Shown piece after piece: positions 1 through 44,401 of a DNA stretch of 44,401 nt; the stretch's first letter is position 1, and every line of letters begins with the position of its first letter. The notes under the pieces are model-generated. The model made no database searches. It was given only the letters and a program-made list of their open reading frames with translations, and was not told the DNA's origin. The translations under genes and the position numbers were made by a program. This DNA comes from Pirellulaceae bacterium (lineage in GTDB: Bacteria > Planctomycetota > Planctomycetia > Pirellulales > Pirellulaceae), in NCBI GenBank assembly GCA_026989685.1, contig JALSIV010000390.1, positions 1 to 44,401 on the forward strand. Direction: 5' to 3'.

Positions 1-276
1 CCGTCCGGCGCCGAGTCGACCGGCCGCGCATCTCAACAGGACAACGCACGGGTCACTCATACGGATTGGCTCACGCCCGACCAGTGGATGTTCGTCAACG
101 GAGATTTGCGTTCGGTGTTGCTCGATGCCCGCGACTTGCCGAATGCAGTGGACCGGAACAGTGCCGGTTCCGCCGGTGTGGATGGCCGTTCGTTTGACAA
201 GCCCGGGGAAACCGGTGGCGGTTTCAACTGGCTGGAGGGCATCGGAAATGGGACGGATGGGAAATGGGACGGATAA
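1..276 (+). CDS. C-terminal part of a CDS truncated by the left edge; hypothetical protein
   Basis: Frame 1 is open from base 1 to TAA at 274-276; protein-like ...DWLTPDQWMFVNGDLRSVLLDARDLPNAVDRNSAGSAGVDGRSF... No family recognised. Confidence 0.5.
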   Translation, partial: PSGAESTGRASQQDNARVTHTDWLTPDQWMFVNGDLRSVLLDARDLPNAVDRNSAGSAGVDGRSFDKPGETGGGFNWLEGIGNGTDGKWDG

Positions 277-354
277 GACCGAGACGACCGATCGGACACG
301 GCCTTGGCCGCATTCATGGCGACAACGACAGAGAGACACATACATGGCATTGTG

Positions 355-487
355 CCTCACACCTCACACTTCACCCCTCACACCTCACCCCTCACCCCTC
401 ACACCTCACACCTCACCCCTCACACCTCACACCTCACCCCTCACCCCTCACACCTCACACCTCACCCCTCACACCTCACACCTCAAA
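355..487. repeat. Heptanucleotide tandem array, unit CCTCAC(A/C), 19 units
   Basis: Units counted every 7 bp from 355 (cctcaca) to 481 (cctcaaa). The 7th base alternates A/C with a frequent A-A-C super-pattern. Confidence 0.95.
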
Positions 488-518
488 ACCGGCATCGCCG
501 GTTGAAGGAGTCTCGATC

Positions 519-2042
519 GTGACTACCCTAATCCGTTATCTGCTGCTCGGCGCGTTGATCGCCGTCGCCTGTCCGGTACTGGAAGCTCAAGTTCGCATCG
601 GGCCCAGGGGTCCGTACCGGATCGATGCCGACGAGGAGGACGCTGGCTCGGAGCGATGGGACATCGAGGCGACACCGGCTGCGGTTCCCGAGCTGGCGTT
701 GGCGTATTCGCTGCTGCCCGATCCGGCGTTGGCTCTTCCCGGAAATGCGGTGGCGTTCTATCGCGAGGCATTGTTGGAGCTCCAGCGCACGTTGGCGATG
801 CGACGGAGTCTGTTGAGCGATATGGCTGCGTGGCAGGATCTTCGCCCGGCCCGGCTGCCCGCCGATCGGGCTCGCCTGGTTGTGCGAGAGTTTTCCGGCG
901 TCCTCGATTTGGTTCGAGCGGGGGCACAGCGGATCGATACCGACTGGGGGATGCTCGAGGACCGGGCGGCCAGCCGATGGCACCCCTCGTTGCCGGCACT
1001 GCGATTTTCCGATGCGATCGAGTTGTCTCGCTGCCTGGCGCTGATCGACCTCGCGTGCCGGCTGGCGATGGCGGAGGGAGACTACGCGGAAGCCGAACCG
1101 TGGCTGCAGTGCGGCTGGCGGCTGGCTAACGACATCGGCCGGCGCCCCCGACTGAATGACCAGATCACGGCGGTAGGCTTGGGAAACCGCATGTTGGTGA
1201 CGGTGCGTCACTGGATCGGTTCCCCCGACTCCCCCAACTTGTTCTGGGCGCTGGCCCGGCTCGAGTTGCCGATCGGCGACTCGAAGCGCGCGTTGGAATA
1301 CGAACTCAGGATTCCCGAGCTATGGATCGGCGCGGGGGATGATGCGCCGTGGACTCGATCAAAAGAAGAGTGGAACGCGATTTATCGGCGCCTGACCCAG
1401 GCGGTGACTGGCGGCGACCGTCGGAATGAGGTCGTGCTGCGGATGACTCTGATCCAGTCATATCCACTGGCGAAGCGCGAACTGCAGTCGTGGGGCTACT
1501 CGCCGGACCAGTTGGCTCGCCTTCCCGCCCGAGGAATGGTGTTATTGCACCAGTATCATGTGGCCAGGCACAACCGCCATGCCTTGGTCAAGTGGCTGGC
1601 ACTGCCCGAGCCTGCTTGCAGCCAGGGGATGCGCCGAACGCTACGGCAACTCCGAGAAGAGGGTTGGATCGGTACCGGTATGACCGCGGAAGGAGTGCCC
1701 CGGCGCGACTGGCTCGACCGAGTAGGCCACTCGGCGGAGCAGGCGACCCGCTACTATTTCACCATTCGCGATTCCCAACAGTTGCTACTTGCCAAGCGCA
1801 ACGCATTGATGGTCGTGGAAGCTCTGCGCCATTTCGCGGCCCGGCACGATGGCAGGCTTCCTCAGAGACTCGAGGAAATCACATCGCTACCCGTTCCCAT
1901 CAATCCGCTGACCCGCCAGGCGTTTGGATATCGGAGGCTCTCCGATCGTGCCGCGGAAGTGTTGATTGACGGGGACGAGAATGCCAAAGAGAATTTGGCT
2001 ACGGGAGCGTGGCGTATCTTACGGATCGACGTTCGGCCGTAG
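519..2042 (+). CDS. Secreted planctomycete hypothetical protein
   Basis: GTG at 519 with Shine-Dalgarno GAAGGAG (504-510). Signal-peptide-like MTTLIRYLLLGALIAVACPVLEAQ. The longer ATG at 264 would translate the heptamer array and is rejected. Confidence 0.75.
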   Translation: MTTLIRYLLLGALIAVACPVLEAQVRIGPRGPYRIDADEEDAGSERWDIEATPAAVPELALAYSLLPDPALALPGNAVAFYREALLELQRTLAMRRSLLSDMAAWQDLRPARLPADRARLVVREFSGVLDLVRAGAQRIDTDWGMLEDRAASRWHPSLPALRFSDAIELSRCLALIDLACRLAMAEGDYAEAEPWLQCGWRLANDIGRRPRLNDQITAVGLGNRMLVTVRHWIGSPDSPNLFWALARLELPIGDSKRALEYELRIPELWIGAGDDAPWTRSKEEWNAIYRRLTQAVTGGDRRNEVVLRMTLIQSYPLAKRELQSWGYSPDQLARLPARGMVLLHQYHVARHNRHALVKWLALPEPACSQGMRRTLRQLREEGWIGTGMTAEGVPRRDWLDRVGHSAEQATRYYFTIRDSQQLLLAKRNALMVVEALRHFAARHDGRLPQRLEEITSLPVPINPLTRQAFGYRRLSDRAAEVLIDGDENAKENLATGAWRILRIDVRP

Positions 2043-2053
2043 TACGACCGGAG

Positions 2054-2081
2054 AGACTGAAGACTGAAGACTGAAGGCTGT
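2054..2081. repeat. Short heptamer array AGACTGA x3 + AGGCTGT
   Basis: agactga at 2054, 2061 and 2068, then aggctgt at 2075; followed by conserved flank 2076-2118. Confidence 0.85.
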
Positions 2082-2118
2082 AGGGATGGTGGTGACAACC
2101 GAAAGCCAGTGCAACATG
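2076..2118. repeat. Dispersed flank repeat copy (homologous to 12123-12165, opposite strand)
   Basis: Reverse complement catgttgcactggctttcggttgtcaccaccatccctacagcc aligns gap-free to 12123-12165. Confidence 0.85.
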
Positions 2119-2276
2119 CGCGCACGGCGCGCGGACGTGATAAAGTAAGGCTCCAACACGATTTTCCAAGGAACCGTTCACCTCTCTTGTGTCCATCCCT
2201 ACACCGATTGAAATCCCGACACGTTTCGTCCTTCCGCTTGGGCGGGGACGGTCCCTCTACTTGACAGGAGACTCTC

Positions 2277-3932
2277 ATGCTCTCATCTCGACGGCCCCAC
2301 GATGCGACTCGCACGACAATCCGGCTGGTTCTTCACCTGGTGGTGATTACCGGAACGTTGACCTGCTTGGGAGCGGGCGAGATTGCGGCTCAGCAGCATC
2401 CTCTGGACCGCTTCCTGACAGACTCGACGCTGCTGGTCGCTCGACTCGACCTGGACAAAGCCAGGCTGCCGGAGGCTCTGCAAGCCATCGAGGGATCGAA
2501 CGCCAAAGGGCGGCAGTTGGTCCAAGGATTGCGAAAGTGGCAGCAGAAGTCGTTCCTCCCCTTGTTGAGCGATGCCGGAGTTCGCGAATGCTATCTGGTG
2601 TCGGACATCATGGACGTGCAGCAGGGCCCCGGCTTCCTCGTCTTGCCGGTTCCTGGACCGGACGGAGAGACCAAGGCGGCCAAGTTGGCCGAGTCGCTGC
2701 AGTCGTATTTCGCCGACCGTTCACTGGTGATGCTCAACGATCCCAACTTCCGGACAGTACGGACGTTTGGGAGTCGGGTGTTCATAGGACACCGCCGAAT
2801 GCTGAAACGATTGCAGAGCGCCGAGTCGGCTGCGCGAGAAGACATCTTGAAACGGCTGGCGGCTGACAGCGATGCGGCATTGGATGTGTGGCTGGTTCCC
2901 ACCGCCGAATACCGGGAACTGGTTGCCGAGTTTCCCATCCCTTTTCCGTCTCAAGTGGCCGACACCTGGGATGAAGTATGTGACCGCTTCGAGTGGATCG
3001 GCTTGCATCTGTCCCTGGTTCCCCGCATCGCGTTGCAAGCCGAAATCGCCGCCGCCGACGAGGCCGCGGCGAAGAAGTGGCGGGATCTGCTGCTGGCGCT
3101 CCGAGGCATGCTTGACCGTGAATTCAAGGAAGGTGTGCAACGCGCCGGGCCTCCGGGGCGGTCCAACTATCAGGCGATCATCGTCGGAGCCGTCGCCCAA
3201 GCGTCGGTTCAGCAGAATGGCACGATGGTGCAGGCCACAGCGAAAATCGATTCTCCGCAGGCGAGCACCCGCGTCCTGGCTTACGCGCTGGGGACGATCG
3301 CCGCGGCGCTGGCGAAGACACCGGAAATCGAATCCGGCAACCGACTGAGATATCAGGCGATCGCCATGCACAACTTCCATAATGATCACGGTTCGTTTCC
3401 GCCGTCGGCGAGTTATGATGACAACGGCGAACCGCTGCTCAGTTGGCGGGTTCACCTTCTGCCCTATCTGGGCGATGAAGCGGTCGCGCTATACCAGCGT
3501 TTTCGACTCGACGAACCGTGGAACAGTCCGCACAACAAGGCACTGATCGCGAAGATGCCGAAGGTCTTTCAAGATCCAAGTGGGAAGGTCAAGGAGCCCG
3601 GCATGACGCGGATCGTGGTCCCTATCGGCGAGGGCTTCGTTTTCGATGGCTCGGAGACCGGTGTTCGCATACGCGACATTCGCGATGGTACCAGTAACAC
3701 GATCATGATGATCGAGGCGGCTCCCGAGAGTGCCGTAATTTGGACCCGGCCGCAGGATCTGGTGATCGATCCGAAGGCCCCGCTGAAGGGAGTCGTAGCG
3801 GCGGGCCAATCGCACTTCAACGTGCTGGCGGTCGACGGCGCCCTGCATCGGGTTCTCGGTACGATCGATAAGAAGAAGTTCATGGCGTTGCTGACTCGGG
3901 ACGGACGAGAGGTGATCGGCGGCTGGGAGTGA
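2277..3932 (+). CDS. DUF1559 domain-containing protein
   Basis: ...AIAMHNFHNDHGSFPPSASYDDNGEPLLSWRVHLLPYLGDEAVALYQRFRLDEPWNSPHNKAL... is typical of DUF1559; Shine-Dalgarno caggag upstream. Confidence 0.85.
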   Translation: MLSSRRPHDATRTTIRLVLHLVVITGTLTCLGAGEIAAQQHPLDRFLTDSTLLVARLDLDKARLPEALQAIEGSNAKGRQLVQGLRKWQQKSFLPLLSDAGVRECYLVSDIMDVQQGPGFLVLPVPGPDGETKAAKLAESLQSYFADRSLVMLNDPNFRTVRTFGSRVFIGHRRMLKRLQSAESAAREDILKRLAADSDAALDVWLVPTAEYRELVAEFPIPFPSQVADTWDEVCDRFEWIGLHLSLVPRIALQAEIAAADEAAAKKWRDLLLALRGMLDREFKEGVQRAGPPGRSNYQAIIVGAVAQASVQQNGTMVQATAKIDSPQASTRVLAYALGTIAAALAKTPEIESGNRLRYQAIAMHNFHNDHGSFPPSASYDDNGEPLLSWRVHLLPYLGDEAVALYQRFRLDEPWNSPHNKALIAKMPKVFQDPSGKVKEPGMTRIVVPIGEGFVFDGSETGVRIRDIRDGTSNTIMMIEAAPESAVIWTRPQDLVIDPKAPLKGVVAAGQSHFNVLAVDGALHRVLGTIDKKKFMALLTRDGREVIGGWE

Positions 3933-3950
3933 CGTACTGAGCGGATCTGC

Positions 3951-4022
3951 GCGCTTGAGCGGATGGGCACTCATCCCGGTCTGTCGCGGCACGCCGCAGG
4001 CGAGGGCCCGCCGCTCAAACGC
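3951..4022. other. Imperfect inverted repeat enclosing two small hairpins (multi-branched fold)
   Basis: Arms gcgcttgagcgg (3951-3962) and ccgctcaaacgc (4011-4022), 11/12 complementary. Inside: GATGggcactCATC and GCGGcacgCCGC. Confidence 0.6.
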
Positions 4023-4071
4023 CGGTTCCCAAAGCAAGGGCTGACTGGCATGATGTGTGCTCGGTGTCTCG

Positions 4072-4088
4072 ACCGTTGAAACAACGGT
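4072..4088 (+). promoter_or_regulatory. Perfect hairpin in the 5' leader of the OCD-family gene
   Basis: ACCGTTG-AAA-CAACGGT, 7-bp stem, 27 bp before ATG 4116. Confidence 0.55.
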
Positions 4089-4115
4089 GTCATCAGGCAA
4101 GAGGAATCGCACATC

Positions 4116-5180
4116 ATGGCCCGCTCCCACGAAATCACGTTCAAGTACTTGTCCCAGGAAGACCTGCTCCGCAGCGGCTGTCTCGATTTCCGCATGGCGA
4201 TCGAGGCGGTCGAATCGGCGTTGCGGGCCCATCGAGCGGGCAAGGTGTTGTTCCCCGAGAAGATCGTGCAGATCTTCAATGAGGAAACCCAGGAGCGGAT
4301 CAATTGTCTTCCCGCCACGCTGCTCGAGGAAGGCGTGTGCGGAATGAAGTGGGTATCGGTATTTCCGCCCAACGTTCGGGAGGGGCTGCAGAACCTGAGC
4401 GCCCTGTTCGTTCTTTCGGAGATCGAGCACGGATTTCCGATCGCGGTGATGGAGGGAACGCTCTGTTCCAACATGCGAGTCGGCGCGGTGGGAGCGACGG
4501 CGGCCAAGTATCTGGCCCCCGAGGATGCCCGAGTGATCGGATTCATCGGTTCGGGCGAACAAGCCAAGATGCACCTGTTGGCCATGAAGACGGTGCGTCC
4601 CGGTCTCGAGGTCTGCAAGGTCTCGGCTGCCACGCCGCCCGAAGAGGAGGCGTTCGTGGAAGAGATGTCGCGGATTCTGCCTCGAATGACGTTCGAAACG
4701 GCGGGCACCGACGGTTCGAAAGCGATGAGCGATGCCGACATTTTGGTTACGGCCACCAGTGCGCAGGCTCCTCTGCTCAAGGCGGCGTGGATGAAGCCGG
4801 GCGCTTTTTATAGCCACATCGGTGGCTGGGAGGACGAATTCGCCGTGGCCGAGCAGTGCGACAAGATCGTTTGCGACGACTGGGAAACGGTCAAACATCG
4901 CACGCAGACGCTCAGCCGCATGTACCAGGCGGGAGAGCTGTCGGACGACGACATCCATGCCAATCTCGATGAGATCGTGACCGGCGAAAAACCGGGCCGG
5001 ACTTCGGCGGAGGAGCGGATCTACTTCAACGCGGTCGGTCTGGCGTTCGTCGACGTGGCCATCGCGCTGGAGATGTACCGCCGAGCCGCTGGCAAGCACG
5101 CCGGGCAGACGCTGACTTTGCAAAAGTGCATGATCTTCGAGCATCCCGAAATCCGGCATTGGGTGCAGTTCGACTTCTAA
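4116..5180 (+). CDS. Ornithine cyclodeaminase / mu-crystallin family protein
   Basis: Rossmann core ...ARVIGFIGSGEQAKMHLLAM..., MRVGAVGATAAKYLA and ILVTATSAQAPLLKAAWMKPGAFYSHIGG. Confidence 0.85.
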   Translation: MARSHEITFKYLSQEDLLRSGCLDFRMAIEAVESALRAHRAGKVLFPEKIVQIFNEETQERINCLPATLLEEGVCGMKWVSVFPPNVREGLQNLSALFVLSEIEHGFPIAVMEGTLCSNMRVGAVGATAAKYLAPEDARVIGFIGSGEQAKMHLLAMKTVRPGLEVCKVSAATPPEEEAFVEEMSRILPRMTFETAGTDGSKAMSDADILVTATSAQAPLLKAAWMKPGAFYSHIGGWEDEFAVAEQCDKIVCDDWETVKHRTQTLSRMYQAGELSDDDIHANLDEIVTGEKPGRTSAEERIYFNAVGLAFVDVAIALEMYRRAAGKHAGQTLTLQKCMIFEHPEIRHWVQFDF

Positions 5181-5202
5181 CGCGCGTTTCGCCCGCAGGG
5201 CC

Positions 5203-5223
5203 GGAGGCTGGAGACCGGAGCTT
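5203..5223. repeat. Short heptamer array GGAGNNN x3
   Basis: ggaggct, ggagacc, ggagctt at 7-bp spacing, next to GC-rich 5181-5202. Confidence 0.6.
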
Positions 5224-5423
5224 CATCTGTTTCGCCGATCGACGGCTTCCGTTCGCAGGTTCCCCTTGGTCTTGCCGGATGTGGAACCGTTCGTCGACGC
5301 CCTCCGGCAGTACTGCGAAGTGGAAGAGAAGACGCGGGCGCCCCGCCGCAAGGGGGGAGTGTATGGTGGCGAGGCGACCAACTAAAATAAATGAACTTTG
5401 ATTGGTAAACGGAGGTTGACAGG

Positions 5424-7766
5424 ATGACGGTGCGATGGTGGCTGAGGGCGATCGGGTTGACCGCATGGCTGGCTGCGCCTCTTTGGTCGGGCGAGTCGGA
5501 ATCCGAAAAGCAGATCGTATTTCAACGCGACATCCAGCCGATCTTAAGCGAGCACTGCGCCGCCTGTCACGGCGGTGTCAAACGCGAGGGTGGATTCAGC
5601 GTGGTCAGCCGCGAGCTGCTTTTGAGTGAAACCGACTCGGGAGATCCGGCGTTGGTACCCGGTCGTCCCGACGAGAGTGGATTGCTGCTGCGCGTCGCTT
5701 CCACGGACCCCGATGAACGGATGCCGCCGGAAAAACCGCCGTTGCCGCCCGAGTCGATTGCACGGCTGCGCCGGTGGATCGAGATGGGAGCTCCTTGGCC
5801 CAAGCACTGGTCGTACGCTCCCATCCGCAGGCCGGAGATACCGGCGGGGGAGAAGCGGCATCCGGTCGACTTTTTTGTGCAGCGCCGTTTGAGTGAGCAC
5901 CACGTCGAACCGGCTCCGGCGGCGGACCGCCGCACACTGATCCGCCGGCTGTCACTCGATTTGACGGGACTCTTGCCGACACCGGAAGAGATCGATCAAT
6001 TCCTGAATGACAAGTCGGCCGACGCTTACGAGCGACTGGTCGATCGCTTGCTCGCGTCGCCTCATTTCGGTGAACGGTGGGCTCGCCATTGGCTGGATGA
6101 AGCCCGCTATGCCGACTCGGAAGGTTACGAGAAGGACTCGCCGAAGAAGGACGCCTACCACTACCGCGACTGGGTCATCCGGGCGCTCAACGAGGACATG
6201 CCGTTCGACCAGTTCACGATCCGGCAGATCGCCGGCGATCTGCTGCCGGACGCGACCAACGACGATCTGATCGCCACCAAGTTCCACCTCCAGGCTCAGT
6301 ACAACCTGGAAGGCGGTGTCGATGCCGAAGAGGACCGGACCAAGCGGGTCATCGATCGACTGAACACCGTGGGAACGGTGTGGTTGGGCACGACGATCGG
6401 CTGCTGTCAGTGCCACAACCATCCGTACGATCCGTTCGACATGAGCGACTTCTATGCCATGTATGCTTTTTTCAACAACATGGAGATGGCAGCGGATTTC
6501 TTGAAGGACGAGCCGAAGGATGCACCTCAGCGCCGGGAAGAACGAGCCAAGAGGTGGAAGGAGATTTCCCGACTGCTTGCCGATCAAGTCCACGACAAGA
6601 ACTTGAATACTCGCACGCAGGCGAAGTTGACTCAACTGCGCACCTTCGACAACACCAAGCAGTTCATCCGCTATTTGCGCGAGCGTCCGGGAGAGCGGCG
6701 CAAGACCTACGCGTTTCGTCGGGGCGATTTTTTGCAACCGCTGGTCGAAGCGGGAGAGGTCGAGCCGGATGTTCCCAGCATCCTTCCGCCCCTGAAGGCG
6801 CGAGGCGAACGAGCCGATCGGCTCGATCTGGCTCGGTGGCTGGTCAGTCCGGAGAATCCGCTGACGGCTCGAGTCACCGTCAACAAAGTGTGGATGCACT
6901 TGCTGGGCGAACCGCTGGCGGCTCAAGTCGGCGATTTCGGCTCGCGCGGCGCCGAACCGACGCATCCACGGCTACTCGACTGGTTGGCTCACTGGTTCAT
7001 CCACGATGCGAAGTGGAGTCGGAAAGAGTTGATCCGGTTGATTGTTACGTCGCACACCTACCGTCAGTCTTCGGTCGTGCGCCCCGAGTTGATCGACCGA
7101 GATCCCAACAACCGTTGGTTGGCTCGGCAGAACCGGGTTCGCTTGGAGGCGGAGATCATTCGCGACATCGCTTTGCAAGCGTCCGGTTTGTTGCACCACA
7201 AGGTCGGTGGTCCGAGTGTCTACCCACCGCTGCCGAAGATCGTGGCGCAGCAGACGTATGCAGGAGGCGGAAAGTACAATGTGTCCAAGGGGGCGGACCG
7301 TTACCGCCGCGGGCTCTACACATTCTTTCGCCGTACGGCGATCGATCCCAACCTGGCCACGTTCGACTGTCCCGACTCCAGCATGTCGCGTGCTCAGCGG
7401 GATCGCTCCAACAATCCCCTCCAGGCTCTGGCGCTGTTGCAGAACGAGGTGTTCCACGAAGCGGCTCAGGGATTCGCCGCGAGGCTACTGCAAGAGGTGC
7501 CTGGCGGTGCCGAGGAGACCCGCGACCGGCAGCGGCTGGGTCGGGCGTTTCTCATTGCGTTGGGACGCCCGCTGGAAGAGTTCGAGTACCGGCAACTGGC
7601 CCAACTGTTGAAGGAGGCTCGAGATTACTACCGGCAACACGAGAAAGATGCGGCTGCGGTCGCAGGTAACACGCAGGTAGAGAAAGTCGGCAAGTCGGAG
7701 CAGGCGGCCTGGGTCGCCACGACTCGCACGATTCTCAATCTCGACGAATTCATCACCCGCAACTGA
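5424..7766 (+). CDS. PSCyt1/DUF1549/DUF1553 domain planctomycete cytochrome-type protein
   Basis: Signal peptide, heme motif CAACH (ILSEHCAACHGG), GCCQCHNHPYDPF, LSLDLTGLLPTPEEIDQFL, SPHFGERWARHWLDEARYADS, NRSNNPLQALALLQN-like tail. Confidence 0.93.
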   Translation: MTVRWWLRAIGLTAWLAAPLWSGESESEKQIVFQRDIQPILSEHCAACHGGVKREGGFSVVSRELLLSETDSGDPALVPGRPDESGLLLRVASTDPDERMPPEKPPLPPESIARLRRWIEMGAPWPKHWSYAPIRRPEIPAGEKRHPVDFFVQRRLSEHHVEPAPAADRRTLIRRLSLDLTGLLPTPEEIDQFLNDKSADAYERLVDRLLASPHFGERWARHWLDEARYADSEGYEKDSPKKDAYHYRDWVIRALNEDMPFDQFTIRQIAGDLLPDATNDDLIATKFHLQAQYNLEGGVDAEEDRTKRVIDRLNTVGTVWLGTTIGCCQCHNHPYDPFDMSDFYAMYAFFNNMEMAADFLKDEPKDAPQRREERAKRWKEISRLLADQVHDKNLNTRTQAKLTQLRTFDNTKQFIRYLRERPGERRKTYAFRRGDFLQPLVEAGEVEPDVPSILPPLKARGERADRLDLARWLVSPENPLTARVTVNKVWMHLLGEPLAAQVGDFGSRGAEPTHPRLLDWLAHWFIHDAKWSRKELIRLIVTSHTYRQSSVVRPELIDRDPNNRWLARQNRVRLEAEIIRDIALQASGLLHHKVGGPSVYPPLPKIVAQQTYAGGGKYNVSKGADRYRRGLYTFFRRTAIDPNLATFDCPDSSMSRAQRDRSNNPLQALALLQNEVFHEAAQGFAARLLQEVPGGAEETRDRQRLGRAFLIALGRPLEEFEYRQLAQLLKEARDYYRQHEKDAAAVAGNTQVEKVGKSEQAAWVATTRTILNLDEFITRN

Positions 7767-7787
7767 ACGATAGCGAAAGTCTCCGCC

Positions 7788-9296
7788 ATGAAGACTGCTG
7801 ATTTGTATCGCCGCGAGTTTCTGACGACGTCGCTTTCCGGTTTGGGGGGAGCCGCGCTCACGGCTCTGCTGGCGGGGGACGGAGCCTTCGCCGACGGCAA
7901 GCCCAAGCGGGTCGGTTCCGCCATCGTCAGTCCGTTGGCGGAGAAGCCGCCTCATTTCGCTCCCAAAGCCAAGCACTGCATCTTCATCCTGATGGCAGGT
8001 GCTCCATCGCAGCTCGATCTGTTCGATTACAAACCGGCTTTGCAGAAGCTCAACGGAAAGCCGATGCCGGCTTCGCTGCTGGAAGGCGTCCGATTCGCCT
8101 TCATTCAGAAAGATACGGCGACGTTGATGGGATCGGATTATCAGTTTCGCCAGTATGGCCAGTGCGGGATGTGGTTCTCGGAGTTGCTGCCGCATATCGC
8201 CACCTGTGCGGACGACATCACGATGATCCGCACCATGTACACGGACCAGTTCAACCATCACCCGGGACAATTGCTGTTGCAGTGCGGACGTCCGGTATTT
8301 GGACTTCCGGCGATGGGTGCGTGGTTGTCGTACGGTCTGGGAACGATCAACCAGAATCTCCCGAGTTATGTCGTGCTTACGGCAGGACGCGGCTCGAGCG
8401 GGGGAGCGACCCTCTGGAGCAGCGGTTTTCTGCCGTCGGTCCATGCGGGGGTGTTGCTGCGCAACCAAGGGCCGCCCATATTGAATCTGGAGAATCCCAA
8501 GGGGATTCCATCGCGTCTGCAACGCAAGGCGCTCGACGTCGTGCGCGAACTGAACCAACAGCGCTACGAAGAGATCCACGATCCGGAAATCGCCAGCCGC
8601 ATCGCCGCGTACGAGTTGGCTTGGCGCATGCAATCGGCGGCGCCCGAATTGACGGATCTTTCGGGCGAGACCAAACAGACCCTGGCGGCCTACGGAGTCG
8701 ATCGCCCCGAGCCGAAATACCGTTCGGGACGTGTGGGGACGGGCGAACAGTACAAGTCGTTCGCCCGCAGTTGTCTGCTCGCGCGGCGCATGGTCGAGCG
8801 AGGCGTCCGGTTCGTCAATTTGATCTTCGCCTCGTGGGATCATCACTCGAACCTCAAGCGGGACCTCGGCTACAACACCGGTATGGTCGATCAGCCGATC
8901 GCCGCGCTGATCCGCGACTTGAAACAGCGGGGGTTGTTGGATGAGACGCTGGTGGTGTGGGGTGGCGAGTTCGGCCGAACGCCGTTGGGCGAAAACCGCC
9001 CCGGCTACAAGGCCGTGACCGGCCGGGACCACCATCCGTACGCTTTTTCGATGTTCATGGCCGGTGGAGGCATGCGGCCCGGATATACTCACGGCGAGAC
9101 CGACGAGATCGGATGGGCTCCCGTACGAGACGGCGTTCACATCAACGATCTGCAGGCGACCATGCTCCACCTGTTCGGTCTGGACCACCTGCGTCTCACC
9201 TACCGGCATCAGGGACTCGATCAGCGCCTGAGCAACGTGACGCGCGATTCGCAGGTGATCCGTGAGCTGTTGGCGGATGGGGGACGGGCAAGCTGA
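7788..9296 (+). CDS. DUF1501 domain-containing protein with Tat leader
   Basis: RREFLTTSLSGLGGAAL leader; HCIFILMAGAPSQLDLFDYKP; VVWGGEFGRTPLGENRPGYKAVTGRDHHPYAFSMFMAGGG. Pairs with the preceding DUF1549/1553 gene. Confidence 0.93.
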   Translation: MKTADLYRREFLTTSLSGLGGAALTALLAGDGAFADGKPKRVGSAIVSPLAEKPPHFAPKAKHCIFILMAGAPSQLDLFDYKPALQKLNGKPMPASLLEGVRFAFIQKDTATLMGSDYQFRQYGQCGMWFSELLPHIATCADDITMIRTMYTDQFNHHPGQLLLQCGRPVFGLPAMGAWLSYGLGTINQNLPSYVVLTAGRGSSGGATLWSSGFLPSVHAGVLLRNQGPPILNLENPKGIPSRLQRKALDVVRELNQQRYEEIHDPEIASRIAAYELAWRMQSAAPELTDLSGETKQTLAAYGVDRPEPKYRSGRVGTGEQYKSFARSCLLARRMVERGVRFVNLIFASWDHHSNLKRDLGYNTGMVDQPIAALIRDLKQRGLLDETLVVWGGEFGRTPLGENRPGYKAVTGRDHHPYAFSMFMAGGGMRPGYTHGETDEIGWAPVRDGVHINDLQATMLHLFGLDHLRLTYRHQGLDQRLSNVTRDSQVIRELLADGGRAS

Positions 9297-9331
9297 GTCG
9301 GATCGCCTACCCAGGGCGGCGCTTCGCGACT

Positions 9332-9350
9332 GGCAACCGTCTCGGTTGCC
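9332..9350. terminator. Hairpin after the DUF1501 gene, possible terminator
   Basis: GGCAACCG-TCT-CGGTTGCC perfect 8-bp stem; no T tract. Confidence 0.4.
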
Positions 9351-9541
9351 GTGGGTCTGACAGGCTGGAAGCAGATAAGGCCGATTCGGACAGCCACACG
9401 GTCGCCTCGGATCCTGTGGGGCCCGGGAGATGGCAAGTTGACCGACCGGAGCGCTGAGGAACTCGTGCAGTGGCTCGCCCGTCACGGCGTCACTCGCCCG
9501 CTCAAGGAACGAGAGGAACGTCGGCGGTCGTCGGCGCGCAA

Positions 9542-10207
9542 CTAGTCGCTGTCACGCGCGCCGAAAGCTGTCTCGCCGGTCTGCAAGGTCGTAGCTGCGA
9601 TGCTGCGGGCACGGAATACCGAGATCACGTCGGCTTGCCACTGGGGCAAGATTGTGGTGATGGCGATGGCTTCGAGATTGGTGAGTGTCACTCCCAGCAT
9701 GGCCATGCGCAGCGGCCAGAGCGACCATTGGAAGAGCATCGCCCAGAGAGCGAAGATCATCAGCAGCCACGACGTCTTGGCTCCTCGGGTGTGGTAGTTG
9801 GGGATCTTGCCGAACTTCCAGTAGCCGTAGGCACTGCTGGCAAGGTAGGAGACGACGGCGCCGGCGATCCACGGCCACTCGGACAGAAGTGTGTCCCCTT
9901 CGAGTATCATCATGCCAAAGAGGACGGCGCCGTAGAGCAGCACGTCGGCGAGGCTGTCGAGTCGGGCACCGATGACGGTGCGCTGGTGCCAGCGGACCGC
10001 CAGCTTACCATCGAGCCAGTCGGTTGCCGCCAGGAAGAGATACCAGGCGAAGAAGACTCGCGGGAGTTCTCGCCAGGCGATACCCAGCAACACGACCGAT
10101 CCGGCGATGCGGATCAGGCACAGCACATTGGGTACGGTCCAGAATGTGCGGAGCGGCAGGTCGTGATCGGCATCAGGTGGCTCGGCTCGCGGGTTGGGTG
10201 AGGACAT
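9542..10207 (-). CDS. CDP-alcohol phosphatidyltransferase family protein
   Basis: DWLDGKLAVRWHQRTVIGARLDSLAD fits the CDP-OH-P motif except AV replaces AR. Start uncertain (ATG 10207 or GTG 10258). Confidence 0.85.
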   Translation of the reverse strand: MSSPNPRAEPPDADHDLPLRTFWTVPNVLCLIRIAGSVVLLGIAWRELPRVFFAWYLFLAATDWLDGKLAVRWHQRTVIGARLDSLADVLLYGAVLFGMMILEGDTLLSEWPWIAGAVVSYLASSAYGYWKFGKIPNYHTRGAKTSWLLMIFALWAMLFQWSLWPLRMAMLGVTLTNLEAIAITTILPQWQADVISVFRARSIAATTLQTGETAFGARDSD

Positions 10208-10242
10208 GGGGATTGGGGGGAACTCTCGAGGAACAGTGCGAA

Positions 10243-11232
10243 TCAGAAAGCGGTCCACGAAGCAACGAGCAGATAGAATGTCGTTCCCGTAAACGTCAAG
10301 CTGTCGATGCGATCGATCATGCCTCCCTGGCCGGGCAATAGGTCTCCACTGTCTTTGACTCCCACGTCTCGTTTCATTGCCGAGACGTGGATGTCGCCGA
10401 GGAAGCCGACGGCGCAGAGGAGCGCTCCGGCCGTGAATGCGTTGACGGTGGCGGCCATCGCGGCCGCGCTGTCACGCGAGATCGCGGACCACCAGTTCCA
10501 GGGCGTGAGGCACGGAGCGAGCAATAGCGAGGCCAGACCGGTGAGGATCAGGCCGCCGATGAATCCCTCCCAGGTCTTGTGCGGCGAGACGACCGGGGTG
10601 ATCCGGCGGCGACCCCATTGCCGACCCACCAGTGCCTGAGCAATGTCACTAAAGGGTGTCAGCAGCATGACGTACAGATACCAGCCGGTGGCGGCCGCCG
10701 AGTCGCCGGGGGGGTGATCGGCCAGACGAGCCGCAAGACTGGGAAGGAACCCGAACACGATCAGCCCCCAGTACATGCCACCCACAGCTCGGATGAATCC
10801 GTCGGTGTGTCCCCGTAAGGCTTGCAGGCTGCCGATGACTAGCAAGCTGCCGACCGGGAGCATCAGCCAACCGGCGGGTTCGTAGCCGTGGATGATTGCC
10901 AGATACTGCAGCGGCACCAGTGCCATTGCCGTGACAGCGATGCGGCGGTCGCCTCCATCACGAGCCACCCAGGGAACAAACTCGGTGAGGGCGTACAGCG
11001 TCACCAGTGTGAATAGCAGAGCGATACCGTAGGGACCGACCGCGGCCGATCCGAAGATGGCCAGCAGCAACAGCCACCACACCAGCAGGCTGGCACGGCG
11101 CTCCCGCGACTTCTCGTCGCGGCGGCCTCGCAGCAGCCACAGGCGCACCACCGAACCGGCGGCCAGCGAGATCGAGCCGAACGCGAGGACGCGTAGTGCG
11201 GGAACGTCAAGTTGGCCGGTTGGAATGTCCAT
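10243..11232 (-). CDS. Phosphatidate cytidylyltransferase (CdsA family)
   Basis: SAMKRDVGVKDSGDLLPGQGGMIDRID matches the CdsA signature (H to Q in PGHGG). Multi-TM. Start uncertain (11232 or 11286). Confidence 0.88.
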   Translation of the reverse strand: MDIPTGQLDVPALRVLAFGSISLAAGSVVRLWLLRGRRDEKSRERRASLLVWWLLLLAIFGSAAVGPYGIALLFTLVTLYALTEFVPWVARDGGDRRIAVTAMALVPLQYLAIIHGYEPAGWLMLPVGSLLVIGSLQALRGHTDGFIRAVGGMYWGLIVFGFLPSLAARLADHPPGDSAAATGWYLYVMLLTPFSDIAQALVGRQWGRRRITPVVSPHKTWEGFIGGLILTGLASLLLAPCLTPWNWWSAISRDSAAAMAATVNAFTAGALLCAVGFLGDIHVSAMKRDVGVKDSGDLLPGQGGMIDRIDSLTFTGTTFYLLVASWTAF

Positions 11233-11307
11233 CGATGCGGCGAGCGTCAAGGTTGGCCGTAGCAGTTGCGGGCACGATGTGTCCAATAGGCTGCGAGGTG
11301 AGTTGAT

Positions 11308-12066
11308 TCAGTCCGCATCGGTTTCACCAGTGGCTGGAAACTGCGCCAATTCGTCGATGGCACCCAACTCCTCTTCTACGATGGCCTCGTCCTCGCCGCG
11401 GTGGATGATGCGGACAAACAGTCGCACCAGGACGGGAAGCGCTGCGATCGCCAGCAGTGCCAGCCAGAGCCATGGGTCGAGCAATTCCCGTGCCCCATGT
11501 TGGATCAATTCGTGAATGGTGGGGAGGCGACTCCCCATCCACACGAATACGATGGTGCCCGGCAGCAGTCCGACAACGGTGGTCCACACGAAAGTCACCA
11601 TGGAGATGCGGGAGGCGGCCGCCAGGTAATTCACCAGCGAGTAGGGGACGTGGGCCATGCGGAGGGTCAGCAAGAACCAGGCGCCTTCCCGCTCGAGCCA
11701 TTGTTCCCACAGCCGGAGCCGCTTCCCCAGTTTCGCTTGCACCGCATCCCGAAACACGAAGCGGATGATGACGAACACGATCGACGCCGCCGCGGTGAGG
11801 CCGGAGAGGGCGACGAGCAGGCCGGCCCAGAATCCAAACAGCCAACCGAACACGATCGCTTTTCCCGAGGTGGCGGGCACGAGTGAGATCATGGTGTAGG
11901 CGACGATCCCGATCGCGATCGCCGGCCCCAGGTTGTGTTGGATCCGGTCTCGGAGCTGCCGTTCGTGTTGCGCCAAATTGTGCGGTTCGATGTAGGGCAC
12001 CACGATCGCGGCAATCACGATGACGAGCAAGACGAATCCGGCCAGTGCAAGGAGCTTGGGCTTCAC
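11308..12066 (-). CDS. TVP38/TMEM64 (VTT domain) family membrane protein
   Basis: LVPATSGKAIVFGWLFGFWAGLLVALSGLTAAASIVFVIIR... followed by LTLRMAHVPYSLVNYLAAASRISMVTFVWTTVVGLLPGTIVFVWMGS; VTT-like organisation. Confidence 0.82.
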   Translation of the reverse strand: MKPKLLALAGFVLLVIVIAAIVVPYIEPHNLAQHERQLRDRIQHNLGPAIAIGIVAYTMISLVPATSGKAIVFGWLFGFWAGLLVALSGLTAAASIVFVIIRFVFRDAVQAKLGKRLRLWEQWLEREGAWFLLTLRMAHVPYSLVNYLAAASRISMVTFVWTTVVGLLPGTIVFVWMGSRLPTIHELIQHGARELLDPWLWLALLAIAALPVLVRLFVRIIHRGEDEAIVEEELGAIDELAQFPATGETDAD

Positions 12067-12122
12067 GGGACAGGAGAACTCGCGTTAGGGGTTTGCTTCA
12101 CAACATTCGCACACCGGTCGGG

Positions 12123-12165
12123 CACGTTGCCGTGGTTTTCGATTGTCAATACCATCCCTACTGCC
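12123..12165. repeat. Dispersed flank repeat copy (homologous to 2076-2118, opposite strand)
   Basis: cacgttgccgtggttttcgattgtcaataccatccctactgcc vs reverse complement of 2076-2118: 35/43 identical, no gaps. Confidence 0.85.
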
Positions 12166-12190
12166 TCTGGCCTCCCGCCTCCAGCCTCGC
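12163..12190. repeat. Short heptamer array GCCTCNN x4
   Basis: gcctctg, gcctccc, gcctcca, gcctcgc at 7-bp spacing. Confidence 0.85.
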
Positions 12191-12204
12191 GGGCGTAGCC
12201 CGCG
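12188..12204. other. Perfect palindromic hairpin directly following the GCCTCNN array
   Basis: CGCGGGC-GTA-GCCCGCG. Confidence 0.7.
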
Positions 12205-12227
12205 TCAGGGAGAAAACGGGCGGCCCC

Positions 12228-13139
12228 TCAATCGGCCGGCTTCAACGCGACCGGGTTGGGACCGCTCACGATAGGAAGCACGCCCGGCAGCACTTCGAAA
12301 CAGGCATCCATGGTGCGGTGGGGTTCCCCGTCGAGGCTGAACGGCACATCGGGCTCGGCATGAACGGCGACCCGCCTGGCCTGATAGCCTCGGACGCGTC
12401 CTTCGGCCAAGGTCGGGTTGAGCGAAAAACTGAGTCCGGCGGCCAGCAGCTCCAACGTGGGCAACACGGGAATCACGGTCACGTCGAGCCGCCCGTCGTT
12501 CAGCAGAGCGGAGGGAGCGATGGGAAAACCGCCCCCGACGAAACGGCCGTTGGCGATGGCGATGCCGTACGTCTCTTGGCTGAACTGTTCACCATCCAGC
12601 TTCAAAATCACGTGGTGTTCTTCCAATCGCGTCAGGTGGCTGATCGCCGTCATCCAGTAGGCGAACGCTCCCCAACGCTGTTTGTCGGCGGTTTGGACGT
12701 CGGCCGCCACTTTTCCACCGAATCCTCCGGTGGCCGCATTCACGACGTAGCTCTGTTCGCCGTTATATTCGACGCGGATCAGGTCGATTCGGGTCGCCGG
12801 TCGCTCGAATGCCCACTCGGCGGCGCGATCGAGTTGGTCGGGGGAGAGTCCGAGCGAACGGGCCAGGTCGTTGCCGGTTCCCAGGGGCAAGATCGCCAGC
12901 TCGCAGGCGTCGAAGCGAGGTGCCAAGCCGTTGACGACCTGGCCTACGGTTCCGTCCCCTCCGGCGACAACGATCCGATCGATGGCTCGTTCCGCTGCCA
13001 GTCCTCCCAACCGGGTCGCATCTCCCGATCCGGTGGTCGCCCACAATTCGTACTCGAATTGGCCGGAGAGCTTGGCCAGAACGTCCTTGATGCGTCCCGC
13101 CGTACCGGCCTGGGCATTGAAAACTACCGCCACTCGCAT
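12228..13139 (-). CDS. Diacylglycerol kinase / YegS-like lipid kinase
   Basis: MRVAVVFNAQAGTAG..., VVAGGDGTVGQVVNGL, LPLGTGNDLARSLGL. ATG 13139 fits the family N-terminus better than 13316. Confidence 0.9.
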   Translation of the reverse strand: MRVAVVFNAQAGTAGRIKDVLAKLSGQFEYELWATTGSGDATRLGGLAAERAIDRIVVAGGDGTVGQVVNGLAPRFDACELAILPLGTGNDLARSLGLSPDQLDRAAEWAFERPATRIDLIRVEYNGEQSYVVNAATGGFGGKVAADVQTADKQRWGAFAYWMTAISHLTRLEEHHVILKLDGEQFSQETYGIAIANGRFVGGGFPIAPSALLNDGRLDVTVIPVLPTLELLAAGLSFSLNPTLAEGRVRGYQARRVAVHAEPDVPFSLDGEPHRTMDACFEVLPGVLPIVSGPNPVALKPAD

Positions 13140-13213
13140 GATATTGAACCTCTGCCAGGATCTGATCGAGCCACTTGCCGCCATCCGGCAATCCAATGGG
13201 GGGGAGGACACCG

Positions 13214-14092
13214 ATGAATGAAGAGTTCCATCCGCTGACATTGTTGCATGTTTCCGACCTTCATTTTGGCCCGCCTTATGTTCCTCGCGTGGGCGATGCC
13301 CTCTTGCGGATCGCACCCGAGCTTCACATCGATGCCGTCATCGTCAGTGGGGATTTTACACAACGGGCGACGGAGGCCCAGTTCCGGCAGGCGCGGGAAT
13401 TCCTCGATCGGCTTCCCGACGTGCCGCGAATCACGGTTCCCGGCAATCACGACGTCCCCTTGTATCGCGTGACCGAGCGAATCGTGGATCCTCACCGCAA
13501 TTACTGCAAGTGGATCTCTCCCGAACTCAACTCCGTATTGCGTCTCAAGGGAGCCGTGATCGTGGGGCTCGATTCGACCGCCCCTCACTCCGCCATCACC
13601 AACGGCAGAATTCATGCCGAACAATTGGAATTCTGCAGTCGCGCTTTTGCCGACGTTCCGCCCGAATATGTCCGTATGGTCGTGGCCCATCACCACTTCG
13701 CCCCGGCTCCCGATTACCTGCACGATCAAACCATGCCCAAGGCTAGACGAGCCGTTTCGCGGTTCATCGATTTGGGTGTGGAGATGATCTTGGGGGGACA
13801 CTTGCACCGGGCGTATATCGGGAATTCCCTCGATTTCTTCCCCGGCAACCATCGCGATCGGGGAATTATCATCGTACAATCGGGAACGACGACATCCCGG
13901 CGAGGTCGTGGTCGCGAGCGGGAGAAGAACTCGTTTAATGTGATTCAGATCAGCCACCGCATGATACGAGTTACCCACTATATGTACTTTGACGACGATG
14001 ACGGCTTCGCTCCGCTGAGTCGCCACATATTTCCCCGCCCCGGATTTCGGTTTGTCGACGAAGAGCATGCCCCGCCCAAAGTCGCCGTCTGA
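13214..14092 (+). CDS. Metallophosphoesterase family protein
   Basis: LLHVSDLHFG, VIVSGDFTQRA, VPGNHDVPLY, AHHH, GGHLHRAY. ATG 13214 preceded by a G-rich ribosome-binding site. Confidence 0.92.
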   Translation: MNEEFHPLTLLHVSDLHFGPPYVPRVGDALLRIAPELHIDAVIVSGDFTQRATEAQFRQAREFLDRLPDVPRITVPGNHDVPLYRVTERIVDPHRNYCKWISPELNSVLRLKGAVIVGLDSTAPHSAITNGRIHAEQLEFCSRAFADVPPEYVRMVVAHHHFAPAPDYLHDQTMPKARRAVSRFIDLGVEMILGGHLHRAYIGNSLDFFPGNHRDRGIIIVQSGTTTSRRGRGREREKNSFNVIQISHRMIRVTHYMYFDDDDGFAPLSRHIFPRPGFRFVDEEHAPPKVAV

Positions 14093-14124
14093 TCCGCGTT
14101 CCTGCCTACCCGAGGATTCCTGCC

Positions 14125-14283
14125 GTGTCCGTTGCCTCTCGCCGTGATGAGAAGGGAGCCGATTTCCGAGGCGTCTGCTACAGCACGCGTTTGCAGGCAT
14201 TCTTGCGGTCGATGGTATCGGACCGCACCATGCTGAAGAACATCTTTCACGACAATGCGCTGCGGGTCTTGAAAGAGGTGTAG
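14125..14283 (+). pseudogene. 52-aa ORF resembling the C-terminal tail of an amidohydrolase-type protein; possible gene remnant
   Basis: GTG 14125 to TAG 14281-14283: ...FRGVCYSTRLQAFLRSMVSDRTMLKNIFHDNALRVLKEV; gagga upstream. Below the ORF-track cutoff. Confidence 0.45.
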
Positions 14284-14325
14284 GACGCGGGATTCCTCCC
14301 AACTTGCTGTGATGAAAGGAACTCG

Positions 14326-15831
14326 TTGATGATCGACTGGAGCCAGTTCGAGCCGGCGGCAGTGTGGCGATTGTTCGGGGAGTTGGTTGCCGTGCCGCGC
14401 CCGTCCAAGCAGGAGACTCAAGCCATGCAGTGGGTGCGCGCCTGGGCGGCCAAGCACGGTTACCCCGTCGTCTCGGACGCTGCCGGGAATGTCGTGGTGC
14501 GTGTTCCCGGCAAAGGGAAGCTGCGGAACGGTCCACCGGTGATCTTGCAAGGTCACGTCGACATCGTGGTGGCCGATGCGGAAGACGCTCCCCCCGAAGT
14601 CGACTCGGCAGCCGGCCGCATCCTGGTCGAGTTGGGGGCCCCGGATGCTCAGGGGCATTTTCGTCCTTCGCCCGATGGCGGCTGGATCGGAGCGCCCTAT
14701 AGTACTCTGGGAGCCGACAACGGCATCGGCTGCGCGATGGGGATGGCGATCGCCGAGGATCCCGATGCCGTGCACGGTCCGCTCGAGCTTTTGTTTACGG
14801 TGGACGAAGAACAGGGCATGACCGGAGCGCTCGAACTTGATCCGCAAGCCCTGGGGCTGACCGCCAAGCGTCTGATCAATCTCGACACCGAAGACGACGA
14901 CGAACTGACGATCGGGTGCGCCGGTGGCATGGACACCGAAGTGCGCTTTCCGGGCAGTTGGAGCGAAGTTGCGCCCGGTGAGACGGTCACGTTGCGGGTG
15001 TTGCTCAAGGACCTCCGAGGCGGCCACTCGGGTGTGGAGATCCACTCCGGTCGAGCCAACGCCATCCGCTGTCTGGCTCGAGCCCTCCGTGCCAGCGGAG
15101 TCGAATCGCTGAGGATCGCCGCGATCTGCGGTGGTGAAAAACGCAATGCTATTCCCCGGCGAGCGGAAGCCGTCGTGACGGTTGCCGCTGCCGACCGCTC
15201 GTCGCTCGAGTCTTCACTCCAAGAGGCCGCCTCGGCGATGATGCCTTTGTTTGAAGGGCGTGATTTTCCGCTGCGTTTTCAAGTCGAGCAGGTCGAATCC
15301 GCTTCGCGGACCCTCACGCAGCCGTCGACCGGTCAGCTCCTCGACCTGCTCATAGCACTCCATCACGGCGTGTTCAATGTGACGGCCGAGATTCCCGATC
15401 TGGTCGAGACGAGCAACAACGTGGCGACGGTGGAAGTGCAGGGCGACGACATCGTCATCGGCTGCAACTCGCGCAGTTCGATGGAAGCGGGGATGGACGA
15501 CGTGGCCGATGCCATCGATGCGGCGGCTCGTTTGGCCGGCGCTTCGTCGAAGTCGTTCGGTCGCTATCCCGGCTGGAAGCCCAATCTCGACTCTCCGTTG
15601 CTGAACGTCACCAAGTCCGCCTACGAAAAACTGTTCGGCGAATCGCCTCATGTATCGGCCATCCACGCCGGTCTGGAGTGCGGCGTGTTGGGCGACAAGC
15701 TGCCGGGACTCGACAGCATCTCGTTCGGTCCCAACATCCGAGGCAATCACGCTCCCGGCGAACATGTGGAAATCGCGTCGGTGCAGAAGACCTACCGCCT
15801 GTTGCGAGAAGTTCTGGCCAATCTTACTTGA
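14326..15831 (+). CDS. pepD: Aminoacyl-histidine dipeptidase (PepD-like, M20 family)
   Basis: ILQGHVDIV, STLGADNGIGCAMGMAIAED, FTVDEEQGMTGA, LINLDTEDDDELTIGCAGG; C-terminal GLECGVLGDKLPGLDSISFGPNIRGNHAPGEHVEIASVQKTYRLLREVL. Confidence 0.92.
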   Translation: MMIDWSQFEPAAVWRLFGELVAVPRPSKQETQAMQWVRAWAAKHGYPVVSDAAGNVVVRVPGKGKLRNGPPVILQGHVDIVVADAEDAPPEVDSAAGRILVELGAPDAQGHFRPSPDGGWIGAPYSTLGADNGIGCAMGMAIAEDPDAVHGPLELLFTVDEEQGMTGALELDPQALGLTAKRLINLDTEDDDELTIGCAGGMDTEVRFPGSWSEVAPGETVTLRVLLKDLRGGHSGVEIHSGRANAIRCLARALRASGVESLRIAAICGGEKRNAIPRRAEAVVTVAAADRSSLESSLQEAASAMMPLFEGRDFPLRFQVEQVESASRTLTQPSTGQLLDLLIALHHGVFNVTAEIPDLVETSNNVATVEVQGDDIVIGCNSRSSMEAGMDDVADAIDAAARLAGASSKSFGRYPGWKPNLDSPLLNVTKSAYEKLFGESPHVSAIHAGLECGVLGDKLPGLDSISFGPNIRGNHAPGEHVEIASVQKTYRLLREVLANLT

Positions 15832-15875
15832 CTTTGGCTGCCGGCCGTGGCGGGGCGGCCTCAGGAGATAATTCG

Positions 15876-18800
15876 ATGTGCGCCGTGATCTCGATCTGCC
15901 TCAAGCGTTTTTTGGGTACCGCCGGTTTGGCATGGTTCGTTTTGTGCGGGACTCGTTTGCTCGGTGGTGAATGGCCCGCTTTCCGCGCCAATGCGGCGCG
16001 GACGGCATCGACGGCAGAGTCGCTTCCACCCGACATGACAGAGCTGTGGCAGATCGACCTGGGAACGCCTCAGCCGGCGTGGCCGCGGAGCGATCGGATG
16101 ACGTTCGACCGCGCCTACCAGCCGGTCGTCGCCGGCGGCCTGGTGCTGGTCGGGAGCAGCCGGGACGACACCTTGCGGGCGTTCGATCTGAGCAGTGGCC
16201 GGCTGAAGTGGCAATTCGCGACCCAGGCTCCCATTCGTTTCGCTCCGGCCGTGATGGAGGGACGGGTTTACTTGGGGAGTGACGATGGTTTTCTGTACGC
16301 CCTGTCGTTGTCCGATGGCCGGTTGTTGTGGACGAAACGAGGCGGTCCCGACGAGTCGCTCGTTTTGGGAAACGGCCGTGCTATTTCCAAGTGGCCGGTG
16401 CGGGGCGGCGTGGTGGCGCTTGACGGAAAGGTCTATTTCGCCGCGGGAATCTGGCCGTCCGACGGGATCTATTTGTACGCGCTGGACGCTGAAAGCGGAA
16501 AGGTGATCTGGTGCAACGACCAGGCGGGTGCCATCTATATGGCACAGCCCCACGGCGGCGCCGAAGCGGAAAGCGGCGTGGCCGCTCAGGGGTACCTGGT
16601 GGCCGATGGGGACTTCCTGCTGGTACCGACCGGTCGGGCCGTTCCCGCGGCGTTTCGCCGTGCCACGGGCGAGTTCGCCTACTTTCATTTGCAGAAGTAT
16701 GGGCAACGCGGCGGAGCCCTGGCCATGCTGGCCGGCGGAGTCTTTTTCAATGGCGGAATCGCTTTTCAAGTCGCAACCGGAGAAGCCATAGCGAGGTTCG
16801 GCCCGGGGCCGCTGGCGGCGGCCGGTGCGACGATCTACCGAGCCGTCAAGGGAAAGGTCTCCACGTACACTTGGAAGGAAGTCACCAAGAGCGATCGTCG
16901 AGGCAACCCGATTGCCGCTCGAGAACTGGCGGCCGGGCTGGCGGCGCCCGGTTTTCCCCAGGTCACATCGATCGCCGTGGCTGGCGGGCATGTCGTGCTC
17001 GGCGCAGCAGGCCGCGTCGGTCGAGTCGTTCCCGGAGAGAAGCAGCTCGCGTGGCAGGCGGAAGTCGAAGGAACCGTGCTGGGGCTGGCGGTTGCCGACG
17101 GGCGTCTGGTGGTCAGCACGGATCAGGGAAAAATCGTCTGCTTTGGAACGCCGGTCGAGCTGTCCGACCGTAGGCCCGACTCGTCGACCATACCGGCTCC
17201 GCGTATCGTTCCGGCAGATATGCTTGGGGCGACGCAGCGATGGAGCAAGCAGCTATCGGTCCCCGCCGGATTCGCCGTGGACTTGGGGACAACCGATGGC
17301 GACTTGGCTCTGGCCATTGCCCAACAGATGCCGCTGCATGTGATTACCGTCACGTCCGATGCGAAGACGGCTGCGCGTTTGCGCGAACGATTTCGCGCGA
17401 TCGGGATGCTGGGACAGCGGATATCGGTTTGGCAACGGTCCCCGGAAAAAACGGGGCTTCCCGCCTGGTGTGCCGATCTGGTGGTGAGCGAGCAAGGATG
17501 GAAGGAGCCGATTGGGCGACTCAAGCCGGAAGCCGAGCGAATCCAGCGTCCCTACGGCGGACTGGTCTGCCTTTCCAATCCGGAGAACTGGGCAGAGACC
17601 CGCCGGCGAGGTCCACTCAAGGGTGCCGGCGAATGGACGCATCAATATGCCGATCCGGCCAATACGCTCAACAGCGGTGATCGACTGGTGGGCGGCCGGC
17701 TGACGATCTCCTGGTTCCGCGACATCGATTTCGACGTTCCGCAGCGCCACGGCCGCGGTCCGGCGCCTCTGTTTTGGCAAGGCATCCTGTTTCACGAAGG
17801 ACTGCACGGCGTCGTTGCGGTGAATGCGTATAACGGCAGTGAGCTGTGGCGATATGAAGTGCCCGAGATTCTGAAGGCGTACAACGGCGACGAACTGATG
17901 GGGACGGCGGGAACCGGTAGCAACATGTGTGTGGCCGGGGGCCGTCTCTATCTGCGGCACGACGAGTTTTGCGACGTGCTCGATGCCCGCACCGGCCGAA
18001 GACTCGACATGTGGAAGACTCCGTTGGATGAGTCCAATCAGCGGCGACCGTGGGGATATCTGGCTGCCGATGGCGAGCGGGTGTACGGGAGCGAGGCCGA
18101 CACCGACCACATCGTGACCTACCGCTACGTCAACCGTGGCGGCGACATGAGCCGATTGTGGACGGAGTCGAAGGCTTTGTTCGCCAAGGACGCGGCGACG
18201 GGGAGACTGCTGTGGCGGTACGCGAGTCAACATTCGATTCGGCACAATGCGATTGCCGTGGCATCGGGGCGCGTCTTCTTGATCGATCGACCGCAAGCCG
18301 AGTTTGATCGGGTGAAGCGGCCCAAGGAACGGCATCATCCGCCGGGGATTGTGCGAGCCCTCGATGCCAAGACGGGCCGTGTCGTGTGGGAACAGGCGAA
18401 GGACGTCTTTGGGACGCTGTTGATTGCCGTGCCGCAGGCCGACCGTTTGATCATGGCCTATCAGCCGACCCGTTTCCGGCTCGACTCGGAGCGAGGGGAT
18501 CGATTGGCCGTGTTTCGGATGAGTGACGGAGAACGATTGTGGGACCAGGCGGTCAAGTACGAGTCGCGACCGTTCGTACGGCAGGGAGTGATTTACACTC
18601 AAGGCGGCGCATGGGACCTGGAAAGCGGGAAAGCGGTTTCGTTCCCGTTTCGCCGATCGTACGGTTGCGGAATCCTGGCGGCGTCGGAGCGGTTGCTCGT
18701 CTTTCGATCGGCCACGTTGGGCTATTACAATATCGGCCAGGATTCCAAAGTGCGGAACTTCGGCGGGATGCGTCCGGGATGTTGGATCAACGCTTTGCCG

Positions 18801-18899
18801 GTAGGCGGAATGGTAGTCGTCCCCGATGCGTCGGCCGGCTGTCGCTGCAGCTACCTCAACCGCTCTTGGATCGCCCTGCAGGGAACGCCTGTCCCATAG
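15876..18899 (+). CDS. PQQ-like beta-propeller protein with an internal degenerate methyltransferase-like segment
   Basis: Signal peptide and GEWPAFRANAARTA start; repeated propeller blades (FDLSSGRLKWQF, YALSLSDGRLLW, LDAESGKVIW, LDAKTGRVVWEQ). ATG 15876 with Shine-Dalgarno aggaga. Confidence 0.88.
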   Translation: MCAVISICLKRFLGTAGLAWFVLCGTRLLGGEWPAFRANAARTASTAESLPPDMTELWQIDLGTPQPAWPRSDRMTFDRAYQPVVAGGLVLVGSSRDDTLRAFDLSSGRLKWQFATQAPIRFAPAVMEGRVYLGSDDGFLYALSLSDGRLLWTKRGGPDESLVLGNGRAISKWPVRGGVVALDGKVYFAAGIWPSDGIYLYALDAESGKVIWCNDQAGAIYMAQPHGGAEAESGVAAQGYLVADGDFLLVPTGRAVPAAFRRATGEFAYFHLQKYGQRGGALAMLAGGVFFNGGIAFQVATGEAIARFGPGPLAAAGATIYRAVKGKVSTYTWKEVTKSDRRGNPIAARELAAGLAAPGFPQVTSIAVAGGHVVLGAAGRVGRVVPGEKQLAWQAEVEGTVLGLAVADGRLVVSTDQGKIVCFGTPVELSDRRPDSSTIPAPRIVPADMLGATQRWSKQLSVPAGFAVDLGTTDGDLALAIAQQMPLHVITVTSDAKTAARLRERFRAIGMLGQRISVWQRSPEKTGLPAWCADLVVSEQGWKEPIGRLKPEAERIQRPYGGLVCLSNPENWAETRRRGPLKGAGEWTHQYADPANTLNSGDRLVGGRLTISWFRDIDFDVPQRHGRGPAPLFWQGILFHEGLHGVVAVNAYNGSELWRYEVPEILKAYNGDELMGTAGTGSNMCVAGGRLYLRHDEFCDVLDARTGRRLDMWKTPLDESNQRRPWGYLAADGERVYGSEADTDHIVTYRYVNRGGDMSRLWTESKALFAKDAATGRLLWRYASQHSIRHNAIAVASGRVFLIDRPQAEFDRVKRPKERHHPPGIVRALDAKTGRVVWEQAKDVFGTLLIAVPQADRLIMAYQPTRFRLDSERGDRLAVFRMSDGERLWDQAVKYESRPFVRQGVIYTQGGAWDLESGKAVSFPFRRSYGCGILAASERLLVFRSATLGYYNIGQDSKVRNFGGMRPGCWINALPVGGMVVVPDASAGCRCSYLNRSWIALQGTPVP

Positions 18900-18947
18900 A
18901 TGCTTGCTGAAAACACCGAATCGGCCCACAACCACGGGAGAACCGCC

Positions 18948-19871
18948 ATGAAACGACGATTCACGAATCTGTTTGCAGCGGACGGTGGCCACCGGCGATG
19001 GAAGAGCGTTATCGAGTTTTGTGCCGTCGGCCTGATGGTATGCGCCGCTTGGGGTCAGGAAGACTTGAACGCGAAGCGTGATCGTGCGGTGGCTCCCAAA
19101 GACGGACCGATCGTATTGTTCGACGGCAAGTCGCTCGATGCGTTTTATGTGTGGCTCAAGGATACCAAGCGGGAAGATCCTCGAGGCGTGTTCCGCGTGA
19201 CCGACGGGATGATTCATGTGTCGGGGGACGGGTTGGGTTGTCTGACGACGAAGCGGGAGTACCGCGATTATCATTTGGTGCTCGAGTACCGCTGGGGCAA
19301 GCGTACTTGGGGAGCACGCGAGAATCGGACTCGCGATTCGGGCCTGCTGATCCACAGTGTCGGTGCGGACGGAGGCTATCACGGGACGTGGATGCCGTCG
19401 CTTGAAGTGCAGATCATCGAAGGCGGCGTGGGGGACTTCATTCTGGTGGCGGGCACCGACGAAAAGGGGAACCCGGTTCCCTTGTCGGTGACGTGCGAAG
19501 TGGGGCGCGACCGGGATGGAGAAGTGATCTGGAAGAAAGGCGGCAAACGCGAGACCTTCGACTTGAAGAACCGCAAGCGAATCAACTGGTACGGCCGGGA
19601 TCCCGACTGGAAGGATGTGCTCGGATTCCGCGGGCGCAACGACGTGGAGAGCCCCGGTTTTCTCTGGACTCGGTTGGACGTCCTCTGCGATGGCGGGCAT
19701 GTGGCCGTTTATGTCAATGGGAAGCAAGTCAACGAAGCATTCGACGTGGTTCCCAGTTTCGGGCGGTTGCAGTTGCAAACGGAGTTGGCGGAGATCTTCG
19801 TGCGCAAGTGGGAGTTGTGGCCTGTCGGCAAAGGGCCGAAACCCGCGCCGGCCATCCAGGACGGCCGGTGA
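18948..19871 (+). CDS. DUF1080 (3-keto-disaccharide hydrolase-like) protein
   Basis: PIVLFDGKSLDAFYVWLKD..., DYHLVLEYRWGKRTWGARENRTRDSGLLIHSVG, SLEVQIIEGG, RLDVLCDGGHVAVYVNGKQVNEA, LQLQTELAEIFVRKWELWP. Confidence 0.92.
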   Translation: MKRRFTNLFAADGGHRRWKSVIEFCAVGLMVCAAWGQEDLNAKRDRAVAPKDGPIVLFDGKSLDAFYVWLKDTKREDPRGVFRVTDGMIHVSGDGLGCLTTKREYRDYHLVLEYRWGKRTWGARENRTRDSGLLIHSVGADGGYHGTWMPSLEVQIIEGGVGDFILVAGTDEKGNPVPLSVTCEVGRDRDGEVIWKKGGKRETFDLKNRKRINWYGRDPDWKDVLGFRGRNDVESPGFLWTRLDVLCDGGHVAVYVNGKQVNEAFDVVPSFGRLQLQTELAEIFVRKWELWPVGKGPKPAPAIQDGR

Positions 19872-19902
19872 GGTGTGAGGGAGTGGGCTCGGCGGACACG
19901 CA

Positions 19903-20760
19903 ATGACGAACATCGATCAGTTCGAGAGCGTATTCAAGGCGGCAACGAAGACGCCGTTCGAGCGGATACCGGTGCGGACCGCCTCGGTGATCTTGGTGAC
20001 CGACGTCGATGCCGAGCAGACGGTCGCGTTTCAGCGGCGCGTGGAGTCATTCCTGGAGGAAATGGGAGAGCGGCGTCCGCAGCAATACTGCGTGATCGCG
20101 GGTGACCAGCTAGGAAGCGTGTCGGGCCTGCTGGATGCGATTCGCGAAAGCCGGGCCGACTTGATCTGCACCTACCGCAATCTGCGGATTCCGGCGACCG
20201 AACATCCCTACAGTCTGGGAGTCTACGTGGACGTCATGAGTCAGGTTGCCGAGGCTCCGCTGCTGTTGCTGCCTCGCCCCGAGATTCTCGCCGAGCGTCC
20301 CGATCTGATGCGCAACACTCGAGAAGTGATGGCGGTCACCGATCATCTGACCGGTGACCATCGCCTGGTGAGCTATGCGGCTCATTGCACGGCCGATGGT
20401 GGCAAACTGTTTTTGTCGCATATCGAAGATGCCGCCATCTTTGAACGCTATATGGACGCCATCGCCAAGATCCCTTCGATCGACACCGACGTGGCTCGGC
20501 ATGATCTGCTCGAACGCCTGCTGAAGGACCCTCGAGACTACATTCGTTCGTGCCGCGAGTCTCTGGCGGAAGAAAGCCGGCTTGTCGTGGAAGAAGTCGT
20601 CAAGCTGGGACGGCGGTTGGCGGATTACAAGAACATGGTGACGGACCACGGAATCGACTTGCTGGTACTGCACACCAAGGATGCCGATCAGTTGGCCATG
20701 CACGGTTACGCCTATCCGCTGGCGGTGGAGTTGCGGACGGTACCTCTTTTTCTACTCTGA
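19903..20760 (+). CDS. UspA-like (universal stress protein) domain protein
   Basis: Alpha/beta protein with late HGIDLLVLHTKDADQLAMHGYAYPLAVELRTVPLFLL tail, tightly followed by an antiporter gene. Confidence 0.6.
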   Translation: MTNIDQFESVFKAATKTPFERIPVRTASVILVTDVDAEQTVAFQRRVESFLEEMGERRPQQYCVIAGDQLGSVSGLLDAIRESRADLICTYRNLRIPATEHPYSLGVYVDVMSQVAEAPLLLLPRPEILAERPDLMRNTREVMAVTDHLTGDHRLVSYAAHCTADGGKLFLSHIEDAAIFERYMDAIAKIPSIDTDVARHDLLERLLKDPRDYIRSCRESLAEESRLVVEEVVKLGRRLADYKNMVTDHGIDLLVLHTKDADQLAMHGYAYPLAVELRTVPLFLL

Positions 20761-20766
20761 GCCATC

Positions 20767-22338
20767 ATGGATGTTTCCAGCTTTGTGCTCATCGGATCGC
20801 AGACCGAGGTCGCGACATGGGTCACCGTGTTGTTTGCCTGTCTGCTGGTGGGACTGATTACCTGCCTGGCGCTGGAAGAGAAGATCCACGCTAAGAAATC
20901 GGTCATCGCCGGGATTTTCGCTCTGGTGTGCCTCCTGCTGGGCGCCGTGCTGGGCGTGTTGCCGTTCGAGCGTGTGGTGGTGGGGAGTTACGTGGCGGTT
21001 CCGCCGGAGCAGCCGCTGGAAATCGAGGTGATTGACGATGCCGATGGGCACCATCAGAAAGTCGTCGTGGGAGGAGGCGAAGAAGAGGAGAAAAGCGAAA
21101 AGGAACCGCTGACGCTGCACGTGGGAGGGCATCGCCTCTCCATGCCGGTCTACATTCCCGGAATCGATTGGAGTGTGATCGCCATCATTCTCGGGTCGAG
21201 TTTGTTCGTCGACGTCACCAGCCAATCGGGATTGTTCACCTGGATTGCGCTGCGCGTGACCAAACTCTCGCAGGGGGATCCTTTCCGTCTGCTGATTCTG
21301 TACGGAGTGATGACGGTCCTCTTTTCGGCAGTGCTGAACAACGTGACGGCCATGATTATCGTCGGTTCACTCACAGCCGTATCTCTGACCAAGCTGGGAC
21401 AACTCGATAAGTTGCTGGGGTTCCTGCTGGTGGAGGGGCTGCTGACCAATGTCGGCGGTCTGCTGACGTTGATCAGTTCGGTTCCCAATATCATTGTCGG
21501 GACCACCGCCAATATCTCGTTCGTGACGTTCTTCATCAAGGCGGCCCCGTATGTCGTCCTGGCGACGGCCGTCACCATCTTCGTCGGGCTCAAACTATTC
21601 GGCATCCGCAAGCTGGTCACGGAAGAGGAAAAGAAAAGAGCACGGGAATTGGTCGCCAGTTTCGATGAGAACGAAGGAGTGGAGAATTGGGGGTTCTTTT
21701 GGTTCGCTGCGGCCATGCTGATCTTGTTCATCTTGGCGATCGCCACCACGGCCGTACTGCCCTACCGGATCAACCATTTGGGGATGGGATTCATCGCCCT
21801 GCTGTTTGCCGGGATCATGTTGATTCCCTTCAAGTCCGACGTCGATCGTTTTTATAAAACGGTGGACTGGGACTTGTTGGGGTTTTTCATGGCCCTCTTC
21901 GTCGTCATCTATGTCATGGAACAGGCGGAGGTGCTCGCGACCATCGGCCGGGGAATCGAGGCGATCCTGGTTGACAAGGGATTCGAGAATGCGGCCGGCA
22001 ACAAGCTCGACGCGACGATGCTGCTGGCCGGGTCGGCGCTGTTCAGCAGCGTGACCGACAACATCCCGCTGTCGGCGATGCTGGCCAGTATCCTCAAGTC
22101 GCTCGGGGCACCCGATTCGTCGGGGGTATGGTGGTCGGTGGTCTTCGGTGCCAATCTGGGCGGCAATATCACGCCGATCGGATCGGCTTCGACTCTGGTG
22201 GCGGTAACGTTGATTCACAAGCACCGGCTGCACTTGCCGTTTGGTCAATTCGTCAAGGCGGCACTTCCGTACGCTCTGTTGCAGATCGGGTTGGCCATCA
22301 TCTACGTGCTGTTTCTCTTGCCGTGGATTCCCGGATAG
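20767..22338 (+). CDS. SLC13/ArsB/NhaD family permease (NhaD-like antiporter)
   Basis: LNNVTAMIIVGSLTAVSLTKLG, NVGGLLTLISSVPNIIVGTTANISFVTFF, SSVTDNIPLSAMLASILKSLG, GANLGGNITPIGSASTLVAV. Confidence 0.85.
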   Translation: MDVSSFVLIGSQTEVATWVTVLFACLLVGLITCLALEEKIHAKKSVIAGIFALVCLLLGAVLGVLPFERVVVGSYVAVPPEQPLEIEVIDDADGHHQKVVVGGGEEEEKSEKEPLTLHVGGHRLSMPVYIPGIDWSVIAIILGSSLFVDVTSQSGLFTWIALRVTKLSQGDPFRLLILYGVMTVLFSAVLNNVTAMIIVGSLTAVSLTKLGQLDKLLGFLLVEGLLTNVGGLLTLISSVPNIIVGTTANISFVTFFIKAAPYVVLATAVTIFVGLKLFGIRKLVTEEEKKRARELVASFDENEGVENWGFFWFAAAMLILFILAIATTAVLPYRINHLGMGFIALLFAGIMLIPFKSDVDRFYKTVDWDLLGFFMALFVVIYVMEQAEVLATIGRGIEAILVDKGFENAAGNKLDATMLLAGSALFSSVTDNIPLSAMLASILKSLGAPDSSGVWWSVVFGANLGGNITPIGSASTLVAVTLIHKHRLHLPFGQFVKAALPYALLQIGLAIIYVLFLLPWIPG

Positions 22339-22365
22339 GCGCACTTCGCACGGAGGGTTGCGAGC

Positions 22366-22464
22366 ATGCAGACCGTCTACGTTGCCGGGGCCGAACCGCA
22401 CAGTGGCGAGATCAAATCGTCGTGGACGAGAAGCCGCCGTCGACCACGATGTTCTGACCGGTGA
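22366..22464 (+). pseudogene. Truncated start of a P-loop (phosphotransacetylase/BioD-like N-domain) gene
   Basis: Shine-Dalgarno ggagg (22352-22356), ATG 22366, MQTVYVAGAEPHSGE..., then runs antisense into the SDR gene (stop TGA 22462-22464). Resembles N-termini like M-x-T-x-Y-V-A-x-x-E-P-x-S-G-K-S, broken right at the GK. Confidence 0.55.
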
Positions 22465-23224
22465 CGAAGGAAGAGGCTCGCGGGGAGGCCAGCCAGATTA
22501 CGGCACCGCCGAGTTCGGCCGGCTCGCCAAACCGTCCCATGGGCGTGTGTCCGATGATCTGAGCACCGCGCTCGGTGTAGCCGCCGTCGTCGCGGAACAG
22601 AAGAGTTCGGTTTTGTTCGGCCGGGAAAAAGCCGGGGCTGATCGCATTGACGCGCACGCCGCTGGTCGCCCATTCGCGGGCCAGGAATTTCGTGAGGTTG
22701 ATCACGGCGGCTTTGGCTGCCGAGTAAGCGACGACTCGAGACAGCGGTGTCATTCCCGACATCGATGCGATGTTGATAATGCTCCCCTTGCCGCGATCAA
22801 CCATCCCCTCACCGAATACCTGGCACGGCAACAGGACGCCACCGATCAGGTTCAGGTCGAATACGTCCCGCCATGCTTCGAGGGAGAGTCGGGAGAACGG
22901 GCTTCCCGGCGGTAGTGTGGCATCGGGACGATTGCCGCCGGTGGCGTTGACCAGCACGCTGACCGGCCCCAATTCGGCTTCGATCCGCTTGCAGGCGTCG
23001 GTCAACGACCGGCGGTCGAGCGCATCGGCCTTTTGGAACACGGCTTGCCCTCCTGCTGATTTGATCTCAGCCACACGAGCCGCCCCTCGTTCGGCATTTC
23101 TCCCGACAACGGCCACACGGGCTCCCTGCCCAGCGAGAGCCTTGGCCATTTCACCCCCCAGTACGCCGGTGCCTCCCAGCACCACGGCTGTTTCTTCGCT
23201 CAAGTCGAACAAGTTTCTTTCCAT
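22412..23224 (-). CDS. SDR family oxidoreductase (D-mannonate oxidoreductase/fructuronate reductase-like)
   Basis: TAVVLGGTGVLGGEMAKALAGQGARVAVVGR, LVNATGG, NIASMSG, YSAAKAAVINLTKFLAREW, VNAISPGFF, VDGGFSS. Confidence 0.9.
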   Translation of the reverse strand: MERNLFDLSEETAVVLGGTGVLGGEMAKALAGQGARVAVVGRNAERGAARVAEIKSAGGQAVFQKADALDRRSLTDACKRIEAELGPVSVLVNATGGNRPDATLPPGSPFSRLSLEAWRDVFDLNLIGGVLLPCQVFGEGMVDRGKGSIINIASMSGMTPLSRVVAYSAAKAAVINLTKFLAREWATSGVRVNAISPGFFPAEQNRTLLFRDDGGYTERGAQIIGHTPMGRFGEPAELGGAVIWLASPRASSFVTGQNIVVDGGFSSTTI

Positions 23225-23487
23225 CCGTTGTAGCGCGTTGTCGTCGTTAGAAGGGTGTCGATGTCACTAACGCAACCTGCCGTGCCCCCTGCCAGGTTCC
23301 GGCGTGTTGCTTGCGGCAGGGAGACCTGGCACGGCCTCTCAGACGTTCCAGGAATCTCGCTCGGCGCCACGGTCCCGTTGCCGCCCAAGCTTGTTGCGGG
23401 AAGAACGGTCGGCAGTGACAGAGCGGTTCCCGCCGCAAATGACTTCGTGACAAATGTACGACGATTGGGGATCTCGCGTGTGGACAT
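23200..23487 (-). pseudogene. Truncated Tat-leader N-terminus, probably of a Gfo/Idh/MocA-type oxidoreductase
   Basis: Shine-Dalgarno aggag then ATG 23487: MSTREIPNRRTFVTKSFAAGTALSLPTVLPATSLGGNGTVAPSE, then unrelated sequence translated through the hairpin element. Confidence 0.55.
23279..23335. repeat. Strong inverted repeat/hairpin element
   Basis: GCCGTGCC (23279-23286)/GGCACGGC (23328-23335) plus CCCTGCC (23287-23293)/GGCAGGG (23315-23321). Confidence 0.7.
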
Positions 23488-23716
23488 CGGATCGACTCCT
23501 GAAGTGCGGTGCGGCTGCCGATCCGCACGCCGGTGAAACGGCCTTAGCGCGCAGTTGCCTGGTCGCACTTACTGTACAACACACTGCCAGCCGTTTCAGC
23601 CCCTGGAAGAACCGTTCCCGAGCTGAACTTGACTTGAGCGGAACGAGTTGGTATTCCCACCCATCGGCCGGAAGAGCCAATCGTTTTATATCGTGAGTTT
23701 CTGAGCGGTTCTTGAC

Positions 23717-24976
23717 GTGAAAACCCGAAATGTCGCCGTTTTGATCGTGTTGACCTGGTGCTGCGGCAGCGTGCGCACCGACGCTCAGGTTCGCGTCCGG
23801 TTCCCCCAATCCGGCTCGGCGGATCTCGCCCAGTTGCCGACTCAGCCGGCTCCCGGCGCCACCACCCCACCGGTGGCGCCACCGGCCGCCCCACCATCGA
23901 TCCCGTCGGCCCCACCGACAACCTCGGCGCCCGCCACCGGTTTCGATCCCTATGGTGCCAGCGGCAGCTCGGTGAATCCTCCTACGCTGCTCGGATCACC
24001 GGCGCCCAGTGCCGGTGGTTGGACCACTGCGCCGGGAACCACCTCGCCACCGGGCGTCGCACCGCCCCCCACGACCTTGGGCACGGTGCAGCCGCAATCC
24101 CCGCCCGCTCTTTTTCCCAACGGCCTGGGAACGTGGAATCCCAACGCTCCAACGACGTACGGTACCGCCCCCATGCGTCTGCTGTACGGTCCGCGTCTGC
24201 GATACACGTGGCTCTACCCCAACAGCGGCGATCGCGAGTTCGGTTCGAACGACTTCGACGTGAGCGTCACCATGACGGTGCCCAACTTCTTCTGGTCGGG
24301 TCGACCACTGTTCCTCACGCCCGCTTTCGGCTTGCACTTGTGGGACGGCCCCAAACCGCCCGTCATGTCGGATCTGCCCTCCAAAGCCTATGACGCCTAT
24401 CTCGACGCCGGATGGTCGACCGACCCGGCGAGGATTCTATCGGGAGAAGTCGGACTGCGACTGGGTGTCTACAGCGACTTCAACACGCTGGCCAGCGAAT
24501 CTCTCCGCTTGCAGGGATTGGGACAGATGCATTTGCAGATGACTCCCACCGTGCGACTGACCGGCGGCGTGCTCTATCTCAACCGCAATAAGTACAAATT
24601 GTTTCCCACCTTCGGGCTGCTGTGGGAACCCAACAGCCGCACGCGGCTCGATTTCTATTTTCCGCGCCCCAAGCTGGCCAAGTACCTGACGACCGTCGGA
24701 AACTACGACGTGTGGGGCTACCTGGGCGCTGAATACGGCGGCGGCTGGTGGTTGATCGAACACCCCGACGGCCTGAACGACAAGATCGACATCAACGACA
24801 TACGGCTCTTCATGGGCGTGGAATGGGGCCAGCAGAGTTCGATGAAGAAGGGGAAACGGATCGCGTTCGTGGAAGCGGGCTGGGTGACCGAGCGCGAGAT
24901 CCTGTATGTGAACCGTCCAGCCGACTCGGTGACACTCAGCGACACCTTCATGGTTCGCGCCGGAGTGGGCTACTAG
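23717..24976 (+). CDS. Planctomycete outer-membrane beta-barrel-like protein (DUF6268-like), Pro-rich N-region
   Basis: Signal peptide, Pro-rich linker, then LFLTPAFGLHLWDGP...LPSKAYDAYLDAGW...LGVYSDFNT...GVLYLNRNKYKLFPTFGLLWEPNSRTRLDFYFPRPKLAKYL...DTFMVRAGVGY. Confidence 0.75.
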   Translation: MKTRNVAVLIVLTWCCGSVRTDAQVRVRFPQSGSADLAQLPTQPAPGATTPPVAPPAAPPSIPSAPPTTSAPATGFDPYGASGSSVNPPTLLGSPAPSAGGWTTAPGTTSPPGVAPPPTTLGTVQPQSPPALFPNGLGTWNPNAPTTYGTAPMRLLYGPRLRYTWLYPNSGDREFGSNDFDVSVTMTVPNFFWSGRPLFLTPAFGLHLWDGPKPPVMSDLPSKAYDAYLDAGWSTDPARILSGEVGLRLGVYSDFNTLASESLRLQGLGQMHLQMTPTVRLTGGVLYLNRNKYKLFPTFGLLWEPNSRTRLDFYFPRPKLAKYLTTVGNYDVWGYLGAEYGGGWWLIEHPDGLNDKIDINDIRLFMGVEWGQQSSMKKGKRIAFVEAGWVTEREILYVNRPADSVTLSDTFMVRAGVGY

Positions 24977-25062
24977 CGACTTGGCAACGTGTGCCATTTG
25001 GGAAGGACTCGAGCGTCCCGGTGTCAGCCGTGCGACCGCAAGACACAGCGAAGCGGACAACC

Positions 25063-26178
25063 ATGCGAAAGTCACAAGCGGCGCTGGCCGGATGGTCGAC
25101 TCTGATTCTCGCCGGTCTGTGGTGGATGCTTCCCACTTCGGCACAGACGCTGCCGGCGACCGTGCCGTCCGGCCTGACTCAGCCAACGGCGCCCGCGGAG
25201 TGGACGGGCCTGCCCCCGATCCATCCGCCGATCGACACGCGCGGTGGCACCGGGATCGCGTCCCAGGGCCTTCCCTTTCGGCCACTTGCTGGTAGGGCGA
25301 CCGTCGCCCCCGATCTGCCGCCACCGCCGCCGGGATGGGACCCGGCCGTTTTCTGGCCCGACGGCGGCGAGCCGGCCGAGCTGCTTCCGCCGCTGACGAC
25401 GCACCGCAAAGGGTTCTTTCAGCGACTCGATGTCTCGGCCGCGTGGCTTCCCCGGTTCGACCGGGACTTGGGAATCACCGAGTTGGTCACGTCGATGACG
25501 ATCGCGCTCCCCGCCCCCACCCGGCAGTTTCCGCTGCTGATCACGCCTTCCTTTCGCTATTTCGGCCTGGACGGCCCGGCCGGCATCGATGTTCCGTCGG
25601 AGGTCTTCGATACCTGGCTGGAAATGATGTGGGTGCCGCAGATCGGTGAAAAATGGCGGGGATTTCTCTCGGTCGCTCCGGGAGTCTACGCCGACTTCGA
25701 TTCCTATGGCTCGGACGCCTTTCGGCTGACGGGCCGAGCCATCGTCAACTACCGCTGGCATCCCGACCAACTGGAACTGTTCGCCGGCATCCTCTATCTG
25801 AACCGAGACGATTATCTGATGTTGCCGGCCGGCGGTGTGTTGTGGGTCCCCAATCGCGACACTCGCCTGGAGATCTTCTTTCCCAAACCCAAATTGGCTC
25901 GGCGCTATCGCTGGGGCCAGCGATTCGAAGACTGGGTCTACCTGGGAGGCGAGTTCGGTGGCAACACCTATTGGGTCCGCCGGGCTGGCGGCGTGGAAGA
26001 CTTGATCACCCTGCGCGATTGGCGACTCTATCTGGGGACCGAGCGCAAGTGGGACGCCGGCAGTGCCGTGCAGCTCGAGGTCGGCTACATCTTCTCTCGC
26101 GTCATCGAGTACCGTTCGCAGGCCGACGATTTCGAACTGGATGACACGTTGATGCTGCGAGTCACGTATCGCCACTGA
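25063..26178 (+). CDS. Tandem paralog of the preceding beta-barrel-like protein (DUF6268-like)
   Basis: LLITPSFRYFGLDGP...VPSEVFDTWLEMMW...PGVYADFDSYGSDAFRLTGRAIVNY...GILYLNRDDYLMLPAGGVLWVPNRDTRLEIFFPKPKLARRY...DDTLMLRVTYRH aligns along its length to the upstream protein. Confidence 0.78.
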   Translation: MRKSQAALAGWSTLILAGLWWMLPTSAQTLPATVPSGLTQPTAPAEWTGLPPIHPPIDTRGGTGIASQGLPFRPLAGRATVAPDLPPPPPGWDPAVFWPDGGEPAELLPPLTTHRKGFFQRLDVSAAWLPRFDRDLGITELVTSMTIALPAPTRQFPLLITPSFRYFGLDGPAGIDVPSEVFDTWLEMMWVPQIGEKWRGFLSVAPGVYADFDSYGSDAFRLTGRAIVNYRWHPDQLELFAGILYLNRDDYLMLPAGGVLWVPNRDTRLEIFFPKPKLARRYRWGQRFEDWVYLGGEFGGNTYWVRRAGGVEDLITLRDWRLYLGTERKWDAGSAVQLEVGYIFSRVIEYRSQADDFELDDTLMLRVTYRH

Positions 26179-26200
26179 CGAGACGTTGGCACGGACGCTG

Positions 26201-27076
26201 CTATGCCTTCTCGAGGGCTCGCTGCACCGCGGCACCCATTTCAGCCGGTGTGGCGGCGATTTCGATCCCGGCATCCTCCAAAGCGGCGATCTTCTCGGTG
26301 GCGGTTCCCTTGCCGCCGGAGATGATGGCACCGGCATGGCCCATCCGTTTACCGGGAGGCGCCGTTTGTCCGGCGATGAAGGCCGCCACCGGTTTGCTGC
26401 CGTGCTGCTTCACCCAGGCCGCCGCCTCCTCCTCGGCCGTTCCCCCGATCTCGCCGATCATCAGGATCACTTCCGTCTGATCGTCGTCATGGAAACGCTC
26501 GAGCAGATCGATATACGACGTACCGACGATCGGGTCCCCACCCAAGCCGATGCACGTCGACTGACCGAGCCCGAGATTGCTGGTTTGCCAAACCGCTTCG
26601 TAGGTGAGCGTGCCGCTGCGGCTCATCACGCCCACCTTCCCTTCCCGGTGAATATACCCCGGCATGATGCCGATCTTGCAGGCTCCCGGAGTGATGATTC
26701 CCGGACAGTTCGGTCCGATCAAAGTGACACCTTTGCGTCGCACCGTGTGGTAGACGGGTACCATATCGAGCGTGGGCACGCCCTCGGTAATCGCCGCGAT
26801 CACTTCGATCCCCGCATCGACCGCTTCCAAAATGGCGTCGGCGGTGAAGGGAGCGGGAACGAAAATCATGGTGGCGTTCGCCCCGGTCTCCTGCACGGCT
26901 TGCTCCACGGTGTCGAACACGGGCAGATCGAGAACGGTCTGTCCGCCCTTGCCGGGAGTCACGCCGCCGACCATTTTCGTACCATACTCGAGGCACTTTT
27001 CGGTGTGGAAGCGGCCGGCGGATCCGGTGATCCCCTGGCAGATGACCCGTGTTTCGCTGTTGACCAGAATACTCAT
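26201..27076 (-). CDS. sucD: Succinate--CoA ligase subunit alpha
   Basis: [101 protein letters not shown]. Confidence 0.97.
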
Positions 27077-27133
27077 GATCGTGCATTCCCCGGCATACGG
27101 AGCCGTCTTCGGGCAGGAGTGGGTTGGAGCAAG

Positions 27134-28333
27134 TTAGCTTGTGGAGCGTGCCTGGACGGCCGCAACAACCTTCTGCGCGGCGTCGGCGAGGCTGTCCGCG
27201 GAAATCAAGTCGACGTCGCTTTCGGCCAGCATCCGGCGGCCCTCCTCGACCTCCGTCCCTTCGAGTCGAACCACCAACGGTACGTTGAAGCCGACCACTC
27301 GGGACGCTTCGATGAGTGCCTGAGCGATCGTGGTGCACCGAGCGATCCCGCCGAAGATGTTGACCAGGACGGCCTGCACGTTCGCGTCGTCCAGCAGAAT
27401 GCGGAAGGCCTCCGTCACCTGTTCGGTATTGGCGCCGCCCCCCACGTCGAGAAAGTTGGCCGGTTCGCCGCCGTAGTACTTGATGATGTCCATGGTGGCC
27501 ATCGCCAGACCGGCGCCGTTGACCAGACATCCGATGTTTCCGTCGAGCTTGACGTAGCTCAGCCCGGCACCGGCCGCTCGCAACTCCGCCGGATCTTCCT
27601 CGCTTTCGTCCCGCAGCGTTTCCACATCCGGATGACGGAACAGCGCGTTGTCATCGAAACTCACCTTGGCATCCAGCGCGATCAATTCGTCATGCTCGGT
27701 GATGACCAGTGGGTTGATTTCCACGAGCGAACAATCGTAGCGGGCAAAGAAACGGCACAAAGCGGGAAGAAACTTCGATGCACTCTTGAGTGTCTGTCGG
27801 CTCAAACCCAGCTTGGCTGCCAGCTTGCGAACCTGAAACGGCTGCAGTCCTCGAGCCGGGCAGAAATGTTCCTTGAAGATCAACTCGGGCGTCTCGGCCG
27901 CCACTTTTTCGATCTCGACGCCGCCTTCGGTCGACATCATCAGCACGGGCTGGGCGGTGGCTCGATCGAGCACGATTCCCAGGTAGAGTTCGCGCGCGAT
28001 CCGGCAGCCCTGTTCGATCAAGACCTGCTGCACCGTCTTGCCTTCGGCACCGCTTTGGATCGTCACCAGATGGTTGCCCAACATGCGAGTCGCAACCTCG
28101 CGGACCTCTTCGGCACTGCGCACCAACTGCACCCCATGCTGCCCGGGGTGCTCCTTAAAGGTCCCCTTGCCGCGACCACCGGCGTGAATCTGAGCCTTGA
28201 TGACGGCCAACTCGCCGCCCAGTTGCCGGAATCTCTCGGCCGCCTCGTCCGGAGTGCGAGCCACATAGCCGTCGAGGACGGCGATCCCTGCGTCGCGCAG
28301 CAGTCCCTTCGCCTGGAATTCGTGGATTTTCAT
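27134..28333 (-). CDS. sucC: Succinate--CoA ligase subunit beta
   Basis: [79 protein letters not shown]. Confidence 0.97.
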
Positions 28334-28422
28334 GCCGGGGTGTCCCCTATCGCGGCGGATCGGTCAAAGCCGCGATTATATGGAGACGCGCCTGCAACGG
28401 TCAACGAGGGGCGATCCGCGGG

Positions 28423-29835
28423 TCAACGCGGGGCCTGCTTTGCCGGCGCCATTTCCTCGATCCCCAACCGCTTCATTTTCTTGTAAAGCGTCGTGCGGTT
28501 GATGCCCAGCGTTTCCGCCGTGAGATTGCGGTTCCAATTGCAGGCCTCGAGCACGTCCAGAATGATCTGACGTTCCGGACCGGCCAGAGCTTCCTTGAGC
28601 GTACGGCGGCCGGCGGGGGCCGTAGAGGGGACATATCCTTCTCGCACGGCCGGCGGCAGATCTTCCGGAGTCACGATGGCTCCTCGCCCCAGCAGGACCG
28701 CCCGTTCGATGGCGTTTTGCAATTCGCGGACGTTTCCCGGCCAGGTGTAGCGCTGCAGCAACGTCATCGCTTCGTCGCCGATCGCCTCCACCGGTTTTCC
28801 CGTCTCCTGAACCACTTTCTCGAGGAAATGGTTGGCCAACAGCGGGATGTCGCCGGCACGTTCGCGGAGCGCCGGGAGTTCGATGTTGATCACGTTGATG
28901 CGGTAATACAGGTCCTGCCGGAATCGGCCTTCGTGAACGGCTTTCAGCAAGTCCTCGTTGGTCGCCAACACCACCCGCACGTCCACTGTGCGCGTTTCGC
29001 TGCCACCAACCGGTTCGAACTGCAGTTCTTGCAAAACCCGCAACAGCTTGACCTGCATTCCGGGAGTCGCTGTGCCGATCTCGTCGAGAAAAATCGTGCC
29101 ACCATCCGCCAACTCGAACTTCCCCTTCTTCTCTCCGATCGCTCCGGTGAAAGCCCCGGCCACATGCCCGAACAATTCGCTCTCGAGCAACTGTTCGGGC
29201 AGAGCACCGCAGGCCACTTCGATGAACGGGCCGTCCCGCCGACCGCTCCGCCGATGGATGGCGCGCGCAATCAGACTCTTGCCCGTCCCGCTTTCCCCGG
29301 TAATCAACACGGTGGCGCGCGTGTCGGCCACGCTGTCGATCACATCGAACATCCGCTTCATGCGATAGTCGCTACCGACAATGTTCTCCAGGCCGAACCG
29401 CTCATCCAACTGCTCCTTCAGTTGCCGATTTTCCTCCAGGACTTTGCGCTGCGAAAACGCCCGCTCCAGCGCCATCCACAGTTCCTCGTCGATCAGCGGC
29501 TTGGTGAGCAGATCGAAGGCGCCGGAACGCAGAGCCTCGATTCCCGTTTCCACCGTGCCATAACCGGTCATCAACAGCACCGTGGTCTGAGGAAAATGCT
29601 GGCGACAATAGGCCAGCAGTTCAAAGCCGTCCCCGTCTTCCAAGCGAATATCGGCCAATACCAGGTCGAACGCGTCACGGTCCAGCGCCTCGCGGGCCGA
29701 CCGCACCGTGGAAGCCTGGCAAACCTCCAGTCCCTTCTCCCGCAGCCACTGCCCCATGCACTCCAGCAAGCTGCGGTCATCGTCGACCAGCAGCAACCGA
29801 CCCTTGGTTTCGGTCGTCGGCTGTAAATTCGCCAC
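28423..29835 (-). CDS. Sigma-54-dependent NtrC-family response regulator
   Basis: REC domain (LLLVDDDRSLLECMGQWL), Walker A GESGTGKS, ESELFGHVAGAFTGA, FIS-like HTH LTAETLGINRTTLYKKMKRLGI. Confidence 0.95.
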   Translation of the reverse strand: MANLQPTTETKGRLLLVDDDRSLLECMGQWLREKGLEVCQASTVRSAREALDRDAFDLVLADIRLEDGDGFELLAYCRQHFPQTTVLLMTGYGTVETGIEALRSGAFDLLTKPLIDEELWMALERAFSQRKVLEENRQLKEQLDERFGLENIVGSDYRMKRMFDVIDSVADTRATVLITGESGTGKSLIARAIHRRSGRRDGPFIEVACGALPEQLLESELFGHVAGAFTGAIGEKKGKFELADGGTIFLDEIGTATPGMQVKLLRVLQELQFEPVGGSETRTVDVRVVLATNEDLLKAVHEGRFRQDLYYRINVINIELPALRERAGDIPLLANHFLEKVVQETGKPVEAIGDEAMTLLQRYTWPGNVRELQNAIERAVLLGRGAIVTPEDLPPAVREGYVPSTAPAGRRTLKEALAGPERQIILDVLEACNWNRNLTAETLGINRTTLYKKMKRLGIEEMAPAKQAPR

Positions 29836-30295
29836 GGCGCCCTCCCCGATCGCTCGGAATCACCCAATCGCCATGACCGGAAAGGCAGCGAGCGCTAACC
29901 GGTCCGTTATCCGTTTCTGTTCACCCCTTAGGCAACGGCGTCGTCGCTGGGCACGACAATCCCGTCCCTTGGGGTTCTCTAGGTCACCTGTTGCCCAAAG
30001 TCAACAAACGCCCGCTCGCCAAACTCCCACCCCACAACCGATGAGGGCCTATCTGCCACCTATAACAGTACTTCCGGCAAAACCGAGGGACTGCAGACAC
30101 CGGAAAGGACAGTCCGCGTCCCGATGTTTCGCCCCGGAATGGCCGTGCATTGACTATTCAAATCACTCCAAAGGCTGTATTTTCTCTGCCAACGGCGCAA
30201 TAATAGCAGTAGCCAAACAAGCCCTTTTGGGTGGACCGAATTCCCTTGTCCTGCCCATGGCATCGGACCCCGTTTACGTTTGGGAGGTAGTTCGC

Positions 30296-30931
30296 ATGAC
30301 AATTCGAGTCGTAGTTGCCGATGATCACGAGGTTTTGCGGCGAGGGATCGCCATGCTACTGTCGGACGACGAGATTGAAATCGTGGGAGAAGCCGCGACC
30401 GGTGAAGAAGCGGTGGCGGTCAGCGAAGAAACCAAGCCCGACGTCGTGTTGATGGATATCCGTATGCCCGAAGGGGACGGGATCACGGCCGTGCGAACTT
30501 TGCGCGAGCGCTGTCCGGACACCAAAGTCGTGATGCTATCGACGTATGACAACCCGACCTATGTGGCTCGCAGCGCCACGGCGGGCGCCGTCGACTATGT
30601 CTTGAAGGAACGCTCGCGTGAGCATCTAGTGGATGCCGTGCGTCGAGCCGCATCGGGACAGGATCCCTCCACCGACAGCATCATGTACGGCATCAAGAAA
30701 TCGATGAACTCGCGACGGGAGCGTTTGGAAAAGAAGGACTTCTTGTTGACGCACCGCGAGTTCCAGGTGTTGCGCCACATAGCGCTGGGCCTCAGTAATA
30801 AGGAAATCGCCGAATCGCTGGGCATCAGCGTGGAAACGGTGAAAGAGCACGTGCAGAACATCCTGCGCAAGATCAACGCCACCGACCGAACTCAAGCCGC
30901 CGTGTGGGCAGTCAAGGAGAAGCTGGTGTAG
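30296..30931 (+). CDS. NarL/LuxR-family response regulator
   Basis: VVVADDHEVLRRGIAMLL...VVLMDIRMPEGDG; LTHREFQVLRHIALGLSNKEIAESLGISVETVKEHVQNILRKI. Shine-Dalgarno gggaggt. Confidence 0.94.
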   Translation: MTIRVVVADDHEVLRRGIAMLLSDDEIEIVGEAATGEEAVAVSEETKPDVVLMDIRMPEGDGITAVRTLRERCPDTKVVMLSTYDNPTYVARSATAGAVDYVLKERSREHLVDAVRRAASGQDPSTDSIMYGIKKSMNSRRERLEKKDFLLTHREFQVLRHIALGLSNKEIAESLGISVETVKEHVQNILRKINATDRTQAAVWAVKEKLV

Positions 30932-30937
30932 GCGCGG

Positions 30938-32227
30938 CTACGGCAGTTTCCAGCCGTCGGGGATCTGCGAGTCTTTCACCACAACAGGAATGCCGTCGCG
31001 CACAATGCAGGCTCCGTCATCGGGCGTTTGCGCGACGCCGGATGCATTGGCAATGGTGACGTTTCGACCGATGCGGCAGTTCTTGTCGACGATCGCCCCT
31101 TCGATCACCGTTCCGCTCCCGATTCCCAGAGGCTGAGTCACTCCGGCGATTTGGCGGCGAGCCTCGCGCTCATCGGCGCCCATCAAAATCGAATCGCGAA
31201 TGGTCACTCCGTCGGCGATGTGGCACCGCAAACCAATGATGCTGTTTTCGATCACCACGTTTCGTCCGATGCGGCAGCCGTCGGCGATCAGGCTGCCACT
31301 GATCTGGGCGCCCTGCGAAATCGTAGGGGGCAAGAACCGGGCTCGCGAATAAATGGGGGCTCGCGGCGACTCCAGTACGAACGGTGGATCGTCGGATGCC
31401 AGACTGAGATTGGCGTCGTAGAAGGCCCGGATCGTGCCGATGTCCTCCCAGTAGTCGTCGAACAGATAGACCTGGACATGCCGAGTGCGGATGGCCGCGG
31501 GAAAGACCTCTTTGCCGAAGTCGGAGTACGAAGTCTTGGTGAGCACTTCAATGAGAAAATCACGGTTGAACAGGTAGATGCCCATACTGGCCAGACACTC
31601 GCGGCCCCGACTCTCCAATCCTTGAGCATCGAGCCACGACGGCTCCATCGCCACCAGATCGATTTCGTCATCGGTCTGGGGCTTTTCCAGAAACCCTTCC
31701 ACGCGTCCGGTCTCGTCGATTCGCATCACCCCCAACGACCGAGCGGCCTGGCGGTCGACGGGCAGTGATGCAATGGTGGCTTCGGCGCCCGATCGACGGT
31801 GGACCTCGAGCATTTTCCGGTAGTCCATGCGGTAGAGCTGATCGCCCGAGAGAATCAGCACGTACTCGCAGTCGGGCTGCTCCAAATAGCGGAGGTTCTT
31901 CCGCACCGCGTCCGCCGTTCCCTGGTACCAATCCGTTCCCGCGTCGTCGGTCTGCTGTGCGGCCAGCAATTCGACGAAACCACCGCTGAAGGCATCGAAC
32001 CGGTACGTCTGCCGCAGATGCCGATGCAGACTCACGGAGAGGAATTGAGTCAACACGTAGATACGGTTGAGCCCGCTGTTGATGCAGTTGGACAGGGGAA
32101 TGTCGATCAGGCGGTATTTTCCGCCCAACGGCACGGCCGGCTTCGCGCGGAATTTCGTGAGCGGATAAAGACGCGTGCCGCGACCTCCTCCGAGTACCAT
32201 CGTAATGACATTGCTTTGACCGAACAT
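30938..32227 (-). CDS. glgC: Glucose-1-phosphate adenylyltransferase
   Basis: VLGGGRGTRLYPLTKFRAKPAVPLGGKYRLIDIPLSNCINSGLNRIYVLTQF; GTADAVRKNL; LSGDQLYRMDY; VYLFDDYWEDIGTI. Confidence 0.96.
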   Translation of the reverse strand: MFGQSNVITMVLGGGRGTRLYPLTKFRAKPAVPLGGKYRLIDIPLSNCINSGLNRIYVLTQFLSVSLHRHLRQTYRFDAFSGGFVELLAAQQTDDAGTDWYQGTADAVRKNLRYLEQPDCEYVLILSGDQLYRMDYRKMLEVHRRSGAEATIASLPVDRQAARSLGVMRIDETGRVEGFLEKPQTDDEIDLVAMEPSWLDAQGLESRGRECLASMGIYLFNRDFLIEVLTKTSYSDFGKEVFPAAIRTRHVQVYLFDDYWEDIGTIRAFYDANLSLASDDPPFVLESPRAPIYSRARFLPPTISQGAQISGSLIADGCRIGRNVVIENSIIGLRCHIADGVTIRDSILMGADEREARRQIAGVTQPLGIGSGTVIEGAIVDKNCRIGRNVTIANASGVAQTPDDGACIVRDGIPVVVKDSQIPDGWKLP

Positions 32228-32301
32228 CCGTCCCCCCCGATTCGATTCGAGTCTGCGACGCAACTCCCTGCGTGACCTGCCGTCTGCGAGCATGCGGCTT
32301 G

Positions 32302-32334
32302 CGGCAAAGGATGCTTGCCGCAAACCCCGAACAA
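32302..32334. terminator. Hairpin between leuS and glgC
   Basis: TTGCGGCAA-aggatgc-TTGCCGCAA, perfect 9-bp arms. Confidence 0.5.
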
Positions 32335-32355
32335 CCTCGCCATCGCGCTCCGCGA

Positions 32356-35193
32356 TTATTTCACCACGAAATTGACCAGCCTTCCGGGCACCGTAATCAC
32401 TTTGACGATTCGTTTTCCTTCGAGCAACTGGGCGATGCGCGGTTCCGATTTGGCAGCCGCCTCGATGGCATCCCGTCCCGCGTCGGCCGGAACGGTGACG
32501 CGAGCCCGCACTTTGCCGAGAATCTGTACGGGGATCTCCACGGTTTCGTCGCGAGTCCACCGCGGATCGGCCTGCGGCCACCGCTGGTAACTGAGCGTCT
32601 CGGCATGGCCGAGCTGCTGCCAGAGTTCCTCGGCCAAATGAGGCGCGTAGGGCGCCAGCAGAAGCACGAACGACTCGAGGATTTCTCGCGGCCGCGTCGG
32701 CTGGCGGGTAAAGAAGTTCACGAATTCCATCATCCGAGCGATCGCCGTGTTGAACCGCATCGACTCCGTGTCGCGCGTGACCGCCTCGATCGTCTTGTGC
32801 AAGACGCGCCGCTGCTCGTCGTCCGGCTCGGTATCCACCACCGAATCGTGCAACTTCAACTCCTCGGACTCTTCATCGATCACCAATCGCCACACGCGAT
32901 CGAGGAAATTGCGCACACCGTGGACGCCGGCCATGCTCCACGGTTTGGTCGCCTCGAGCGGCCCCATGAACATCTCGTACAGCCGCAGCGCGTCGGCACC
33001 GTAGTCGCGGACGATGGCATCCGGATTGACGACATTTCCGCGGCTCTTGGACATCTTGTAGGACCGGCTCTCCACTTCGATCCGTGGATCGTCCCTCAAA
33101 ACGAACCGGTCGTCCCGCTTCTCGACCTGCTCGGCTTCGACCCGAAGCGGCGTCACGGCCGCCTGATCTTCGCGCCGCCGCCATTGACCGTCGGCAGCCT
33201 TTTCGACAGCGGTTGCCGAAACCCACTCGCCCGCCGATGTGCGGTACGCCGTGTATTCCATCTCGCCCAGAATCATTCCCTGGTTGACCAACTTGCGAAA
33301 CGGCTCCGCCGTGCTGACATAGCCGCGGTCGTAAAGCACCTTGTGCCAGAACCTGGCATACAGCAGATGCAAGACCGCATGCTCGGCACCCCCGACATAC
33401 AAGTCGACCGGCATCCACGCCTTTTCCTTTTCCGCGTCGACAAAGCGATCGTCGTTGTGCGGATCGATGAAGCGAAGATAGTACCAGCAGGATCCCGCCC
33501 ATTGAGGCATGGTGTTGGTTTCGCGACGGTAACGTTTGCCGTCGAGCTCGACGTACAGCCACGAATCGGGTGCTTTTTCCAGCGGCGGCTCGGGGCGACC
33601 GTGAGGCTGGTAGTCTTTCAACACCGGCAGGTCGACCGGCAGCTCCGACTCGGGAACCGCTCGCAACAGGCCGGTCGGCCGCCCTCGATCGTCGAGTTCG
33701 TGCAGAATGGGAAACGGCTCCCCCCAGAAACGCTGGCGGCTGAACAGCCAGTCGCGCAGCTTGTAGTGAACGGCAGGCCGAGCGATCCCCTGACGATGGA
33801 GGTCATCGGTGATTCGCTGTTGGAACTCCGATGTGGGCAGGCCATCGTAGGGCCCCGAGTGGACCGCCACTCCGCTTCCCGTAAAACAGGCCTCTCCCCG
33901 CAGCACCGCCTGACGATCGACGTCGGCCGACTCGCCCGGATCGACCACGGCGACGATCGGCAAACCAAACTGGCAAGCGAAGTCGAAGTCGCGGGTGTCG
34001 TGAGCGGGCACGGCCATGATGGCGCCGGTTCCATAGCCGATCAACACATAGTCGGCAATCCAGATCGGAATGGGGCGGCCCGTGACCGGATTGATGGCGT
34101 ACGCTCCGGTGAATACGCCCGTCTTCTCCCTCGTCCCTTCGGTCCGTTCGCGGTCGCTCTTGGCGGCCGCCTTGCGACAGTAGGCTTCCACTTCGTTCCG
34201 CTGAGCGTCGGTGGTCAGACGCTCCACGAACGGGTGTTCGGGTGCGATCACCATGTACGTTGCACCGAACAACGTATCGGGACGCGTCGTGTAGACTCGC
34301 AGCACATCGTCCCCGGCCCGAGGGGGAAAACCCGACTCACCGCGAGCCGCCTTCCAGCGGCCGAATTCCTGCTCGTCTCCCAGAAAAAAATCCACTTCGG
34401 CTCCCGTACTGCGCCCGATCCAATCTCGCTGGAGTTTCTTGATTCCTTCGGACCACTCGAGTTGATCGAGGTCCTGTTCCAGCCGGTCGGCGTAGGCGGT
34501 GATGCGCAACATCCACTGCCGCAGTGGAATGCGCACTACTTCGTGGCCGCCCCGCTCGCTCTTGCCGTCGATGACCTCTTCGTTGGCGAGCACGGTACCC
34601 AGGGCCGGACACCAGTTGACCAGCGCGTCGGCCTGATAGGCGAGGCGGTGCTGGTCCTGGTAGCGCCGCACCGCCTCCTCCCCCTGCTCCGCAATTTCGT
34701 CCGGGATGGGAAGCTCGGCGATGGGACGTCCCTTCTGCTGGTCGCGATCGAACCAAGTGTCGAACAACACCAGAAAGATCCACTGGGTCCACTTGAAATA
34801 GTCGACGTCCGTCGTGGCGATCGCGCGGCTCCAGTCGTAGCTGAAACCGAGCATCTTCAGTTGGCGAGTGAAATTCTCGATGTTCTTTTCAGTCGACTCG
34901 CGGGGCGGCGTGTTGGTGCGAATGGCATGCTCTTCGGCGGGTAGCCCAAAAGCGTCGAATCCCATCGGGTGCAGTACGCAGCGCCCGTTCATCCGGGCAA
35001 ACCGGCTCACGATGTCCGTCGCCGTGTACCCCTCGGGATGCCCCACGTGCAGCCCATCGCCACTGGGATAGGGGAACATATCGAGTACGTACAGCTTCTC
35101 GCCTCGAGGAAACTCGGGCGTGCGAAACGTCTGCCGCTCTTCCCAGTACGCTTGCCATTTGGGTTCGATTTCAGATGGATTGTAGCGAGGCAT
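32356..35193 (-). CDS. leuS: Leucine--tRNA ligase
   Basis: [91 protein letters not shown] 35193 replaces the longer ORF start. Confidence 0.97.
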
Positions 35194-35377
35194 GGGGATC
35201 CATTTCAGCAAGATCGGATTCGAAATCGCAACCGGGCGCCGCAGGCTCCGGTCGGCGCGCGGCCTGGACGCGGGGGCGCCGATCTGCGATTGTAGTGGGG
35301 AGGCCTTCTCGGGCCTAGAGCCACGCGATCGAGCGGGCGGATCGCACGCTTCGTTTCCCCTTCTCCACGGGTTTTCC

Positions 35378-36175
35378 ATGTTACACAGTCCACGCTGTCC
35401 CAAACTCGGGAAATACGAACGCGCGGCCATGCGAGCCGCCGGCCAATTCAACGCCCAGTTGATGGATGTGGTGCGCCGGCACATCCGGCCGGGAATCACG
35501 ACGGGAGAAATCGACGAGATCGTGCACGCCTACACGGTGCAACACGGCCACACACCGGCACCGCTGGGATACCAGGGGTTTCCCAAGAGCTGCTGCACGA
35601 GTGTGAACGAGGTGATTTGTCACGGCATTCCCGGCGACTATCGACTGCAGGAAGGTGACATCGTCAACGTCGACATTACCACCATCGTCGACGGGTGGCA
35701 CGGAGATCAGTCCGAAACGTTCCTCATCGGCGAGGTCTCCGACACCGCGCGGGACGTCACTCAGTGCGCCTTCGACTGCCTCTACGCCGCCATCGACGCT
35801 CTCAAGCCAGGATGCCCGGTCGCCACCATCGGAGAAGTGATTACGGCGATTGCGGCCCAGCGAGGATTCAGCGTGGTGCGCGAGTACATCGGTCACGGCC
35901 TGGGAAGACGGTTTCATCAGGATCCCTCGATTCCTCATGTGCCCACCTCCCAGGCGCGGCGGGATCGGCTGGGACCCGGTGTCGCCTTCACCGTCGAACC
36001 GATGATCAACGCGGGCCAGCGGTACACGGAATTGGATCAGCGCGACGGCTGGACCGTGCGGACTCGCGATGCCAGCCTCTCGGCACAGTTCGAACACACC
36101 GTGCTGATGACCGAAGAAGGGCCGGAAATCCTGACACTGACGCAGCACGGCCCCAAGCCGGGACACCGTTTCTAG
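35378..36175 (+). CDS. map: Type I methionine aminopeptidase
   Basis: [89 protein letters not shown]. Confidence 0.95.
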
Positions 36176-36242
36176 CGGAGAGCTTCACCCCGCGAGTCGG
36201 GTGCCGGCGGCGACCCGCCTCACCGCCCGACTTCAGCCTCGT

Positions 36243-36345
36243 TTCCGCTCGCGCCGAGGCTTCTAGATTGGCAAGAACATGAAGCATCCCTTGATGGTAC
36301 GCTTCAACTCAGCCTGTCTTCCGCTCGCGCCGAGGCTTATAGATT
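36243..36345. repeat. Direct repeat pair: 3' end of the lpdA-like gene duplicated downstream
   Basis: ttccgctcgcgccgaggctt(c/a)tagatt at 36243-36269 and 36319-36345, 26/27 identical. Confidence 0.9.
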
Positions 36346-37745
36346 TCCGTGGCCGTGCCCATGTAGGCGTGCCCCGCGTGCATCAGCGTTTCACTCAGGG
36401 TCGGATGAGGATGGATCGACTCGGCCACGTCTTCGATCGTGGCCCCCATTTCCATGGCCAACACGGCCTCGGCGATCAATTCTCCGGCACCGGCACCAAC
36501 GATCCCGCATCCCAGCACTCGCTTACTGCTGGGATCCACCAGGAACTTGGTCATGCCGTCGGTGCGCATGACGGCTTGAGCCCGTCCGCTGGCGGCCCAG
36601 GGATACAGAGCCGTTTCGTAAGCGATCCCGGCCGCTTTGGCCCGGCTTTCACTCAGTCCGCAAGTGGCGATCTCCGGATCGGTGAAGACCACGGCCGGAA
36701 TGGCTTGGACGTCAAACGCCGCCGGTTCTCCCAGCAGCACCTCCGCGGCGATCCTCCCTTCGTGACTCGCCTTGTGCGCCAGCATCGGCTGGCCGGCCGC
36801 GTCCCCGATCGCCAGGATCCGGGGATCGGCCGTGCGCATCTGCGCGTCGTGGAGCATAAAGCCGTCCGAGTCGAGCTCCACGTGGGTGTGCTCCAAACCG
36901 AGCTCTTTCGTGTTGGGACGCCGCCCGACCGCAATCAGGACCCGATCGAAGGTCAGTGCGTGCAACTGGTCTCCGCCGGTCATCACCGTCGCGGTCACCG
37001 AATCGTCATCGGCGGTCAACGTCGTTACACGGCTTCCCAGCAAGATCCCGCCGTCGCACAACTCGGACAAACGGCGGTGGACCGGCTTGACCAGGTCCGC
37101 GTCGATCCCGGGCAGCAGTTGATCGGTGAACTCGACCACGGTGACGGCACACCCCAGCCGCGCGTAGATGGTGGCCATTTCCAATCCGATATATCCGCCG
37201 CCGACTACCAACAGCGACGATGGGAGCGTCTCCAGTTGCAAGGCACCGGCGGAACCGATCACCCTCGGCGACGGACATTTCAGCGCCGCCGGAATCGCGG
37301 GAACCGAACCGGTGGCCACAATGCAGTGATCGAACGTGAGTCTTCCCCCTTCGGGAACGGAAGGATGATCGCCTTCGAGCTTCAGCGTCGAGCTGTCCTG
37401 GAAACGGCCTCGAGCCACGATGCGGGTGACCTTGCGGCGCTTCACCAGTTGGTCGAGACCTCGAGTCAGCTTTCCGATCAGCCGTTCCTGGTGCGAGCGC
37501 AGCGCTTCCAGATCGATCCGGGGCGCACCGAACCGGATGCCCGCTGCCTCCAGTTCTTGGGCTTCGGCGATGACTCGAGCCACATGCAACAGCGACTTGG
37601 AGGGAATACAACCTCGCAGCAGGCAGGTACCTCCGAGCTTCGGCTGGCTCTCCACAAGCACCACCGGGAGACCGCCATCGGCGGCTCGAAAGGCTGCCGC
37701 GTACCCCCCCGGACCGCCACCCAAGACGACCAATGGGGCATGCAT
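36309..37745 (-). CDS. lpdA: Dihydrolipoyl dehydrogenase
   Basis: VVLGGGPGGYAAAFRAADGG; GGTCLLRGCIPSKSLLH; VVGGGYIGLEMATIYARLG; AIGDAAGQPMLAHKASHEG; HAHPT-like SIHPHPTLSE. Confidence 0.95.
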   Translation of the reverse strand: MHAPLVVLGGGPGGYAAAFRAADGGLPVVLVESQPKLGGTCLLRGCIPSKSLLHVARVIAEAQELEAAGIRFGAPRIDLEALRSHQERLIGKLTRGLDQLVKRRKVTRIVARGRFQDSSTLKLEGDHPSVPEGGRLTFDHCIVATGSVPAIPAALKCPSPRVIGSAGALQLETLPSSLLVVGGGYIGLEMATIYARLGCAVTVVEFTDQLLPGIDADLVKPVHRRLSELCDGGILLGSRVTTLTADDDSVTATVMTGGDQLHALTFDRVLIAVGRRPNTKELGLEHTHVELDSDGFMLHDAQMRTADPRILAIGDAAGQPMLAHKASHEGRIAAEVLLGEPAAFDVQAIPAVVFTDPEIATCGLSESRAKAAGIAYETALYPWAASGRAQAVMRTDGMTKFLVDPSSKRVLGCGIVGAGAGELIAEAVLAMEMGATIEDVAESIHPHPTLSETLMHAGHAYMGTATEIYKPRRERKTG

Positions 37746-37768
37746 GCGGGCACCTCGTTACCAAACGG

Positions 37769-38377
37769 CTATCGCGAGAGGAACTCGATCACCTTTTGGA
37801 CATCGACCGGCAGACTGACGTCCTCGACACTCGGATTCCCCTGCACCGTCGCCCGTAGCGTTTCGGAGTCGAAGGTAATCCAGTCGGGAGTGATCGACTC
37901 AGCCTGGTCGGCCAAGCCGCGATAGAGATTCTGGATGTTCTTGCGGGGCCGGACGGTAATGACGTCTCCCGGTTTCACCAGAAACGACGGCTTCGTGACC
38001 TTCACGCCGTTGACCTGGAAGTGCCCGTGAACGATTCCCTGCCTGGCCTGAGGGCGAGTAAACGTGAATCCGGCTCGGCGGACCACATTGTCCAGCCTCC
38101 GCTCGCACAGCAGCAGCAAGTTGTCACCGGTGTTGCCTCGCTTGCGGGAGGCCATGTCGAAAAACCGCCTGAGCTGACGCTCGAGCAGGCCGTAATAGTG
38201 CTTGATCTTCTGCTTTTCCATCAGTGCCAGCCCGTAGTTCGACGGACGGCGTGGGCGGGTATGCATGCCGGGCGGGGCTTTCCGGCGATCGGCAGCTTTC
38301 GTCGCACCATGATTTTCGTAGACCATCGCACCCAAGCGACGGTTGACACGGGCTTTAGGGCCGGTATACCGAGCCAT
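37769..38377 (-). CDS. rpsD: 30S ribosomal protein S4
   Basis: MARYTGPKARVNRRLG; LMEKQKIKHYYGLLERQLRRFF; ERRLDNVVRRAGF; ARQGIVHGHFQVNGVKVTKPSFLVKPGDVI. Confidence 0.97.
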   Translation of the reverse strand: MARYTGPKARVNRRLGAMVYENHGATKAADRRKAPPGMHTRPRRPSNYGLALMEKQKIKHYYGLLERQLRRFFDMASRKRGNTGDNLLLLCERRLDNVVRRAGFTFTRPQARQGIVHGHFQVNGVKVTKPSFLVKPGDVITVRPRKNIQNLYRGLADQAESITPDWITFDSETLRATVQGNPSVEDVSLPVDVQKVIEFLSR

Positions 38378-38614
38378 GAATAGGTATCTCCCAGCAATTC
38401 GATAAAACCAACTGGCTGTGACAAAACTCCGTGCACGCAACTCCACGCACGCAATCTGTCCGAAATCGGCAAGCGACACGGCGGGCTTTGCTACAAGGTC
38501 TGAAACGTTCGGTCGAAATGACCACTCGGAAAGCGCCATCGTCCGCCGCAAACCGCGGTCAGAATCGGATATCATGGCCGATTTTCGCGTGGCGGGCAAG
38601 GGGCATTGCCCAGG

Positions 38615-39748
38615 TTACCGAGCAGATCGCGTCTCCGGCTGGTCCAGCCGTTCGGGAAGCTGGCTGGCGTCTTCGAACAACAGCCAGCGAGACGCCGGGA
38701 GATTACGGAACATTCGTTCGGCTCGCCCGCGCTCGAGCGGTTTTTCGGGCAATTGCCGAATGTAGATCGCGGCAACCTGTCGAGGGAAGCGCCGAGCGGC
38801 AGCCGCATAGAGTTCCGGGTCTCTTTCACCGGAATCGCCGATCAACACAAACCTCCGCCCGGGAAATGACTTGAGCAGTTGACGGATCGCAGCCCCCTTT
38901 CCCATGCGACGGATCAGCAGGACTCGCCGCAACATGTGATCGCGGAGTCGGAAAGAACGCAAGTGAAAGCTGCCGGTGGGAAAACCGTGCTGACCGCACA
39001 ACTCGGTCAACGCGTGGTGAAGTTGCCAGGGACTGGCCGAGACATAATGGAACGCGACTCCCTGGCGCGCCCACTGGCGGTAGCGCTCGGCCATCCCGTC
39101 GATCGTGCGGAACGGCCGCAGGAAGGTGTTGGCGAGCAGTTCCTTCCGATCGGTGACCGAACTGACTTTGATCGTATCGTCGATGTCCGAGATCACCGAC
39201 CAACCGCTGCGCGCCACCAGGTAAACTCGCCCCTCCGATTCAGTCGACTGGCCCAGCGTTCCCACACGCACACTCAAGTAATCGTCGGACGCCGCGCCGC
39301 TGTCGCGCAGCATCTGCAACTCGCTCTCCCCGATCCGAATCACCCCGCGAAACTGCCCGTTGCGCCGACTTCTCTTGGGCAACAGGAATCGCCGATCTCC
39401 CAGACGAACGGTGACTCGATAGCCACGTTCGGTCTTGGCGACGAAATAGCGGACACGCTCGCGGAACAGATGGCTGTCCAACTCGGCTGGCGTCAACTGC
39501 ATCACTTTGCGGAGCAGGCGCAGCAATAACCGCTTCTGCAGCGTCTCAGTCTCCGCCTCATACACGGCGCCTCGGATCACCACGCGCCAGGTCGCGGGAC
39601 GATCCTGCGACGCGACGGTGGAAAAGACCACGACTTCGGGCCGCCGGTTCCGCTTGGGCCGAGGCGAGGCGACACGGACAGCTCCCTGCCGGTCGATTCG
39701 GCCCACCGCCGACTCCACACTCGAGTTGCTCACTTCCGACGATCTCAC
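38615..39748 (-). CDS. App1-family (DUF2183) phosphatidate phosphatase-like protein
   Basis: SVISDIDDTIKVSSVTDRKELLANTFLRPF; GVAFHYVSASPWQL; RRFVLIGDSGERDPELYAAAARRFP. Confidence 0.88.
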   Translation of the reverse strand: MRSSEVSNSSVESAVGRIDRQGAVRVASPRPKRNRRPEVVVFSTVASQDRPATWRVVIRGAVYEAETETLQKRLLLRLLRKVMQLTPAELDSHLFRERVRYFVAKTERGYRVTVRLGDRRFLLPKRSRRNGQFRGVIRIGESELQMLRDSGAASDDYLSVRVGTLGQSTESEGRVYLVARSGWSVISDIDDTIKVSSVTDRKELLANTFLRPFRTIDGMAERYRQWARQGVAFHYVSASPWQLHHALTELCGQHGFPTGSFHLRSFRLRDHMLRRVLLIRRMGKGAAIRQLLKSFPGRRFVLIGDSGERDPELYAAAARRFPRQVAAIYIRQLPEKPLERGRAERMFRNLPASRWLLFEDASQLPERLDQPETRSAR

Positions 39749-39806
39749 TCCAAGGAAACGATGTCCGACTCCATCACCGGTCAGCCTCGCCCCGACCGGT
39801 GGCGTG

Positions 39807-42170
39807 CTAGTCCCTGGGCATCCAACGTTTCAGAACTTCCAGCCTCTCCTTGGCATCGCCCAGAGAAAGCTGCTCGCCCGGCAGTTTCCCGAGGATCTGC
39901 TGGTAGACTCGAGTGCGCGTGTCGTCATCGATCAGTTGCCGGCTGTAGTAAAACGCGATTTCGGCCAGGATCGGCAGTGGATTGCCGGGCGCCGACGCGT
40001 AGTCGGCTGCCAAGCGTTCCACGCGAGCCTTCGCGTGTTCGGGTTTCAGTCCCGCCGGAAGGTCGGACATGATCAGACCATTGGCCGGATCATCGATCTT
40101 GGCAATGAGATCCTCGATCCACGAATTCACGGGGTCTCCGCCCTTGGCTCGTTCGGTCTGGACTTTGATATTCGAAAGCGACTTCAGCTTGACCACTCCC
40201 GCGTTCTTGTAGACGTCCACGATCGATGCCTTGGTGTTCGTTCGAACGACACCCGTACGACTGTTGCGGACCACGTCGACGTCGAAAATCATCAGCACGT
40301 CGACTCCCTGCTGAGCGGCTTTCCGCTTGAGGGTAGTGGGGCTGCCCGTCCCGAGGAAAATCACGCCCGCGGCAAACTGAGGCGGGCCGCCGGGAGCCGC
40401 CGGCGATCGCCGGGTATCCCTTCGACCGCGATTGTTGCCTCGGTTGCCGGCTGCCGCCGGACCATGCTGGTGGTCGTGACCGTCACCTTGAGCGCCACCG
40501 CCGGCGGGAGCCGCACCACCGGGAGCTCCGCCGCCACCAAACTGAGGCGCCCCCAATCCACCGTCGGCGTCCTCCATCTCTTCACCCTCACCTTCCGGGC
40601 CACCGAATCCGCCCGGGCCTCCCGGGCCCATGCCTCCGGCGCCCAGACCGGCGGGGCCCATCCCGGCAGGTCCTCCCGGTCCGCCCATCCCGCCGGGCCC
40701 CATGCCCATTCCACCGAGTCCGGCAGATGCCCCGCCACCGGCCGTACCGGCCGATTGAGCGTTCACGAACGGCGAAAGCTGTGTAAGGATGTCGCCGAAT
40801 GAACCGCTGTCGACTCGTTCGACCAACACCTCGATCGTCCCACTTCCCAACTCACCGGCGAAGTCGGCCAGTTTCTTACCGCCCCCTCGTGCTCCCGTGC
40901 CACCACCGCCCATTCCCATCCCGGCTCCCATGTCGGCACCGGGGAAGCCGCCGCCGGGGCCGCCGGCACCGGGGAAACCACCGCCGTCGGCGCCCGGAAA
41001 GCCGCCACCGCCGCCACGACCGCGCCGAGAATTCCGAGCGGGCAGGTTCTGGGTCGAACCGATGGGATAGATCGAGCCGTTGTAGCTTCGAGGCGAAATC
41101 TTGATGTTGACCCCGATGGCCCAGCGAACGGCCAGCGTCGGACGTCGCAGCCCGCCGACCCAACCGTACTTGTTGAACAGATCACTTTCGTCATCGCTAA
41201 GAGCCAACGCGTACAAATACTGAAACGCCGCCCCTTCGCGCCCTTCGGCCATCGCCTGCTCGGCTTGCCCCATCAAGCCCTGGCTCCTGGGTTTGGCCTC
41301 GGCTTCTTGCTTCGAATTCCCCGAACCGGGGCCCGCATTTCCGGGAGCAGGTCCGCCGGGACCCTGTCCCGCTCCCAGTCCGGCGGGACCACCGGGGCCT
41401 CCTTCACCCGGATAGCCGCCCTCCTCTTCCATGCCGGGCGCCGACGCGCCGCCACTGGGATCGAAACCACCTTGGCCATAGGGATTCTCATCGCCGACCC
41501 CCGCCGGCGGACCACCCTGCCCGCTGACATCCTCACCGCCGTAGCCGCCATTCTCTTCTCCAAAGCCCTTGGGTGGACCGCCTTGGCCGCTGACATCCTC
41601 ACCGCCGTAGCCGCCGTTCTCTTCTCCAAAGCCCTTGGGCGGACCACCTTGGCCGCTCATGTCGAGCCCGCCACCCGGACCGCCGGGGCCGCCACCAGGC
41701 CCTCCGGCCGGCCCCTGCCCGCCGGCACCAACCGGCCCGCGGCTATCGGCCTCTCCATGCGAATGATTGTGACCATCCGCGGCTGCGTTCTTGTCTTTGC
41801 CTCCGCTCGAAGAAGACTTCCCAGGAGAATCCTCGTCAGCAGACATGATGGTCGGGCCGCGTGAAGCCGCCTGTCCGTGTTGATGCGACTGGCCCCCGCC
41901 GCTCCCGCCCGTATTCCCACCGAATGCTGCCAGCGTGGGGCCACGCTGTTGCGGTTGGCTTTCCTTCGGGCTCGAGGACTCCTGACGGGGCGCCGAATCG
42001 CCGGATGGCGAAGAGCTCTTTTTCGACGGCGCCGACTGTTTGGGTTCCGACTGGTCGGTGGCTTGAGCCACTTCTTGCTTCTTACTGCCGAAGAAACCGC
42101 ATCCCACGGTCGCCAAAGCCAAACAGCACACGGCCGTGCAGATGGTCCAGCAGGTCAGCGACTTTTTCAT
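39807..42170 (-). CDS. Gly-rich, His-clustered lipoprotein of unknown function with internal tandem repeats
   Basis: Lipobox MKKSLTCWTICTAVCCLALATVGC; long Gly/Pro-rich regions; ordered C-terminus VIFLGTGSPTTLKRKAAQQGVDVLMIFDVDV.... ATG 42170. Confidence 0.8.
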   Translation of the reverse strand: MKKSLTCWTICTAVCCLALATVGCGFFGSKKQEVAQATDQSEPKQSAPSKKSSSPSGDSAPRQESSSPKESQPQQRGPTLAAFGGNTGGSGGGQSHQHGQAASRGPTIMSADEDSPGKSSSSGGKDKNAAADGHNHSHGEADSRGPVGAGGQGPAGGPGGGPGGPGGGLDMSGQGGPPKGFGEENGGYGGEDVSGQGGPPKGFGEENGGYGGEDVSGQGGPPAGVGDENPYGQGGFDPSGGASAPGMEEEGGYPGEGGPGGPAGLGAGQGPGGPAPGNAGPGSGNSKQEAEAKPRSQGLMGQAEQAMAEGREGAAFQYLYALALSDDESDLFNKYGWVGGLRRPTLAVRWAIGVNIKISPRSYNGSIYPIGSTQNLPARNSRRGRGGGGGFPGADGGGFPGAGGPGGGFPGADMGAGMGMGGGGTGARGGGKKLADFAGELGSGTIEVLVERVDSGSFGDILTQLSPFVNAQSAGTAGGGASAGLGGMGMGPGGMGGPGGPAGMGPAGLGAGGMGPGGPGGFGGPEGEGEEMEDADGGLGAPQFGGGGAPGGAAPAGGGAQGDGHDHQHGPAAAGNRGNNRGRRDTRRSPAAPGGPPQFAAGVIFLGTGSPTTLKRKAAQQGVDVLMIFDVDVVRNSRTGVVRTNTKASIVDVYKNAGVVKLKSLSNIKVQTERAKGGDPVNSWIEDLIAKIDDPANGLIMSDLPAGLKPEHAKARVERLAADYASAPGNPLPILAEIAFYYSRQLIDDDTRTRVYQQILGKLPGEQLSLGDAKERLEVLKRWMPRD
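41523..41654. repeat. 66-bp tandem repeat, two units, encoding a 22-aa period (SGQGGPPKGFGEENGGYGGEDV)
   Basis: Units 41523-41588 and 41589-41654 differ at about 3 positions; diverged partial copies on either side. Confidence 0.9.
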
Positions 42171-42337
42171 AACAGGGCTCCCATCAGACGTGGCTTCAGC
42201 GCAGGGGCGGCACTCGGTCCGCTCCTTTCCCACTTGATGATTATGCCAGAATCCGGGGAGCCTGTCGAGCAAGGGGGGCCGATTTGGCAAGTTGGGCAAC
42301 GAGAGCCGTGGGCCGCGGTAGCACCCGACGGAGCCGA

Positions 42338-43042
42338 TCAGGCCACCAGCGCCCCCAGCAGGCGGCCGCCGCCGCGAGCCGCATCGGAAACCGCGCCGAG
42401 CGCTCGCTCCCGTTCACTCACGCCGCTCTGCAGGACCAGCACCGCGGCGTGGCAACAGCGCTGGAATGCCTCGGTCAGCGGATCGTCCGGAGGCCCGGCC
42501 ACAACCAGCACCAAGCGGTGGCGTCCCACCCGCTGCAACAAATCGGCGATCGCTGAGTGGATTCGCCGACTGTCTCCCAACCAACCGCGGCCGGTGGGTA
42601 GGACATCGAGCCGCTCCCGGACTCGAGGCCGAACCACCGAGTTCGCTGGTCGCCCCACCCCCAAATACTCCGTCAGCCCCGCCTCGGCCTGCAGCCCCAA
42701 TTCGGCAGTGGCGTGCCTGCGGCGCACGTCGGCATCGATCAGCAGCACCGTTTCGTCCCGCAACTCGCTCAACTGCTCGGCCAACTCGATCAGGCGAACG
42801 GCCGCCGATCGGGAAGGATCCAACTGCGCACACAGCAGCGAAGCCGCCTGGCAGACCTGCAGCGAGCGTTGGACGCGGGCGGCCGCGACGCGCACGGGAG
42901 CAGCACCATCGTCACGGCTGGACCGCAGCGACTCCGCGGCTTGCACCATACGTTTTCCATCCTGCTGCTTCACCTCACCCCGCCCCTCCTCTTTCTCGAC
43001 CTGTTCGTTCTCGTACCCTCGCCGCACGACACTCTCGTTCAC
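42338..43042 (-). CDS. CpsD/BY-kinase-like ParA/MinD-fold protein with degenerate Walker A
   Basis: VLLIDADVRRRHATAELGLQAEAGLTEYLGVG resembles the Walker A' region of CpsD/CapB proteins; no GKT/GKS upstream. Confidence 0.65.
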   Translation of the reverse strand: MNESVVRRGYENEQVEKEEGRGEVKQQDGKRMVQAAESLRSSRDDGAAPVRVAAARVQRSLQVCQAASLLCAQLDPSRSAAVRLIELAEQLSELRDETVLLIDADVRRRHATAELGLQAEAGLTEYLGVGRPANSVVRPRVRERLDVLPTGRGWLGDSRRIHSAIADLLQRVGRHRLVLVVAGPPDDPLTEAFQRCCHAAVLVLQSGVSERERALGAVSDAARGGGRLLGALVA

Positions 43043-43078
43043 CGCAACACGGAAACTCGATCGCTGCGTCTTCGAGTC

Positions 43079-44401
43079 CTATTGCCGGTACGCTGCCAGG
43101 GTGATCGGATCTTCGATCAACTGGGCTCGATGGGGACCGCCGGATTCGCCGCCCGGCTCGTGGCGATCGGCCTCGAGTTCGGTGACTTCCAGCATGTCCC
43201 GATCATCACGAGGAAGCTCGGGAATCGTACCAGGCGTCACCCACAGCGTTTCCAGCGGCAGCCAGTTGGTATGGCCACTTACGAATTCGGTGGCATCGCG
43301 GGCCAGCTCGTCCGGTGCCGGCGCGGCAGGAGAACCGTCCGTCATCGGGTGGGCCGGCTGGGGATCCGCCGTTAATGGCACCTCGGTCTCTTCTTGAAAC
43401 GACTGCTCGAACGGATTCTCGGCCGCCGGGGCAGGCGGCAATGGAATTGCATCCGGCTCATCCCCGTTTGCCTCGCCAACCTGCTGGGCCCAGTGATCCA
43501 TCATGGCCGATGCGTTCCATTCGGTGACCTCTTCGGTGGGCTCGTCTTTCGACGTCCGATCCGCTCGCCGGGGTAGTTCGACGATGACCGGGACCTCCTC
43601 ACCGGTTTCCGATTCATCGTCGCAGTCGGACGCGTCCGCTGGAGAGGACTGCCACTGGCCGGTTTCGGGCATGCCGCTACTCCCGTCGGGCTCGTCCAAG
43701 GGGCCGAACTCGATCACCCCGGGTTCGGACTGCGCAGCCGTCTCTTGGGTGTTCCATGGGGCAGGGAGTTGCTGCAAGTCGGCCCATGCCTGTTGAACGT
43801 CTGCGGAACCGAGCGGCTCGGCCACGGGAGCCGCGCAGACTTTGCGCACCAGGGCGTGGTCGGCCAGTTGGTTGATAAGCCGAGGATTGCCGTCAGTGGC
43901 CATGGCGATTGCCGCCACCGCGTCGGGAAGAAAGAGCTGCTCCAAGGCGGCGCCGGCTCGCATCACCTGGTGAGCCAGATAGGGGCCGACTTCGTTGCGG
44001 TCCAGGGGTTGCAGATAGCAACGAGCCGCCAGACGCTGGCTCAGACTTTCCAAACGAGGACTCGCCAAGCGCTCCTCCAGGTACCCATCGGCTGCCAGAA
44101 TCAGCCGCACGCGGGGACGCCCTTGATGGTCGAGGTTGGTCAACAGGCGAAGCTCCTCGATCAACCGAGCCGACATCAGATGCGCTTCGTCCACGACCAG
44201 CAGAATGCCGTCCGTGGGAATTTCGGGGTGCGTGAGTGCATCGGTCACCGCCAGACGCAGTTGGCCTTCGTCCAGGCCCCGACTGGGCAACCGCATCTCG
44301 TGCAACATCGCCTGGTAGAGGTCGCGGCGCCGAGCCAGAGCCATCGAGCCGAGCGACACGACGGAAAACCGCTGACGAAAACTCTCAGCCAGCAGACGGC
44401 A
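43079..44401 (-). CDS. ExeA/GspA-like AAA ATPase, N-terminus cut by right edge, long acidic C-terminal extension
   Basis: Open through the edge: CRLLAESFRQRFSVVSLGSMALARRRDLYQAML..., ILLVVDEAHLMSARLIEELRLLTNLD, GNPRLINQLADHAL. Confidence 0.85.
   Translation of the reverse strand, partial: CRLLAESFRQRFSVVSLGSMALARRRDLYQAMLHEMRLPSRGLDEGQLRLAVTDALTHPEIPTDGILLVVDEAHLMSARLIEELRLLTNLDHQGRPRVRLILAADGYLEERLASPRLESLSQRLAARCYLQPLDRNEVGPYLAHQVMRAGAALEQLFLPDAVAAIAMATDGNPRLINQLADHALVRKVCAAPVAEPLGSADVQQAWADLQQLPAPWNTQETAAQSEPGVIEFGPLDEPDGSSGMPETGQWQSSPADASDCDDESETGEEVPVIVELPRRADRTSKDEPTEEVTEWNASAMMDHWAQQVGEANGDEPDAIPLPPAPAAENPFEQSFQEETEVPLTADPQPAHPMTDGSPAAPAPDELARDATEFVSGHTNWLPLETLWVTPGTIPELPRDDRDMLEVTELEADRHEPGGESGGPHRAQLIEDPITLAAYRQ

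Follow-up and report, generated by a model that had tools for sequence, protein, structure and literature searches.

A degenerate methyltransferase fold between two complete propellers in a predicted exported protein of a Pirellulaceae bacterium

The window, i.e., the whole stretch of 44,401 nucleotides of Pirellulaceae DNA analysed here, encodes a predicted exported protein in which a class I SAM-methyltransferase fold with a degenerate SAM pocket is set between two complete beta-propellers. The best explanation, with a probability of roughly 0.6, is that this domain is a pseudo-methyltransferase retained between the propellers as a rigid module for packing. The protein comprises, in this order, a putative signal peptide, an N-propeller, the methyltransferase-like domain and a C-propeller, and the following features were assigned.

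15876..18899, + strand: whole gene, 1007 aa (ORF and start codon, Pfam PQQ_2 at 131 bits, AF2, syntenic orthologue in the same genus)
15876..15968, + strand: predicted Sec-type signal peptide, aa 1-31 (hydropathy heuristic; AF2 pLDDT <50 over aa 1-31)
15972..17195, + strand: N-terminal PQQ/BamB-like beta-propeller, aa 33-440 (best Pfam PQQ_2 stretch 55-266; all-beta in AF2)
17217..17600, + strand: degenerate class I SAM-methyltransferase fold, aa 448-575 (Pfam, family profile, AF2, Foldseek)
17268..17300, + strand: motif I remnant GFAVDLGTTDG (family consensus GYCLDLGCGDG) with Gly473 replaced by Thr (columns of the 80 listed homologues)
17352..17354, + strand: position 493 at the end of strand 2, Thr in place of the ribose-binding acid (Asp/Glu in 70 of the 80 listed homologues)
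17622..17648, + strand: methyltransferase/C-propeller junction GAGEWTHQY, the inter-domain joint common to both domain orders
17634..18896, + strand: C-terminal beta-propeller, aa 587-1007, the most constrained module (all-beta in AF2; lowest dN)
18948..19871, + strand: downstream 3-keto-disaccharide hydrolase-like gene (PF06439), shared with the same-genus orthologue

The peptide in which a first-pass annotation of this DNA had noticed methyltransferase motifs is in frame with the gene at 15876-18899 (+) and corresponds to aa 466-573 (17271-17594). A minus-strand ORF at 17253-19913 (886 aa), like other ORFs that overlap the gene, was taken to be a shadow ORF of GC-rich coding sequence, because homology and synteny follow the plus-strand frame. 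The full-length AF2 model (pLDDT 90.1, pTM 0.89) is all-beta at about 33-430, alpha/beta at 447-565 and all-beta again at 608-1004, with low confidence at 1-31. The high pTM indicates that the relative placement of the modules is confidently predicted, which by itself is no proof of packing. The flanking regions are two complete propellers rather than the two propeller halves originally described. At the joint, W587 and H589 are conserved in 80/80 listed homologues and T588 in 79/80, and the joint is also kept in permuted paralogues. Six cysteines of the C-propeller (aa 685, 699, 931, 969, 989, and 991) are conserved in nearly all homologues; they could form disulfides or a metal site, consistent with export.

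The insert is confirmed, at the level of predicted structure, as a class I SAM-methyltransferase (SAM-type Rossmann) fold. Compared alone with Pfam Methyltransf_25, the window domain scores E 4e-4 and 21.3 bits, below the curated cut-off of 27 bits; the assignment is thus marginal from this single sequence and becomes firm because its relatives match. Among 76 family members scanned, 75 match Methyltransf_25 (E 1e-3 or better, best 6e-15), the 20 Pfam families to which members match consist entirely of methyltransferases or enzymes with that fold, and the family profile aligns with the solved methyltransferase 3dlc at E 2e-16. An AF2 run on aa 448-589, with an alignment of 76 rows, gave a model with pLDDT 92.4 and pTM 0.88 and the topology alpha-beta-alpha-beta-alpha-beta-beta-alpha-beta, which ends at strand 5. 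Strands 6-7 are not visible in AF2 as separate strands in the clade of the window protein and are apparently missing. In Foldseek, the domain model has 3dlc as its top match (E 3e-7, TMq 0.71), and the best 50 matches listed are class I SAM methyltransferases or close relatives of the same fold. The structure prediction and Foldseek therefore agree with the methyltransferase-like fold first read from the letters.

An NAD(P)-binding Rossmann fold would share glycine-rich loops and an acid after strand 2, which are textbook features of both superfamilies, but the Pfam matches are methyltransferase-type throughout and no dehydrogenase is present among the best 50 Foldseek matches of the domain model. 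A continuous propeller with no Rossmann fold, which structure prediction had been suggested to check, is contradicted by the AF2 model, where an alternating alpha/beta insert lies between all-beta modules. Both readings are scarcely credible. The window domain resembles class I SAM methyltransferases (Pfam Methyltransf_25/11/31; 3dlc, RebM 3bus) in strands 1-5 with their helices and in the order of motifs I-IV. It differs from them in lacking Gly473 and the strand-2 acid, in ending after strand 5, in its predicted export and in its position between propellers.

The family to which this protein belongs is large. Matches were found in 25 of the 60 related genomes searched, with up to 54 places in one genome, which bears out the mention of planctomycete propeller-methyltransferase fusions in the first-pass annotation. 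A scan of contigs from 84,980 species, using an alignment headed by the window sequence, yielded at least 80 close homologues. According to their record titles, those listed belong to Planctomycetota, Verrucomicrobiota, Kiritimatiellae and Hydrogenedentota, plus a few other bins, among which the odd ones (Nitrospiraceae, Nealsonbacteria, and Omnitrophota) may be binning errors. The window protein can be aligned over its full length with 59 homologues (40-68% identity), and its sequence has the features of an exported planctomycete/verrucomicrobial propeller-methyltransferase family: putative signal peptide, N-propeller, methyltransferase-like domain, WTH joint and C-propeller. The literature searched, an incomplete sample, contained no paper on such fusions or on exported bacterial methyltransferases of this kind.

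The consensus of the domain in the 80 listed homologues (GYCLDLGCGDGxLAYELA...IYAVDxDP...ARxxLxAAGLYGxRVTVHxxD...FANLIVS) is that of a textbook class I methyltransferase. Asp469 is present in 80/80, Gly473 in 75/80, Gly475 in 79/80, an acid at position 493 in 70/80 and the strand-3 Asp522 in 51/80, so that the SAM pocket is apparently largely intact in most close homologues. In the window copy, motif I reads DLGTTDG and departs from the pattern D/E-x-G-x-G-x-G at Thr473, as the first-pass annotation had noted for the lost glycine. Beyond what was noted then, the acid at the end of strand 2 is also lost, being Thr493 in the window protein and Ala in its same-genus orthologue (L033), which carries Ser471, Thr473, and Ala493. 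A sequencing error behind the change of Gly473 to Thr is disfavoured, since the same change occurs in the independent MAG containing L033. Asp469, Gly471, and Gly475 are still kept in the window copy, which leaves room for weak or altered ligand binding, although the protein is probably unable to bind SAM. Two tryptophans, W456 (17241-17243) and W542 (17499-17501), are common to the window protein and L033, at positions where the homologues are aliphatic; W542, just after motif IV, might fill the empty pocket.

The window protein and its close homologues are predicted to be exported by the Sec pathway. In all homologues whose N-terminus could be read (about 75, the window protein included, judged by hydropathy rather than by SignalP), a hydrophobic segment lies immediately ahead of the conserved N-propeller start WPxxRxDAxRSGYT, usually together with an A-x-A or similar site. 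The signal peptide proposed at first is thus also seen by the hydropathy heuristic. Tat export, by which a folded domain already loaded with SAM could be carried, was rejected as a candidate: a few homologues have RR ahead of the hydrophobic stretch, but no clear Tat motif is seen. The same genomes also encode a class I methyltransferase that stands alone, keeps motif I intact (DLGCGNGFYSLQMA) and begins with a signal-peptide-like segment (L147 on contig 324 of the window's own genome; L166 in the same-genus genome G001), possibly a second type of exported methyltransferase.

Class I methyltransferases require SAM, which is produced and consumed in the cytoplasm. It is conceivable, if doubtful, that the intact homologues bind SAM, SAH or an adenosine-like ligand in the periplasm, either methylating an extracytoplasmic substrate held by the propellers or sensing the ligand, and that at least two paralogues in the lineage of the window protein abandoned this. 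If true, this would imply SAM or a mimic of it outside the cytoplasm of PVC bacteria. The question of extracytoplasmic SAM in planctomycetes and verrucomicrobia becomes directly testable, and a pocket kept over several phyla and lost without the fold in some members offers a clean natural comparison of ligand and scaffold roles. For the window protein itself, a role as an extracytoplasmic sensor, whose altered pocket binds SAM, SAH or an adenosine-like ligand and signals to the propellers, is unlikely. The three retained residues of motif I, the intact pocket of most close homologues that are also predicted to be exported, and a paralogue group that keeps GxGxG and the strand-2 acid despite the loss of Asp469 are consistent with it. 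Against it, Gly473 and the ribose-binding acid are missing from the window copy, its whole domain is less constrained than those of its homologues, and we know of no extracytoplasmic SAM pool in these bacteria, nor was anything on point found in the literature searched.

The loss of the pocket is derived. In a tree built from the C-propeller alone (quick search, SH-aLRT support), which is independent of the trait because the methyltransferase columns are excluded, the window protein groups with L033 (100), the intact L035 joins this pair (97), and the clade around them is one of intact homologues. This nested position indicates that the pocket was lost within the lineage. In an own-genome paralogue (L030, contig 37), motif I is replaced by GYALVEPSRNAEA; this protein lies in a different subclade with mostly intact members and lost the motif separately from the window gene. 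A third own-genome copy, on contig 109, likewise lacks motif I, and the complete set of pocket residues was found in no propeller-fused member of the same-genus genome G001. The degeneration, overlooked as a lineage-specific event by the first-pass annotation, appears specific to the window's lineage, with close homologues in several phyla keeping an apparently complete pocket while being predicted to be exported.

An active family of exported methyltransferases, in which the window copy is a dead paralogue acting as the regulatory partner of an active sister, is rather improbable. Motif I and the strand-2 acid do persist in the homologues, as often does the strand-3 Asp (51 of the 80 listed), and inactive methyltransferase partners are reportedly discussed for other families (PMC10908127). 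However, the full motif is also missing from the own-genome propeller-methyltransferase proteins found by the methyltransferase profile (C37 and C109), which leaves no active sister in view, with the proviso that the profile may miss divergent members. In addition, the domain has no substrate-binding extension, and strands 6-7 are apparently absent in this clade.

The degenerate domain is under relaxed constraint. Identity in the methyltransferase domain tracks propeller identity closely across 72 full-length proteins, and the lowest residuals of the former against the latter belong to L033 (-2.9 sd) and the window protein (-2.7 sd). Between these two, the Nei-Gojobori dN is 0.46 for the methyltransferase domain, 0.32 for the N-propeller and 0.13 for the C-propeller, and in all modules it is well below dS, which at about 1.6-2.0 is near saturation. 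This pattern indicates a methyltransferase domain that is relaxed, yet apparently still constrained. L033 has lost 5/7 conserved pocket positions against 12/49 others (p=0.02). The window protein has lost 3/7 against 15/49 (Fisher p=0.67), and a specific inactivation of its pocket was rejected as a statistical claim since the losses are not enriched there; general relaxation, which fits the data equally well, is all that is claimed. The hydrophobic core, R503, G510, G513, R515, P529, R555, and RPYGG are kept in the window domain. By its open ORF, dN lower than dS and conserved gene order, the window gene does not appear to be dead.

Neutral decay, with the domain having no role in the window's genus and heading for loss, would agree with its faster divergence relative to the propellers in that genus, but is quite improbable in view of dN/dS well below 1 in the domain (dS being nearly saturated), the retained core and conserved residues in a high-confidence fold, and the deletion of the domain in none of the 21 paralogues examined. 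These 21 distinct paralogues, from two paralogue-rich genomes, are those in which the region upstream of the W-T/S-H joint could be read. All of them contain the methyltransferase-like domain (E about 1e-15 or better), irrespective of whether motif I survives, and the paralogue group without Asp469 mentioned above keeps the strand-3 Asp as well. Persistence of the fold as the pocket decays, retention in 21/21 paralogues and the full-length pTM of 0.89 fit the scaffold role that the first-pass annotation had offered as one option.

Some relatives are circularly permuted. L226 (G001:C108) and L227 (G024:C447) have the order signal, methyltransferase domain, C-propeller, N-propeller; in L227, profile matches place the methyltransferase domain at 55-170, the C-propeller from 182 and the N-propeller, at full profile length, at aa 641-1037 (8.6e-54). 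Matches to the C-to-N junction occur in many genomes of the phylum, including the window's own (G000:C186:16694-17257), with the methyltransferase profile N-terminal of the junction in most of the junction loci read, and some permuted relatives keep a GCGDG or GSGNG loop. The joint between the methyltransferase domain and the C-propeller is constant, and the N-propeller stands either before or after this pair. Such permutation indicates that the propellers are separate units and fits a compact three-module body; it suggests that the modules assemble into a single compact unit in either domain order.

For the pseudo-methyltransferase kept as a packing module, the following scheme may be proposed. 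The ancestor of the clade would have possessed the full SAM pocket that is still found in most close homologues. Once exported by Sec, the protein would fold up outside the cytoplasm as a compact body of three modules, with both complete propellers packing against the class I methyltransferase fold. In the window's genus this module, without the motif I glycine and the SAM-ribose acid, would be a pseudo-enzyme that serves as a rigid link and a surface for packing, holding the propellers in a fixed mutual position. The propellers, probably mainly the C-terminal one, would house the conserved activity or ligand site.

Inactive methyltransferase subunits of heteromeric enzymes are comparable in that they keep the fold after losing SAM-binding residues, with a structural role proposed. 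To our knowledge, these catalytically inactive subunits are cytoplasmic or nuclear and paired with an active methyltransferase, whereas the fold of the window protein is predicted to be exported and is fused to propellers. Full-length Foldseek matches comprise BamB (the best), quinoprotein dehydrogenases and tetrathionate hydrolase. BamB, an outer membrane lipoprotein, has a similar propeller fold, and the window protein matches PQQ_2; the window protein differs from BamB in having two propellers and a methyltransferase domain, and scores 70.2 bits against the 285.2-bit cut-off of the BamB equivalog NCBIfam TIGR03300. PQQ-dependent alcohol dehydrogenases and tetrathionate hydrolase likewise have exported quinoprotein-like propellers, and the score for TIGR03075 (PQQ_enz_alc_DH) is 51.7 bits against a cut-off of 480 bits.

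Genomic context yields no function, as no neighbour is common to the 80 listed homologues. Around them no conserved operon partner was found, the PF06439 gene is not recurrent, and the commonest neighbours, labelled from their sequences by eye, are sulfatases (10 loci), DUF1501-like proteins (9), cytochrome-type proteins (6) and a tandem paralogue (6). Within the genus, the order of genes for a DAG kinase-like protein, M20 peptidase, propeller-methyltransferase protein, 3-keto-disaccharide hydrolase-like protein, 285-aa protein and CitMHS/ArsB-type transporter is kept at L033, with the neighbours about 77-84% identical. The product of the hydrolase-like gene (18948-19871) has a signal-peptide-like start and 82% identity in the same genus. 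Five distant paralogues (L012, L022, L026, L031, and L032) carry an extra N-terminal LamG/concanavalin-like region, recognised by eye, before the first propeller.
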